Of a stretch of 64,000 nt of DNA, positions 1-64,000 are shown piece after piece. The notes beneath the pieces were generated by a model. It saw only the letters and a list, made by a program, of their open reading frames with translations, had not been told where the DNA came from and did no database searches. Position 1 is the stretch's first letter, and every line of letters starts with the position of its first letter. The stretch is taken from NCBI RefSeq assembly GCF_900218015.1, contig NZ_UFQQ01000021.1:1-64000 (forward strand), read 5' to 3'. Made by a program: the position numbers and the translations under genes. The stretch comes from Rhodopseudomonas pentothenatexigens (GTDB lineage: Bacteria > Pseudomonadota > Alphaproteobacteria > Rhizobiales > Xanthobacteraceae).

Positions 1-8
1 GCAACACC

Positions 9-74
9 GACAGAGGCGCCCGCACCGGGTTACGGCGAGATGATCGGCCGGGAATCTACCGAGCGGCCTCTGTC
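9..74. other. Long-range inverted repeat, possible structured RNA
   Basis: Nine bases GACAGAGGC at 9-17 are perfectly complementary to GCCTCTGTC at 66-74, and a short CGGC/GCCG hairpin lies between them, so the segment could fold as one RNA domain. I could not match it to a riboswitch or small-RNA family. In frame +1 the same DNA is open from the window edge to a TGA at 79-81 (about 26 codons), so it could instead be the tail of a gene cut by the edge. There is no T tract after the second arm, which argues against a simple terminator. Confidence 0.3.
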
Positions 75-152
75 GTGCTGACTATGCACCAGCACATCGC
101 AGATACAGGAATCTCGACGTTCGGTGCACCGAAACAGCCAAACAATCTCGGG

Positions 153-189
153 ATTCCGGGTTCGCTCGCTCCGCGAGCGCCCCGGAATG
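153..189. repeat. Palindromic intergenic repeat, ATTCCGGG family
   Basis: The arms ATTCCGGG and CCCCGGAAT enclose a second palindrome TCGCTCGC..GCGAGCG. Near-identical copies lie at 24035, 24114 and 28263, and related ones at 23250 and 28189. This copy sits just beyond the argG stop codon. Confidence 0.8.
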
Positions 190-201
190 ACCGTGGAGCC
201 C

Positions 202-1635
<1,434 letters not shown>

Positions 1636-2415
1636 TCAGGTGGTGGCCGGCGCCGGGCCGACATCGCGGCCACGCCATTTCGAGCGCCAGCGGTAGCCCG
1701 GCCAGAACGCCCGAGTCAGCGCGGCGTCGATCGCGGCGTCCGAGGTCCGGCTCCAGGCCCAGCGGTAGATCAGTGCGTAGAGCAGCCAGATCACCAGGAA
1801 GGTGACAAGGCCGGCGATCACCACGTCGGTGAAGAAATGCCCGCCGAACGCCATCCGCAGCCCGCTGGTGACGGTGCCGAACACGAAGGCCGCCGCATAG
1901 GCGTAAGGCCGCACCGCGGGCGGCGTCAGCGCCGCCGGCGCGAAGGTCCAATAGGCGGTCGCGCCCTCGCCGGAGAAGAACGAGCAGTTCTTCGGGCAGG
2001 CGCCGGAATTGTCCCACCACGCCTTGAACTGCCACGGGCCGTTGAATTCGGTCACCGCGGCCGGCCGCGGCCGGCCCCAATGGCTCTTGAAGGTCATGTT
2101 GGTGAGCACGCCCGCCGACAGCGTGATGCTGATCAGCAGAAACGCCACCGTGCGGCCCGGCATCACCAGTGGAAGGTCGGGACGGATCATCTTGTAGACC
2201 AGCGCGAAGATCGACGGCGCCGCGATCGCCCAGGCGATCCACATCGCCAGATCGCGCACGAACTCCAGATCATCGACCGAGCGCAGCGGGAAGGTCTTGG
2301 CGGCGGAATCGTAAAACAGCCCCGCCAGCCACAGATCGAGCCCCGGGAACACGCCGAATATCAGCCCGATGCCGGCGAACAGCGCCAGCGCAATGAGAAG
2401 TCCCTTGCGGTTCAT
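1636..2415 (-). CDS. PAP2-family phosphatase, lipid-A/PgpB type
   Basis: Integral membrane acid phosphatase of 259 residues that probably removes phosphate from a lipid substrate such as lipid A, phosphatidylglycerol phosphate or undecaprenyl diphosphate. The three PAP2 signatures are present: KSHWGRPRP near residue 107, FFSGEGATA near 137 and SGLRMAFGGHFFTD near 183, with the catalytic histidine in the last. About six hydrophobic segments are visible, starting with a strongly hydrophobic N-terminus. Its ATG overlaps the stop of the upstream membrane protein gene by four bases (ATGA), so the two are translationally coupled. LpxE/LpxF versus PgpB specificity cannot be decided from sequence. 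Confidence 0.85.
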   Translation of the reverse strand: MNRKGLLIALALFAGIGLIFGVFPGLDLWLAGLFYDSAAKTFPLRSVDDLEFVRDLAMWIAWAIAAPSIFALVYKMIRPDLPLVMPGRTVAFLLISITLSAGVLTNMTFKSHWGRPRPAAVTEFNGPWQFKAWWDNSGACPKNCSFFSGEGATAYWTFAPAALTPPAVRPYAYAAAFVFGTVTSGLRMAFGGHFFTDVVIAGLVTFLVIWLLYALIYRWAWSRTSDAAIDAALTRAFWPGYRWRSKWRGRDVGPAPATT

Positions 2416-2912
2416 GGGGCGCGATTTACCGGAGGCGGCACGGATTGGGAAGGCGGCAGCGGCGCACGCGGCCGCGGCGGATCGCGCCAGGCGCCGGCAT
2501 TGCGGCCGGCGACCAGCCAATACACCATGCCGCCGATGATGCCGGCTCCGGTCATGATTTCGAGATGGCGGCGGATGATGCCGTCGAACTGCAGCGTCGC
2601 GGGATCGAACGGCACCAGACCGAGATAGCAGGCGACTCCGACCAGCCCCCCGCCGATCGCATAGGCCAGCGCGCTGCGGATCGCAAACGCCTCGGTGATC
2701 AGCACAACCACCAGCGCCGGCAGCAGCGCGAAGCCGGACACGAAGATGAAGCCGAAGCCCATCATGATGTTCAGCGCGTCGGGGTCGATCGGGCCGTCGG
2801 CGATCTGGCTCACTTCCGGAAACAGCAGCATCCCGACCACCACCAGGCCGGCCGCGATCGAGGCGAGCAGAAAGCCGATCGCAATCACGAACAGCCGGCC
2901 GATCAGGGACAT
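2412..2912 (-). CDS. Small conserved membrane protein, function unknown
   Basis: A 166-residue protein with four hydrophobic segments at roughly residues 5-30, 48-72, 75-100 and 118-138, followed by a Pro/Arg-rich cytosolic-looking tail (PPRPRAPLPPSQSVPPP). I do not recognise an enzyme motif. Its stop overlaps the start of the PAP2 phosphatase by four bases, so it is the first gene of a two-gene operon and may assist or anchor the phosphatase; that role is inference. The ATG at 2910-2912 is the only one near the hydrophobic start. The upstream DNA is filled by palindromic repeats, so the promoter must lie close to the start or beyond the repeats. Confidence 0.75.
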   Translation of the reverse strand: MSLIGRLFVIAIGFLLASIAAGLVVVGMLLFPEVSQIADGPIDPDALNIMMGFGFIFVSGFALLPALVVVLITEAFAIRSALAYAIGGGLVGVACYLGLVPFDPATLQFDGIIRRHLEIMTGAGIIGGMVYWLVAGRNAGAWRDPPRPRAPLPPSQSVPPPVNRAP

Positions 2913-2953
2913 GGCGTGGTCCCATTGGCAGCTTTTGGCGACCACCTTTCCTC

Positions 2954-3044
2954 CGTCATGCCCGGGCTCGTCCCGGGCATCCACGATACGGCATCGCGGC
3001 TCGGAGTGAAGACGTGGATGGCCGGGCCAAGCCCGGCCATGACG
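2954..3044. repeat. Palindromic repeat, GTCATGCCCGGG family
   Basis: Composite element. The left half has CGTCATGCCCGGG facing CCCGGGCATCCAC, the right half GTGGATGGCCGGG facing CCCGGCCATGACG. The outer ends GTCATG and CATGAC are also complementary, so the whole 91 bases can fold as one cruciform. The copy at 43540-43630 is nearly the same. Confidence 0.8.
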
Positions 3045-3067
3045 GCGGCTGTAGATCGGTTGCGGTT

Positions 3068-3143
3068 CGTCATTGCCGGGCTCGACCCGGCAATCCATCC
3101 GCTTCGAAAGAGATGGACACGCGGGTCGAGCCCGCGTGTGACG
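3068..3143. repeat. Palindromic repeat, GTCATTGCCGGG family
   Basis: Two-hairpin element: GTCATTGCCGGG..CCCGGCAATCCATC at the left, then GATGGACACGCGGG..CCCGCGTGTGAC at the right. The sister copy at 32539-32614 lies between sdhA and sdhB. The two adjacent elements at 2954 and 3068 fill most of the 253-base gap between the membrane protein gene and rlmN. Confidence 0.75.
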
Positions 3144-3165
3144 TCCGAATGTGAGGGGACGCCCA

Positions 3166-4365
3166 TCAATCCGTCATCGCCATGGCGCGGAGCGCGTTGC
3201 GTTCGCGCACCGACAGCTTTTCGGTTTCGGATTTGAGCTGGCCGCAGGCGGCCAGAATGTCGCGGCCGCGCGGGGTGCGCACCGGCGACGAGTAGCCGGC
3301 GTTGAAGATGTACTCGGAGAATTTCTCGATCTGGTCCCAGTCCGAGCACTCGTATTTCGAGCCCGGCCAGGGGTTGAACGGGATCAGATTGATCTTGGCC
3401 GGAATTCCCTTGAGCAGTTGCACCAGCTTGCGCGCGTCGTCGAGTGAATCGTTGACGTCCTTCAGCATCACGTATTCGAAGGTGATGCGGCGCGCATTCG
3501 AGGCGCCCGGATAGTCGCGGCAGGCCTGCAGCAATTCCTTCAACGGGTACTTGCGGTTCAGCGGCACCAGCTCGTCGCGGAGTTCGTCGCGCACCGCGTG
3601 CAGCGAGATCGCCAGCATCACGCCGATCTCGTCGCCGGTGCGCTTGATGTTCGGCACCACGCCGGAGGTCGACAGCGTGATCCGCCGCCGCGAAATGCCG
3701 ATGCCCTCGTTGTCGGAGACGATCAGCAGCGCGTCGCGCACGGCGTCGAAATTGTACAGAGGCTCGCCCATCCCCATCATCACGATATTGGTGATCAGGC
3801 GGTTGCCGTTCGGCGTCTCGCGGTCGATCCAGTCATTCAGACGGTCGCGCGCCACCATCACCTGGCCGACGATCTCGCCGGCGGTGAGGTTGCGCACCAG
3901 GCGCTGGGTGCCGGTATGGCAGAACGAACAATTGAGCGTGCAGCCGACCTGGCTGGAGACGCACAGCGTGCCGCGATCGGTTTCCGGAATGTAGACGCAC
4001 TCGACTTCGTGAGCCTTTTGTCCGTCGCCGCCGCTCGGCAGCCGCAGCAGCCATTTGCGGGTGCCGTCGGCCGAAATCTGTTCGGCCACCACTTCGGGAC
4101 GGTCGACCGTGACATGCTCCGCCAGGGTCGCCCGCATCTCCTTGGACACGTTGGTCATTTCGGCGAAATCGCGGGCGCCCCGGACATACATCCAGTGCCA
4201 AAGCTGCTGCGCCCGCATCTTGCGCTGGGGCGGCGCCACGCCTACGTCGCCGAGCCGGTCGCACAATTCCGCCCGCGACAGCCCGATCAGCGACGGCTTG
4301 GCCGGCGGCACATAGGTTTCCAGCGGGGTCTTCTCGACCAGGGTCGAGGCGGCAGAAGGCGTCAT
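3166..4365 (-). CDS. rlmN: Dual-specificity 23S rRNA/tRNA adenine-C2 methyltransferase
   Basis: Radical-SAM enzyme that methylates C2 of A2503 in 23S rRNA and A37 in some tRNAs. The 399-residue protein carries the cluster motif CTLNCSFC at about residues 136-143. The two methyl-relay cysteines are visible in context: one in CVSSQVGC just before the cluster motif and one in AACGQL near the C-terminus. Other family blocks are [11 protein letters not shown] and [17 protein letters not shown]. The ATG at 4363-4365 (MTPSAASTL) gives the normal length. It is the third of three minus-strand genes (SDR, IalB-like, rlmN), but a hairpin separates it from the IalB-like gene, so it is probably transcribed on its own. 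Confidence 0.97.
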
Positions 4366-4449
4366 CGGATCACGTCTGGTTTGTGGCCGGCTATTCCGCG
4401 CCGGGCATGCAGGGGCGGGCCTAATCCGCCGGTCGCCGTGCATATAAGA

Positions 4450-4481
4450 ACCCGCCGCCCGATTGTCGTCGGCCGGCGGGT
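4450..4481 (-). terminator. Possible terminator after the IalB-like gene
   Basis: ACCCGCCG at 4450-4457 pairs with CGGCGGGT at 4474-4481. Read on the minus strand the hairpin is followed by TTCTTAT, a weak T tract. It lies about 70 bases beyond the stop of the 4550-5125 gene. Confidence 0.4.
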
Positions 4482-4549
4482 CATCTTTGCCAGAATGCTT
4501 TACCGAACGGGGCGGCCCGCCTCAAGAGCCGGCGGCCGATGGGCAGCTA

Positions 4550-5125
4550 TTAGCCGCCGCAGGCCTGCGCCACCTTGTCCAGCGCCTGCGACAGGCCCTT
4601 CAACGAAAAAACGTCGGTACTGGCGGTTCCTTTGGAGGAAACGCCCTTGACGGTGATGTCCGCGCCCTTGCGCATCGCCTCGACCAGGCGGTCTTCCTCG
4701 GCGGCGTTCTTGATCCAGATGCCGTCGCCCTGAGTGTACATCGCGAACGAAGTCCCGCCGACATCGATCGTCGATTCCGAGCCCGGCTTCAGCGGATAGC
4801 CCACCATCACCGAAACTTCATTGACGACCTTCTCGGCCGGCCGGGTCGAGATGAACGCGTAAGCGGGATCACGCGGCCGGTTCGGCGGATTGGTCTTGGA
4901 CGACGACGGCTTGGCCAGCGCGAAGCACACTTTCTTGCCGCCCGGGGCGGCGGTGTAGGCGCCCCAACTGCCGAACTGGCCGATCAGCGTCGGTTCGGCG
5001 CCGCCGGACGTGGACGCCGGCGTCGCGGCAGATTTGCTCCGCGCATCGCGCGCGTGCGCCGCGTCGGTCGCAGCAACCATCAACGGGCCCGCCAGAGCGG
5101 CAATCAGCATTCGCCTCACGATCAT
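4550..5125 (-). CDS. Invasion-associated locus B (IalB) family periplasmic protein
   Basis: A 191-residue exported protein. The N-terminus MIVRRMLIAALAGPLMVAAT followed by DAAHARD reads as a Sec signal peptide with cleavage after AHA. The mature part has the IalB-family pattern: WGAYTAAPGGKKVCFALAKP, then YAFISTRPAEKVVNEVSVMVGYPL and a C-terminal DVFSLKGLSQAL. IalB was named in Bartonella, but homologues are widespread in free-living Rhizobiales, where their role is not known. The ATG at 5123-5125 is used because the in-frame codon two positions upstream is TTG. Confidence 0.8.
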   Translation of the reverse strand: MIVRRMLIAALAGPLMVAATDAAHARDARSKSAATPASTSGGAEPTLIGQFGSWGAYTAAPGGKKVCFALAKPSSSKTNPPNRPRDPAYAFISTRPAEKVVNEVSVMVGYPLKPGSESTIDVGGTSFAMYTQGDGIWIKNAAEEDRLVEAMRKGADITVKGVSSKGTASTDVFSLKGLSQALDKVAQACGG

Positions 5126-5284
5126 GGGCAAGTCTGGTCCCTCATCATTGTGACTGCAGCATGGCCTGTCAGGCCCGCCTGTTCACGTTGCCCGGAATAG
5201 CCGGGATGGCCGATTCTGTGAAGGCGCCAAAGCGGTGATCACCATCCTTCAAAGCAGCGCATGTATCTGGCGTACAATCAGGAT

Positions 5285-6115
5285 TTACCTTCGTACGGCA
5301 CGGTGCGCGGCCCATTGCTGATCGCTCCAGTGCAACAGGTCATCGGCACCCGACGAGCGCAGATGCGCGCCGCCGTCCTGCACCACCATCTCGCCGTTGA
5401 TGTAGCCGGCCTGATCCGAAATCAGGAAGCTGGCGAGATTGGCGAGTTCGTCGTGATGACCGACCCGGCCGAGCGGCACACGCGCGGCCGGATCCGCGGC
5501 TCGCCCGTCCGGCTGCAACTGTGCGGTCGCGCCCGCGGTCGGAAACGCGCCGGGCGCGATCGCCACCAGGCGGATCTGTTTCGGACCCCACTCGACCGCG
5601 AGGCTCTTGGTCATCGCCAGTACCGCCGACTTCGCCATCGCCGACGGCACCGTGAAGGCGCGGCCGGTGATCGTCGAGGTCGACAGGATGCTGAGCACGA
5701 CGCCCGCGCGTCCGCCGTCGATCCAGCGTCGGCCGGCACCGAGCGTGCAGTACATCGCGCCGTGCAGCGTCGGCGCCAGGATCGCGTCGGCGGCGCGCGC
5801 CGACAGCCGTTCGGTCTGCGCGATGAAGGTCGCGGCGGCATTGTTGATCAAGACGTCGAGCGGCGCGTCGCGCCAGATGGCGTCGAGCATGCCTTCCACC
5901 GCTTGCGGATCGCGCACGTCGCAAACGCTGGTGTCGACTTCGCCGCCGCGCGACCGAATTCGCTCTGCGGTCTGCTGCAGCACCTCGGCGCGTCGCCCGC
6001 ACAGCACCAGCGACGCACCGAGTTCGGCGAAGCGCGCCGCCATCGCGGCGCCGAGTCCGGAACCGCCGCCGGTAATCAGAATTCGTTTGTTCGCGAGCAG
6101 ACCAGCCTCGAACAT
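5285..6115 (-). CDS. SDR-family oxidoreductase, 2,4-dienoyl-CoA reductase-like
   Basis: Cytosolic NAD(P)-dependent reductase of 276 residues. The cofactor motif TGGGSGLG is at about residue 15 and NNAA at about 95. The usual YxxxK catalytic pair is replaced by SAMAK within VPSAMAKSAVLAMTKSLAVE. The serine-for-tyrosine change and the flanking text PSA.AK..V.AM.KSLA.EWG match eukaryotic 2,4-dienoyl-CoA reductases, so a role in degrading polyunsaturated or trans acyl-CoAs is the best guess. It is divergent from a quinone oxidoreductase gene 201 bases away. The ATG at 6113-6115 places the Rossmann motif at the normal distance from the start. Confidence 0.8.
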   Translation of the reverse strand: MFEAGLLANKRILITGGGSGLGAAMAARFAELGASLVLCGRRAEVLQQTAERIRSRGGEVDTSVCDVRDPQAVEGMLDAIWRDAPLDVLINNAAATFIAQTERLSARAADAILAPTLHGAMYCTLGAGRRWIDGGRAGVVLSILSTSTITGRAFTVPSAMAKSAVLAMTKSLAVEWGPKQIRLVAIAPGAFPTAGATAQLQPDGRAADPAARVPLGRVGHHDELANLASFLISDQAGYINGEMVVQDGGAHLRSSGADDLLHWSDQQWAAHRAVRR

Positions 6116-6167
6116 CGCACGGCTCCTTGATTGACCGCGTAACGGAATTCGCGGGGATGTAGTCCCA

Positions 6168-6221
6168 CAATCCATCATCTTTCGAGAACGGATGGATTGC
6201 CGGGTCAAGCCCGGCAATGAC
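6168..6221. repeat. Degenerate palindromic repeat between divergent genes
   Basis: The right half of the GTCATTGCCGGG element is intact (GATGGATTGCCGGG..CCCGGCAATGAC at 6191-6221). The left half is reduced to AATCCATC, which still pairs with GATGGATT. It occupies the shared promoter region of the SDR and quinone oxidoreductase genes. Confidence 0.6.
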
Positions 6222-6316
6222 AACGCGGCAGAACGCTCGGCCCGAATCCGATTGTCCCTCGCGTGCAAATCCGGCAGAACGGCAGGCAATCACAAACCTC
6301 GTACCCGGGTGGATAC

Positions 6317-7291
6317 ATGAAGGCCATTCTCTGCCAGCAATATTGCGGTCCCGACGACCTCGTTTACGCCGACGTGCCCGATCCGGTCGCCGGGCCCGGC
6401 GAAGCGGTGATCGCGATCAAGGCGGCGGCGCTGAACTTCTTCGATATCCTGATGATCCAGGGCAAGTACCAGATCAAGCCGCCGTTCCCGTTCTCGCCGG
6501 GTGCGGAAGTCGCGGGCGTGATCGAGAGCGTCGGTGAAGGCGTCACCGATCTGAAGGTCGGCGATCGCGTGGTGGCATCGTGCGGACACAACGGCGCGCG
6601 CGAGAAGATCGCGCTGCCGGCGCAGCAGATCGTCAAGATTCCCGACAATCTCGATTTCGATCGCGCCGCCGGCATCATCATCATCTACGGCACCGCGTTG
6701 CATGCGCTGGAAGACCGCGCCAGCCCGAAGCCGGGCGAGACGCTGGCCGTGCTCGGCGCAGCCGGCGGCACCGGCCTCGCCGCCTGCGAACTCGGCAAGC
6801 TGATGGGCCTGAAGGTGATCGCCTGCGCCTCCTCGGAGGAGAAGCTGGCGTTCGCCAAACAGCACGGCGCCGAGCTGACGCTGAACTACGCGACCGAAGA
6901 TCTGAAAGAGGGGCTGAAGAAACTCACCGGCGGCAAGGGCGTCGACATCGTGTTCGATCCGGTCGGTGGGACCTACGCCGAAGCCGCACTGCGTTCGATC
7001 GCCTGGGAAGGCCGCTTCCTGGTGATCGGCTTTGCGGCCGGCGACATTCCGAAGATGCCGCTCAACCTCGCGCTGCTGAAGGGCTGCGACATTCGCGGCG
7101 TGTTCTGGGGGGCGTGGACGCGGATCAATCCGGAGAAGAACCGAGCTAATCTCGAAAAGCTGGTGCAGTGGGCCGCGGAGGGCAAGATCTCCTCGCACGT
7201 CGACCGTACCTTCCCGCTGGCGCAGACCGCCGACGCGCTGAAAGTGCTCGCCGGCCGCCAGGCGATGGGCAAGGTGATCCTGCACCCGTGA
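6317..7291 (+). CDS. NADPH:quinone oxidoreductase family protein (zinc-free MDR)
   Basis: A 324-residue medium-chain dehydrogenase/reductase of the zeta-crystallin/QOR type. It has the GroES-like N-terminal domain (AAALNFFDILMIQGKYQ, then PFSPGAEVAGVIESVGEGV) and a Rossmann domain with LGAAGGTGLAACELGKLMG at about residue 150. The cysteine and histidine zinc ligands of alcohol dehydrogenases are absent. The usual reaction is NADPH-dependent reduction of quinones or enals. Sitting divergently next to a dienoyl-CoA-reductase-like SDR suggests an acyl-CoA or enone substrate, which is inference. The ATG at 6317 begins MKAILCQQ, the normal family start. Confidence 0.88.
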   Translation: MKAILCQQYCGPDDLVYADVPDPVAGPGEAVIAIKAAALNFFDILMIQGKYQIKPPFPFSPGAEVAGVIESVGEGVTDLKVGDRVVASCGHNGAREKIALPAQQIVKIPDNLDFDRAAGIIIIYGTALHALEDRASPKPGETLAVLGAAGGTGLAACELGKLMGLKVIACASSEEKLAFAKQHGAELTLNYATEDLKEGLKKLTGGKGVDIVFDPVGGTYAEAALRSIAWEGRFLVIGFAAGDIPKMPLNLALLKGCDIRGVFWGAWTRINPEKNRANLEKLVQWAAEGKISSHVDRTFPLAQTADALKVLAGRQAMGKVILHP

Positions 7292-7418
7292 GGATGCTGA
7301 ATCGGTGGGTTGGCGCGCACCGCCCAACCCGTCGATTCACGGCGCCGCGTGCAGATGGTGGGTTACGGCGCAAGATCGCCTAGCTCACCCTTGTATCAGC
7401 GTGCTACGCGTGCCCGCG

Positions 7419-9557
7419 TTATGCCGGCATCAACTCCGGCCGCGTAGCCGCTGCGGGCTCGCTCGCGACCGGTTGCGCGCTCGCCAGCAGTCCCGGCATC
7501 AGCGCCTCGGCAGCGTTGGCGCCGGAGATCACCACCGCCTCGATGCCGGCGCCGATATTGCCGCCGCCGGCGATCACCAGATTGCGCAGCGGGGTTTTCG
7601 AACCTCGGAGCTGTCCCGCGGTCGACATCCCGTAGATCGAACCGAAGCTCGCCCAGTCGTAGCGCGCGTAGGTCACCGGGCTGGCGTCGGTGCGATACAC
7701 GATGTGCTGCGACAGGTCCGGGATCACGGCTTCGGCAGCGGCGATCATCCGGTCGCCGAACGCCTGCTTGCGCCGCAGATAGCTGTCCGAACGTCGCCAC
7801 GCCTTCCAGTCGGTGCCGCCGTCCTGCGGCGGAAACCAGGTTTTCGCCTCGTCGTGCGGCACCAGCGCGATCAGCGACAGGATCGCATGGCCGGGCGGCG
7901 CGGCGGAGGGATCGAGCTTCGACATCATCGCGATGCCGAGTTTGACCGGAGTCTGCAGGTGCGTCGACGGACCGAGGTCCGGCACGCAATCGATCCCGAG
8001 ATGCACGCTGAAGCACGAATTCGCCGGGGCCGCGTCGGCCACCCGGGCACGGAACCTCGCCGGCAGCGTGTCAGATGGTAGCAGTTCGAGCATGGTGCGC
8101 TTGAAGTCGGCGTTCGACACCACCGCGCGGGCTCGCACCGTCTCGCCGCCAGCGAGGATCACGCCGGCCGCGCGGCGCTGCTCGACCAGGATCTCCCGCA
8201 CCGCCGTCTTCAGCCGTAGCTTGCCGCCGCGTGCCTCGATCGCCGCCACCAGCGCCTCGGCGACGACGCCCGAACCGCCGCGCGGATAATAACCGCCGTG
8301 GAAGTAATAGCCGAAGATCGGCACCATCCTGGCGCAGCTCGGCCGCTCGCTGCCGTCGCCGATATAGCCGGACAGCCCGTCGATCACCGCCACCACGGCC
8401 GGATCGTCGACATGCGCCGCGACCAGTTCGGCGAACGGAAGGTTCATCCATTTGTAGGCGTGCGGATGGGCGCGCGGAAACGCCAGCAAGTCCTCGATCG
8501 TCGCCGGCGGGCCGGGAACCCCGCCGCGGCCGGCGGCGGTGGCGAACATGTCGTCGAAGATCGCCTTGATCTCCTCGAACAGCGCCGCGATGCCGGCGGC
8601 GCTGCCCGGAAACCGCTCGCCGAGCAGCCGGACGTAATCGCGCCAGTCGGGCGGAACGTCGATCACACCGTGCTCGGTGTGGAAGCTCTGGGTCACCCGC
8701 TCCCAGCCGATCCGGTCGGCAACGCCGAGCCGCTGCAGCAGCGTGGCGAACGGCCCGCCCGGCTGCACGCCGGAGAAATCGTGCGGTCCGGCATCGAACC
8801 GGTACAGCACCGGCCGGTTCAGATGATGCGCCTTGCGCAAGTAACTGTGGCAGTAGCCGCCGGGAACGACGTGCTGATCGAACACCTGCACCTTCAGCCC
8901 GGCGTCGGCCAGCAGCGCCGCGGCGGTGAGGCCGCCGATCCCGGCACCGATCACCGCCACGTCGCAATCCTCTCGCCCACCCGCAGCGAACGACGGCGCC
9001 GGCCAGCGATAGCTCTCGTGCGCGTCGATCAGCCGCTGCAGCACCAGGCGGATCGCCAGCCTCGGCCCGAAGATCGAGACCAGCGCGCCGACCGTGAAGA
9101 TCGCGCCGATCAGTTCGGCCGGTGCGCCCAGATAGCGGCAGGCGGCGATCGCCGCGAACAGCACCGCCCACAGCGCGGTGATCGCGGCGTTGACGACGAA
9201 GAACTGCGGCGTGCCGGCATTGTCCGGATAGGCGGCGCGCGAATAGTCGGCGGTCCAAGGCCGTTGCGCCGCGAGGCTGAGCGCGCTGATCGCCGACAAT
9301 CCCGCAAACGACAGCCACAGGGCATTGGCGGCGGCGACGGCCGGGGCGATCAGGTGCAGCGCCGCCAGACCGGCGAACAGCACCAGCCCGCCGGCTTCGA
9401 GCACGAACAGTTCACGGCGCAGCGCTCGCCAGACGTTGCCTGCGAGCGCCAGCGCGACCGCCAGCCCGATCGCCCAGCCGGGCTGATGGAGCGCCAGCAA
9501 TGCCCAGAACACCGCGAACGGGACCAGGACGAGCTTGACGGTCAGAAAGGTCCTCAT
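7419..9557 (-). CDS. CrtI/RetSat-like FAD oxidoreductase fused to a membrane domain
   Basis: A 712-residue fusion. Residues 1-170 hold five hydrophobic segments (for example TVKLVLVPFAVFWALLALH and FFVVNAAITALWAVLFAAI). The dinucleotide motif DVAVIGAGIGGLTAAALL at about 190 opens a carotenoid-desaturase/isomerase or all-trans-retinol-saturase fold, which closes with VIAGGGNIGAGIEAVV near the C-terminus. Phytoene desaturase-family proteins are normally about 500 residues and lack such a membrane domain. A polyisoprenoid, carotenoid or other lipid substrate is likely but unknown. The gene faces a TetR regulator across two GGTACC palindromes, so it is probably that regulator's target. Confidence 0.75.
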   Translation of the reverse strand: MRTFLTVKLVLVPFAVFWALLALHQPGWAIGLAVALALAGNVWRALRRELFVLEAGGLVLFAGLAALHLIAPAVAAANALWLSFAGLSAISALSLAAQRPWTADYSRAAYPDNAGTPQFFVVNAAITALWAVLFAAIAACRYLGAPAELIGAIFTVGALVSIFGPRLAIRLVLQRLIDAHESYRWPAPSFAAGGREDCDVAVIGAGIGGLTAAALLADAGLKVQVFDQHVVPGGYCHSYLRKAHHLNRPVLYRFDAGPHDFSGVQPGGPFATLLQRLGVADRIGWERVTQSFHTEHGVIDVPPDWRDYVRLLGERFPGSAAGIAALFEEIKAIFDDMFATAAGRGGVPGPPATIEDLLAFPRAHPHAYKWMNLPFAELVAAHVDDPAVVAVIDGLSGYIGDGSERPSCARMVPIFGYYFHGGYYPRGGSGVVAEALVAAIEARGGKLRLKTAVREILVEQRRAAGVILAGGETVRARAVVSNADFKRTMLELLPSDTLPARFRARVADAAPANSCFSVHLGIDCVPDLGPSTHLQTPVKLGIAMMSKLDPSAAPPGHAILSLIALVPHDEAKTWFPPQDGGTDWKAWRRSDSYLRRKQAFGDRMIAAAEAVIPDLSQHIVYRTDASPVTYARYDWASFGSIYGMSTAGQLRGSKTPLRNLVIAGGGNIGAGIEAVVISGANAAEALMPGLLASAQPVASEPAAATRPELMPA

Positions 9558-9617
9558 GGTCGTCTCCAGGCTTGGCGGGCCCGTGAGACGCCCCGGCATT
9601 GAATGCCGCAGGGGCTT

Positions 9618-9670
9618 CCGGTACCGTTGGGTACCGTATCAATAGCACATCCGGTACCAATTGGTACCGG
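9618..9670. promoter_or_regulatory. Tandem GGTACC palindromes, probable TetR operators
   Basis: Site 1 at 9618-9637 reads as an imperfect palindrome GGTACCGTTGGGTACC plus flanks. Site 2 at 9651-9670 is a perfect 20-base palindrome centred on AATT with arms CCGGTACC and GGTACCGG. The two centres are 33 bases apart, about three helical turns. They lie between the divergent oxidoreductase start at 9557 and the TetR start at 9704, the classic place for autoregulation plus control of the neighbour. Confidence 0.75.
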
Positions 9671-9703
9671 AATTTCGACACCCTCCCGGACGGCCCGTAA
9701 GTC

Positions 9704-10339
9704 ATGGAAACAGCGAAAGAACCCCCTGGCGACCCGCGCCGTGCCGCGATCCTGCAGGCGGCGTTCGACGTGTTCGTCGAGAACGGGTTCGAAGCGGCGA
9801 CTACCGCCGAGATCGTTCGGCGGGCGCGAGTGTCGAAGCGGACGCTGTACGAACTCTTCGCCAGCAAGCAGGAGATTCTGACCGCGCTGGTGCGCTACGG
9901 CAGCCAGAAGCTGCAGCCGTCGCCCGATCTGCCGGAGCCGCAGAGCCGGGAGCAGTTCCTCGCCGTGCTGGAGCAGTTCGGCCGCGCGTTTCTCCGCGAA
10001 TTGCTGCATCCCGAGCGTACCGCGATGTATCGCCTTGCGATCGCCGAAGCCGGACGGGGCGGCGCGCTGGTGGCGCGCGAGCTCGACGCCAACGGCCGCC
10101 AGCCGGTGATGCGGGCGGCGACGCAGTTCTTCGATCAGGCCGCCGCGCGCGGCATCATCCGCCGCGAGGAGATCGCGCTGCTGCTCAGCGTGTACTTCTC
10201 GGTGCTGATCGGATTCGCGCAGCTGCAGACACTGCTCGGCACCGAGCCGCCGCTGGACGCGGAGGCAATCGCGCAGCGGGCAGTGCTGGCGACGCGGGCA
10301 ACGGCGCGGATGATGCAGCCGGACAGCGCCGACCGCTAA
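9704..10339 (+). CDS. TetR/AcrR-family transcriptional regulator
   Basis: A 211-residue repressor-type protein. The helix-turn-helix domain spans about residues 12-58 (RRAAILQAAFDVFVENGFEA, then TAEIVRRARVSKRTLYELF). The C-terminal ligand domain has LREL.HPERTAMYRLAIAEAGRGG, the pattern of TetR proteins with an AefR/PsrA-like C-terminal domain. The gene is divergent from the fused CrtI-like oxidoreductase, with the operators at 9618-9670 between them. The inducing ligand is unknown; a hydrophobic substrate of the oxidoreductase is a reasonable guess. Confidence 0.9.
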   Translation: METAKEPPGDPRRAAILQAAFDVFVENGFEAATTAEIVRRARVSKRTLYELFASKQEILTALVRYGSQKLQPSPDLPEPQSREQFLAVLEQFGRAFLRELLHPERTAMYRLAIAEAGRGGALVARELDANGRQPVMRAATQFFDQAAARGIIRREEIALLLSVYFSVLIGFAQLQTLLGTEPPLDAEAIAQRAVLATRATARMMQPDSADR

Positions 10340-10354
10340 GGCCGATGCCGGCGA

Positions 10355-10729
10355 TTATGTCGCGTCTTCCAGATCGCGCTGCATCGCGACGCGGGCGGCT
10401 TCGCGATGCGCAGGGGTAATGTTGCTCGCGACCATCCGGATCGCGGTCGCCAGAATCGCGGCGTCGTCGGTGAAGCCGAGCACCGGCAGGATGTCGGGCG
10501 CAAAATCGAACGGCAGGATGAAATACGCGATCGCGCCGAGCAGCGCGATCTGCACGTGCCGCGGCGTCTGCCGGTCGAACGCGCAGTAATACGCCGCGAG
10601 GATGTCCTCGACGAACGGCAGCCTGACGGCGACGCTCTTGAGCTTGCGCCAGAACCGGTGCCGCACCTGTTCGGGATCCTGCGCCAGCTTGTCGGCCGGC
10701 TCGAATCCCACGCTGTAATCGCCTGTCAT
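10355..10729 (-). CDS. DUF1232 (YkvA-like) protein
   Basis: A 124-residue protein with the DUF1232 core VEDILAAYYCAFDRQTP then ALLGAIAYFILPFDFAPDIL and LGFTDDAAILATAIR. The core contains a re-entrant or single hydrophobic stretch with the hallmark PxDxxPD pattern. Function is unknown in the family. The ATG at 10727-10729 (MTGDYS) is chosen because GGAG lies eight bases upstream; the only earlier option is a GTG with no such site. It converges with the TetR gene, the two stops being 15 bases apart. Confidence 0.8.
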   Translation of the reverse strand: MTGDYSVGFEPADKLAQDPEQVRHRFWRKLKSVAVRLPFVEDILAAYYCAFDRQTPRHVQIALLGAIAYFILPFDFAPDILPVLGFTDDAAILATAIRMVASNITPAHREAARVAMQRDLEDAT

Positions 10730-10812
10730 CGCACCCACTCCAGCGAACCGCGACACGGTTCATCAACCTTGTCAGATCTGGGAATTTGCCGCTCCGCCCG
10801 CAAGGCCTCGCG

Positions 10813-11127
10813 TCATGCTGCGCGGAACGGCCGCGCGATCGCGTCGATCGCCTTTGCCAGGGCGATGTCGCGGGCCGTCACGCCGCCGGCGTCATGCGTC
10901 GTCAGCACGACGTCGACGGTTTTGTAGACGTTGCGCCAATCCGGGTGGTGATCCGCCTTCTCGGCGGCGAGCGCGACCCGGGTCATGAACCCGAACGCCT
11001 CACTGAAATCCTTGAACACGAAGCTGCGGCCGATCGCCGCTCGATCGGAAATCTCGCTCCACCCCGGAAGGTTCTGCAATGCGTCTTGACGCTCCGTCGC
11101 CGACAGCAGTTCCACCATGGCTCTCAT
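10813..11127 (-). CDS. phhB: 4a-hydroxytetrahydrobiopterin dehydratase
   Basis: A 104-residue pterin-4a-carbinolamine dehydratase that regenerates pterin cofactor after aromatic amino-acid hydroxylation; in bacteria it also has links to molybdopterin metabolism. The active-site block ADHHPDW is present, followed by [19 protein letters not shown] and DIALAKAID. Length is typical. Two ATGs are possible, at 11127 (MRAMVELL) and 11118 (MVELL); the first has AGGA five bases upstream. No phenylalanine hydroxylase gene is in the window. Confidence 0.9.
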
Positions 11128-11287
11128 CCTATTCCTGGTTCCCGAAGTTCGCCTGCTGCAGCGGAGCGCGATCCGATGACCATAATGCGGCCAAACCGCC
11201 GCGCTAGCCATCAGGCTGACGCCCGGCTCGCGGGTGGAACTGCACAGCGCCGGCCGAACGGCTACACTGGATGGGTCCCGATCGCCG

Positions 11288-12733
11288 ATGAGCAGCACCC
11301 GGCTATTGTCCCGATCGATGGACGGACCCGAGCCGGGGGAGCCATTGCTGCAATCAGTTCCACGTCCGTCGCGGCGCAGGACGACGCTGATCCTGCTCGC
11401 GACCATCCTGGCGCTGATGGGCGCCGCCAGCGCCGGCTATTACTTCGCGATGCGCCCGGTCACCCTGAAGATCGCGGTCGGGCCGCAGGCCGGCGACGAC
11501 TACAAGCTGATCCAGGCGCTGGCCCAGGTGTTCGCGCGCGAGCGCAACGCCGTGCGGCTGCGGCCGGTGGTGACCGATGGCCCTGCCGCCAGCGCTGTCG
11601 CGCTGAAATCCGGAACGGTCGACCTCGCGGTGATCCGCGGCGACCTGCCGGTGCCGAAAGCCGCGCAGTCGGTGGCGGTGCTGCACAAGAACGTCGCGGT
11701 GCTGTGGGCGCCCGGCAATCCGGACACCAAGGGCAAGCGCAAGGCCCGCAAGACCCCCGGCATTGCCGGGATCACCGATCTGGCCGGCAAGCGCGTCGGC
11801 GTGGTCGGACGCACCGAGGCCAATGCCGGCCTGCTCAATGTGATCCTGCAGCAGTACGGCGTCGATCCGGCCAAGGTGCAGACGTCGGCCGTACCCGTGG
11901 CCGAGGTGGCGGAGGCGGTCCGCAACGGCAAGGTCGATGCGCTGCTCGCCGCGGGACCACTGAACAGCAAGATCATCGGCGAGGCGCTGGCGGCGACCGC
12001 CCATACCGGCCGCGAACCGGTGTTCCTGGCGATCGAATCCGCCGAGGCGCTGGCCGCCAACCATCCGTCCTACGAGGCGGCCTCGATCCCGGCCGGCGCG
12101 TTCGGCGGCGCCCCGGTGCGGCCGGACACCGATATCAAGACCGTCAGCTTCTCGCACTACATCGTCGCCCGCGAAGGCGCCTCCGATACCACGATCGCAG
12201 CTTTCACCGAGCAGTTGTTCACGGCCCGCCAGATCGTGATGGCGGAAGTGCCGCTGGCCGCCAAGATCGAAACCCCGGACACCGACAAGGACGCCGTGAT
12301 TCCGGTGCAGCCGGGCGCCGCCGCCTATGTGGACGGCGAGGAGCGGAGCTTTCTCGATCGCTACAGCGACCTGATCTGGTTCTCGCTGATGGGGTTGTCG
12401 CTGATGGGCTCGGCCGGCGCCTGGTTCGCCAGCTATCTGCGCAAGGACGAGCGCAACAGCACCGCGTCGCAGCGTCAGCGGCTGCTCGACATGCTGGCGA
12501 CGGCGCGGCGTTGTAGCTCGAGCGAAGACCTCGACGCGATGCAGACCGAGGCCGACGCGATCCTGCGCGACACCCTCAACGCCTATGAGAACGGCGTGAT
12601 CGACAGCGCGGCGCTGACCGCCTTCAGCATCGCGCTGGAGCAGTTCCACAATGCCGTCGCCGACCGCAAGCTGCTGCTGGCCGAGACCTCGCCGCTGCCG
12701 CCGGTGCGCGGTGTCCGGCCGCAGGCGGTGTAG
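11288..12733 (+). CDS. TAXI-family TRAP transporter solute-binding protein, membrane anchored
   Basis: A 481-residue protein. A transmembrane anchor ([20 protein letters not shown]) is near residue 20, then a periplasmic binding domain of the TAXI type ([57 protein letters not shown]). A second transmembrane helix ([20 protein letters not shown]) lies near residue 370 and is followed by a charged C-terminal domain of about 90 residues. Standard TAXI proteins are soluble, around 320 residues, and sit beside a fused TRAP permease; no permease is nearby. It may act as a sensor rather than an importer. The start is uncertain between 11288 and 11318. It converges with the PepSY gene, stops three bases apart. 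Confidence 0.75.
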
Positions 12734-12736
12734 CGC

Positions 12737-14182
12737 TCAGCGCACCAGCCGCCGCCAGCCGATCACCACGCCGCTGACCGAAATCACCAGCCCGGCGAGC
12801 GACAGCCCGATCACCACCAGATCCCACGCCGGCCGGTAGGCCAGCAGCACCGGGAAATCAAAGCTGTGCAGCGCATTGAACAGCCAGCGATAGTTGCGGG
12901 CGCTGCTGTTGCTCCGTCCGATCAGTTCGCCGGTGGCGGGATCGATGTGCAGCCAGGTGCGCGCCGGATCGTCGAACCCGACCCGCAGCACCGGCAGCAC
13001 GCGCTGGCGATGGTGCTGGTACCAGTAGGCATCGTAGTGATCGAGACGCTGCTGCAGCACCATCTTGGCGTCCGGGAGCAGCCGCGCCGCGGCCATCACA
13101 ATCGCCTCCTGGGGCAGCCGCTTGGGCGTGCCGTCCTCGGGATCGGCGAGCGTCTGCCGGCCGTCGCGATGCCCGAGCAGCATCAGCGGCGAACCGCCGA
13201 TCCAGACGAAGCGAGCTTCGACGACACCCGGTATCCCGATCGCCGGCAGCCTGCCCGCGATCGTCGGAGCATCGTGGCCGGCGTAGCGCTGCAGCATGTC
13301 GCGGCTCTCGCCGCCGCGGGCGAAGGTGCCACCCGGATTGAGCGACAGCCAGCCGGAAAACATCCAGGTCAGCACCACCACGCCGCCGACCAGGCCGGCG
13401 ATGTGGTGCCACGCCATCCAGCCGCGATACGGCGTGATCCGGCCCGACGCGTAGCGCCGCCGCAAGCCGGCGCGCAGCAGGCCAATCCAGATGCCGCTCA
13501 CGGCGACGATCATCAGCACGCCCGAGACCCACAGCACCACCTGCCGCCATAGCGGCCCGTCCTGCCGCAGCACCGTGAAGTAGATCCAGTGCGGGATCGC
13601 GCCGAGCCAGTTCCAGATCCGCTCGCCCCGCGTGGTGTCGAGCACGATCTCGCCGCCGCGCGATCCGACATAGAGTTCGGTCCCGGCGGCATCGCCGAGA
13701 CCGATCCGATACAGCGGCCTGAACGGATCGTAGCGCGAGGTCACGCTCCATTGGTCGCGATCGACCGTCTCGATCAGCCGTGGCGCGGCTGCCGCCGGAT
13801 GATGTCGCGTCACCGCGAGCGCCTGGCCTGCGCTGATCTCGTCGATCGCACGGCCATCGACCGCCGAGATGGTGTGGCGCCGGCTGCTCCAGTCGAGCAG
13901 CCGGTACACCGGCTCGTCGTTCAGCATCACCAGCCGCAGCTCGCGCGGATAGTGCTTCATGCCGGCCGCCTGCATGGCGTGGTCGGGCGACAGCGCGACG
14001 CTCTGCCAGGCGAGGTCTGGCAACGCCGCCCAGCGTTCTTGTTTGTCGAGATGCGGAAACGCGACGTACATCATCACCACGCCGGAGACGAACCACATCG
14101 CGAACAGCAGACACCCGGCGATGCCGAGCCAGCGGTGGCCGAGATACAGCCACCGCTTCGCGCGCCTGACGACGCTTCGCAT
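12737..14182 (-). CDS. PepSY-associated transmembrane protein, probable ferric/corrinoid reductase type
   Basis: A 481-residue inner-membrane protein with the PepSY_TM layout: one helix at about 17-40 (WLGIAGCLLFAMWFVSGVVM), a periplasmic PepSY domain, two further helices at about 215-240 and 265-290, a second PepSY region and a last helix at the C-terminus (LVVIGLSLAGLVISVSG). The paired histidines in LGHRWLGIAG and MAWHHIAGL are typical of heme-binding family members that work with siderophore receptors. It starts four bases after the TonB receptor stop, so it is in the riboswitch-controlled operon. Reduction of an imported metal or corrinoid complex is a plausible job, not shown. Confidence 0.8.
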   Translation of the reverse strand: MRSVVRRAKRWLYLGHRWLGIAGCLLFAMWFVSGVVMMYVAFPHLDKQERWAALPDLAWQSVALSPDHAMQAAGMKHYPRELRLVMLNDEPVYRLLDWSSRRHTISAVDGRAIDEISAGQALAVTRHHPAAAAPRLIETVDRDQWSVTSRYDPFRPLYRIGLGDAAGTELYVGSRGGEIVLDTTRGERIWNWLGAIPHWIYFTVLRQDGPLWRQVVLWVSGVLMIVAVSGIWIGLLRAGLRRRYASGRITPYRGWMAWHHIAGLVGGVVVLTWMFSGWLSLNPGGTFARGGESRDMLQRYAGHDAPTIAGRLPAIGIPGVVEARFVWIGGSPLMLLGHRDGRQTLADPEDGTPKRLPQEAIVMAAARLLPDAKMVLQQRLDHYDAYWYQHHRQRVLPVLRVGFDDPARTWLHIDPATGELIGRSNSSARNYRWLFNALHSFDFPVLLAYRPAWDLVVIGLSLAGLVISVSGVVIGWRRLVR

Positions 14183-14186
14183 CGCT

Positions 14187-16466
14187 CTAGAACTTCACAT
14201 TGTAGGACAGTTCCGCGGTGCGCGGCATGCCGAGGATCCACTGCGACGTGCCGCCGGAGGTCGCGTAGACGGTGTCGAACAGATTGTAGACCCGCAGCGC
14301 GAAGGTCTGCCGGCTGTCCGGCTTCCACATCATTCCGGCATTCACCACATTGTAGGCCGGCCGCACCAAGGTGTTGGCGTTGTCGGCCCAGGTGTCGCCG
14401 ACGAGCTGCACGCCGGCATTGGCCGACCAGCCCGGCGCGAACGCCCAGGTCGCCCAGATGTTGCTGACCACCTGTGGCACGTTGGCCGGAACATTGCCGG
14501 CGTAGTTCACCACCTGGCCGCCGACTACCTGGGTGAAGTCGTCGTACTTCGCCCGCAGCCACGCGACGTTAGCGTCGAGCCGGATCGTCTCGGTGACCTT
14601 GAGGCCGGCCGAGGCCTCGATGCCGCGCGAGGATTGCTGGCCGATCTGCAGCGGGTTGGTGTTGGCGGGATTCTGCGGATCGCGCGCCAGCAGGTTGTTC
14701 TTGACGATCTGATACGCCGACAGCGTCCATTCGGCGCGGCCGCCGGCGAGCTGCTGCTTGATGCCGACCTCGACCTGTTTGCCGGTCGAGAGCGCGAAGT
14801 CGCGGTTGACGCCGGTCATGGTGATCAGATTGGTGACCGGATCGACCGCGGTCGCATACTGGCCGTACAGCGACAGATCCGGGATCGGATTGTACACCAC
14901 GCCGACCCGCCAGCTCGGCGCCGAATAGGTCTTCTCGAAACTGTTCGCCGGAGTGAGGAAGTCGGTGCGTTCGACGGTCGGGTGATCGGAGCGGACGCCG
15001 CCGATCACCGACAGCTGATCGGTCAGGCTGAGGCGGTTCTCGGCGAACAGACCGTATTGCGTCGTCTTGGTGTGGAAGCTCGGCCGGGTCGAGCTGACCC
15101 ACAGGAAGTTGCCCGGATCGAAATTGTAGGGATTGACCGACGAACTGCCGGAATAGGGCGAGTTGTTGGTGTGGGTGAAGGCGATGCGGTTGACGTCGAA
15201 GCCGGCGACGAACTGGTTGGCCAGGCCGAACAGATGGCCCTTGAAGGTGGTGTCGAAGCGATTGCCGACCTGCTCCTGGTCGTGGAAGATCTCGATATAG
15301 GAGCTGCGGTTGATGTTCCCGGTGGTCGGGCTGAAGGCGTAGCTCTCGACGTCCTTCCAGTGGCGGTGGCTGCTGAGATAATAGGTGACGTTCTTGACCG
15401 AGACGCCTTCGGCGACGTCCCACTCGGTCTTGAACTGGGTCCAGTTGTCGCGATAGCGGATGCTGGAGTCGCCCACATTGTAGTTCTTGAACCGCAGAGA
15501 CTCGTCGATCCCGCCGTTCACCAGCGGCGTGCCGAAATAACGCGACGGGCTGCGGTCGGCATAATCTTCGCTCAGCGTGAAGGCGAGATTGTCGGCGGCC
15601 TGCACCCGCACCGAGCCTGACACTGCGACGTTCGACATCGTATCGCGATCGACCCAGCCGTCCGACATGTTGCCGATCGCTGCCAGCCGATAGGTCACGT
15701 TTGGATTGATCGGGCCGCCCGAGTCGACGGCGAGGCGCCGCAGCAGGTTGGTATCGAGCGAGATCTCAGCCTCGTTGCGCTGCACGTCGAGCGGCTTCTT
15801 CGAGATCACGTTGACCGCGCCGCCGATCGCGCCTTCGCCGTACATCACCGAGGCCGGGCCGCGCAGCACTTCGATGCGCTGTGCCGTCCAGGTGTCGAAC
15901 GGGAACGTCATCGTGCCCGAGCCGACATACATCCGGGTGCCGTCGTACAGCGACATCACGGTGCCGTTGCCGGTGAAGCCGCGGGTGGCGAAGGACAGGC
16001 CGCCATTGCCCGGCGCCGGGCTGGCGGTGAAGCCGGTGGCGTTCTGCGTCACCGCGTCGATTACGTTGTGCTGGCCACGCTCGGCGATGGTCTCGGCGCG
16101 AATCACTTCGACGCTGGCCGGTGTCTGCAGCGGCGTCAGACCGAGCCGGCTGCCGGTCGACGACGGCGTGCCGAGGTTGAAGGTGGGGGCAGTCGCCGCA
16201 CGGGTTGTGGCGGCTTCAGCCGGTGCGGGAGCGGGCGCCGCGGCGGGACGCGCGGCGGCGCGGCGCTGGCGCGACGATCCGGCATTGGCGGTCGCTCGTG
16301 GCTTGGCCGGCCGCGCGGTCTGGCCCTCGACCACGATCGGGTCGAGACCGCGCGGATTCGCCGAGGCGGTTTGGGCCAGGCCGTCGACCGGCCAGAGCAG
16401 CGGAACGAGGGCGACAGAGGACAGCAGGCGACGATTGCGCCCGAAAGGCAGAACGGCGGAAGTCAT
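14187..16466 (-). CDS. TonB-dependent outer-membrane receptor
   Basis: A 759-residue receptor. A signal peptide is followed by an Ala/Pro-rich linker (to about residue 100), a plug domain (TPASVEVIRAETIAERGQ through IEVLRGPASVMYGEGAIGG and AVNVISKKPL) and a 22-strand-type barrel ending SYNVKF with the C-terminal Phe of outer-membrane proteins. By similarity it looks like siderophore receptors, yet its leader is a cobalamin riboswitch, which points to a corrinoid or a metal whose uptake responds to B12. A Zur-like palindrome lies further upstream. It is followed after four bases by the PepSY protein gene. Confidence 0.88.
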   Translation of the reverse strand: MTSAVLPFGRNRRLLSSVALVPLLWPVDGLAQTASANPRGLDPIVVEGQTARPAKPRATANAGSSRQRRAAARPAAAPAPAPAEAATTRAATAPTFNLGTPSSTGSRLGLTPLQTPASVEVIRAETIAERGQHNVIDAVTQNATGFTASPAPGNGGLSFATRGFTGNGTVMSLYDGTRMYVGSGTMTFPFDTWTAQRIEVLRGPASVMYGEGAIGGAVNVISKKPLDVQRNEAEISLDTNLLRRLAVDSGGPINPNVTYRLAAIGNMSDGWVDRDTMSNVAVSGSVRVQAADNLAFTLSEDYADRSPSRYFGTPLVNGGIDESLRFKNYNVGDSSIRYRDNWTQFKTEWDVAEGVSVKNVTYYLSSHRHWKDVESYAFSPTTGNINRSSYIEIFHDQEQVGNRFDTTFKGHLFGLANQFVAGFDVNRIAFTHTNNSPYSGSSSVNPYNFDPGNFLWVSSTRPSFHTKTTQYGLFAENRLSLTDQLSVIGGVRSDHPTVERTDFLTPANSFEKTYSAPSWRVGVVYNPIPDLSLYGQYATAVDPVTNLITMTGVNRDFALSTGKQVEVGIKQQLAGGRAEWTLSAYQIVKNNLLARDPQNPANTNPLQIGQQSSRGIEASAGLKVTETIRLDANVAWLRAKYDDFTQVVGGQVVNYAGNVPANVPQVVSNIWATWAFAPGWSANAGVQLVGDTWADNANTLVRPAYNVVNAGMMWKPDSRQTFALRVYNLFDTVYATSGGTSQWILGMPRTAELSYNVKF

Positions 16467-16574
16467 TTTCTTGGCTCGCGGCTAACGTGGCACGTCACCG
16501 CGAAACAGGTCGGCCGCAGCCTTCTCACGGCTACGGTTCGACACGCACCAGGACACCCCGCCCGATGTGCTCGC

Positions 16575-16765
16575 GTGTGACCACGACTGACGGCAGGTCT
16601 CCTGGCTCGCGGGTCGCTGCCATTCGCCGCCTTCCCAGGACCAGAGCCCAGTGGCGCGTGGCGAATGGCTCGCCGCTCACAGTTGCGGGGGCAGCTGCGG
16701 AATGAAGTCCGAAGACCACCACCGCATTCCCTATTGATCCCTTGCGGGAACCGTCGCTGTTCACG
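16575..16765 (-). promoter_or_regulatory. Cobalamin (B12) riboswitch
   Basis: Read on the minus strand, the leader has the conserved blocks of the class: GGGAATGCGGTG, then AGCTGCCCCCGCAACTGTGA at about 16693-16674, CACTGGG and GGGAAGGC in the middle, and the B12 box AGCCAGGAGACCTGCC at 16607-16592. Arms that could form the closing helix lie outside these blocks. It ends about 110 bases before the receptor start at 16466. Adenosyl- or hydroxocobalamin binding would be expected to repress the receptor-PepSY operon. The exact ends are approximate. Confidence 0.95.
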
Positions 16766-16868
16766 GTATGGGTCATAAGGCGGCTCTGTCAACGCAAGGC
16801 CGGCCATGATCGCCGTCGCGACAGCATTTGGCGGCGAAAGCATGTTGTTCGGTCCCCAATAGATGTGC

Positions 16869-16882
16869 AACGTTATAACGTT
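16869..16882. promoter_or_regulatory. Zur-like palindromic operator
   Basis: AACGTTATAACGTT is a perfect 14-base palindrome with near-symmetric flanks (G at 16867, C at 16884). Its GTTATAAC core matches proteobacterial Zur sites. On the minus strand it overlaps a possible -10 TATAAC about 100 bases before the riboswitch, so repression of the receptor operon by zinc-loaded Zur is plausible. The typA start is 313 bases away on the other side. Confidence 0.45.
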
Positions 16883-16986
16883 ACATATACCCCATCAAGC
16901 AACCAAGGATGGTCGCGTGCGGCCGACCACCACCGGCGGCAGACGTCACCGGGCTCAACGACCCGACGAGATCGGCACCGCCGTCA

Positions 16987-17014
16987 TTGTTATTTCGCGA
17001 TTTCTGCGTATATT
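16987..17014 (+). promoter_or_regulatory. Candidate promoter upstream of typA
   Basis: TTGTTA at 16987-16992 and TATATT at 17009-17014 are 16 bases apart on the plus strand. A start would fall near 17020, some 175 bases before typA and just ahead of the terminator-like hairpin at 17035. Confidence 0.35.
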
Positions 17015-17034
17015 GCGTCGCAACGCGTGCTGGT

Positions 17035-17065
17035 GCCCGGTCCTGTTCGGCCGGGCCTGTTTTTT
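17035..17065 (+). terminator. Rho-independent terminator in the typA leader
   Basis: GCCCGGTC (17035-17042) pairs with GGCCGGGC (17049-17056), with one G-U pair and loop CTGTTC, followed by CTGTTTTTT (T run 17060-17065). No plus-strand gene lies upstream within the leader, so it would end a roughly 45-nucleotide transcript or act as an attenuator for typA. Confidence 0.6.
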
Positions 17066-17194
17066 GCGATTTCAGATTGCGATTGCCCGGCGCGTTTCAG
17101 ACATAGGCTGGCTGCGGCGCGCCCTTCGGCGCATCCCGCGGTGTGCCTGTGATCTCGCTGATCAGGCAACGCCCGCAGGACCGACAGAAGAGCC

Positions 17195-19018
17195 ATGACC
17201 CTCCGTAACATCGCCATTATCGCCCACGTCGACCACGGCAAGACCACTCTTGTCGACAAGCTGCTGCAGCAGTCCGGCACCTATCGCGACAACCAGCGCC
17301 AGGTCGAACGGGCGATGGACTCCAACGATCTCGAACGCGAGCGCGGCATCACCATTCTGGCCAAGTGCACCTCGGTGGTCTGGGGCGACACCCACATCAA
17401 CATCGTCGACACCCCCGGCCACGCCGATTTCGGCGGCGAGGTCGAGCGCATCCTGTCGATGGTCGACGGCGTGATCGTGCTGGTCGACGCCGCCGAAGGC
17501 CCGATGCCGCAGACCAAGTTCGTGGTCGGCAAGGCGCTGAAGCTCGGCCTCAAGCCGATCGTCGCGATCAACAAGGTCGACCGCTCCGACGCCCGCGTCA
17601 CCGAAGTCGTCAACGAGGTGTTCGACCTGTTCGCGGCGCTCGACGCCACCGACGAGCAGCTCGACTTCCCGATCCTGTACGGCTCCGGCAAGAACGGCTG
17701 GATGTCCGACAAGCCGGACGGTGACCACAGCGAAGGCATGAAGCCGCTGTTCGAGCTGGTGCTCAAGCACGTCCATCCGCCGGTGGTGGAAGAAGGCCCG
17801 TTCCGGCTGCTCGGCACCATCCTGGAAGCCAATCCCTATCTCGGCCGCATCATCACCGGCCGGATCGCCTCCGGCACCGTCAAGCCGAACCAGGCCGTCA
17901 AGGTGCTGTCGCGCGAAGGCAAGCTGGTCGAGCAGGGCCGCATCACCAAGATCCTGGCGTTCCGCGGCCTCGAGCGCGTGCCGCTCGACGTCGCCGAAGC
18001 CGGTGACATCGTGGCGATCGCCGGCCTGACCAAGGGCACCGTCGCCGACACCTTCTGCGATCCGTCGGTCGAAGCGCCGCTGCAGGCGCAGCCGATCGAT
18101 CCGCCGACCGTGTCGATGTCGTTCATCGTCAACAACTCGCCGCTCGCCGGCACCGAAGGCGACAAGGTGACGAGCCGCCTGATCCGCGATCGCCTGCTGC
18201 GCGAGGCCGAGGGCAACGTCGCGCTGCGCGTGGTCGAATCCGCCGAGAAGGACGCGATGGAAGTGTCGGGCCGCGGCGAATTGCAGCTCGCGATCCTGAT
18301 CGAAACCATGCGCCGCGAAGGCTTCGAGCTGTCGGTGTCGCGGCCCCGCGTGGTGCTGACCAAGGACGACAACGGCCAGCTCCTGGAGCCGGTCGAGGAA
18401 GTCGTGATCGACGTCGACGAGGAGTTCTCCGGCGTCGTCGTGCAGAAGATGAGCGAACGCAAGGCCGAGATGATCGAGATGCGGCCCTCGGGCGGCAATC
18501 GTCTGCGTCTGGTGTTCTACGCGCCGACCCGCGGCCTGATCGGTTACCAGGGCGAACTGATGACCGACACCAAGGGCACCGCGATCATGAACCGGCTGTT
18601 CCACGACTACCTGCCGTATCGCGGCGAGATCCAGGGCCGCCGCAACGGCGTGCTGATCTCCAACGATCAGGGCGAGGCTGTCGCCTACGCGATGTTCAAG
18701 CTGGAAGATCGCGGCCCGATGATGATCGAGCCGGGCTGGAAGGTCTACAAGGGCATGATCGTCGGCGAGCACACCCGCGACAACGATCTCGAGATCAATG
18801 TCCTCAAGGGCAAGCAGCTCACCAACATCCGCACCACCTCGAAGGACGAAGCGGTGCGGCTGACGCCGCCGATCCGGATGACGCTGGAAAAGGCGCTCGC
18901 CTATATCGAGGACGACGAGCTGGTCGAAATCACCCCGAAGTCGATCCGGCTGCGCAAGCGCCTGCTCGACCCCAACGAGCGCAAGCGCGCCGAAAAGAGC
19001 AAGCAGGCGGTCGCCTGA
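17195..19018 (+). CDS. typA: Ribosome-associated GTPase TypA/BipA
   Basis: Translational GTPase that assists 50S assembly and stress or low-temperature growth. It is 607 residues, the same length as E. coli BipA. G motifs are HVDHGKTT (about residue 10), RGITI, DTPGHAD and NKVD. EF-G-like domains follow, then the BipA-specific C-terminal part (YAPTRGLIGYQGEL, RRNGVLISNDQGEAVAYAMF, TRDNDLEINVLKGKQLTNIR). The ATG at 17195 begins MTLRNIAIIAHVDHGKTT. It is a single gene with a long leader containing a terminator-like hairpin, so leader-level control is possible. Confidence 0.97.
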   Translation: MTLRNIAIIAHVDHGKTTLVDKLLQQSGTYRDNQRQVERAMDSNDLERERGITILAKCTSVVWGDTHINIVDTPGHADFGGEVERILSMVDGVIVLVDAAEGPMPQTKFVVGKALKLGLKPIVAINKVDRSDARVTEVVNEVFDLFAALDATDEQLDFPILYGSGKNGWMSDKPDGDHSEGMKPLFELVLKHVHPPVVEEGPFRLLGTILEANPYLGRIITGRIASGTVKPNQAVKVLSREGKLVEQGRITKILAFRGLERVPLDVAEAGDIVAIAGLTKGTVADTFCDPSVEAPLQAQPIDPPTVSMSFIVNNSPLAGTEGDKVTSRLIRDRLLREAEGNVALRVVESAEKDAMEVSGRGELQLAILIETMRREGFELSVSRPRVVLTKDDNGQLLEPVEEVVIDVDEEFSGVVVQKMSERKAEMIEMRPSGGNRLRLVFYAPTRGLIGYQGELMTDTKGTAIMNRLFHDYLPYRGEIQGRRNGVLISNDQGEAVAYAMFKLEDRGPMMIEPGWKVYKGMIVGEHTRDNDLEINVLKGKQLTNIRTTSKDEAVRLTPPIRMTLEKALAYIEDDELVEITPKSIRLRKRLLDPNERKRAEKSKQAVA

Positions 19019-19126
19019 TCGCCCTGGCCACAACTGCCCATTCCCGATGCCCGGCCCTCGTGCCGGGCATCGTCGTTTCGGGGCGTCTGACATCGAACCG
19101 CCGTCAGCCCCATGGTAGGGTCGCCC

Positions 19127-20395
19127 ATGCCGTCATCCCGTTTTCCGTCCTCGGTCGACATCGCGATCATCGGCGCCGGCGCGGCCGGGCTCGGTGCGGC
19201 GCGCACGCTGGAGACTTCCGGCCTGTCGGTGATCGTGCTGGAGGCGCGGGACCGGATCGGTGGCCGGGCCTGGACCCGAATGGTGACGCCGGAGATCGCG
19301 TTCGACGTCGGCTGCGGCTGGCTGCATTCGGCCGACGAGAACTCCTTCGCCGGCATCGCCGGGCAGCTCGGCATCGGCGTCGACAAGACCCACCCGCCGT
19401 GGAGCGAGGCGAGCTTCGGCGACGTGTTTCCCAAGCGCGAGCGCGCCGCCTTCGGCAAGGCGCTCGAGGCGTTCTACGAGCGGGTCTGGCGGGCGGCGAA
19501 GAAGAAGACCGACGTCGCGGCCGCCACCCTGCTGGAGCCGGGCAACCGCTGGAATCCGATGATCGATGCGGTCTCGACCTACGTCAACGGCGCCGAGCTC
19601 GACCGCGTCTCGGTGCACGATCTCGAAGCTTATCGCGATACCGGCATCAATTGGCGGATCCGCGAAGGCTACGGCACGCTGATTGCGGCTTATGGCGCGC
19701 CCTGCCCGGTGGTGCTCAATTGTGTGGTCGAGCTGATCGATCACGCCGAGCGGCAGATCAAGATCAACACCTCGCTCGGCACGCTCAGCGCCGGCCAGGT
19801 GATCGTCACGGTGCCGACCAATCTGATCGCCGACGAGGCGATCCGGTTTGCGCCGGCGCTGCCGGACAAGGTCGAGGCGGCGAGCCACCTGCCGCTCGGC
19901 GTCGACGACAAGGTGATGCTGAAGCTGTCCGACCCGAACGGCTTTCCGGCCGACGGCAATTTGCGCGCCGCCACCATGCGCAGCGCGATGGGCACGTATC
20001 ACCTGCGGCCGTTCGGCGATGATTGTATCGAGGGCTTCTTCGGCGGCCGCTACGCGCGCGCACTGGAAGACGCCGGCGAGGGGGCGTTCGCCGCGCAGGC
20101 GATCGACGAGATCGCCGATCTGCTCGGCAACGACATCCGGCGCAAGCTGTCGCCGCTGGCGGAATCGCGCTGGGCCCACGATCCGTTCGCGCGCGGCGCT
20201 TACTCCCACGCGCTGCCCGGCTACGCCGGCGCCCGCGCCGTGCTGGCGGCGCCGGTCGACGGCCGGCTGTTCTTCGCCGGCGAGGCGACCTCGCCGCAGT
20301 TCTTCTCCACCGCCCACGGCGCGCGTGATTCGGGCGAGCGTGCAGCGCGGCAGGCGATCGATTGTCGCAGCAAGGCCGGCCTGCAAACGAACTAA
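19127..20395 (+). CDS. FAD-dependent amine oxidase family protein
   Basis: Flavoprotein of about 422 residues in the flavin-containing monoamine oxidase family. The FAD-binding motif IAIIGAGAAGLGAARTLE is near residue 10, followed by VLEARDRIGGRAWT. The C-terminal FAD-contact block reads LFFAGEATSPQFFSTAHGA. Substrate is unknown; polyamine or other primary amine oxidation is usual for the family. Two ATGs compete: 19112 and 19127. The second is chosen because TAGGG lies six bases before it. The protein lacks a signal peptide and is probably cytosolic. Confidence 0.85.
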   Translation: MPSSRFPSSVDIAIIGAGAAGLGAARTLETSGLSVIVLEARDRIGGRAWTRMVTPEIAFDVGCGWLHSADENSFAGIAGQLGIGVDKTHPPWSEASFGDVFPKRERAAFGKALEAFYERVWRAAKKKTDVAAATLLEPGNRWNPMIDAVSTYVNGAELDRVSVHDLEAYRDTGINWRIREGYGTLIAAYGAPCPVVLNCVVELIDHAERQIKINTSLGTLSAGQVIVTVPTNLIADEAIRFAPALPDKVEAASHLPLGVDDKVMLKLSDPNGFPADGNLRAATMRSAMGTYHLRPFGDDCIEGFFGGRYARALEDAGEGAFAAQAIDEIADLLGNDIRRKLSPLAESRWAHDPFARGAYSHALPGYAGARAVLAAPVDGRLFFAGEATSPQFFSTAHGARDSGERAARQAIDCRSKAGLQTN

Positions 20396-20509
20396 CTGCC
20401 CGCGGTCGCTCGGCGAACCCCACGACGGAACGTGAAAACCCGCCGAGCTGCCGGCCGGCTGTCCGATTCCGGCACAGTTCGGCCGCGGCTGGTGCAGAAA
20501 ATCCACACG

Positions 20510-20525
20510 TTAACCGATAATTAAC
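20510..20525. promoter_or_regulatory. Candidate CtrA-binding site
   Basis: TTAACCGATAATTAAC fits the alphaproteobacterial CtrA consensus TTAA-N7-TTAAC exactly. It lies 45 bases before the GNAT gene start at 20570, a normal promoter distance. Confidence 0.45.
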
Positions 20526-20569
20526 GATGGAGCTTGAAGCCGGCGCTGCGACTTGCTTTGATCGGCGTC

Positions 20570-21079
20570 ATGAGCACGACCCTGATCGAGGTACGAGCGG
20601 CGAGGGCGGCGGACGCATCCGCGGTCGCGACCACTCATGACGAAGCCTGGCGTTCCGCGTATCAGGGCATCATCCCGGGCGCGGAGCTGGAAAAGCTGAT
20701 CAACCGCCGCGGCCCGACCTGGTGGGACTCGGCGATCCGCAAGGGCAGCCGCATCAGCGTGCTGTGCTTCGGCGACAAGATCGCCGGCTACGCCAACTAC
20801 GGCCGCAACCGCGCCCGCAGCCTGCAGTTCGAAGGCGAGATCTACGAACTCTATCTCCGTCCCGAGTTCCAGGGGCTCGGCTTCGGCCGCCGGCTGTTCA
20901 CCGCCGCGCGCCGCGATCTGGCGCAGAGCGGCCTGAAGAGCATGGTGATCTGGGCGCTGTCGGACAACGAGCCGGCGACCGAATTCTATCGGGCTCTCGG
21001 CGGCCGGATGGTCGCCCGCTCGTCGGAGCGGTTCGGGCCGAAGTCGCTCGACAAGGTTGCGTTCGCCTGGAGCAACTGA
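20570..21079 (+). CDS. GNAT-family N-acetyltransferase
   Basis: A 169-residue acetyl-CoA-dependent acetyltransferase. Motif A is EIYELYLRPEFQGLGFGRRL at about residues 83-102, with the pyrophosphate-binding Q/GxGxG/A pattern in FQGLGFGRR. The C-terminal part DNEPATEFYRALGGRMVARS is the usual motif B region. Substrate is unknown. The ATG at 20570 (MSTTLIEVRAAR) starts directly at the domain; an earlier in-frame TTG would add an unlikely 12 residues. A perfect CtrA-type site lies 45 bases upstream. Confidence 0.88.
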   Translation: MSTTLIEVRAARAADASAVATTHDEAWRSAYQGIIPGAELEKLINRRGPTWWDSAIRKGSRISVLCFGDKIAGYANYGRNRARSLQFEGEIYELYLRPEFQGLGFGRRLFTAARRDLAQSGLKSMVIWALSDNEPATEFYRALGGRMVARSSERFGPKSLDKVAFAWSN

Positions 21080-21155
21080 GCTTTTTGCGCTGGCGAACAC
21101 CGCGAGCGCAGGCTATTCGGGTGGTTCCTGAAATCAAATCAGTCTGGAGCTCTTG

Positions 21156-21692
21156 ATGCGCATCGACGCAATCCCCGTCGGCGTGAACCCTCCCTATGAC
21201 GTCAACGTCATCATCGAGGTGCCGGTCGGCGGTGAGCCGATCAAGTATGAAATGGACAAGGCTGCCGGTACTCTGGTGGTTGATCGGTTTCTCTATACCT
21301 CGATGCATTATCCGGGGAATTACGGCTTCATCCCCCACACGTTGTCGGACGACGGCGACCCCTGCGACGTGCTGGTCGCCAACACCCGCGGCATCGTGCC
21401 GGGCGCGGTGATGAGCGTGCGCCCTGTCGGCGTCCTGTACATGAGCGACGAAGCCGGCCACGACGAAAAGATCATCGCGGTGCCGTCGTCGAAGCTGACC
21501 CAGCGCTACGACCGCATCAAGACCTACTCGGATCTGCCGGAGATCACGCTGGCGCAGTTCCAGCACTTCTTCGAACACTACAAGGATCTCGAACCCGGCA
21601 AGTGGGTCAAGGTGCTGCGCTGGGGCGGCGCCGAGGAAGCCCACAAGCTGATCCTCGAAGGCCTGGAGCGAGCCAAGCAGGCCAAGGCCTAA
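21156..21692 (+). CDS. ppa: Inorganic pyrophosphatase
   Basis: Soluble family-I pyrophosphatase of 178 residues that hydrolyses pyrophosphate and so pulls biosynthetic reactions forward. The metal-binding signature DDGDPCDVL is at about residue 65, and [11 protein letters not shown] and KTYSDLPE, family blocks, flank it. The ATG at 21156 ([11 protein letters not shown]) has GGAG seven bases upstream; the preceding codon is TTG and is not used. The gene is followed 33 bases later by an M20 peptidase gene, possibly in the same transcript. Confidence 0.97.
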
Positions 21693-21725
21693 GCGGCCGG
21701 GAAGCGCCGGCGAACAGGAGATCCG

Positions 21726-23207
21726 ATGCGCCGGCTGCTCCGATGGATTCGTAACCTCGTCGCGATCGCCGTGCTGGCGGTCGCGGCCCTGGCCGGCGTA
21801 GTGGCCTACAACACCTTGCGGCACGGCTCGCGGCAGATCGACGTCGCCGCGGTGCCGCCGATCGCGATCGACGAGCAGGGCGCCGCACAGCGGCTGTCGC
21901 AATCGATCCGGTTTCAGACCATCTCCAACTTCCTCAATCCCGAGCAGGACGCCGAGGCGCTGCGCGGCCTGCGTGCGCATATCGAAGCCAGCTTCCCGGC
22001 GTTCCACGCCGCGGCCAAGCGCGAAATCGTCGGCGGCCACAGCCTGCTCTACACCTGGGAAGGCAGCGACCCGCAGGCCAGGCCGATCGCGCTGCTGGCG
22101 CATCAGGACGTGGTGCCGATCGCGCCGAAGACGGAAGCCGACTGGCAGCAGCCGCCGTTCAGCGGCGCGATCGAAGGCGGCTATGTCTGGGGTCGCGGCT
22201 CTTGGGACGACAAGGGCAACCTCTACGCGATGTTGGAGGCCGCCGAGCTGATGGCCAAGCAGGGCTTCCGGCCGAAACGCACGATCTATTTCGCGTTCGG
22301 TCACGACGAGGAGGTCTCCGGCCTGCGCGGCGCCGGCAAGATCGCCGAGCTGCTCGCTTCGCGCAACGTCCGGCTCGAGTTCGTGCTCGACGAGGGGCTG
22401 TTGATCACCGACGGGGTGCTGAAGGGGCTCGACAAGCCGGCGGCGCTGATCGGTGTGTCCGAGAAGGGCTACGCCACGCTGGTGCTGACCGCGCGCGGCA
22501 CCCCCGGCCATTCGTCGATGCCGCCACGCGACACCGCGATCGGGATGCTGGCGGCGGCGCTGACTCACCTCGAAGACAACCGGCTACCGATGCGGATCCG
22601 CGGTTCGGTGGCCGAGATGTTCGACACGCTGGCGCCGGAGATGAGCGGCTTCAGCCGGGTGGCGCTGTCCAACCTGTGGCTGTTCCGGCCGCTGCTGCTG
22701 CGCGAATTCGCCAAGAGCGGCACCACCGCCGCGATGGTGCAGACGACGACGGCGCTGACCGTGTTCAACGCCGGCGACAAGGACAACGTGCTGCCCGGCG
22801 TTGCCGAGGCCAGCGTCAATTTCCGGCTGCTGCCGGGCGACACCCAGGCCAGCGTCACTGATCACGTCCGCAGCGTGGTCGCCAACGACAAGATTGCCGT
22901 GCAGGGGTTCGAGGGCAATTTCGATCCGCCACCGGTGACCGGTACCAGCAGCGCGTCGTATCAGGCGCTGAACCGCACCATTCGTGAGGTGTTTCCGGAC
23001 GTGATCGTGGCGCCGGGGTTGATGATCGCCGCGACCGACTCGCGGCACTATGCGCAGGTCGCCGACAACATCTTCCGGTTCTCACCGGTCCGCGCCACGT
23101 CCGAAGACCTGAAGCGCTTCCACGGCACCAACGAGCGCATCAGCATCAAGAACTACGCGGACATGATCCGGTTTTACGTCCGGCTGATGCAGAGTACGGC
23201 CGGCTAG
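21726..23207 (+). CDS. M20-family metallopeptidase, PM20D1-like
   Basis: A 493-residue zinc peptidase with an N-terminal membrane anchor or signal (NLVAIAVLAVAALAGVVAY). The metal ligands are recognisable: LLAHQDVVP (His, Asp), GRGSWDDKGN (bridging Asp), FGHDEEVSG (catalytic Glu and ligand Glu) and a C-terminal ATDSRHY (His). Length and anchor resemble CPS1/PM20D1 carboxypeptidases, which cleave or form N-acyl amino acids, more than cytosolic ArgE/DapE. The active domain is probably periplasmic. It follows ppa by 33 bases. Confidence 0.88.
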   Translation: MRRLLRWIRNLVAIAVLAVAALAGVVAYNTLRHGSRQIDVAAVPPIAIDEQGAAQRLSQSIRFQTISNFLNPEQDAEALRGLRAHIEASFPAFHAAAKREIVGGHSLLYTWEGSDPQARPIALLAHQDVVPIAPKTEADWQQPPFSGAIEGGYVWGRGSWDDKGNLYAMLEAAELMAKQGFRPKRTIYFAFGHDEEVSGLRGAGKIAELLASRNVRLEFVLDEGLLITDGVLKGLDKPAALIGVSEKGYATLVLTARGTPGHSSMPPRDTAIGMLAAALTHLEDNRLPMRIRGSVAEMFDTLAPEMSGFSRVALSNLWLFRPLLLREFAKSGTTAAMVQTTTALTVFNAGDKDNVLPGVAEASVNFRLLPGDTQASVTDHVRSVVANDKIAVQGFEGNFDPPPVTGTSSASYQALNRTIREVFPDVIVAPGLMIAATDSRHYAQVADNIFRFSPVRATSEDLKRFHGTNERISIKNYADMIRFYVRLMQSTAG

Positions 23208-23249
23208 CCGGCGTACCAGAGCGTTTCATGTTTTGATAAGCCGCGCAGC

Positions 23250-23369
23250 AGTCATTCCGGGAGCGCGCCACCGGCGCGACCCCGGAATCCAGGGGCTGGT
23301 GCGACGAGTCCCCCTCAAACAGTTCGGGGTTCCGGGTTCACGCGCGTTGCGCGTGCCCCGGAATGACGG
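23250..23369. repeat. Two ATTCCGGG-family palindromic repeats
   Basis: The first is GTCATTCCGGG..CCCGGAATCC (23251-23290), with an inner GCGCGCC..GGCGCG hairpin. The second is GTTCCGGGTTCACGCGC..GCGCGTGCCCCGGAATGACG (about 23329-23369). The second ends eight bases before the sodC stop codon. Confidence 0.75.
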
Positions 23370-23376
23370 CCCGAAG

Positions 23377-23895
23377 CTATGTACCCGGCTCGATCACCCC
23401 GCAGGCGATGCGGCCGCCGGCGTTGCCGGCGGGGTCGGACTTGTAGTCGTCGGGGCCGGCGTGGATCACCAGCGCAGTCCCGCCGTCCTTGAACAGCGAA
23501 TTCGGCTTGCCCTTGTCGAGCGTCACCTTGTTGTTGATCACCAGCTTCTGCAGCTTGCCGTCGGCCGGCACGGTGACGTTGTCCATATCGCCGGCGTGCT
23601 GGCCGCCGTCGGACATCTTGCCGTGCTTATGGCCTTCCGGATTGAAGTGACCGCCGGCCGAGGTGAAGGGCGGCTCGCATTTGCCGGTTTCGTGGATGTG
23701 GAAGGCGTGCTCTCCGGGCGGAACGCCGGTCAATTCCAGCGAGATCGTGACGCCGGACGAGCCTTGCGTCAGGTTAGCGTGGCCGACCTGCTTGCCGTCG
23801 GCGTTCTTCAGCGTCGCCTTGGCCATGTCGGCTGCCATTGCCACGGAGCTGACGCCGATCAGCGCGGCGGTGCACAGCAGGGCTCGCAGCATCAT
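23377..23895 (-). CDS. sodC: Periplasmic Cu,Zn superoxide dismutase
   Basis: Converts superoxide to peroxide and oxygen in the periplasm. The 172-residue precursor begins MMLRALLCTAALIGVSSVAM followed by AAD, a signal peptide. Metal ligands are in place: HAFHIHETGKCE, GGHFNPEGHKHG and HAGDMDN, followed by LVIHAGPDDY. The disulfide cysteines C (GKCEPP) and C (RIACGV) are present. AAGGAGG sits six bases before the first of two adjacent ATGs, fixing the start at 23895. It is the last of a minus-strand set with a molybdoprotein and cytochrome b. Confidence 0.96.
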   Translation of the reverse strand: MMLRALLCTAALIGVSSVAMAADMAKATLKNADGKQVGHANLTQGSSGVTISLELTGVPPGEHAFHIHETGKCEPPFTSAGGHFNPEGHKHGKMSDGGQHAGDMDNVTVPADGKLQKLVINNKVTLDKGKPNSLFKDGGTALVIHAGPDDYKSDPAGNAGGRIACGVIEPGT

Positions 23896-24034
23896 GATGA
23901 TTCTCCTCCTTCTTGGGTTAGGAAGACTAACTCTGAACGAGTTGCGATCGACAGCGGGCGTTTGGCCGCGGATTCGCCGTGGAACTTTGCAAGGCCGTGG
24001 GAAGCGGTGCAGAGCTCCGGGCCACGCACGTCGA

Positions 24035-24155
24035 GATTCCGGGTTCGCTCGCTGGCGCGAGCGCCCCGGAATGACTTGAGGGACCTTGGCACACGCCAAC
24101 TACATAAATTCGGGATCCCGGGTTCACGCGCGTTGCGCGTGCCCCGGAATGACGG
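24035..24155. repeat. Two ATTCCGGG-family palindromic repeats
   Basis: Copies at about 24035-24075 (TCGCTCGC..GCGAGCG inner hairpin) and 24114-24155 (ACGCGCG..CGCGTG inner hairpin). They lie between the molybdoprotein gene stop and sodC start, the second ending 15 bases from the stop at 24171. Confidence 0.75.
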
Positions 24156-24170
24156 GTGGACGAAGGGCGA

Positions 24171-24950
24171 CTACAATCCGCTGAACGAGTTGTAGCCCTG
24201 GTCTTCCCAATAGCCGCCCTTGTAGTCGTTGGTGACTTCCATCGACACGACGTATTTCGGGTTCTTGAAACCGAGCTTGGTCGGAATCCGGATCTTCATC
24301 GGATAGCCGTAGGCGCGCGGCAGCACTTCGCCGCCGAACTTGAAGGTCATCTGGGTCTGCGGATGCAGCGCGGTCGGCATGTCGATCGGCGAGGTGTAGT
24401 CGTCGGCGCAGCGGAACCAGACGTAGTTCGCCTTGGTGTCGGCGCCGATCAGCTCGAGGAAATCGCGCAGCCGTACGCCGCTCCACTGGCCGATCGCGCT
24501 CCAGCCCTCGACGCAGACGTGACGGGTGATCTGCGACACTTCGGGAAGCTGCGTCAGCTCCTGCAGCGTCCAGCTCTTCTTGTTCTGCACCAGGCCCGAT
24601 ACTTCCAGCTTCCACTCGCCGGCGTCGATCGTCGGCGCTTGGTCCAGCGCGTAGTAGGCGTTGAACGGGAACGGCCGGGTGATGTCCTGCTCGCTGAAGG
24701 TCGGCGCCAGCGTGTGCGGATTGAAGATCGCCGCCTGCACCGCGTCGTTGAATTTCGAGACCTGGGCGAGCAGCCGCTCGGCACCGTCGCCGTCGACCAC
24801 GTCGCAGCCGGTCAGCAGCGTCAGCGCACCGAAGCTGGCGCCGCCGGCGAGAAAGCGCCGCCGCGACACGTCGGGCATCAGCTTGGCGGCGTCGCGAGCC
24901 AGCAACTTCTTGTCGACGCCGGGGATCAGCAGTTTGTTGATGCGCAGCAT
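24171..24950 (-). CDS. Molybdopterin-dependent oxidoreductase, sulfite-oxidase fold
   Basis: A 259-residue exported enzyme. The Tat motif SRRRFLAGG is near residue 30 and leads into ALTLLTGCD, a lipobox-like end, so it may be a Tat-exported lipoprotein. The molybdopterin-ligating cysteine is in HVCVEGWSAIGQWSG at about residue 145, and the SUOX-fold blocks ADDYTSPIDMPTA and PRAYGYPMKIRIPTKLG follow. MsrP/YedY is the best-known relative and reduces oxidised methionine. It lies 19 bases after the cytochrome b gene, its likely electron donor or acceptor. Substrate is not evident. Confidence 0.88.
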   Translation of the reverse strand: MLRINKLLIPGVDKKLLARDAAKLMPDVSRRRFLAGGASFGALTLLTGCDVVDGDGAERLLAQVSKFNDAVQAAIFNPHTLAPTFSEQDITRPFPFNAYYALDQAPTIDAGEWKLEVSGLVQNKKSWTLQELTQLPEVSQITRHVCVEGWSAIGQWSGVRLRDFLELIGADTKANYVWFRCADDYTSPIDMPTALHPQTQMTFKFGGEVLPRAYGYPMKIRIPTKLGFKNPKYVVSMEVTNDYKGGYWEDQGYNSFSGL

Positions 24951-24969
24951 GGGAAGGATCCTGGTGTCG

Positions 24970-25605
24970 TCAGCGTCCGATGATGATCGCCCGCAGCGCC
25001 TTCGGCACCAGGGCGGCGAGCGCGATGTGAATCACCAGGAAGCCGACGATCGCGGTCATCGCGAAGAAGTGCACGTAACGCGCGGTGTCGTAGCCGCCGA
25101 ACAGCGCGGTGAGCATGTGAAATTGCACCGGCTTCCAGATCGCCAGCCCGGACGCCACCGTCACCACGCCGACCAGTAGGATGCCGGCATACAATAGCTT
25201 CTGCACCGAATTGTAGCGGCCGAGATCGTCGTGCGACAGCCGCAACCGGACCGCCTGCGACAGGTCGGAGATCACGCCAGATGGCGTGATCGGCCACAGC
25301 TTGCGGCGAAACCGGCCGGTGGCGAAGCCGAGCCCGACGTACAGCATGCCGTTGATCACCAGCACCCACATCGCCGCGAAGTGCCAGAGCAGGCCGCCGC
25401 CGAGCCAGCCGCCGAGCGTGATCGCCCGCGAGAACTGGAAGTCGAACAGCGGCGCGGCGTTGTAGATCTGCCAGCCCGACATGATCATCGCCAGCATCGC
25501 GGCCGCGTTGATCCAGTGCATCACCCGCACCCATAGCGGCTGCAGCACGGCGGCCGCACCGGTGGCGGTCTGCGGGGTAGTGTCGGTCACGGTCGTGGTG
25601 GACAT
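24970..25605 (-). CDS. Membrane cytochrome b (b561/thiosulfate-reductase type)
   Basis: A 211-residue four-helix cytochrome b. Candidate heme-ligating histidines are in WVRVMHWINA (about residue 30), LLWHFAAMW (about 75), YVHFF and LVIHIALAAL near the C-terminus. It resembles the b subunits that pair with periplasmic molybdoenzymes or hydrogenases and would link the quinone pool to the SUOX-fold protein encoded next to it. Start is the ATG at 25603-25605 (MSTTTVTDTT). Confidence 0.85.
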   Translation of the reverse strand: MSTTTVTDTTPQTATGAAAVLQPLWVRVMHWINAAAMLAMIMSGWQIYNAAPLFDFQFSRAITLGGWLGGGLLWHFAAMWVLVINGMLYVGLGFATGRFRRKLWPITPSGVISDLSQAVRLRLSHDDLGRYNSVQKLLYAGILLVGVVTVASGLAIWKPVQFHMLTALFGGYDTARYVHFFAMTAIVGFLVIHIALAALVPKALRAIIIGR

Positions 25606-25817
25606 CGGCCTGCATCCTCAACGGCGGTCGCACCAGAGTTTACGGGCAATGCGCCGATTTCGTTACGGCCGATTTTCGATCGCCGTGCATCCCGGCGCGA
25701 TCGGGATCATCACGAAAGCGCGAGCCGGTCGCCCGGCCCGCGCCTCGCGTGCGGCGGCTTCGCCGCGGCTTCCGCTGCGCCGGGGGACATCGTGCGCAGC
25801 GGAGGGTGATCCGAAGG

Positions 25818-26393
25818 TTACGACGGCATCAGCACGGTATCGATCACATGGATGACGCCGTTGGACTGGTTGACGTTCGGGATCGTCACGGTGGAGCTGC
25901 CACCCTTGGCGTCGATCAGCATCACCTGGTCGCCCATCCGTTTCACCGTCAGGGTCTCGCCTTCGACGGTCTTGAGCTTCTTGCCGTCGGTCAGATCGGC
26001 GGCTTCGAGCTTGCCGGGTACCACGTGGTAGGTGAGGATCTTGGTGAGCTGCGCCTTGTTTTCCGGCTTGACCAGGGTGTCGACGGTGCCGGCCGGCAGC
26101 TTGCCGAACGCGGTGTTGGTCGGGGCGAACACGGTGAACGGGCCCTTGCCGTCCAGTGTCTTGACCAGGCCGGCGGCCTTCACGGCGGCGACCAGCGTGG
26201 TGTGATCCTTGGAGTTGGCGGCGTTCTCGACGATGGTCTTCGACGGATACATCGGTGCGCCGCCGACCATCACGGTGTCGCCGGAGCTTTTCATCATCTT
26301 GCCGGATTCGGCGGAGGCCGGGACGCTCACGGTGGCGGCGAGCGCCAGAGCGCTGAAGGCGGCGGCGGTCAGCAGAGCAGTTCGCTTCGTCAT
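25818..26393 (-). CDS. Secreted fasciclin (FAS1) domain protein
   Basis: A 191-residue exported protein. A signal peptide (TALLTAAAFSALALAATVSV, then PASA) precedes one FAS1 domain at about residues 55-190, with the H1 box FTVFAPTNTAFGKLP and H2-like ending VIHVIDTVLMP; the YHVVPG box lies between. FAS1 proteins act in adhesion or bind small hydrophobic ligands; in purple bacteria they are often stress-linked. It lies upstream of the cytochrome b gene on the same strand with a 212-base gap that contains GC-rich repeat-like sequence but no gene I can see. Confidence 0.9.
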   Translation of the reverse strand: MTKRTALLTAAAFSALALAATVSVPASAESGKMMKSSGDTVMVGGAPMYPSKTIVENAANSKDHTTLVAAVKAAGLVKTLDGKGPFTVFAPTNTAFGKLPAGTVDTLVKPENKAQLTKILTYHVVPGKLEAADLTDGKKLKTVEGETLTVKRMGDQVMLIDAKGGSSTVTIPNVNQSNGVIHVIDTVLMPS

Positions 26394-26666
26394 GGTTCGT
26401 CTCCCGAGTGATGGCAGCCCGCGCATGCTGCGGGCGAGCGTGAATGACGCTGGCGTGCACCTTGAAGAGGGGCTCGGCGCCTCGTCGACGCCAGCTACGG
26501 GAGGTTTTCAGCGCCGTTTCAGCAATTCTTTTTTGTCGCAGGCTGAAACCGATCGCGGTTCTGTTCGTTCCGGCGCGCTCGCCTGCGGTTCTGTCGTTGC
26601 GTGGATCGGAGCGTTCTTGCTATCCAACGGCGCCCTCCCGCCACTGTGACGCGCCCGGAACCCGCC

Positions 26667-28178
26667 ATGAACGCCAATCTGTTCGCCCGCCTGTTCGACA
26701 AGCTCGACGACCCGCAGAAGCTCGCCATCGAGACCGCGGCCGGCGACAAGATCAGCTATGCCGAGCTGGTGGCGCGCGCGGGGCGCGTCGCCAATGTGCT
26801 GGCCGCGCGCGGGCTCGAGGTCGGCGACCGGGTTGCGGCGCAGACCGAGAAGTCGGTCGAGGCGCTGGTGCTGTATCTCGCCACGGTGCGGGCCGGCGGC
26901 GTGTATCTGCCGCTCAACACCGCCTATACGCTGCACGAACTCGATTACTTCATCACCGACGCCGAACCGAAGATCGTGGTGTGCGATCCGTCGAAGCGAG
27001 ACGGCATCGCAGCGATCGCCGCCAAGGTCGGCGCGACGGTCGAAACGCTCGGGCCGGACGGCCAGGGCTCGCTCACCGACTCGGCCGCGCAGGCGAGCGA
27101 GGATTTCGCCACCGTCGCGCGCGGCGACGACGATCTCGCGGCGATCCTCTACACCTCGGGCACCACCGGCCGCTCCAAGGGCGCGATGCTCAGCCACGAC
27201 AATCTGGCGTCCAACTCGCTGACGCTGGTCGACTATTGGCGCTTCACGCCGGACGATGTGCTGATCCACGCGCTGCCGATCTATCACACCCATGGATTGT
27301 TCGTGGCCAGCAACGTCACGTTGTTCGCGCGCGGATCGATGATCTTCCTGCCGAAGTTCGATCCCGACAGGATCCTCGATTTGATGGCACGCGCCACCGT
27401 GCTGATGGGCGTGCCGACGTTCTACACCCGGCTGCTGCAGAGCCCGCGGCTGACCAAAGAGGCGACCGGCCATATGCGGCTGTTTATCTCCGGCTCGGCG
27501 CCGTTGCTCGCCGATACGCATCGCGAATGGGCGGCGAAGACCGGCCACGCCGTGCTCGAGCGCTACGGCATGACCGAGACCAACATGAACACCTCGAACC
27601 CGTATGACGGCGACCGCGTCCCCGGTGCGGTCGGTCCGGCGCTGCCGGGCGTTTCGGCGCGCGTGACCGATCCGGAAACCGGCAAGGAGCTGCCGCGCGG
27701 CGAGATCGGCATGATCGAGGTGAAGGGCCCGAACGTGTTCAAGGGCTACTGGCGGATGCCGGAAAAGACCAAATCCGAGTTTCGTGACGACGGCTTCTTC
27801 ATCACCGGCGACCTCGGCAAGATCGACGAGCGCGGCTACGTCCACATCCTCGGCCGCGGCAAGGATCTGGTGATCACCGGCGGCTTCAACGTCTATCCGA
27901 AGGAAATCGAGAGCGAGATCGACGCGATGCCGGGCGTGGTCGAATCCGCGGTGATCGGCGTGCCGCACGCCGATTTCGGCGAAGGCGTCACCGCCGTGGT
28001 GGTGCGCGACAAGGGCGCCAGCATCGACGAGGCGCAGGTTCTGAAAGGCCTCGACGGTCAGCTCGCCAAGTTCAAGATGCCGAAGAAGGTGCTGTTCGTC
28101 GACGACCTGCCGCGCAACACCATGGGCAAGGTCCAGAAGAACGTGCTGCGCGAGACCTACAAGGACATTTATAAGTAA
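26667..28178 (+). CDS. matB: Malonyl-CoA/methylmalonyl-CoA synthetase
   Basis: Adenylate-forming ligase that makes malonyl-CoA (and methylmalonyl-CoA) from the free acid, CoA and ATP. It is 503 residues from the ATG at 26667 (MNANLFARLF). Motifs: YTSGTTGRSKG (P-loop), YGMTETNMNTSNPY, TGDLGKIDERGYVHILGRGK and the C-terminal PRNTMGKVQKN. Counting from the end, that catalytic lysine is K488, the residue reported as reversibly acetylated in the R. palustris enzyme. No malonate decarboxylase or transporter gene is adjacent. It is divergent from the fasciclin gene. Confidence 0.96.
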   Translation: MNANLFARLFDKLDDPQKLAIETAAGDKISYAELVARAGRVANVLAARGLEVGDRVAAQTEKSVEALVLYLATVRAGGVYLPLNTAYTLHELDYFITDAEPKIVVCDPSKRDGIAAIAAKVGATVETLGPDGQGSLTDSAAQASEDFATVARGDDDLAAILYTSGTTGRSKGAMLSHDNLASNSLTLVDYWRFTPDDVLIHALPIYHTHGLFVASNVTLFARGSMIFLPKFDPDRILDLMARATVLMGVPTFYTRLLQSPRLTKEATGHMRLFISGSAPLLADTHREWAAKTGHAVLERYGMTETNMNTSNPYDGDRVPGAVGPALPGVSARVTDPETGKELPRGEIGMIEVKGPNVFKGYWRMPEKTKSEFRDDGFFITGDLGKIDERGYVHILGRGKDLVITGGFNVYPKEIESEIDAMPGVVESAVIGVPHADFGEGVTAVVVRDKGASIDEAQVLKGLDGQLAKFKMPKKVLFVDDLPRNTMGKVQKNVLRETYKDIYK

Positions 28179-28188
28179 CAACCAGCAC

Positions 28189-28308
28189 CGTCATTCCGGG
28201 GCGCGCGCAGCGCGAACCCGGAATCTCGACGTTGTTGTGCACCCGATTCGTTTCCATCACCTCGAGATTCCGGGCTCGCTCGCTGGCGCGAGCGCCCCGG
28301 AATGACGG
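28189..28308. repeat. Two ATTCCGGG-family palindromic repeats after matB
   Basis: GTCATTCCGGG..ACCCGGAATC (28190-28225) and GAGATTCCGGGCTCGCTCG..CGAGCGCCCCGGAATGACG (28263-28308). The first begins 11 bases after the matB stop. Confidence 0.75.
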
Positions 28309-28360
28309 GGGGCGGACACTGGTTAATATTAGTTGGGCCTTGAAGACGCGAGGCGCTGTT

Positions 28361-28532
28361 CTCCCCTCCCCCTTGCGGGGAGGGGTCGGGGGTGGGGGGC
28401 CACGAGCAAAGGGCCCGCGGCACCCCCACCCCGGCCTCCGCTTCGCCATAGCCGATGCAGCGCATCGGCGTAATTCTAAGTGACGGTGGCCGAAGGCCAC
28501 CTATGCGACCCTCCCCGCAAGGGGGAGGGGTA
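28361..28532. repeat. CTCCCCTCCCCC / GGGGGAGGGG long inverted repeat
   Basis: Left arm at 28361-28399 (CTCCCCTCCCCCTTGCGGGG then AGGGGTCGGGGGTGGGG) and right arm at about 28509-28532 (CCCTCCCCGCAAGGGGGAGG). The left arm matches the reverse complement of 41391-41430, inside the RluA-family gene, at 39 of 40 bases. With the repeats before it, it fills the 398-base gap between matB and the CDF gene; I see no gene in that gap. Confidence 0.75.
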
Positions 28533-28576
28533 TAGCGAGCACCCCGTCAAACAGGTCGGACGGCTGCCGTGAGCAG

Positions 28577-29518
28577 CTAAACCACATGATCGGGCGCCAG
28601 AGCGCACACGGTGTTCGGATCGGTCTCGATCTGCACCGTGGTATGGGCGATGCCGAAATCGTGCTGCAGTTCGTGGGCGAGGTCGACCAGAAAGGGATCG
28701 CCCGGCGAGCCGCCGGGCATTACCAGATGGCAGGTCAGCGCCACTTCGGTGGTCGACATCCCCCAGATGTGCAGGTCGTGGACTTGCGTCACGCCGGGAA
28801 GCCCGGCGAGAAACGCCCGCACCGCGGCGGGGTCGATGCCGCGCGGCACGGCGGCAAGCGACAGCGCGGTGGAGTCGCGCAGCAGACCCCAGGTCCCCCA
28901 CACGATCACCACGGCGACAACCAGGCTGACCGCCGGATCGATCCAGTACCAGCCGGTGAACAAGATGATCACTCCGGCCACGACCACGGCGGCCGAGACC
29001 GCCGCATCCGCCGCCATGTGCAGGTAGGCGCCGCGGATGTTGAGGTCGGTGTCGCGACCCGCCGCAAACAGCCAGGCGGTGGCCGCATTGATGACGATAC
29101 CGATCCCGGCGACGATCATTACGGTAGTACCTGCGACCGGCTCCGGTGCAAACAGCCGCACGATCGCTTCCCAACCGATCGCGCCGACCGCGATCAGCAG
29201 AAACACCGCGTTGAACAGCGCGGCGAGGATCGAGGAGCCGCGCAGACCGTAGGTGTAGCGCGCCGATGGTGGACGCTTCGCCAGGCCGGCGGCAATCCAC
29301 GCCACCACCAGTCCGGCCACGTCGGACAGATTGTGTCCTGCGTCGGCGATCAGCGCCATGGAATTGCTGAAGTAACCGAATGCCGCTTCGGCGATGACGA
29401 AGACGATGTTGAGCGCAATGCCGATCGCGAAGGCGCGGCCGAAATCCTTCGGCGCATGACTGTGGCCGGTCGGTCCGTGGCCGCTGCCCGGTCCGTGGTG
29501 ATGATGACTCTGATTCAT
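28577..29518 (-). CDS. Cation diffusion facilitator (CzcD-like) metal exporter
   Basis: A 313-residue inner-membrane antiporter that exports Zn2+, Co2+ or similar ions in exchange for protons. The N-terminus is rich in histidine (NQSHHHHGPGSGHGPTGHSH), a likely metal buffer. Six helices follow, with site-A residues in ADAGHNLSD (about residue 65) and YLHMAADA. The cytosolic ferredoxin-like domain (VHDLHIWGMSTTEVALTCHL) dimerises the protein. The ATG at 29516-29518 is the first methionine of the His-rich start. It is divergent from sdhC. Confidence 0.93.
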   Translation of the reverse strand: MNQSHHHHGPGSGHGPTGHSHAPKDFGRAFAIGIALNIVFVIAEAAFGYFSNSMALIADAGHNLSDVAGLVVAWIAAGLAKRPPSARYTYGLRGSSILAALFNAVFLLIAVGAIGWEAIVRLFAPEPVAGTTVMIVAGIGIVINAATAWLFAAGRDTDLNIRGAYLHMAADAAVSAAVVVAGVIILFTGWYWIDPAVSLVVAVVIVWGTWGLLRDSTALSLAAVPRGIDPAAVRAFLAGLPGVTQVHDLHIWGMSTTEVALTCHLVMPGGSPGDPFLVDLAHELQHDFGIAHTTVQIETDPNTVCALAPDHVV

Positions 29519-29885
29519 CCGTACAGAACGCCGCGGCGAGGAAATCAGTTCGCGACGATGAACCTTCGCATGCAGCCGCGATTGATGAAAGACCTCGCGG
29601 AGATTGCGGATCAGAATCGGTCCAGATTGCAAGGGCCAGCCGCGGCCGTTTGCAATGGTGACGGCAATCCGGTGTTGTCTCTGTGAATCGATCTTCAGCG
29701 CTCGATTGCTTCAGGTGTGCGGAGAGTGTCGTCCGGACCTTGCATCGCCAGCACTTAAAGAAATGAATTAACGTTCGTTATATGTCATTTCATCGTTGCG
29801 CTGATGGAGCGGGCTCCGTAAATAGAGGCACCTTCGCGAGCCTCTCCCCGGGGCCCTGTCCGCTCGCCGCCAACCGATTGAGCCG
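29519..29885 (+). promoter_or_regulatory. Intergenic region with candidate sdh promoter
   Basis: The 367 bases between the CDF gene and sdhC contain no gene that I can support. A local AT-rich stretch at 29750-29800 holds TTAAAG (29755-29760) and TTATAT (29778-29783), 17 bases apart, which would start the sdhCDAB transcript near 29790 and leave a leader of about 95 bases. Confidence 0.35.
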
Positions 29886-30284
29886 ATGACCGCCAGGATG
29901 GAACGACCGCTTTCGCCCCACATGCAGGCCTACCGCTGGAGCCTGACGATGACGATGTCCATCGTCCATCGCGCCACCGGCATCGCCCTGTACTCTGGAA
30001 CCCTGTTGCTGGCGTGGTGGCTGATCGCCTGCGCCGCCGGCCCGACGGCTTACGCCAACGTCCAGGCCTTCACCGGCTCGTGGATCGGGCGGCTGATCGT
30101 GTTCGGCTACACCTGGGCGTTGATGCACCATCTGCTCAGCGGCGTTCGCCACTTCGTGTGGGACCTCGGTTACGGCTTCAAGACCGCCGACCGCGAATGG
30201 CTGACCTGGGCGGCGCTGATCGGCGGCATCGTCCTGACGGTGCTGCTGTGGGTGATCGCCTATTCGATGGGGGTGGCCCGATGA
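29886..30284 (+). CDS. sdhC: Succinate dehydrogenase cytochrome b556 subunit
   Basis: Membrane anchor of complex II, 132 residues with three helices. The family signature SIVHRATGIAL is at about residue 24 (RPLSPHMQAYRW precedes it), and the heme-ligating histidine lies in ALMHHLLSGVRHFVWD at about residue 80. It works with SdhD to bind heme b and ubiquinone. Its stop overlaps the sdhD start by four bases. A second ATG five codons in is possible. Confidence 0.95.
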   Translation: MTARMERPLSPHMQAYRWSLTMTMSIVHRATGIALYSGTLLLAWWLIACAAGPTAYANVQAFTGSWIGRLIVFGYTWALMHHLLSGVRHFVWDLGYGFKTADREWLTWAALIGGIVLTVLLWVIAYSMGVAR

Positions 30285-30694
30285 GCGGCGACGCACACGG
30301 CGCGCGCACGCCGTCCTCGATGCGCACCCCGATCGGCAAGGTCCGCAAATTCGGCCCGGCCGGTTCCGGAACCTCTGACTTCTGGCGTCAGCGCATCACC
30401 GGCGTCGCCATGACGCTGCTGATCCTGCCGACCATCGTGGTGATCATGATGCTGCTCGGCCGCAACCAGGCGGCCGCCGCGCAGATCCTCGGTTCGCCGC
30501 TGATCTCGCTGATCATGATCCTCTTCATCATTGCCTCCGCGATCCACATGAAGATCGGCATGCAGGTGGTGATCGAGGACTACGTCCAGAACGAAAAGCT
30601 CAAGTTGGTCACCATCATGGCCAACAACTTCTTCTCGATCGCCGTGGCGCTGGCCGCGATCTTTGCGATCTTCAAAATGGCATCCGGAGTTTAA
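30281..30694 (+). CDS. sdhD: Succinate dehydrogenase membrane anchor subunit
   Basis: A 137-residue complex II anchor with three helices (AMTLLILPTIVVIMMLL, LISLIMILFIIASAIH and SIAVALAAIFAIF). The start ATG at 30281 overlaps the sdhC stop (ATGA), showing translational coupling, and sdhA begins three bases after its stop. The heme-side HMKIGMQVVIEDYV segment follows the second helix, as in other SdhD proteins. Identification rests on this layout and position. Confidence 0.94.
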   Translation: MSGDAHGARTPSSMRTPIGKVRKFGPAGSGTSDFWRQRITGVAMTLLILPTIVVIMMLLGRNQAAAAQILGSPLISLIMILFIIASAIHMKIGMQVVIEDYVQNEKLKLVTIMANNFFSIAVALAAIFAIFKMASGV

Positions 30695-30697
30695 GGC

Positions 30698-32521
30698 ATG
30701 GCGGCGAACGTCAACGGCGCCCCGGCGGCGGGCGGCTACGCCTATCCGATCGAGGACCACACCTATGACGTCGTGGTGGTCGGCGCCGGCGGCGCGGGTC
30801 TGCGCGCGGTGGTCGGCTGCAGCGAAGCGGGCCTCCGCACCGCCTGCATCACCAAGGTGTTCCCGACCCGGTCGCACACCGTGGCGGCACAGGGCGGCAT
30901 CTCGGCCTCGCTCGGCAACATGCACAAGGACGACTGGCGCTGGCACATGTACGACACCGTGAAGGGGTCGGACTGGCTCGGCGACCAGGATTCGATCGAG
31001 TACATGGTCCGCAACGCGCCGGAAGCCGTGTACGAGCTCGAGCATTGGGGCGTGCCGTTCTCGCGCACCGAAGACGGCAAGATCTATCAGCGTCCGTTCG
31101 GCGGCATGACCACCGAGTTCGGCAAGAGCCAGGCGCAGCGCACCTGCGCGGCCGCCGACCGCACCGGCCACGCCATGCTGCACACGATGTACGGCCAGGC
31201 GCTACGCCATTCGGCCGAGTTCTACATCGAGTTCTTCGCCATCGACCTGATCATGGACGATCAGGGCTGCTGCCGCGGCGTCGTGGCGCTGAAGCTCGAC
31301 GACGGCACCATCCATCGCTTCAAGGCCCAGACCACCATCCTGGCGACCGGCGGCTACGGCCGCGCCTACGCCTCCTGCACGTCGGCGCACACCTGCACCG
31401 GCGACGGCGGCGCGATGGCGCTGCGGGCCGGCCTGCCGCTGCAGGATATGGAGTTCGTTCAGTTCCACCCGACCGGCATCTACGGTTCGGGCTGTCTGGT
31501 GACCGAAGGCGCCCGCGGTGAGGGCGGCTATCTGGTCAACTCCGAAGGCGAGCGCTTCATGGAGCGCTACGCGCCGTCGGCCAAGGATCTCGCCTCGCGC
31601 GACGTGGTTTCGCGCGCGATGACGATCGAAATGCGCGAAGGTCGCGGCGTCGGCAAGAAGAAGGACCACATCTTCCTGCACCTCGACCATCTGGCGCCGG
31701 AAGTGCTGCACGAGCGGCTGCCGGGCATCTCGGAATCGGCCCGGATCTTCGCCGGCGTCGATGTCACCCGCGAGCCGATCCCGATCCTGCCGACCGTGCA
31801 CTACAATATGGGCGGCATCCCGACGAACTTCCACGGCGAAGTCGTCACCAAGAAGGACGGCGACGACAACGCGGTGGTGCCGGGCCTGATGGCGATCGGC
31901 GAAGCCGCCTGCGTGTCGGTGCACGGCGCCAACCGCCTCGGCTCCAACTCGCTGATCGACCTCGTGGTGTTCGGCCGCGCCGCGGCGCTGCGCTGCGCCG
32001 AAAAGCTGGTGCCGAACGGCAAGCAGCCCGAGCTGCCGGCGAACTCCGCCGAGATGTCGCTGGGCCGGCTCGACAAGTATCGCTACGCCAAGGGCGGCAC
32101 GCCGACCGCCAAGCTGCGCGAGCGGATGCAGCACGTGATGCAGAACAACTGCGCGGTGTTCCGCACCGGCGAAGTGCTCGCCGAGGGCAAGGACCTGATC
32201 GCCAAGGTGTACGGCAGCGTCGGCGATGTCGGCGTGTCGGACCGCTCGCTGGTGTGGAATTCGGATCTGGTCGAGACCCTGGAGTTCGACAATCTGATCG
32301 TCCAGGCGGTGGTGACGATGAACTCCGCCGCCAACCGCACCGAGAGCCGCGGCGCCCACGCCCGCGAGGATTTCCCGGATCGCGACGACGCCAACTGGAT
32401 GAAGCACACGCTGGCCTGGATCGGTGACGACGGCGGCGTGACGATCGATTACCGGCCGGTGCACGACTACACGATGACCAACGACGTTCAGTACATTCCG
32501 CCGAAGCCGCGGGTGTATTGA
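30698..32521 (+). CDS. sdhA: Succinate dehydrogenase flavoprotein subunit
   Basis: A 607-residue catalytic subunit that oxidises succinate to fumarate. The FAD-binding start [17 protein letters not shown] is at about residue 25. The histidine that carries covalent FAD is in [16 protein letters not shown]. The substrate-site blocks [22 protein letters not shown] and [12 protein letters not shown] are intact. It follows sdhD by three bases. Unlike a tightly packed operon, 114 bases with a palindromic repeat separate it from sdhB. Confidence 0.97.
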
Positions 32522-32538
32522 TCGCCAGAGAACGAACT

Positions 32539-32614
32539 GTCATGCCCGGGCTTGACCCGGGCATCCATCATCTTCGCAAGAAGATGGATTGCCGGGTCAA
32601 GCCCGGCAATGACG
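32539..32614. repeat. Palindromic repeat inside the sdh operon
   Basis: GTCATGCCCGGG..CCCGGGCATCCATC forms the left hairpin and GATGGATTGCCGGG..CCCGGCAATGAC the right, with GATGG/CCATC pairing between halves. It sits between the sdhA stop (32521) and the sdhB start (32636), so the polycistronic mRNA carries two strong hairpins there. Confidence 0.8.
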
Positions 32615-32635
32615 CGCAGAGCCAGAGGCAACGAG

Positions 32636-33418
32636 ATGGTTGAATTCGCACTTCCGAAGAATTCGAAGATTGTCGGCGGCAAGACCTGGCCGAAGCCGGA
32701 AGGCGCGACCGAGGTTCGGGAGTTCCGCGTCTATCGCTGGAATCCGGACGACGGCAACAACCCGAGCATGGACACCTACTACGTCGACAAGCACGACTGC
32801 GGTCCGATGGTGCTCGACGGTCTGATCTGGATCAAGAACAACATCGATCCGACCCTGACCTTCCGCCGCTCGTGCCGCGAGGGCGTGTGCGGCTCCTGCG
32901 CGATGAACATCGACGGCGAGAACACGCTGGCCTGCACCAAGGCGATGGACGACGTGCGCGACGACGCGGTGAAGATCACGCCGCTGCCGCACCAGCCGGT
33001 GGTCAAGGATCTGGTCCCCGACCTCACCAACTTCTATGCGCAGTACGCCTCGATTCAGCCCTGGCTGCAGACCGTGACGCCGACCCCGCAGAAGGAATGG
33101 CGGCAGAGCCACGCCGACCGCGAGAAGCTCGACGGCCTGTACGAGTGCATCCTGTGCGCCTGCTGCTCGACCTCGTGCCCGAGCTACTGGTGGAACTCGG
33201 ACCGTTTCCTCGGCCCGGCCGCGCTGCTGCAGGCGACCCGCTGGGTCGAAGACAGCCGCGACGAAGCCACCGGCGAGCGCCTCGACAATCTCGAAGATCC
33301 GTTCCGGATCTATCGCTGCCACACCATCATGAACTGCGCCAAGGCGTGCCCGAAGGGCCTCAACCCGTCGGAAGCGATCGCCAACCTCAAGCTCAAGCTG
33401 GTCGAACGCCAGATCTGA
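32636..33418 (+). CDS. sdhB: Succinate dehydrogenase iron-sulfur subunit
   Basis: A 260-residue electron-transfer subunit of complex II. The [2Fe-2S] ligands are in [20 protein letters not shown] followed by AC, at about residues 80-100. The [4Fe-4S] and [3Fe-4S] ligands are in [16 protein letters not shown] and [17 protein letters not shown]. The ATG at 32636 ([15 protein letters not shown]) is used because the upstream in-frame stretch is the palindromic repeat. It is the last gene of sdhCDAB and is followed by a strong terminator. Confidence 0.97.
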
Positions 33419-33441
33419 CGCGCGCAAATTGTTGCTGATCC

Positions 33442-33475
33442 CAACGGCCGGGCCTTTGCCCGGCCGTTGTGTTTT
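33442..33475 (+). terminator. Rho-independent terminator of the sdh operon
   Basis: A 12-base-pair perfect stem (CAACGGCCGGGC / GCCCGGCCGTTG, 33442-33453 and 33458-33469) with a four-base loop is followed by TGTTTT. It begins 23 bases after the sdhB stop. Confidence 0.88.
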
Positions 33476-33490
33476 GATTGCCGATCTCTC

Positions 33491-33576
33491 CCGTCATTGC
33501 GCCCGAAGCGAAGCAATCCAGAGGCGCGTGCACCGAGCACGGATGGCTTCGTCGCTGCGCACCTCGAAAATGACGG
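33491..33576. repeat. Degenerate GTCATTGCG..TGACGG repeat
   Basis: Left half GTCATTGCGCCCGAAGCGAA then GCAATCC; right half GGATGGCTTCGTCGCTGCGC ending ATGACGG. The ends are complementary and the AAGCGAAGCAATCC / GGATGGCTTCG arms pair imperfectly. This is a different family from the CCGGG palindromes but has the same two-half plan. Confidence 0.6.
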
Positions 33577-33656
33577 TGCAGCCGCATTGCCTCGCCCTCC
33601 TCGGAACATCACCGCAAAGCGATCGTTATCGCCGCTGACGAACACGGGAGAGCGAG

Positions 33657-34145
33657 ATGGCGGTGACGAGGAACGAGGGCAATGCGCAGCACGCCTGGGA
33701 CCTGATGAAGAAGATCACCTTCGCAATGCTGGCGACGCGCGACGGCGAGAAGATCCGCTCGCGGCCGATGGCCGCCTATGTGAGGCCCGAAGAAGGGGCG
33801 ATCTACTTTCTGACCGACGCGCGCCGGCACAAGGACGAGGAGATCGCCAACGATCATCACGTCAATCTCGGCTTCGCCAACGCCAGCGCGCAGAAGTACG
33901 TCTCGGTCACCGGCTATGCGGCGATCAGCGACGACCGCGCCAAGATCAAGGAACTGTTCGGCACCGAGGCCAAAGCGTGGTGGGACAGCCCGGACGATCC
34001 GAACATCCGCGTGCTCAAGGTGACGCCGGAGGAGGCCGAATATTGGGATTCGCCCGGCACCATCGTGAGCTACGCCAAGATGATGGTGGCGGCCGCGACC
34101 GGCGGCCGGCCCGATCTCGGCGAGAATGCCAAGGTGGCGATCTGA
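33657..34145 (+). CDS. Pyridoxamine 5'-phosphate oxidase-fold protein (general stress protein 26-like)
   Basis: A 162-residue split-barrel flavin-binding-fold protein. The pattern MKKITFAMLATRDGEKIRSR followed by PMAAYVRPEEGAIYFLTD is typical of the GSP26 family, which binds FMN or related flavins. It lacks the PLP-site residues of true PdxH, so it should not be called a pyridoxamine oxidase. WWDSPDDPNIRVLKVTPEEAEYWDS is the conserved C-terminal part. Its stop codon touches the ATG of a small Pro-rich protein gene. Confidence 0.85.
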   Translation: MAVTRNEGNAQHAWDLMKKITFAMLATRDGEKIRSRPMAAYVRPEEGAIYFLTDARRHKDEEIANDHHVNLGFANASAQKYVSVTGYAAISDDRAKIKELFGTEAKAWWDSPDDPNIRVLKVTPEEAEYWDSPGTIVSYAKMMVAAATGGRPDLGENAKVAI

Positions 34146-34403
34146 ATGGCCGGCGAACCCCAGGAGGTGCCGAATAATCCCGGGCCCGCGACGCCGCCGC
34201 CGGAAGTGCCGTCGAGCACGCCCGGCACGCCGACCGAGCCGCCGCCGGAGCAACCGCCGGGGAATCCAAATCCGGACATTCCGCCGCCGATCGAGGAGCC
34301 TGGCGCGCCGCCGCAGCCCGACGAGCTGCCTGGCCAGATGCCGGATGAACTGCCGGTGCGGTCACCGCCGGGGCCCGGCGCGCCGAACCCGGCTGTCGCC
34401 TGA
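34146..34403 (+). CDS. Small proline/glutamate-rich protein, function unknown
   Basis: An 85-residue protein, about two-fifths proline, with repeated P-x-x-P and EPP units (for example PTEPPPEQPPGNP and PDELPGQMPDELP) and no hydrophobic segment. It should be disordered and acidic. The ATG directly follows the TGA of the preceding gene (TGAATG), which suggests coupling and supports that it is translated. I recognise no domain. Confidence 0.55.
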   Translation: MAGEPQEVPNNPGPATPPPEVPSSTPGTPTEPPPEQPPGNPNPDIPPPIEEPGAPPQPDELPGQMPDELPVRSPPGPGAPNPAVA

Positions 34404-34663
34404 CGTCGTCCCGCGGTGCGCGCAGATTGTTGCCGGGTGCTCGACAGACCGGCGCGCCGACGGCTTGCCAGGGCGCGGATTCCGGATCTGAACTCGTGCT
34501 GAATACCGCCGCGTCCGAGCCTCGGGCGCGGCGGATTTATTTCTCTTCGGCCGCAGCCGGTCGCCACAATTGGGCCTCACGCCTTGTCGTTGATCGGAAC
34601 ACGGCGGGTGACCGTTCGACTGCGTCGTGCGCGACGCCAACCTGCTCGATTGAGGATCTTTTG

Positions 34664-36610
34664 ATGACGAAGCTGAATGTGGCACTGCTCGCGACCACGG
34701 CCTTGACGGTCGGGGCGCTGATCGGTCCTGCCGCCGCCGAGAGTGCGTCGGCGCCGACGCTGCTGGCGCAGGCGGTGCAAAGCGCCCCGGCGCCTGCACC
34801 GTCCGAGGACAAGAAGAAAGAGGCGACGCCGCCCGGCCCGCGCCCTGCCCCCGCGCCATCTGCGCAGCCGCCCGCGCCCCCTAAAGCCGCCCCGCCGCCC
34901 CCGCCCGCGCCACCGAAGGCTGCGCCTCCGCCTCCTCCTCCGCCGCCGGCTGCCGCCCCGGCGCCCGCTCCCAAGCGCGCCGAACCGCCGCCACCCCCGC
35001 CCGCTCCGAAGCCCCCGGCGCCGCCCTCGGCCGCGCCGGCAGAGCGTCCGGCTGCCCCTCCGCCCGCCGCTGCCCCGAGCCGTCCGCCGGCACCGCCCGC
35101 CGGCGAAGCTCCGCAGCGTCGTGGCCCGCCGCCCGCTGCAACTCCGCCGAATCCCACCGCGCCGGATGCCGCCAAGCAGCCTCCGGGCGAGAGCCCGCAG
35201 CGCCGCGGTCCGCCGCCCGGTGCGCCGGGCGGCCCGCCGCCGAATGCGGCTGCACCGGGCACGACCCCGCCGCCGGGCGAAGCGCCCCGCCGCGGCCCGC
35301 CGCCACCACCACCCGCTTCTGCTAATCCGCCCCCGGCCGCAGCGCCGACGCCGGCCCCCTCGACTCAGCCGCAGGCGGCGCCGACTTCGTCGGGCCCGGC
35401 CGTGGCGCCGGGCGCTCGTTCCTCGGGGGAGCGCGGCCCACAACCCGGCGCCCCCGCAGGTGGTCCGCCGCCGCGGCCGCAAGCCGGGCCAGGCGGCTCC
35501 GGCGCCGGTCCGGCTGTTGCCCCGCAGCCCGGCCAACCGCAGCCCGGTCAGCCGCCGGCAGGTCCCGCTGTCGCGCGGCCGGCACCTCCGCCGCCGGCCG
35601 TGACCGCGCCGATCCCGCCCGCGCCACCGCCGCCGCCCCAGTCGCTGACCCCGCTTCCGCAGGGTGCCGCGCCGCAGGGCCCGCGCAACATCTCGGACTT
35701 CCGCAACCAGCGGCGCGAGGTGCAGCAGAACGGTCGCATCGTCATCACCGAGCCCGGCCGCGTCATCGTGCGCGATCCGGGCGGCCAGGAGTTCATCCGC
35801 CACAACGAGCTCGATCGCTTCCGCTACGGCGCGCGCAACATACGCACCGAAGACATCCGTGGCGGTGGCACCCGCACCATCGTGGTGCGGCCCGACGGCA
35901 GCGAGATCATCAACGTCACCGATGACGACGGTCGGCTGCTGCGGCGGATCCGCCGCGACCGCGAGGGCCGCGAGATCATCATCATCGACAACAGCTACGG
36001 TCCGCGCGACCGGGCCAACTTCTATGTCGACCTGCCGCCGCCGGTCATCCGGATGCCGCGCGACCGCTACATCGTCGATTACGAAGACGCATCGCCGGAG
36101 CTGATCTACGAGACCCTGGAGGCGCCGCCGGTCGAACGGATCGAGCGGCGCTACACCATGGACGAGATCCGCTACAGCCCGGCGGTGCGGCAGCGGATGC
36201 CCTCGATCGACCTCAACACCATCAACTTCGACACCGGCTCGTGGGACATTCCCCCGGACCAGGCCGCGAAGCTGCAGGTGATTGCGGACGGTCTCAACCG
36301 GGCGATCCAGCGTAACCCGCGTGAGGTGTTCCTGATCGAAGGCCACACCGATGCGGTCGGCAACGACACCGACAACCTGTCGCTGTCCGACCGGCGCGCC
36401 GAATCGGCCGCCGCTCTGCTGACCCAGCAATTCGGAGTCCCGGCCGAAAACCTGACCTCGCAGGGCTATGGCGAGCAGTATCTGAAGATCCCGACCCAGG
36501 GTCCGGAGCGTCAGAACCGCCGCGTCACGATCCGCCGCATCACCCCGCTGCTCAATGGCGGTCAGGCATCACTGCCGCCGCCGCCTCCGGGCATTGCGCC
36601 GCCGCGCTGA
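34664..36610 (+). CDS. OmpA-family protein with long Pro/Ala-rich region
   Basis: A 648-residue envelope protein. Residues 1-25 form a signal peptide (VALLATTALTVGALIGPAAA). About residues 45-335 are almost only Pro, Ala, Gly and Arg with APPPPPPA-type runs, a likely extended spacer. A middle region of charged repeats (about 341-490; RIVITEPGRVIVRDPGG, RTIVVRPDGSEIINVTDDDG) precedes the C-terminal OmpA peptidoglycan-binding domain (about 514-640; FLIEGHTDAVGNDTDNLSLS). It probably links cell wall and outer membrane. GAGG lies nine bases before the ATG. It is convergent with an L,D-transpeptidase gene. Confidence 0.88.
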   Translation: MTKLNVALLATTALTVGALIGPAAAESASAPTLLAQAVQSAPAPAPSEDKKKEATPPGPRPAPAPSAQPPAPPKAAPPPPPAPPKAAPPPPPPPPAAAPAPAPKRAEPPPPPPAPKPPAPPSAAPAERPAAPPPAAAPSRPPAPPAGEAPQRRGPPPAATPPNPTAPDAAKQPPGESPQRRGPPPGAPGGPPPNAAAPGTTPPPGEAPRRGPPPPPPASANPPPAAAPTPAPSTQPQAAPTSSGPAVAPGARSSGERGPQPGAPAGGPPPRPQAGPGGSGAGPAVAPQPGQPQPGQPPAGPAVARPAPPPPAVTAPIPPAPPPPPQSLTPLPQGAAPQGPRNISDFRNQRREVQQNGRIVITEPGRVIVRDPGGQEFIRHNELDRFRYGARNIRTEDIRGGGTRTIVVRPDGSEIINVTDDDGRLLRRIRRDREGREIIIIDNSYGPRDRANFYVDLPPPVIRMPRDRYIVDYEDASPELIYETLEAPPVERIERRYTMDEIRYSPAVRQRMPSIDLNTINFDTGSWDIPPDQAAKLQVIADGLNRAIQRNPREVFLIEGHTDAVGNDTDNLSLSDRRAESAAALLTQQFGVPAENLTSQGYGEQYLKIPTQGPERQNRRVTIRRITPLLNGGQASLPPPPPGIAPPR

Positions 36611-36633
36611 GCAGGCACGCGAACGACAACAAA

Positions 36634-36661
36634 AAAAGCCGCGGGCGCCCCCGCGGCTTTT
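36634..36661. terminator. Bidirectional terminator between OmpA-like and L,D-transpeptidase genes
   Basis: GCCGCGGG (36638-36645) pairs with CCCGCGGC (36650-36657), loop CGCC, flanked by AAAA on the left and TTTT on the right. The symmetry serves both convergent genes. Confidence 0.88.
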
Positions 36662-36688
36662 CCTTTTCGAAGCGAGTGTCGTCGCCGA

Positions 36689-37216
36689 TCAGCGCATCAC
36701 CACCACCGTGGTGCCGACCGGAACGCGTTCGTACAGATCGGTGATGTCCTGGTTCAGCATCCGGATGCAGCCGTAGGATACGAAGCCGCCGATCGACTGC
36801 GGCCGGTTGGTGCCGTGGATCGCGTATTCGCCGCCCGCCAGCGTCATCGCCGCGACGCCCATCGGATTGGCGGGCGATCCGCCCGGGATCACGTCCGGCA
36901 TCGTCGGCACGTCGCGCTTGACCTCAGCCGGCGGCGCCCAGGCCGGGTTGCGATACTTGCCGTCGATCTTGGTGATGCCGGCCCATTGCTTGCCGGCCTT
37001 ACCGACACCGACCGGATAGCGCACCGCGTGCCCGGGCTCGACCACCAGATACAGCCGCCGCTCGTTGGTCTTCACCACGATCGTGCCGGGTGAGTAGTCG
37101 CCGCGAAAGGCGACCAGATCGGGCCGCGCCTCCGCGCGCGGCGCGGTCACCGCCCCGGCTCCGGCTAGAACTGCGAGCGCCAGCGCCAACTTCGCCGATC
37201 GAAATCCCAAAGACAT
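36689..37216 (-). CDS. L,D-transpeptidase (YkuD domain)
   Basis: A 175-residue exported enzyme that forms 3-3 peptidoglycan cross-links or attaches proteins to the wall. A signal peptide (LALALAVLAGAGAVTAPRAE) leads into the YkuD domain, with the catalytic motif at EYAIHGTNRP..GGFVSYGCIRM, containing His, Ser, Cys and Arg. Length is typical for the ErfK/YbiS family in Rhizobiales. It faces an OmpA-like wall-binding protein, another envelope gene, across a shared terminator. Confidence 0.93.
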   Translation of the reverse strand: MSLGFRSAKLALALAVLAGAGAVTAPRAEARPDLVAFRGDYSPGTIVVKTNERRLYLVVEPGHAVRYPVGVGKAGKQWAGITKIDGKYRNPAWAPPAEVKRDVPTMPDVIPGGSPANPMGVAAMTLAGGEYAIHGTNRPQSIGGFVSYGCIRMLNQDITDLYERVPVGTTVVVMR

Positions 37217-37587
37217 TCAGTCTCTCCAGTTTCCCCGCACCGGTCAGCTTCGCTCCGGCGCCCTCAGCGCCCGCGATAGTTGCAGCGTGAACTAACCAAT
37301 CGGTATGCGCTGGACGATCGAACGAACGCGGGCGTACCATTCAAGAAAAATCCGGGGAACAAAGTAAATATCCGGCAAACAACACCCGCCGGCAAAACTG
37401 CGCGCGAGCCGCGATCCTCGCTTGGATGTGATCGAATCGGCACAGCCCAGCTGGCGTCGTATCAACTAACAAGTGACGTCGAGCTGGTAGTACGCGTCGG
37501 ACGCGAAAGGCCCCGCCTCCTGGGCCGGGGGCGGGGCCTTCAATATCTTCAGCAGTCGCCGGCAGCGGGCCGCCGCCTTGGGGCGGC
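37217..37587. other. Intergenic region, no gene seen
   Basis: These 371 bases lie between the L,D-transpeptidase start and the acs stop. The left part (37280-37500) is less GC-rich than the genes and carries no ORF with coding features. The only clear element is the hairpin at 37507-37540. Confidence 0.5.
37507..37540 (-). terminator. Terminator of acs
   Basis: AAGGCCCCGCC (37507-37517) and GGCGGGGCCTT (37530-37540) form an 11-base-pair stem. On the minus strand the stem runs into a short TTTCG tail, about 45 bases after the acs stop. Confidence 0.65.
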
Positions 37588-39540
<1,953 letters not shown>

Positions 39541-39923
39541 TCGTTCCTCCACAAAAACGCGGCCGATCCCGCACCCGCCGTCGGTGCCCGACCGCAACCC
39601 CGCTGCAACCGGCGACTCACCCGCCAACGAGTCAGGCTCCGCCGATCGTTGATCCTGCGATCCGGGCGAAGTCATGGAAACGCTACGGGGGAGCATCGCC
39701 GGTGAAGAGACGTGCGATCGTCTCAGCCTCCGGCTGTTGTTGTTGACCAATTATGCGTCGGCACGCCTAGCCGCGACAAGCGGTGCGGTCATCCGACTTT
39801 CGGCGCTGATCGCGCGCATGTGCAGGGCCGTGATCGGGATGCGTGCGCTGCGGCATTCGCCCGCCCGGAACGACCGAGACGCTGGCGCATTAGCTGTTGG
39901 CTCTGGCGGGGATTGTTAACGAC
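39541..39923. other. Divergent intergenic region acs / topoisomerase IB
   Basis: A 383-base gap between divergent genes. I see no ORF with coding character. A locally AT-richer stretch near 39735-39760 (TTGTTGACCAATTATGCG) is the best place for a promoter. No palindromic repeat copy is present here. Confidence 0.4.
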
Positions 39924-41027
39924 ATGATCGATCGGCAGAATTTCGAGCTTCCCGAAAACGAAACTGCCACAGAGGCATCGAACTTCCTCGCCGCTGCGGA
40001 GCCGGCCAGTGTCGCGGAGCTCGCCGAAGATCTCGGTCTGCATCTCGGCGAGGTCGATCATCTGACGATCCGCCGCGTCAAGCGCGGCAAGCGCTGGCAT
40101 TATCTGCGCGCCGATGGCTCGCGGGTGAAGCAGCCAGGCACGATCCGGCGGCTGAACGCGCTGGCGATGCCGCCGGCCTATCAGGACGTCCGCTATGCCG
40201 CCGATCCAGCGTCGCATCTGCAGGCGGTCGGTCGAGATGCCGCGGGACGGCTGCAGTATCGCTACCATTCGGATTGGGAAAAGGTCCGTGAGGCGCGAAA
40301 GGCCCACCGGCTGGCGCAACTCGTCGGCGCGCTGCCGAAGATCCGCCGCATGGTGGCGAAGCACCTCTCGGGTGACGAGCCGACCCGGGAATTCGCGCTG
40401 GCCGCGGTGATCGAGCTGATCGCCCGCACCGCGATCCGCCCCGGCAGCGAATCCTATGCGCGGCTCAACGGCACCCGCGGCGCCGCGACGCTGCTGAAAT
40501 CCAACGTCACGATCGAAGACGACTGCGTGATGCTGTCGTTCAAGGCCAAAGGCGGCAAGGCGGTGCGCAAGGAATGCGGCGCCGCCCGGCTGGTGCGGGC
40601 GATCGGCATCCTGCGCAAGCTGCCGGGTCGACGGCTGTTCCAATATGTCGGCGCGGACGGCGCGGTGCATCCGGTTTCGACGTCCCAGGTCAACGTGTTC
40701 CTGCGTGAACTCGCCGGCATCAAGATTTCGCTGAAGGATTTTCGCACCCTGATGGCCTCGGCTGTGGTGCTGGAATCGCTGGCGCGGATCGAACCGGCCA
40801 GCAGTGCGCGCGGCCGGCGCAAACAGGTGCTGGAGGCGGTACGGGCGGCGGCCGACGAACTCGCCAACACCCCGTCGATCTGCCGCAAGAGCTACGTGCA
40901 CGCCACCATCGTTACGGCGTTCGAGGACGGTATTCTCGAACGCTTCGCTTCGACCCTGAAGGGCACTCGCTCCCAGGCCAAGCGTGAACAGCTGCTGGCC
41001 CAGGTGGTGATGGCGGCTGCGGCCTGA
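39924..41027 (+). CDS. DNA topoisomerase IB
   Basis: A 367-residue poxvirus-type topoisomerase that relaxes supercoils by a 3'-phosphotyrosine intermediate. Catalytic residues in context: Arg in TAIRPGSE, Lys in FKAKGGKAVRK, Arg in LKDFRTLMAS and the nucleophile Tyr in CRKSYVHA near residue 325. The N-terminal domain has RRVKRGKRWHYLRADGSRV and the block MPPAYQDVRYAADP. Start at ATG 39924; the earlier in-frame TTG at 39897 has no support. Bacterial type IB enzymes are accessory and often linked to repair. Confidence 0.92.
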   Translation: MIDRQNFELPENETATEASNFLAAAEPASVAELAEDLGLHLGEVDHLTIRRVKRGKRWHYLRADGSRVKQPGTIRRLNALAMPPAYQDVRYAADPASHLQAVGRDAAGRLQYRYHSDWEKVREARKAHRLAQLVGALPKIRRMVAKHLSGDEPTREFALAAVIELIARTAIRPGSESYARLNGTRGAATLLKSNVTIEDDCVMLSFKAKGGKAVRKECGAARLVRAIGILRKLPGRRLFQYVGADGAVHPVSTSQVNVFLRELAGIKISLKDFRTLMASAVVLESLARIEPASSARGRRKQVLEAVRAAADELANTPSICRKSYVHATIVTAFEDGILERFASTLKGTRSQAKREQLLAQVVMAAAA

Positions 41028-41039
41028 GACCGCTCGTGG

Positions 41040-41891
41040 TCAGTTCGGCGTCCAGCCGCAGGCAGAGAGCCGCGGATGCATATGCGCCGGCGGCGGCGCG
41101 GTGACCACCACCGGCGGTTTATTACGCGACAGCGGGATCACGATCTCGCGGGCGTGCAGATGCAGCCGGGGTTCGCCGAACCGCGGGCCGTTGCCGTAGA
41201 TGTTGTCACCGACGATCGGCCACCCCATCGCCGCACAATGCACCCGGAGCTGGTGGGTGCGGCCGGTGACCGGTTCGAGCGCCAGCCAGGTGAGGTGCGT
41301 CGGGGGTGGCGCACCGGATTTGGCGCCCGGCTTTCGAGTCGGATCGTCACCCTCTCCCCCGGCACTGAGAGCCCCCTCTCCCGCTTGCGGGACCCCCACC
41401 CCCGACCCCTCCCCGCAAGGGGGAGGGGAGGATCGACCCATCACCCGCCATTTCGTCAACGACGGCAGTCCCGCAGGATCGACCTTCTGCCACCAGCCGC
41501 GCTCGGCATTGAGCTTGGCGATCGGCAGATCGATGCTGCCTTCGTCTTCGGCCGGGCCGCCTTCGACGATCGCCCAATAGGTCTTGGAAATCCGCGAATG
41601 CTTGAACAGCAGTCCGAGCGTGGCGGTCGCCTTGCGATGCCGCCCGAGCACCAGGCAGCCCGAGGTGTCGCGGTCGAGCCGATGCGCCAGCACCGGCGGG
41701 CGCGGCAGGCCGAAGCGCAGGAATTCGAACGAGGTTTCCAGGTTCGGTCCGCCCTTGGGGCCGAGATGCACCGGAAGGCCCGGCGGTTTGTCGATCACCA
41801 GCATCAGCCCGTCGCGATACAGCACCCGCGCCTGGATCTGGTCCGCGGTCAGTTCCGGCACGTCGAATTGATCTGGGTGGCTTTCGTTCAT
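41040..41891 (-). CDS. RluA-family pseudouridine synthase carrying an in-frame repeat insert
   Basis: A 283-residue RNA pseudouridine synthase. The catalytic aspartate lies in HRLDRDTSGCLVLGR at about residue 70; RTHQLRVHCAAMGWPIVGD is the conserved C-terminal block. Between TKWRVMG and LTWLALEPVTG there are about 46 extra residues (SSPPPCGEGSGVGVPQ, then AGEGALSAGGEGDD and so on) encoded by a GC-rich palindromic repeat that is intergenic elsewhere in the window. Without it the protein would be the normal 235-240 residues. The insert lies in a surface-loop position, so activity may survive. The target RNA is not known. It is convergent with topoisomerase IB. Confidence 0.88.
   Translation of the reverse strand: MNESHPDQFDVPELTADQIQARVLYRDGLMLVIDKPPGLPVHLGPKGGPNLETSFEFLRFGLPRPPVLAHRLDRDTSGCLVLGRHRKATATLGLLFKHSRISKTYWAIVEGGPAEDEGSIDLPIAKLNAERGWWQKVDPAGLPSLTKWRVMGRSSPPPCGEGSGVGVPQAGEGALSAGGEGDDPTRKPGAKSGAPPPTHLTWLALEPVTGRTHQLRVHCAAMGWPIVGDNIYGNGPRFGEPRLHLHAREIVIPLSRNKPPVVVTAPPPAHMHPRLSACGWTPN
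41353..41430. repeat. Palindromic GC-rich repeat inside a coding sequence
   Basis: The strand opposite to the numbering reads CTCCCCTCCCCCTTGCGGGG then AGGGGTCGGGGGTGGGG, matching 28361-28400 at 39 of 40 bases, followed by GGTCCCGCAAGCGGGAGAGG. It is translated as part of the RluA-family protein with no stop codon. Confidence 0.85.
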
Positions 41892-41919
41892 GGCGCGAAA
41901 CGGCTAACACAGCGCCCTG

Positions 41920-42867
41920 ATGAGCGACACTCCGGAAAATTCGAAACAGAGCTGGTGGCGGCGGCTGTCCAGCGGCTTGAAGCGCACCTCGAGCTCGATC
42001 GGGACCGCGCTGTCGGAATTCGTGTCCAAGCGCAAGCTCGACCGGGCGATGCTTGAGGAGATCGAGGACGTGCTGCTGCGCGCCGATCTCGGCACCGAGG
42101 TGGCGGCGCGGATCGCCAGTGCGGTCGGCGAGGGACGCTACGACAAGATGATCTCGGCGGGCGACGTCAAGGAGATCGTCGCCGCCGAAGTCGAGAAGGT
42201 GCTGGCGCCGGTGGCACAGCCGCTCGTGGTCGACACCGGCAAGAAGCCGTTCGTGATCCTGATGGTCGGAGTCAACGGCTCCGGCAAGACCACCACCATC
42301 GGCAAGTTGTCGGCGCGGTTCGCATCCGAAGGCCACAAGGTGATGCTGGCGGCCGGCGACACGTTCCGCGCCGCGGCGATCGATCAGCTCAAGGTCTGGG
42401 GCGAGCGCACGGGCTCTCCAGTTGTCGCCGGCGCGCAGGGCTCCGACGCGGCCGGGCTGGCGTTCAACGCGCTGACCGCGGCCAAGGAGCAGAGCCGCGA
42501 CGTGCTGCTGATCGACACCGCCGGCCGGCTGCAGAACCGCACCGAGCTGATGAGCGAACTCGAAAAGGTGGTGCGGGTGATCAGGAAGGTCGACGCCAGC
42601 GCGCCGCATGCGGTGTTGCTGGTGCTCGACGCCACCGTCGGCCAGAACGCGCTGTCGCAGGTCGAGGCTTTCACCAAGACGGCGGGCGTTACCGGGCTGG
42701 TGATGACCAAGCTCGACGGCACGGCGCGCGGCGGCATCCTGGTGGCGATCGCCGAGAAGCACAAACTGCCGGTGCATTTCATCGGCGTCGGCGAGGGCGT
42801 CGAGGATCTGGCGCCGTTCACCGCGCGCGATTTCGCCAAGGCGATCGCCGGCACGGAGGCGGCATGA
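41920..42867 (+). CDS. ftsY: Signal recognition particle receptor FtsY
   Basis: A 315-residue SRP receptor that docks ribosome-nascent chain-SRP complexes at the membrane. The acidic A region is very short; the N domain ([20 protein letters not shown]) leads to the G domain with [14 protein letters not shown] (about residue 115), [22 protein letters not shown] and [10 protein letters not shown]. The N-terminal basic amphipathic stretch [16 protein letters not shown] probably gives membrane contact. Its stop overlaps the yciB start by four bases. Confidence 0.97.
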
Positions 42868-43481
42868 CCGACGAGCTGATCGAAAAGAACCGGCCGCATC
42901 CGCTGTTCAAGCTGGCGACCGAGGTCGGTCCGCTGCTGATCTTCTTCTTCGTCAATTCCCGGTCGAACCTGTTCGTCGCCACCGCGGCGTTCATGGTGGC
43001 GGTGCTGGTGGCGATCGCTGTGGCCTATTGGGTCACGCGGCGGATCCCGATGATGACCATCGTCACGGCGGTGGTGGTGGTCGTGTTCGGCACGCTGACG
43101 CTGCTGCTGCACGACGAAACCTTCATCAAGATGAAGCCGACCATCGTCTACACGCTGTTCGCCGCGGCGCTCGGCGGCGGGCTGCTGTTCGGCCGCTCCT
43201 TCATCGCGATCATGTTCGATCAGATGTTCAACCTCACCCCGCAGGGCTGGCGGACGCTGACCTGGCGCTGGGCGCTGTGGTTCTTCGCCATGGCGGTGCT
43301 GAACGAGATCATCTGGCGCACCCAGTCGACCGACTTCTGGGTCACCTTCAAGGTGTTCGGGATGGTGCCGCTGACCATGGCGTTCGCGGTGACGCAGATG
43401 CCGCTGATCAAACGCCATCAGGTCGAGCCGGCGACGCTGGAGCAGAGCGCGGACGAAGAGGGCGACGTCTCGGGACGCTGA
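42864..43481 (+). CDS. yciB: Inner-membrane intracellular septation protein YciB/IspZ
   Basis: A 205-residue membrane protein with about six hydrophobic segments. Family blocks are [18 protein letters not shown] near the start and [20 protein letters not shown] with [19 protein letters not shown] near the end. YciB proteins interact with division and elongation machinery and affect envelope integrity. The start overlaps the ftsY stop (ATGA), so the two are translated as a coupled pair. Confidence 0.93.
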
Positions 43482-43539
43482 GGCTGCACCTCAGAAGTCG
43501 GCATCGCGTTGCCTGATCTGACATTGCCAATTTCACCGC

Positions 43540-43630
43540 CGTCATGCCCGGGCTTGTCCCGGGCATCCACGTTTTCGGCAGATGTCAGGAACAAGGACGT
43601 GGATGGCCGGGACGAGCCCGGCCATGACGG
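43540..43630. repeat. Palindromic repeat, GTCATGCCCGGG family
   Basis: Same plan as 2954-3044: CGTCATGCCCGGG..CCCGGGCATCCACG, a spacer, then CGTGGATGGCCGGG..CCGGCCATGACGG. It lies between the convergent yciB and HhH-protein genes. Confidence 0.8.
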
Positions 43631-43665
43631 TGTACTTCGGGGCGGTCGCCCCGGCATCGCCTCTC

Positions 43666-44031
43666 TCACTTCTGCTTGGCGATGATCTTGTCCTTGATCC
43701 CGTCGTAGGTCTTCTCGGGGACGATCTTCTTCTTCACCAGCTCGTCCTTGCCCTTGTAGGGGCGGCCTTTGATGATCGCCGCGGAATACGCCTTGCCGAC
43801 GCCGGGCAGCGCGTCGAGCTGCTCGGCGGTCGCCGAGTTGATATCGAGAAGCTCCGTCTTGGGCGTCTCGGACTTGGCGCCTGCGGTCGGCGAGGTCTTG
43901 GTCGCGACGGGCGGCGCCATGGTGCCGGACGGTGCGGTCTGGGTGCCCTGGGCCATCACCGGGGCACTGGTGAGCAGGCCGAAGGCCAGCGCGGCGGCGA
44001 GCGTGAGGTGGCGCAGCTTCGAAATACGCAT
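43666..44031 (-). CDS. Exported helix-hairpin-helix (ComEA-like) protein
   Basis: A 121-residue protein with a signal peptide (LTLAAALAFGLLTSAPVMA), a Thr/Pro/Ala/Lys linker and a HhH domain at about residues 60-115 (LLDINSATAEQLDALPGVGK, then AYSAAIIKGRPYKGKDELVK). ComEA-type domains bind DNA in the periplasm and can pull in transforming DNA; many Rhizobiales carry this small version without other competence genes nearby. GGAGG nine bases before the ATG at 44031 favours MRISKLRH as the start. Confidence 0.85.
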   Translation of the reverse strand: MRISKLRHLTLAAALAFGLLTSAPVMAQGTQTAPSGTMAPPVATKTSPTAGAKSETPKTELLDINSATAEQLDALPGVGKAYSAAIIKGRPYKGKDELVKKKIVPEKTYDGIKDKIIAKQK

Positions 44032-44167
44032 CGGGGTGTCCTCCAAGGACGTCGTTAGTAACGCCATGAAGCTAGCCGGCGATTCATGGCGGCGCCGTGG
44101 CCGGCAAATGAACCGCCGATAAATGCTGATTATTATTTCGCGGCGGGGAGGTAGTGGCGCGGCACGG

Positions 44168-44218
44168 CGCAACCTCTCCCGCGAGCGGGAGTGGGGGACG
44201 CGCTGCGGTCGGGGAGAG
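44168..44218. repeat. CTCTCCCGC..GGGGAGAGG repeat remnant
   Basis: CAACCTCTCCCGCGAGCGGG and GGTCGGGGAGAGGGTG form an interrupted inverted repeat related to the C-rich element at 28361 and 41353. It ends 18 bases beyond the ccmG stop. Confidence 0.5.
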
Positions 44219-44236
44219 GGTGCGGAGGAACGCGGG

Positions 44237-44827
44237 CTAGGACTTCGCCAGCGCCTTGCCGATCTCGACCTTGAGCACCTTGTCGAGATTGTCGGGCGTG
44301 ATCGGTCCGACCAGCTTGTAGGCGATGTTGCCGTCGCGGCCGACCACGAAGGTTTCCGGCACCCCATACACGCCCCATTCGATCGCGGCGCGGCCGGTGG
44401 CGTCGACACCGACCGCCGCGAACGGGTTGCCGTAGCGGCCGAGGAAGCGGCGGGCGTTGTCGGGCTTGTCCTTGTAGTCGATACCGACGAGCTGGATGCG
44501 CTTGTCCTCGGCCAGCGTCATCAGCAGCGGCGCCTCGTCGTGGCAGGGCACGCACCACGACGCCCAGACGTTGACGACGCTGACCTTGCCCTTGAACATC
44601 GCCGGATCCAGCCCAGGCACGGCGGCGCCGTCGCGGCTCAGTCCTTCCAGCGGCGGCAGCGGGGTCTGCGGTGCCGGCCGGCCGATCAGGGCTGAGGGAA
44701 TGCGCGACACGTCGCTGTCGCCGAGCCGAAACCAGAACAGCACCGCCAGTCCGGCGAACAGCAGCGCCGGCAGCACCACCAGCCAGGAACGGCGCTTCGG
44801 CGAGGCGGGGTCGAGAGTGTCTGTCAT
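44237..44827 (-). CDS. ccmG: Cytochrome c maturation thiol:disulfide protein
   Basis: A 196-residue DsbE/CcmG protein: one N-terminal helix (SWLVVLPALLFAGLAVLFWF), then a periplasmic thioredoxin domain with the active site WASWCVPCHDEAP at about residue 90 and the cis-proline region VYGVPETFVV. It keeps the CXXCH cysteines of apocytochrome c reduced for heme attachment. It follows ccmD by 15 bases and ends the ccmCDG group. Confidence 0.95.
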   Translation of the reverse strand: MTDTLDPASPKRRSWLVVLPALLFAGLAVLFWFRLGDSDVSRIPSALIGRPAPQTPLPPLEGLSRDGAAVPGLDPAMFKGKVSVVNVWASWCVPCHDEAPLLMTLAEDKRIQLVGIDYKDKPDNARRFLGRYGNPFAAVGVDATGRAAIEWGVYGVPETFVVGRDGNIAYKLVGPITPDNLDKVLKVEIGKALAKS

Positions 44828-44842
44828 GTCGATCCGTCAGGT

Positions 44843-45016
44843 TCAGTGATCGGTGGCGCTGCGGCCGGACCGACGGACCGCGCCGCGCGCTTCGAGGTCG
44901 CGCAGCCGCGCCTTCTGCTTGCGATAGTCGAGCACCACCCAGCCGACCAGCAGTAGCACCACGATCGCGGTCGCGGCGTAGGACGAGACGATGAAGTCCG
45001 CGTATTTGCCGAACAT
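44843..45016 (-). CDS. ccmD: Heme exporter protein CcmD
   Basis: A 57-residue single-pass membrane protein ([16 protein letters not shown], then [20 protein letters not shown]) that stabilises the CcmABC-heme-CcmE complex. The ATG at 45014-45016 overlaps the ccmC stop by one base. Identification rests on position between ccmC and ccmG, the Tyr-containing N-terminus and the basic tail after the helix, all normal for the family. Confidence 0.92.
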
Positions 45017-45750
45017 CACGCCGCCTCGGCCCGGCTGGCCTGCAGCATCTGCAGCGAGCGCACCCGACGCCGCAGGATTTCGTTGCGCATCGCGGCCAGG
45101 TGCAGGGTCAGAAACAGCAGCGAGAAGCCGACCGCGGTGACCAGCAGCGGGATCAGGAACGCCTTGTCCAGGGTCGATCCGCCCATCCGCACCACCGAGG
45201 CGGGCTGGTGCAGCGTATTCCACCAGTCGACCGAGAATTTGATGATCGGCAGGTTGATGGCACCGACCAGGGTCAGCACCGCGGCCGCGCGTGCCGCCCG
45301 CGTCGGGTCCTCGACCGCTCGCCACAGCGCGATCAGGCCGAGATACATCAGAAACAGCACCAGCATCGAGGTCAGCCGAGCGTCCCATTCCCAATAGGTG
45401 CCCCACATCGGCCGCCCCCACAGCGAGCCGGTCACCAGCGCCAGGAACGTGAACGCCGCGCCGATCGGCGCTGCGGTCTTGGCGGCGACGTCGGCGAGCG
45501 GATGCCGCCATACCAGCGTGCCGAGCGAGGCGATGCTCATCACCCCCCAGACGAACATCGCCAGCCAGGCGTTCGGCACGTGCACGAACATGATTTTGAC
45601 CGTGGCGCCCTGCTGGTAGTCGTCCGGGGCCAGCATGCCTTGGGTCAGGCCGGCCGCCAGCGTCAACACGGTCGCGCCCGCCAGCCAGGGCAGCAGGCGC
45701 CCGGCCAGCGTCAGGAACCGCGTCGGGTTGGCGAGTTCGGTCAGCTTCAT
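45016..45750 (-). CDS. ccmC: Heme-handling protein CcmC
   Basis: A 244-residue six-helix membrane protein that loads heme onto CcmE. The tryptophan-rich motif [13 protein letters not shown] is at about residue 110, and the flanking histidines that bind heme are in [10 protein letters not shown] and NTLHQPASV. The ATG at 45748-45750 (MKLTELANP) is the family start. It would normally follow ccmB directly; here a Xre-RES pair separates them, and 89 bases lie between the RES stop and ccmC. Confidence 0.96.
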
Positions 45751-45839
45751 GACGTTCCTGATAATGGCCGCGACCGGCGCAGGCAATGACGTGAGTCAGA
45801 TCGGGCGCGACTTCCGAAGGAGTTGATCGGCGGTGAAGG

Positions 45840-46604
45840 TCAGCGCTCCCAGACCAGTCCCGCCATTCGCGGGTCGGAATCGAAGGCGTCGCGGCCGAAG
45901 CCGAGGGACGACCTCGGTGCTTCGCAGAAGGCGCGTGCGCCGTTGCGGTCGACATGGATGCGCCAGCTCTGGCGGTCGACCGGCGCTTTGACCGCAAACA
46001 CCGCGGGCGACAAAACGGCAACATTCATGCCGCCTTCGGAATCGCGAACCGAAGGATATCTGATGATCTCGATCGCGGCGCGGCGGGCCGCATCGCTGAA
46101 CGCCTGCCCTGCCTGATAGCTCTGCCGCGCCAGAATGGCCTCGGCATCCTCCGCCGGCAACACCGCCACGTCGACGGCGTGATCGGACTGCAGGTCGACC
46201 GCGAAGGCGGTGTACTCGGCCGGATTCTGCGGCCACGGGGTGGCGGGGGACTCGGCAAAGAACAGCAGGCGGTGGAACACCGCTTCCGCAACGCATGTCC
46301 GCGGCCGGTCGGAGGCGTAAAACACGCCTCCTTCCGCAAACGGCCGGCGAAAGCGCGAGCCCCACGGGTTGGCCGGGCTGTAACGGAACGGCGTCATCAA
46401 GAGATAGTCGAGCCCGGCGCAGTCCGAAGGGATCGGCGGCTTGCTGTCGTCGATCAGTTGCTCCAGCAGCGCCTGCTCGTCGAGCGAGTCGGTCAGCTTC
46501 ATTGTTGCGGCGCGATGCTGAGCCTCGACGATCCGCCAGAACCGGCCCGACAGGCGGACGGCGCTAGATCGGAGCGCGTCGGCTGTCCAGGTACTGGACG
46601 ACAT
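45840..46604 (-). CDS. RES-domain toxin
   Basis: A 254-residue toxin of the Xre-RES class; characterised members break down NAD+ or ADP-ribosylate targets. RES residues in context: Arg in [13 protein letters not shown] (about residue 75), Tyr in [10 protein letters not shown], Glu in [12 protein letters not shown], and [20 protein letters not shown] in the C-terminal half. Its start overlaps the antitoxin gene end by 41 bases, as in known pairs. The pair sits between ccmB and ccmC. Confidence 0.9.
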
Positions 46605-46944
46605 GCAGCAGACCCTGGACCTTTTGAATCAACTCGGCCGGTGTTCCGCGCAGCGCCAGATTGTCGCCGCGCATCCAGGCCCGGGCGGAAGCCTCGTCGC
46701 CGCCGACGATCGCGTCCAACGAGCGATACAGCCGCACGAACAGCGTCGCGAGTTCGAACGGCTTGCCGCGTTCCAGCACATAGTCGCCGCTGCGCATCCG
46801 CGAGATCACCGATTCCGAAAGCCCGATCACATTGCCGAGGATCTTCTGCGACAGACCGAGCCGGTCCGCTGCGCGGATCGTCGCCTTGCTCAGGACCATG
46901 CCGGCATTTGCAGGAGCGTCTTGCCTATGAACCGCAACGCTCAT
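46564..46944 (-). CDS. Xre/MbcA/ParS-family antitoxin
   Basis: A 126-residue antitoxin. The N-terminal helix-turn-helix (RAADRLGLSQKILGNVIGLS, ESVISRMRSGDYVL) binds DNA and the C-terminal DUF2384-type region (KPFELATLFVRLYRSLDAIV, ARAWMRGDNLALRGTPAEL) blocks the toxin. The ATG at 46942-46944 is preferred over an adjacent TTG. The palindromic operator at 46959-46998 lies just upstream, so autoregulation is expected. The gene overlaps the RES toxin gene by 41 bases. Confidence 0.92.
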   Translation of the reverse strand: MSVAVHRQDAPANAGMVLSKATIRAADRLGLSQKILGNVIGLSESVISRMRSGDYVLERGKPFELATLFVRLYRSLDAIVGGDEASARAWMRGDNLALRGTPAELIQKVQGLLHVVQYLDSRRAPI

Positions 46945-46958
46945 CAAGAGCCTCCGTC

Positions 46959-46998
46959 TTGCTAAAGCAACAATAGATCAAGAGTGTTGCTTTAGCAA
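46959..46998. promoter_or_regulatory. Operator of the Xre-RES pair
   Basis: TTGCTAAAGCAACA (46959-46972) and TGTTGCTTTAGCAA (46985-46998) are perfect inverted copies. Each half is itself a near palindrome TTGC-N4-GCAA. The centres are 26 bases apart, ending 15 bases before the antitoxin ATG, which fits repression by paired Xre dimers. Confidence 0.75.
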
Positions 46999-47029
46999 TA
47001 AACGCCTCCGGTTGAACTTGTTCCCGTCC

Positions 47030-47698
47030 TCAGTCCAGCCCCTGCCGCAAGCTGGCGGCGGCGGCGAACGGGCCGATCACCAGGCTGAGCAGCGAGATCG
47101 CGCACAGGATCGAAAACGGCGTGCCGAAAGACACCGGGCCGACGATCGCCGCCTGGGAGGCCGAAACGCCGAAGATCAGCACCGGGATCGACAGCGGCAG
47201 CACCAGCACCGCCAGCAGCAGGCCGCCGCGGCGCAGCGTCACCGCCAGCGCGGCGCCGATCATGCCGGTGAAGGTCAGCGCCGGGGTGCCGGCCAGCAGC
47301 GTGGCCATCACCGCCAGCGACGCGCTGCCGTCGAGATTGAGCAAGAGGCCAAGCACCGGCGTGGCGACGATCAGCGGCAGGCCCGCTGCCAGCCAATGCG
47401 CCAGCGCCTTGGCGGCGCAGGTCAGTTCCAGCGGGGTCCGGCTCATCACGATCAGGTCGAGCGAGCCGTCCTCGGCGTCGGCGGTGAACAGCCGGTCGAG
47501 CGTCAGCAGGCTGGCCAGCAGCGCCCCGAGCCACAGGATCGCCGGCCCGAGCCGCTTCAGCAGCGCCAGATCGGGACCGACCGCGAACGGCATCAGCACC
47601 ACCACGGTGAGGAAGAACAGCACGCCGATCAGCGCGCCGCCGCCGACCCGCAGCGCGATCCTGATATCGCGGCGGACGATGGCACCAAGCGCAGTCAT
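47030..47698 (-). CDS. ccmB: Heme exporter protein CcmB
   Basis: A 222-residue six-helix ABC permease subunit of the cytochrome c maturation complex; with CcmA it uses ATP to release holo-CcmE. Family blocks: [36 protein letters not shown] and [17 protein letters not shown]. Its ATG overlaps the ccmA stop by four bases. The next minus-strand gene is not ccmC but the Xre antitoxin, 85 bases on. Confidence 0.96.
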
Positions 47699-48297
47699 TG
47701 GGCGGCTCCGATCCGCAGCTCCCGCACCGGAATGCCGAGCGGCGTGTGGGTGGCGGCAACGATGATGCCGCCGCCGGCGAGGTGATCCTGCATCAGGCGC
47801 ACGAACAGCTCCTGGCCTTTGACGTCGAGCGCCGAGGTCGGCTCGTCGAGCAGCCAGATCGGCCGCCGCACCACCAGCAGGCGGGCGATCGACAGCCGCC
47901 GGCGCTGGCCGGCCGACAGATACGCCGCCGGCAGTTCGGCCGCGTGGCCGAGCCCGACCGCCTTGATGGCCGCGCCCAGATCGCTGCGCTCGCCGCCGAG
48001 AAAGTCGCGCCAGAAACCGAGATTCTCAGCAACGCTGAGCGACGGCTTCAGCGCGTCGCGATGGCCGAGATAGTGCGCCTGTTCGGCGACGGGCGTGTCC
48101 GGTTCCCCGCCCTCGAGTGTGATGGTTCCGGCCTCCGGTGTCAGCAGCCCGGCGATCAGTCGCAACAGCGACGTCTTGCCGGCGCCGTTGTGTCCGACCA
48201 GCGCCAGCGCTTCGCGGCCGCTCGCCTCGAAGGCCAGTCCGGCGAATACCTCGCGGCCGCCTCGTACACATTGTAAGTCGCGCCCCGACAGCCGCAT
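47695..48297 (-). CDS. ccmA: Heme exporter ATP-binding protein CcmA
   Basis: A 200-residue ABC ATPase. Walker A is [12 protein letters not shown] (about residue 35), the signature [15 protein letters not shown] and Walker B IWLLDEP. The start at ATG 48295-48297 ([14 protein letters not shown]) gives the family length; the reading frame stays open far upstream, but that stretch is antisense to acnA and is not coding. It is the first gene of ccmAB and divergent from acnA. Confidence 0.95.
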
Positions 48298-48510
48298 GCA
48301 TCCAACCTGTTCCGCTCCACATCGGAACGGCCTACTCACAAATCGATGCGCTCGCCTGTCATTGTCGAACTGGCGGCGCAATTGGAAAGGTTCTATAAGC
48401 CGGAACTTGATGCAGCACACGATCGGCGCCTGCAAGCCGGACGGCCTGCCCCTCCGGAGCCAGCATACAAGCTCGCCCAATCGAAAACGATAATCTGGGA
48501 CCCGCCTTAC

Positions 48511-51228
<2,718 letters not shown>

Positions 51229-51288
51229 GCCGCGATCTGATCGACAGTAGCAGAATGCCTCACTGCGAAGTGAGTGGCGGGTGAACGG

Positions 51289-51323
51289 AAGGCGGCCTAT
51301 GCAAAGGGCCGCCTTTTCGTTTT
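51289..51323 (+). terminator. Terminator of acnA
   Basis: AAGGCGGCC (51289-51297) and GGCCGCCTT (51307-51315) form the stem, followed by TTCGTTTT. It lies about 60 bases after the acnA stop and before the DUF1223 gene. Confidence 0.8.
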
Positions 51324-51393
51324 AAGGCTTGTTGATGGAAGGCGGCGTACCGCCGTCCCGAAGCACTCGGCAAAGGCGGTTTGGCAAACGACG

Positions 51394-52149
51394 ATGAGCG
51401 GTGTTGGTGGATTTTCGCGATGGTCCGGCGCACTCGGCCTGTGCGTGGCGGTCGCGACGGTAGACTTCGCAGTCGCCGAGCCCCGCGCCGTGGTCGAGCT
51501 TTTCACTTCGCAGGGTTGCTCGTCCTGTCCGCCCGCCGACAAGATCATCGGCGAACTCGCCCGCGATCCCGCGGTGATCGCGCTCAGCCTGCCGATCGAC
51601 TATTGGGACTATCTCGGCTGGAAAGATACCCTGGCCGATGCCCGGTTCAGCGCCCGGCAGCGAGCATACTCGCAGGTGCGCGGTGATCGCGACGTTTTCA
51701 CCCCTCAGGTCGTCGTCAACGGCTCGACGCATCTGGTCGGCAGCAATCGGGCCGGCATCGACAGCGCCATCAAGACCGTCGACAAGACTTCCGGAGTGAT
51801 GGCGGTGCCGGTTTCGCTCGCGGTCGAAGGCAAGGAGATCAAGGTCTCGGTCGCGGCGGCGCCGCCCGGCGATCCGGCCAAGCAGGGCGAGGTCTGGATC
51901 TGTGCGGTGTCGAAAGCGGTCCCGATCGAGATCGGGCGTGGCGAGAACCGTGGTCGTCAGGTCGTCTACCACAATGTGGTACGCAATCTTCTGAAAGTCG
52001 GCGACTGGACCGGCGCGGCGGAGCACTGGTCGGTCCCGCTGGAGAACGTCGTCGCTGACGGCGTCGATGCGGCGGCGGTATATGTCCAGAACGGCAGCCG
52101 CGACAAGCCGGGCGCAATGCTCGGGGCCGCCTTCACCTCGTTGAACTGA
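51394..52149 (+). CDS. DUF1223 thioredoxin-like secreted protein
   Basis: A 251-residue exported protein. A signal peptide (WSGALGLCVAVATVDFAVAE) is followed by VVELFTSQGCSSCPPADKII with a CxxC redox-type pair at about residue 42, and the DUF1223 blocks LSLPIDYWDYLGWKDTLAD, FSARQRAYSQ and FTPQVVVNGSTHLVGSNR. The family has a thioredoxin-like fold and unknown function. The ATG at 51394 places the signal peptide correctly; the open frame upstream overlaps the acnA terminator. Confidence 0.88.
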   Translation: MSGVGGFSRWSGALGLCVAVATVDFAVAEPRAVVELFTSQGCSSCPPADKIIGELARDPAVIALSLPIDYWDYLGWKDTLADARFSARQRAYSQVRGDRDVFTPQVVVNGSTHLVGSNRAGIDSAIKTVDKTSGVMAVPVSLAVEGKEIKVSVAAAPPGDPAKQGEVWICAVSKAVPIEIGRGENRGRQVVYHNVVRNLLKVGDWTGAAEHWSVPLENVVADGVDAAAVYVQNGSRDKPGAMLGAAFTSLN

Positions 52150-52248
52150 ATCCCGTCAGGCTGAGATCTCTGACGAGGCCGCTCAGGCTGCAGCACTTGG
52201 TCACGGCCGCAAGCTGCATGGCCCGGCGCCGACCCATCCCCGAAAAAC

Positions 52249-52440
52249 AAAAAAGGACCAACTTGCGTCGGCCCAGGAGGGGGATTGAGGTTCTGCGTAC
52301 AGGCCCGGTCCCGACTGCCTCGGGGGGCTGGGGGCTGAGGAATCCGAAGCCGAAGGGACCGGGCCAACGCAGTGATGGTGTTGTCGCAACCGGGCTTGGC
52401 GCGCGGTGGGCGAAAATCGGGCGGCAATAAGAATTCGGCT
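52249..52440 (-). ncRNA. Candidate structured small RNA, 6S-like shape, family not assigned
   Basis: In the 406-base gap between the DUF1223 and DUF2794 genes. On the minus strand, GGCCCGGTCCC (52365-52355) pairs with GGGACCGGGCC (52312-52302), extended by TGCGT/ACGCA outside, giving a long stem with an internal region. It is followed by GGGCCGAC-GCAA-GTTGGTCC (52274-52255), whose two G-U pairs form only in minus-strand RNA, then TTTTTT: a good terminator. CCAA and TTGCG segments near 52405-52390 could close the ends. A 6S RNA is possible but I cannot confirm it. The 5' end is approximate. The rest of the gap shows nothing I can identify. Confidence 0.5.
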
Positions 52441-52555
52441 AACGAAGCCGTGAGATCGCAGCCGCCGAGGGATGTTTATGGGCCTGCTGCTTTTGATCCC
52501 CTTGCGGCCGTGCGCCGGTGGCGCAATCATGTCAGTGCAGTGACAGGAGGCGCCG

Positions 52556-52924
52556 ATGGATATGATTTCCGGGGAGGCTGATCCCAGCGAGAGCCGTGCA
52601 GCGGAGCGGACAGGCACCGCACCGCTGCAGGGACTGGTCACCTTCAACCGCCTGGAGCTCAATCGCATCCTCAATCTCTACGGCCGGATGGTCGCGGCCG
52701 GCGAATGGCGCGACTACGCCATCGATTTCCTGAAAGATACCGCGGTGTTCTCGATCTTTCGCCGCGCCTCGGAAGTGCCGATCTACCGCATCGTCAAGGA
52801 TCCGCGGCTGGCCCGCAAGCAGGGCGCGTATTGCGTGATCGGAGCCTCCGGCCAGATCCTGCGCCGCGGCCACGAACTCGACCGCGTGCTGCTGGTGATC
52901 GATCGCAAGCTGGCGCTGGTGTGA
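52556..52924 (+). CDS. DUF2794 protein
   Basis: A 122-residue cytosolic protein of the alphaproteobacterial DUF2794 family. The conserved run is FNRLELNRILNLYGRMVAAG, EWRDYAIDFLKDTAVFSIFR and then RIVKDPRLARKQGAY with RGHELDRVLLVI. Function is unknown. AGGAGG five bases before the ATG fixes the start. No partner gene is evident. Confidence 0.88.
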   Translation: MDMISGEADPSESRAAERTGTAPLQGLVTFNRLELNRILNLYGRMVAAGEWRDYAIDFLKDTAVFSIFRRASEVPIYRIVKDPRLARKQGAYCVIGASGQILRRGHELDRVLLVIDRKLALV

Positions 52925-52974
52925 GCTGAGCGGCGGCGGAGCTGGGTCGGGACGAAGCGTCTTGGTGGTCCCCG

Positions 52975-53079
52975 GCGTCATCGCCCGGCTTGTCCGGGCG
53001 ACCCATTATCCCAGAGCGCCAGTGACCAGCATCAATGCTCTGGGATACTGGGCCCTCCGCCTTCGCGGAGGGTGACGGC
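52975..53079. repeat. Palindromic repeat abutting a stop codon
   Basis: CGTCATCGCCCGG..CCGGGCGACCC, then CCCAGAGC..GCTCTGGG, then CCCTCCGCC-TTCG-CGGAGGGTGACGG: three hairpins bounded by GTCA and TGAC. It ends one or two bases from the stop of the 53081-53632 gene. Confidence 0.7.
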
Positions 53080-53080
53080 A

Positions 53081-53632
53081 TCACATGTTAGTCGGCCTTG
53101 CCTCTGCTTCCGGCACCGTCCTGCCGCCGTCGCCCAGCATCCGCTGCATCAGCACCGAGTCCAGCCAGCGGCCGAATTTGAAGCCGACGTCGGTATGGGT
53201 GCCGATCGGCACGAACCCCGCCTTGCGGTGCAGGGCGATCGAGGCGGCGTTGGCCGAATCGCCGATCACTGCGATCATCTGGCGGAAGCCGCGTTCCGTG
53301 CATGTCGCGATCAGCTCGTTCAGCAGCGTGCTGCCGATGCCGCGGCGGTGCGCCGCCGGGTCGAGATAGATCGAGTTCTCGACGGTGAAGCGATACGCCG
53401 GCCGCGGCCGGTACGGCCCCGCATAGGCGTAGCCGGCGATCGCGCCGTCCGCTTCCGCCACCAGATAGGGAAAGCCGGTCCCGGTCAGAGCCTCGAACCG
53501 CCGCGTCATCTCGGCGAGGTCGGGCGGCGTCAACTCGAAGGTCGCGGTGCCGAACCGAACGGCGTGCTCGTAGATCGCGGTGATGGCGGTCAGGTCGGCG
53601 GGCGTTGCCGGGCGGACGAGGAGGTCTGACAT
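53081..53632 (-). CDS. GNAT N-acetyltransferase, phosphinothricin/methionine-sulfoximine type
   Basis: A 183-residue acetyltransferase close to the Pat/MddA group. It begins MSDLLVRPATPADLTAITAI, then IYEHAVRFGTATFELTPPD. Motif A: NSIYLDPAAHRRGIGSTLLN at about residue 95, and the family block MIAVIGDSANAASIALHRKA then GFVPIGTHTDVGFKFGRW. Such enzymes detoxify phosphinothricin or methionine sulfoximine and sulfone, though natural substrates vary. The ATG at 53630-53632 is preferred. A repeat element reaches to its stop codon. Confidence 0.88.
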   Translation of the reverse strand: MSDLLVRPATPADLTAITAIYEHAVRFGTATFELTPPDLAEMTRRFEALTGTGFPYLVAEADGAIAGYAYAGPYRPRPAYRFTVENSIYLDPAAHRRGIGSTLLNELIATCTERGFRQMIAVIGDSANAASIALHRKAGFVPIGTHTDVGFKFGRWLDSVLMQRMLGDGGRTVPEAEARPTNM

Positions 53633-53683
53633 GGGCGGGCCTGAGACGAACGGCGGGTGGCATTCCAATCGCCGCCGTCATAC

Positions 53684-53770
53684 GCGGGCTCGCGCCGCGT
53701 ATCCATCGTCATCGTGATTCTGCTTGGACGCTCGCGTCGCAGGATCGAGCGCCGGATCAAGCCCGGCGAG
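53684..53770. repeat. Degenerate palindromic repeat
   Basis: CGTCATACGCGGG..CCGCGTATCCATCG at the left keeps the family plan; the right half (CGGATCAAGCCCGGCGAGG) has decayed. It lies in the 249-base gap between the GNAT gene and the terminator at 53821. Confidence 0.45.
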
Positions 53771-53820
53771 GGCACTTTCGCCTGTGCGGCGCCCGGCTCC
53801 TCCGGCCGGTTCGCCCGTCC

Positions 53821-53854
53821 AAAACAAAAGCCCCGGCCGCTGGGGCCGGGGCTT
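53821..53854 (-). terminator. Terminator of the BI-1 gene
   Basis: AAGCCCCGGCC (53828-53838) and GGCCGGGGCTT (53844-53854) form an 11-base-pair stem. On the minus strand it is followed by TTGTTTT, 28 bases beyond the stop. Confidence 0.85.
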
Positions 53855-53881
53855 CGATCCGTCAGGTCTGCGCGGAGACCG

Positions 53882-54673
53882 TTATTCCTTCTGTCCGAGC
53901 AGCTGCAGCAGCAGCGTGAACAGGTTGATGAAGTTCAGGTACAGCGACAGCGCGCCGGTGATGGCGGCCCGCTCGGCGACGTCGCCGCCCATCGAGCCGT
54001 AGCCGTAGATGTAGTCGTTCTTCAGCCGCTGGGTGTCCCAGGCGGTCAGGCCGGCGAACACCAGCACGCCCACCACCGAGACGATGAACTGCAGCATCGA
54101 CGAGGCGACGAACAGGTTCACCAGGCTGGCGATCACCACGCCGAACAGGCCCATGATCAGGAACGAGCCCATCCCGGTCATGTCACGCTTGGTGGTGTAG
54201 CCGTAGAGGCTCAGCGCACCGAACGCCGCCGCGGTGATGAAGAACACCCGGACGATCGAGGTGTGGGTGTAGACCAGGAAGATCGACGACAGCGAGATGC
54301 CCATCAGCGCCGAGAACGCCCAGAACAGCAGCTGTGCGGTCGCCGGCTTGAGGCGATTGATGCCGAAAGAAATGACAAATACCATCGCCAGCGGGGCGAG
54401 GATGAAGACCCACTTCAGAGGGCTGACGAACATCGCGACGCCGAACGAGGTCAGCATGGTGTTGCCGACCCGTGCGGCGGCGGCGCCGGCGTCCGTGGTC
54501 ACGGCGCCCATATACACGCCGAGCGCGGCCAGGCCGGTGATGGCGAGGCCGATCGTCATGTAGTTGTAGATGCGCAGCATGTAGGCGCGCAGCCCGGCGT
54601 CGACGGTCGCGGTTTCGACGCGTCCGGCGGCCCGGCCAAATGGAGACGTATAGTTGCGGTCCAAGTCCGACAT
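53882..54673 (-). CDS. Bax inhibitor-1/YccA family membrane protein
   Basis: A 263-residue protein with seven hydrophobic segments, from YMTIGLAITGLAALGVYMGA to the C-terminal LSLYLNFINLFTLLLQLLG. The BI-1 signature VFAGLTAWDTQRLKNDY is at about residue 215. Family members influence membrane protein quality control (YccA/FtsH) or ion leak. The N-terminal 25 residues are soluble, as usual in Rhizobiales. It is a single gene with its own terminator. Confidence 0.92.
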   Translation of the reverse strand: MSDLDRNYTSPFGRAAGRVETATVDAGLRAYMLRIYNYMTIGLAITGLAALGVYMGAVTTDAGAAAARVGNTMLTSFGVAMFVSPLKWVFILAPLAMVFVISFGINRLKPATAQLLFWAFSALMGISLSSIFLVYTHTSIVRVFFITAAAFGALSLYGYTTKRDMTGMGSFLIMGLFGVVIASLVNLFVASSMLQFIVSVVGVLVFAGLTAWDTQRLKNDYIYGYGSMGGDVAERAAITGALSLYLNFINLFTLLLQLLGQKE

Positions 54674-55001
54674 GGTCGAGATCCCGAGTTTGTCTGGCCG
54701 GTCGCGAAGGGTGGCGATCGCCAGTACTAATTTATCCCGGACGATGATGAGCGAGACGCGTCAAATTCGAGGTTGAGCCCAAAATTAACGCCTGTTCATC
54801 GAACCGTCCGACCCATGCTGATATGTGGGAAACTAACACGGACCGGGCAAGCTTTTATGCGCGGCTGAATGTCGCTCCGCTCCGCAGGGTAAAGAAACCC
54901 GCGTCCGACCTTGGTCGAAAGTCGCCGTTTTGAGCCTGTTTCAGGCTCACCGGAGAGGAGCGCCAGTCCGCCGCGCAGCCCGATGCCGCGGGGTTGCATA
55001 A
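54674..55001. other. Intergenic region, promoter of the BI-1 gene
   Basis: A 328-base gap. It contains a perfect small hairpin TGAGCCTG-TTT-CAGGCTCA at 54931-54949 without a T tract on either strand. An AT-richer patch (about 54725-54790) is the likely promoter zone for the BI-1 gene. I see no gene. Confidence 0.4.
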
Positions 55002-57572
55002 CTATAAATTTCGCAAAACGGAAGCTGGCTTCTGGTTGAGCGCGAGCAGCGTCCCCACCAACCCCAGGCCGACGGTTACCAAGAGGGCGGCTGCCACCAC
55101 GCCGGCCGCAGAGCCGGCCTGCCAGGCGAAACTGAGCGTCATCAGCCGTGTGACAATCAGCCACGCGGGGGCCGAGCCGGCCACCACCGCGAAAGCCGCG
55201 GTGGCGAGGCCGATCAGCGCATATTCCAGCGCGAAAGCGCCGATCAGCCGCGCCCGGGTCGCGCCCAGCGTCTTCAGGATGACGGCGTCGTAGACACGGT
55301 GGCGATGCCCGGCCGCCAGGGCGCCGCCGAGCACCAGGATCGCCGAGATCAGCGTCACCGCGCTGGCGCCGCGCACCGCCAGCACCAAGTTCGACACCAC
55401 GCCGCCCACCGTCTCCAGCGCCTCGCGAACCCGGACCGAGGTGACCATCGGGAATCTGTCCGCCACCTGCTTGATCACCGCCGCGTCGCTGTGCGGCGTG
55501 CTGTCGCTCTCGGTCAGGGTGGCAATGTGGGTGTGGGGCGCGCCGCGGAAGGTGTTGGGTGAAAACACCAGGACGAAATTGATGCCGAGGCTCTGCCAGT
55601 CGATGCTGCGCAGGTTGGAGATCGTCGCGGTGATCTCACGGCCGAGCACGTTGACGGTGACCTTGTCGCCGATCGTCAGCCCGAGCCCCTGCGCCAGCTT
55701 CTTGTCGAACGACACCAGCGGCGCGCCGCTGTAGTCCTTCGGCCACCACCGACCTTCCACCACCTTGGAACCGGCCGGGATGTCGGTGGCGTAGGTCAGG
55801 CCGCGGTCGCTCTGCAGTACCCATTCGGCGTCGGAGGCCGGCTTGAGATCTTCGGCGCGGACGCCGCGTGCCGCGACGATCCGCCCGCGCAGCATCGGCA
55901 CGTCTTCCAGCGTTGCATTGGGAGCAATCTGGCGCAGAAACGCGCTGAACTGCTCAGTCTCGCTCGACGGGATGTCGATGAAGAAGAATGTCGGCGCCTT
56001 CTCCGGCAATGCCGCGGTGAACTGGCGCTGCAGATTGCCGTCGACCTGCGACACCGTCACCAGCACCGCGAGGCCGAGACCGAGCGACAGCACCACGGAA
56101 GGCGTCAGCGCCCCCGGCCGGTGAATGTTGGCGACTGCCAGCCTCAGCATGGTGATCCGCGACCGCGGCAGCCGCCGCGCGATCGCCATCAGGGCGGCGG
56201 CGACGCCGCGCAGCAGCACGAACACCGCGAGCACGGCGCCGACCACCGCCAGCGCGATCCGCTTGTCGTAGGAGAGGCCGATCACCAGCGCCAGCAGCGC
56301 CACGACGACGATGCCGATCCAGGCGATGTGCTTCAGCCGCGGCCGGTGGCCGTCCGCGGTCGCCGCCTCCCGAAACAGCGTCGCCACCGGGACGTCGCGA
56401 ACCTGCGCCAGCGGCCACAGTCCGAACGCCAGCGCGGTCAGCAGGCCGTACAGCAACGACAGCGCCAGCTCCCCTGGATGGATGGCGGCGACCACGGGAA
56501 GCGGCAGCAATTGGCCGAACAGGCCGACGATCACGAACGGAATCGCGGCGCCGAGCGCCAATCCGATCGCAGCGCCGATCACCGCCAGCACGACCACCTG
56601 CGTCAGATAGATCGCGAACACGTCGCCGCCGGTGCCGCCGACCGCCTTGAAGGTCGCGATCACGTCGCGGCGGCGGTCGATATGACTCTTCACCGCATTG
56701 GCGACGCCGACCCCTCCGACCACCAGCGCGGCGAGGCCCACCAGGGTCAGGAATTGCGTAAAGCGGGTGATGGTGCGTTCGAGCTGCGGCGAGGCGTTGC
56801 TGCGCGTGCGGATCTCCCAGCCGGCCTGCGGCAGGGCGGCGCGGGTTTCGTCGACCAGGCGCAGGGCAGCACGATCGTCGGCGCCATTGTCCGGCAGCCG
56901 GACGCGATAGATCCAGCGCACCAGGCTGCCGGGCTGCAGCAACTGCGTGGCGCGCAGCCCCTCGTCGCTGATCAGAAAGCGCGGCCCGAAGCCGACATTT
57001 CCGGACAGCTTGTCCGGCTCGGCGGCGACTACGCTGCGGATCTGGAACACGGCGCTGCCGACATGAATCCTGTCGCCGAGCTTGAGGTCGAGCCGTGCCA
57101 GCAGCGCGGCGTCGGCGGCGGCTCCATAGGCATCGTCGCGCCGGACCAGCAGATCGCTCACCGGCATCGGTGGATCGAGTTTCAGTTCGCCGAGCAGCGG
57201 ATAGGCGCTGTCAACCGCCTTCAGCTCGACCAGGGCCGAGCGGCCGTCGTCGGTGCGCGCCATCCCGCGCATCGTGGCCGCCACCGAAACCTCGCCGCGA
57301 CTGCGCAGAAACGCCACTTCGTTCGGCGTTGCCTCGCGCTGGATCAGCGAGAACGCCGCATCGCCGCCGAGCAGGGTGCGGCCCTCGCGGGCGAGCCCGT
57401 CGCCGAGGCTGGCAGCCACCGAGCCGACGCCGGCGATCGCCATCACGCCGAGCGCGATGCAGGCGATGAACACGTAGAAGCCGCTCAGGCCGCCGCGCAT
57501 CTCGCGCAGCGCAAACCGCAGCGGCAGCAACCATGAGCGGGCGCGGGGCGGGGTTTCGACGAGGACGGTCAT
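55002..57572 (-). CDS. FtsX/MacB-like ABC transporter permease (YbbP type)
   Basis: An 856-residue permease with two repeated FtsX-type halves: a first helix (GFYVFIACIALGVMAIAGVG), a large periplasmic domain, three helices (LTLVGLAALVVGGVGVANAV, then VVVLAVIGAAIGLALG), a central pair, a second periplasmic domain and three final helices. Together with the ATPase encoded three bases upstream it forms a YbbA-YbbP type transporter, probably acting on lipids or envelope substrates rather than a simple solute. The divergent TesA-like esterase gene repeats the E. coli tesA-ybbAP arrangement. Confidence 0.9.
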   Translation of the reverse strand: MTVLVETPPRARSWLLPLRFALREMRGGLSGFYVFIACIALGVMAIAGVGSVAASLGDGLAREGRTLLGGDAAFSLIQREATPNEVAFLRSRGEVSVAATMRGMARTDDGRSALVELKAVDSAYPLLGELKLDPPMPVSDLLVRRDDAYGAAADAALLARLDLKLGDRIHVGSAVFQIRSVVAAEPDKLSGNVGFGPRFLISDEGLRATQLLQPGSLVRWIYRVRLPDNGADDRAALRLVDETRAALPQAGWEIRTRSNASPQLERTITRFTQFLTLVGLAALVVGGVGVANAVKSHIDRRRDVIATFKAVGGTGGDVFAIYLTQVVVLAVIGAAIGLALGAAIPFVIVGLFGQLLPLPVVAAIHPGELALSLLYGLLTALAFGLWPLAQVRDVPVATLFREAATADGHRPRLKHIAWIGIVVVALLALVIGLSYDKRIALAVVGAVLAVFVLLRGVAAALMAIARRLPRSRITMLRLAVANIHRPGALTPSVVLSLGLGLAVLVTVSQVDGNLQRQFTAALPEKAPTFFFIDIPSSETEQFSAFLRQIAPNATLEDVPMLRGRIVAARGVRAEDLKPASDAEWVLQSDRGLTYATDIPAGSKVVEGRWWPKDYSGAPLVSFDKKLAQGLGLTIGDKVTVNVLGREITATISNLRSIDWQSLGINFVLVFSPNTFRGAPHTHIATLTESDSTPHSDAAVIKQVADRFPMVTSVRVREALETVGGVVSNLVLAVRGASAVTLISAILVLGGALAAGHRHRVYDAVILKTLGATRARLIGAFALEYALIGLATAAFAVVAGSAPAWLIVTRLMTLSFAWQAGSAAGVVAAALLVTVGLGLVGTLLALNQKPASVLRNL

Positions 57573-57575
57573 CGA

Positions 57576-58319
57576 TCAGGCCGACCGTGCGCGTGCGGCA
57601 GAACCGGGCTGTGTCGTGTCGATCCGCCCGGAGCGCAGCCGCACCACCCGATCACAGCGCTGCGCCAGCGCGCTATCGTGGGTGACCAGAACTAGCGTCA
57701 TGCCGCGCTCGGCGTGCTTGGCGAACAGCAGGTCGACGATCTGCCTGCCGGTGGCCTCGTCGAGATTGCCGGTCGGCTCGTCGGCGACCAGGATCGCCGG
57801 ATCGGGGGCGAGCGCACGGGCCAGCGCGACGCGCTGCTGCTCGCCGCCGGAGAGCTGCGACGGATAATGGTGCAGCCGCTCTCCAAGCCCGACCGAGGCC
57901 AGTTCGCGGGCGGCCCGGTCCGCGGCGTCGGCCTGGCCGGCCAGCTCCAGCGGCACCGCGACGTTCTCGAGCGCCGTCATGGTCGGGATCAGATGGAAGG
58001 ACTGAAAGACGATTCCGATCTGTCGGCCGCGGAAGCGGGCCAGCGCGTCCTCGTCCAAACCATTGAAAGCGGTGCCGTCCACCACCACCTCACCGCTGTC
58101 GGGCCGCTCCAGCCCGGCCATCACCATCAGCAGGGTGGATTTGCCGGAGCCGGACGGGCCGATCAGTCCGACCGCCTCGCCGGCAGCGACGCGCAGGCTG
58201 ATGTCCTTGAGGATGTGCACCCGCGCGGCGCCGCTGCCCAGCGACAGGTTGACGTTGGAGATCGCGATGGTGTCCGGCGCGCCGCCGGCCGACAATGAGG
58301 ATTCGATGAGACTGTCCAT
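57576..58319 (-). CDS. ABC transporter ATP-binding protein (YbbA type)
   Basis: A 247-residue ATPase of the LolD/MacB/YbbA group. Walker A GPSGSGKSTLL (about residue 57), Q-loop FQSFHLIPTMTALENV, signature LSGGEQQRVALARAL and Walker B ILVADEPTGNLD. The ATG at 58317-58319 (MDSLIESSL) has GAGG five bases upstream. Its start codon overlaps the start region of the divergent esterase gene. It drives the permease encoded next. Confidence 0.94.
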   Translation of the reverse strand: MDSLIESSLSAGGAPDTIAISNVNLSLGSGAARVHILKDISLRVAAGEAVGLIGPSGSGKSTLLMVMAGLERPDSGEVVVDGTAFNGLDEDALARFRGRQIGIVFQSFHLIPTMTALENVAVPLELAGQADAADRAARELASVGLGERLHHYPSQLSGGEQQRVALARALAPDPAILVADEPTGNLDEATGRQIVDLLFAKHAERGMTLVLVTHDSALAQRCDRVVRLRSGRIDTTQPGSAARARSA

Positions 58320-59016
58320 GGCTGCCTCATATGGCGATTTATTCGTGGCGGTCGAGAGGTGGAGACACAGGATCGCGCTGGTGCTGGCACTGGGACTGAT
58401 GGCGGCGTTGCTGCCGGGCCAGGACGCCCAGGCGCAGGCGACGACCAAGCCGCTGAAGGTTGTGGTGCTCGGCGATTCCCTGACGGCCGGCTATGGTCTT
58501 CCGGCCGGAGACGCGTTTCCGACCAAGCTGCAAAAGGCTTTGAAAGACAGAGGTATAGACACCGAGATGGTGAACGCCGGCGTATCCGGCGATACCGCCA
58601 GCGGTGGTCTGGAGCGGCTCGACTGGTCGGTCCCGCCGGATGCCGATGCGGTGATCGTCGAGCTCGGCGCCAACGACGCGCTGCGCGGGACCGATCCGAA
58701 GGTCCCGCGCAAGGCACTGGACGAGATCCTGAAGCGGCTGAAGCAGCGAAACATTCCGGTGCTGCTCGCCGGCATGTTGGCGCCGCCGAACTACGGCAAG
58801 GACTACGCGGCGCAGTTCAACGCGATCTATCCGGATCTCGCCAAGCAATACGATGTGCCGCTGTATCCGTTCTTTCTCGACGGCGTGGCGGCGGTGGCGA
58901 ACCTCAACCAGCCCGACGGCATTCATCCGACGGCCGCGGGGGTCGACGTCATCGTCGCGCGCATTCTGCCTGCGGTCGAGGCGCTGCTTCGCCCGCTCCT
59001 CGGGCAAGCGCGCTGA
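58306..59016 (+). CDS. tesA: Exported GDSL esterase/lysophospholipase, TesA-like
   Basis: A 236-residue serine hydrolase. A signal peptide (RIALVLALGLMAALLPGQDA) precedes the SGNH domain: block I VVVLGDSLTAGYGLPAGDAF with the nucleophile Ser, block II AGVSGDTASGG, block III GANDALRG and block V DGIHPTAAG with the catalytic Asp and His. TesA is a periplasmic thioesterase, protease I and lysophospholipase. GAGG lies five bases before the ATG at 58306; the next ATG at 58318 is also possible. With either, it overlaps the divergent ATPase gene start. Confidence 0.92.
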   Translation: MRLSMAASYGDLFVAVERWRHRIALVLALGLMAALLPGQDAQAQATTKPLKVVVLGDSLTAGYGLPAGDAFPTKLQKALKDRGIDTEMVNAGVSGDTASGGLERLDWSVPPDADAVIVELGANDALRGTDPKVPRKALDEILKRLKQRNIPVLLAGMLAPPNYGKDYAAQFNAIYPDLAKQYDVPLYPFFLDGVAAVANLNQPDGIHPTAAGVDVIVARILPAVEALLRPLLGQAR

Positions 59017-59222
59017 GAAAACGGCAATTCGGGCTTAACAGGCGGATTGCCCTCATGTTTTCTGCGGAGACCGGCGCTCCGCTGTGGCGCTGTTACACAA
59101 ACGCGCTACGACTCGTGTCGTTGATTCGCCGGACGATTCGTGGACTGCCAGGTCCCGGTGGGGATCGGTCCCAAGATCGGGATGGGCTGCCGCAATCGGG
59201 CCTCAAGTTCGAGGATGTAGCG

Positions 59223-59762
59223 ATGCCGCGTTTGTTCACGGGACTGGAGATTCCGGCCGAGATCAGCCAGACGCTTTCGAGTTTACGTGGCGGATTGCCG
59301 GGGGCGCGCTGGGTCGACCCTGACGACTATCACCTCACCCTGCGGTTCATCGGCGATATCGACGGCGCGACCGCCAACGAGATCGCCTCGACCCTGTTCC
59401 GGGTCAATCGCAAGCCGTTCGAGGTGACGTTGCAGGGGCTGTCGAGTTTCGGCGGCAAGAAACCGCGCGCCGTGGTCGCTTCGGTGGTGCCGTCGAAGCC
59501 GCTGATCGAACTGCAGGCCGAACTGGAGCGGCTGATGCAGCGGGTCGGGCTCGATCCCGAAGGCCGGAAATTCACCCCGCACGTCACCCTGGCGCGGCTG
59601 CGCGGCGACGTCTCGAGCCGCGATGTCGCCGACTATCTGTCGATTCGTGGCTATTTCCCGTCCAAAGTGTTCAAAGCGGAGCGGTTCGTGCTGTATTCGG
59701 CCCGCGCCTCGACCGGCGGTGGCCCGTATATCGTCGAGGCGCCGTACGAATTGAACGCCTGA
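59223..59762 (+). CDS. thpR: RNA 2',3'-cyclic phosphodiesterase
   Basis: A 179-residue 2H phosphoesterase (formerly LigT). The two HxTx motifs are DYHLTLRF at about residue 38 and FTPHVTLARLRG at about 120, spaced normally. The N-terminus MPRLFTGLEIPAEI is the family start. It opens 2',3'-cyclic phosphates on RNA ends. The 206-base gap before it shows no gene. Confidence 0.93.
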   Translation: MPRLFTGLEIPAEISQTLSSLRGGLPGARWVDPDDYHLTLRFIGDIDGATANEIASTLFRVNRKPFEVTLQGLSSFGGKKPRAVVASVVPSKPLIELQAELERLMQRVGLDPEGRKFTPHVTLARLRGDVSSRDVADYLSIRGYFPSKVFKAERFVLYSARASTGGGPYIVEAPYELNA

Positions 59763-59846
59763 TCGCCGCTCCCTCGTGATCGCGCATAGCTCTCCGCCCG
59801 ATTCCCGGCTTGCATTTTGCCGCCCGATCAGGCGGTACAAGACCGC

Positions 59847-61031
59847 ATGTCCCCGCCGCTCTCACTCCGCCAGCACTATCAATCCCTGATCGCCTCCGGC
59901 AGCATCGAAGCCGATCCGGCGCAGGCCCGTGCGGTGCAGGCTTTCACGCTCCTCAATGAGACGCTCGACGGCTATAAGCCGCCGAAAAAGCAGGGCTTTT
60001 TCGGCCGTCTGTTCGGCGGCGGCGATGCCGGCCAGCAGCCCCCGCAAGGGCTGTACATCCATGGCGAGGTCGGTCGCGGCAAGACCATGCTGATGGACCT
60101 GTTCTTCGATGCGAGTCCGATCGCGTTGAAGCGGAGGTCGCATTTCCATGAGTTCATGGCCGAGACTCACGATCGCATCAACGGCTTCCGCCAGGCGATC
60201 AAGCGCGGCGAAATTCCGGATGCCGACGTGATGGAGCTGACGGCGGCGTCGATCCTCGACGAAGCCTGGCTGCTCTGCTTCGACGAGTTTCACGTCACCG
60301 ACATCGCCGACGCGATGATCCTCGGACGGCTGTTCACAAAGCTGTTCGAGCTCGGCACCGTGGTGGTGGCGACCTCCAACGTCGCGCCCGACGACCTCTA
60401 CAAGGGCGGCCTCAACCGCTCGCTGTTCATGCCCTTCATCGGTCAGGTCAAGCGGCATATGCGGGTGATACGTCTCGACGCGCGAACCGATTACCGCCTG
60501 GAGAAATTCGCCGGCATGAAGGTCTGGTTGACGCCGGACGATGCCGAGGCGACCGCCACGATTGATCGGGCCTGGCATCGGATCACCGGTACCGCCAAAG
60601 GCGAGGCTCGTGACATCTCGATCAAGGGCCGCATTCTGCACGTGCCGCAGTCCGACCATCACGTCGCGCGGTTCTCGTTCGCCGATCTCTGCCAGAAACC
60701 GCTGGGCGCCAGCGATTATCTGCGGCTCGCACATGAATATCACACGCTGATGATCGATCATGTGCCGGTGATGGACTATGCCGATCGCAACGCCGCCAAG
60801 CGGTTCATCGCGCTGATCGACACGCTGTACGACAACTCGGTGAAGCTGATGGCCTCCGCCGCAGCCGAGCCGGCGCAACTCTACCGCGCCACCGAAGGCT
60901 TCGAGGCACTGGAATTCAATCGCACCGTCTCCCGTCTCACAGAAATGGGATCGGAATCGTATCTGGCGCTGCCGCACGGCCGGCGCGACTCCACCGCCAC
61001 CGGCGACACCACTGGACTGGTCGAAACCTAG
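59847..61031 (+). CDS. zapE: Cell division protein ZapE (AFG1-like ATPase)
   Basis: A 394-residue P-loop ATPase. Walker A is IHGEVGRGKTMLMDLFF at about residue 73 and Walker B LLCFDEFHVTDIADAM; sensor region VVATSNVAPDDLYKGGLNR. The conserved C-terminal part has HEYHTLMIDHVPVMDYADRN and FIALIDTLYDN. ZapE associates with FtsZ under low oxygen in E. coli; AFG1 relatives help mitochondrial protein quality. The position immediately before mdh is conserved in many alphaproteobacteria. Confidence 0.94.
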   Translation: MSPPLSLRQHYQSLIASGSIEADPAQARAVQAFTLLNETLDGYKPPKKQGFFGRLFGGGDAGQQPPQGLYIHGEVGRGKTMLMDLFFDASPIALKRRSHFHEFMAETHDRINGFRQAIKRGEIPDADVMELTAASILDEAWLLCFDEFHVTDIADAMILGRLFTKLFELGTVVVATSNVAPDDLYKGGLNRSLFMPFIGQVKRHMRVIRLDARTDYRLEKFAGMKVWLTPDDAEATATIDRAWHRITGTAKGEARDISIKGRILHVPQSDHHVARFSFADLCQKPLGASDYLRLAHEYHTLMIDHVPVMDYADRNAAKRFIALIDTLYDNSVKLMASAAAEPAQLYRATEGFEALEFNRTVSRLTEMGSESYLALPHGRRDSTATGDTTGLVET

Positions 61032-61119
61032 GCCTGTTCCCGGCAGCCCGCGGTTTGCAGGGGTGCCGGCTCAACAAATGGGCGTTCGCCGACTTGAACG
61101 CATGGGACGAAAGCGATAA

Positions 61120-62145
<1,026 letters not shown>

Positions 62146-62240
62146 GGAACGTCTAACGAAACTGGCTGCGCCGGCTCCCGAAGGGCCGGCGCAGCATCGC
62201 GGTTCAACCGGCTGGATGCGATCTGGCGAGGGGCAATTCC

Positions 62241-63434
<1,194 letters not shown>

Positions 63435-63824
63435 TCATCTGAGCCTAGATGGCTTCCTCATCCTCGCGATCGTATTCCACCTGGCTTCGATGACTATCGG
63501 TGGAATTCTGTTCTCGAACGCGCTGGGTGATGGGGGGATCGGCCGCGAACGCACTTGCTGTGTTGCTGATCGGCCTTTTGTTATAGGGTGTTCCAAGCGG
63601 GCTGACGTACTTGCATGCGATGCAACCCGGGATGGGACCGCTGATGTACCTGGTTTGGTTCGTTTTCTTCCCGACCGGCGGCATCGCCGCAGCGCTATGG
63701 CTAGTTGTGGGGTTCGGAATCTCGTTGAGAGTTAGAAAATCATGCGGATTGAACGCCCTGTCGATGGTGTCTTGACCGGTTCACACAGTTTCACATATCC
63801 AGTGTAGCTGTGGGAGGTGCGGAC
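63435..63824. other. Accessory-looking segment between sucC and the edge genes
   Basis: 390 bases, less GC-rich than the neighbours. Two translated hydrophobic pieces in different frames (MTIGGILFSNAL near 63490 and MGGSAANALAVLLIGLLL at 63530, the latter ending at TAG) look like remains of a broken membrane protein. There is no hairpin after sucC that I would call a terminator. Confidence 0.45.
63620..63775 (+). CDS. Possible small two-helix membrane protein
   Basis: A 51-residue frame: MQPGMGPLMYLVWFVFFPTG, then GIAAALWLVVGFGISLRVRK and a short tail. Two hydrophobic segments and a basic end are plausible for a small membrane protein, but it is in the same frame as the interrupted hydrophobic piece upstream, so it may be the second half of a pseudogene. 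No strong ribosome site precedes it. Confidence 0.25.
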   Translation: MQPGMGPLMYLVWFVFFPTGGIAAALWLVVGFGISLRVRKSCGLNALSMVS

Positions 63825-64000
63825 GTGACCAAGAACATCACTTTGGCAATCGATGAGGCTGTGCTGGACCGGGTCCGGATCATCGCCGCCGAACGGAAGA
63901 CGACTGTGAACGGATTGGTTCGGAATTATCTGGAAAACTTGTCGGGCGCCGAGGATAAACGTGCGCGCCTAGCAAAGCGGATCGACGAGTTGCGCGCTAA
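63825..64000 (+). CDS. Ribbon-helix-helix antitoxin (partial, runs off the edge)
   Basis: 58 codons are visible from GTG at 63825 with GGAGG seven bases upstream: MTKNITLAIDEAVLDRVRII, AAERKTTVNGLVRNYLENLS, then a charged helix GAEDKRARLAKRIDELRA. The beta strand (NITLAID) and two helices with TTVNGLVRNYL are typical of RHH proteins paired with PIN-domain toxins (VapB-like). The rest of the gene and any toxin lie outside the window. It is placed where sucD would be expected. Confidence 0.7.
   Translation, partial: MTKNITLAIDEAVLDRVRIIAAERKTTVNGLVRNYLENLSGAEDKRARLAKRIDELRA

Follow-up and report, generated by a model that had tools for sequence, protein, structure and literature searches.

An in-frame REP-like palindrome in an RluA-family pseudouridine synthase of Rhodopseudomonas, with a DUF559 nuclease as its candidate mover

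An RluA-family pseudouridine synthase of Rhodopseudomonas pentothenatexigens contains an insert that is most probably a dispersed, non-autonomous REP-like dimer, which entered a turn of the protein in frame and was tolerated there, an event repeated elsewhere and for which a DUF559 nuclease is the likely mover. The gene lies in a stretch of 64,000 nucleotides, hereafter the window, and the genome is referred to as G000. A first-pass annotation of the window had noticed about 46 extra codons in this gene, and these correspond to residues 154-199. The insert is indeed present, although the position proposed for it, 41296-41437, was slightly off, and 41295-41432 was found. It is in frame and free of stops and, as had been suggested, it lies in a predicted loop, a turn between two strands that is predicted to be disordered.

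The open reading frame of the host gene matches PseudoU_synth_2 (Pfam PF00849) with an E-value of 5.8e-30 and 105 bits, against a cut-off of 26.8. Residues H70, R71, L72, D73, T76, S77 and G78 are invariant in all 28 aligned sequences and belong to HRLDxxTSG, which we take to be the RluA-family motif with the catalytic Asp. The closest solved fold is that of RluA (2i82, E 6e-17, best Foldseek match). Judged by its sequence, the protein is an RluA-family pseudouridine synthase with a predicted activity. An AlphaFold model, made from an alignment of 28 sequences, has a mean pLDDT of 69; two of the five models were poor, with means of 38 and 37. In the model the insert is bracketed by two strands and has no secondary structure, and residues 157-196 have a pLDDT below 50, which fits a tolerated, disordered turn. 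The insert-bearing protein is presumably made and active, and the turn would merely tolerate the insert.

Table 1 Features of the window that belong to the synthase gene, its insert and the repeat arms.
Feature	Position	Strand	Remarks
RluA-family pseudouridine synthase gene, host of the insert	41040..41891	-	283 aa ORF, PseudoU_synth_2 match
In-frame insert, residues 154-199, 46 codons	41295..41432	-	Flanked by predicted strands 145-153 and 200-207
Arm 1 of the palindromic element, 39 bases, read as SPPPCGEGSGVGV	41390..41428	-	
Arm 2 remnant, 19 bases	41374..41392	-	3-base overlap with arm 1 at the junction
Intergenic arm 1 copy	28361..28400	+	39/40 bases identical to the insert arm
Second, inverted arm opposite the copy at 28363	28508..28530	+	
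Degenerate arm-2-like copy	44172..44195	+	3 mismatches

The insert had also been matched to an intergenic repeat at 28361-28400, and this match stands at 39 of 40 bases, the best 40-base match being 41391-41430 with one mismatch. It covers arm 1, and the remainder of the two-armed element is unmatched, because the window copy has lost its spacer and the greater part of arm 2; compared with the inserts of congeners, the spacer and the first part of arm 2 are gone. Among the ORFs over the degenerate copy at 44172..44195, a Pfam domain is found only in window:43669-44517:-, away from the arm copy. The window insert folds no better than shuffled sequence (z -0.63), which rules out a special RNA stability of this copy. 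An Rfam family at the element is likewise ruled out, since the only matches in a scan of the window lie elsewhere: the BjrC174 sRNA (52251-52454, minus strand, 188.7 bits) and a cobalamin riboswitch (16575-16770, minus strand, 124 bits). A different type of palindromic repeat (GGAATCTCGA.. / ..GGAATGACG), CGTC-like by eye, is located at 28200-28320 and adjoins the GC-rich dimer.

The genome has 32 places that match the 23-base core of arm 1 with up to three mismatches and 41 that match the core of arm 2, while the reversed-pattern control gave none for either core, so that the match at the insert is not due to chance. A genome-wide search of this kind had been recommended by the first-pass annotation; its places merge into 50 clusters, seven of which are internal and in frame, in six genes. 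Full copies are composed of arm 1, a spacer and arm 2, and span 96-123 bases in the 16 copies that were measured. Stops are absent from 79 of the 96 frames that 16 two-armed copies offer. A preset length of 3n was ruled out, since division of the lengths of 16 dimers by three leaves remainders of 0, 1 and 2 in 5, 6 and 5 cases. With a palindrome of 20-40 bases that is dispersed and frequently dimeric, the element resembles REPs. The tetranucleotides GTAG and CGTC, looked for within 8 bases of arm 1, were each seen in only one of 30 copies, and membership in the GTAG/CGTC-tagged REPs was thereby ruled out. RAYT-driven mobility was also ruled out: a search of the genome for a RAYT gave a single weak Y1_Tnp match (23.3 bits), at a locus without arm 1 and on a contig without any listed arm. 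When IleRS genes that have the element were compared by eye with those that lack it, no clear target-site duplication was seen.

The six genes of G000 with internal in-frame copies encode the synthase, an ATP-dependent DNA ligase, HrpB, UvrB (in two places), DNA polymerase I, where the copy lies between exonuclease domains, and IleRS, where it is a one-arm remnant. All six are nucleic-acid enzymes. This count comes from a domain scan of the 109 ORFs that cross repeat sites in G000, in which 25 of 55 families were viewed and the domains, located singly, were found to one side of the element save in these six genes. In RuvB, an AMP-binding enzyme, a Cons_hypoth95 protein, permeases and a fatty-acid oxidation enzyme the element precedes the domain and lies close to the start or upstream of it; in DUF559 it follows the domain. 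The internal in-frame hosts are the ligase, IleRS and the synthase in G028 (30 of 43 arm places covered), and HrpB, the synthase and the ligase in G125 (30 of 35 arm places). These two genomes gave 70 ORFs of at least 220 aa, of which 4 were known by coordinates and 66 were scanned; 25 of 28 domain families were viewed, and Phage_tail_2, Zeta_toxin and one ABC_tran were left unlocated. Across the 16 genus genomes searched, the ligase insert is present in all 12 in which the gene was resolved. IleRS has the full element in 4 of the 16, remnants in 2 and no element in 10.

Translated repeat pieces are also seen in other forms. In the IleRS of G119 (L328), another repeat-like insert (VTSPSPRARGEGRGEG..) is read in frame at a different site. 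In UvrB (L335-L350), the N-terminal linker and the C-terminal tail carry differing translated repeat pieces across the genus, and the linker is free of them in several genus genomes. An additional palindrome, translated as PGLDPG, sits nested in frame inside arm 1, at an identical point in several genes and genomes, namely in the inserts of L066, L043, L249 and L251 and in the UvrB linkers of L335 and L341. In L375 and L402 the element adjoins RRAFIAGSLAL.., which resembles a Tat signal start, so that the N-terminus of a phytase-like esterase may be encoded by the repeat.

The synthase orthologue and its insert are present in all 16 genus genomes, which rules out a strain-specific origin of the insert. 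It is resolved in 13 of them. In two others (G128 and G129) contig ends fall within the insert, whose remains are still recognisable, and in G067 (L054) long runs of C and G break the frame, possibly through a sequencing or assembly fault at the hairpin. In the 13 resolved genomes the loop has 46-85 residues and arm 1 is always read in one codon phase. The ratio pN/pS in these genomes is 0.25 and 0.11 in the two flanks, 0.80 in the spacer and 0.66 in the tail; the flanks of the synthase are thus under purifying selection and the added peptide is nearly free.

The same turn was compared in relatives. The alignment with homologues that the first-pass annotation had advised shows the insert to be genus-wide and, among 80 named loci, most Bradyrhizobium loci to have a turn of three residues. 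In this set the 3-residue turn is also found in R. rhenobacensis and in one Rhodopseudomonas MAG, and long inserts are found in Bradyrhizobium sp. BTAi1, B. aeschynomenes, some further Bradyrhizobium loci and two Nitrobacter MAGs. A tree was built without the insert from 90 of 112 candidate rows, the other 22 having no flanking motifs or more than 8 mismatches. At least 20 residues occupy the turn in 27 of the 90 rows, 13 from the genus and 14 from other genera (28-88 residues), and these long loops need at the fewest 15 changes on the tree, which does not tell gain from loss. By a strict hairpin rule, the element is present in 20 of the 90 rows (13 from the genus and 7 others) and requires at least 8 changes, again with gain and loss not told apart; none of the 58 loops shorter than 14 residues passes this rule. 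Among the long loops from other genera, only 7 of 14 pass it. L037, L039, L045 and L102 have no such element, and the rule misses the visibly palindromic L118 and the degenerate L034, L035 and L131.

Both long and short loops exist within five genera. Congeners with insert and short loop have, for example, 33 and 3 residues (L033 and L047), 54 and 11 (L036 and L120), 55 and 3 (L038 and L114), or 54 in L042 as against 5 in L103 and L110. The core pattern matches in 14 of 14 genomes, with controls at zero, and in G016, G092 and G081 two core-pattern matches are inside the synthase gene. The insert was compared with repeats of its own genome in these three, and a clear match was obtained only in G081, where the synthase copy has a TTGAG loop that is common to 22 of the 30 one-mismatch places listed, itself counted. 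The first-pass annotation had held that the same 46 residues in distant genera would refute its reading; other genera were found to have inserts at the same place with different sequences, which points to repeated insertion. Together with the short-looped congeners, these other versions indicate that the turn has been hit repeatedly. Outside the family, no insert was found in any of the 20 genomes, out of 117, that were taken as having an orthologue (E 1e-69 or better, other best matches being treated as paralogues), so tolerance of the turn alone does not predict inserts.

DUF559 genes adjoin the arms in G000, G028 and G125, where they were found through the ORFs at repeat sites. When inverted arm pairs 418-437 bases apart in other genera were picked by their spacing, a DUF559 gene lay between them in all five that were taken (G005, G050, G016, G081 and G012); none was present in two same-direction arm sets or in ten control dimers. 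Altogether, DUF559 genes lie between inverted arms in nine family genomes, G124 included (loci L444, L445, L447-L450, L452 and L453). If the DUF559 gene moves the arms around it, the arrangement would correspond to that of MITEs, which share inverted termini with an autonomous parent. On plasmids, 14 of 21 DUF559 genes, picked by protein match and so independently of arms (loci L464-L484), are located between inverted repeats with a score of at least 16 within 250 bases. In this search 43 records matched, 40 were listed and 21 were used, leaving out human-associated germs and some near-duplicates. The flanked plasmid genes come from three phyla (Alphaproteobacteria, Deinococcus and cyanobacteria), and many of their flanking repeats are C-rich hairpins that resemble those of Rhodopseudomonas. 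Some plasmid DUF559 genes lie within operons, between sufB and sufC, among transhydrogenase genes or between paaD and paaZ, and on three Deinococcus plasmids they lie at differing points among hpa genes, as expected of something mobile. Two phage records matched DUF559.

The translated arms differ from their surroundings in a way that allows for several explanations. Arm 1 of the synthase has a pS of 0.000 and a pN of 0.033 in nine genomes, while pS in the flanks is 0.29-0.41, and among 190 windows of 13 codons taken from the flanks the lowest pS is 0.152, so that none falls to 0.05. The nine genomes were chosen after viewing the data, leaving out G125 and G089, which have the nested insertion, and the divergent G119 and G126; with all 13 genomes, two of them with the nested insertion, pS is 0.048 and pN 0.069. 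In the ligase, pS of arm 1 is 0.038 (9 of 12 resolved genomes, 16 searched) against 0.338 and 0.361 in the flanks, and none of 136 windows is as low. Synonymous change so near to zero suggests that the arms are held at the DNA level, either by exchange between copies or by a constraint on the palindrome. Exchange, in the form of ectopic gene conversion by which dispersed copies overwrite the coding arms, is an explanation that we take seriously without favouring it. It accounts for these values in both genes and for the nested repeat at the same arm position in the synthase of G125 and G089, the ligase of G124 and G089 and the UvrB linker of G000 and G128, but the arms of synthase and ligase of one genome have no private variants in common, and the value obtained with all 13 synthases is less extreme. 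Selection on the hairpin as such, in DNA or RNA, with translation as a by-product, would explain the same stasis, and two full-length copies that were tested are far more stably folded than shuffled versions of them (z -5.2 and -5.4). We nonetheless consider this unlikely, as the window copy lacks the long hairpin and the IleRS copy of G000 has one arm, and both of these frames are open. It is improbable that the peptide has been adopted for a function, for example as a linker in nucleic-acid binding: its retention throughout the genus and the enzyme classes of the six hosts, which appear also in the REP survey by Di Nocera and colleagues (2013, PMC3733652), are what such a role would predict, yet spacer and tail evolve almost freely, the length of the loop varies, and most genus genomes have an IleRS without the element.

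A single insertion in the ancestor of the whole family, followed by many losses, would explain why every insert lies in the same turn. It would also need many exact deletions to give loops of three residues; the sequences differ between genera, and one clade for the element-bearing rows is rejected (AU p 1.6e-44), so that we give this history hardly any credence. There is more to be said for DUF559 being a bystander, placed between repeats by chance or by repeats inserting alongside it and without a role in mobility: unflanked copies may exist, and 7 of the 21 plasmid genes have no inverted repeat. We find this rather doubtful in view of the 16 DUF559-matching loci, all of which have arms on both sides, although most of the 463 loci they come from were fetched because of their arms, and of the flanked plasmid genes, for which displaced windows gave 0 of 21, shuffles 0 of 420 and cross-genus pairs 6 of 386. 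The position of DUF559 genes between inverted arms suggests instead that DUF559 mobilises the repeats. A wider proposal can be made, which we consider slightly less likely than not: Vsr-like DUF559 nucleases may be dedicated partners of untagged, C-rich REP-like palindromes in at least three phyla, the arm-DUF559-inverted arm arrangement being the autonomous unit and its non-autonomous offspring being the two-armed dimers that are scattered over these genomes and read within RluA, DNA ligase, IleRS and other enzymes.

In REP/RAYT systems (REPINs and REPtrons), inverted hairpin repeats surround a small gene that is a possible mobiliser of the scattered copies. The arrangement in Rhodopseudomonas resembles what is outlined in passages of PMC3733652 in having inverted hairpin repeats around a small candidate mobiliser gene; the gene is here a DUF559 nuclease and not a tyrosine transposase. 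By analogy, DUF559 may do for untagged repeats what RAYTs do for REPs. The Caulobacter DUF559 protein is described as Vsr-like in PMC12907096 and shares with ours the DUF559 domain of the PD-(D/E)XK superfamily; that paper deals with DNA damage and methylation, and 'palindrom', 'inverted' and 'transpos' are absent from its main text. The first-pass annotation had drawn a parallel with the palindromic elements of Rickettsia, which are palindromes of about 100-150 bases in frame in conserved proteins (extracts of PMC2229807 and PMC3733652). The likeness holds for a dispersed palindrome, stop-free and in frame within conserved genes, in a disordered turn, and is drawn here from sequence; host and element are different, and for some Rickettsia cases gene expression is reported in those extracts. 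The suggested novelty is not supported, since Di Nocera, De Gregorio and Rocco (2013, PMC3733652) had already treated intragenic in-frame REPs outside Rickettsia. The hosts given there include DNA ligase, uvrB, DNA polymerase I, tRNA synthetases, RNA helicases and tRNA pseudouridine synthases, R. palustris is among the REP-bearing species, and recB of two Xanthomonas species is hit by REPs at approximately the same site. The present element is similar to the REPs of that survey, which are short palindromes, often dimers, in frame and in overlapping host classes. It differs in having no GTAG/CGTC tag, and what is further found here is a single loop hit repeatedly, in genera that also have short-looped members, measured synonymous stasis and a DUF559 gene between arms. 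In-frame REPs are thus an established kind, and the distinctive features here are the lack of a tag on the repeat, a target loop that recurs unusually often, near-static synonymous sites and a candidate partner nuclease. Within the literature covered, which is incomplete, nothing was found on this repeat in the synthase loop or on DUF559 between palindromic repeats.

In the reading that we prefer, that of a dispersed non-autonomous dimer, the element is built of a pair of unequal hairpin arms, each about 23 bases long, whose G/C-rich inner tails are complementary; its whole length is about 96-123 bases, and most of its frames are open. Its entry in frame into the beta-hairpin turn of the synthase would date from the last common ancestor of the genus or from an earlier time, and the element would have persisted because the turn is exposed and tolerant and the peptide, predicted to be disordered, evolves almost freely. 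Later in-frame deletions and nested insertions would have altered its length, the window copy losing the spacer and most of arm 2, and in other genera the same turn would have been entered by versions of their own. Mobility would probably come from the Vsr-like DUF559 nuclease encoded between inverted arms.

To our knowledge, no mover of untagged REPs has been known so far, and the DUF559 gene between arms allows the matter to be put to the test. Both in a small enzyme and in IleRS, some genomes have the element at a given codon and others lack it there, which gives a natural series from selfish palindromes to protein. The near absence of synonymous change in the translated arms raises the question of how repeat families stay uniform, and the finding that all six internal hosts are nucleic-acid enzymes repeats a published trend that is without explanation.
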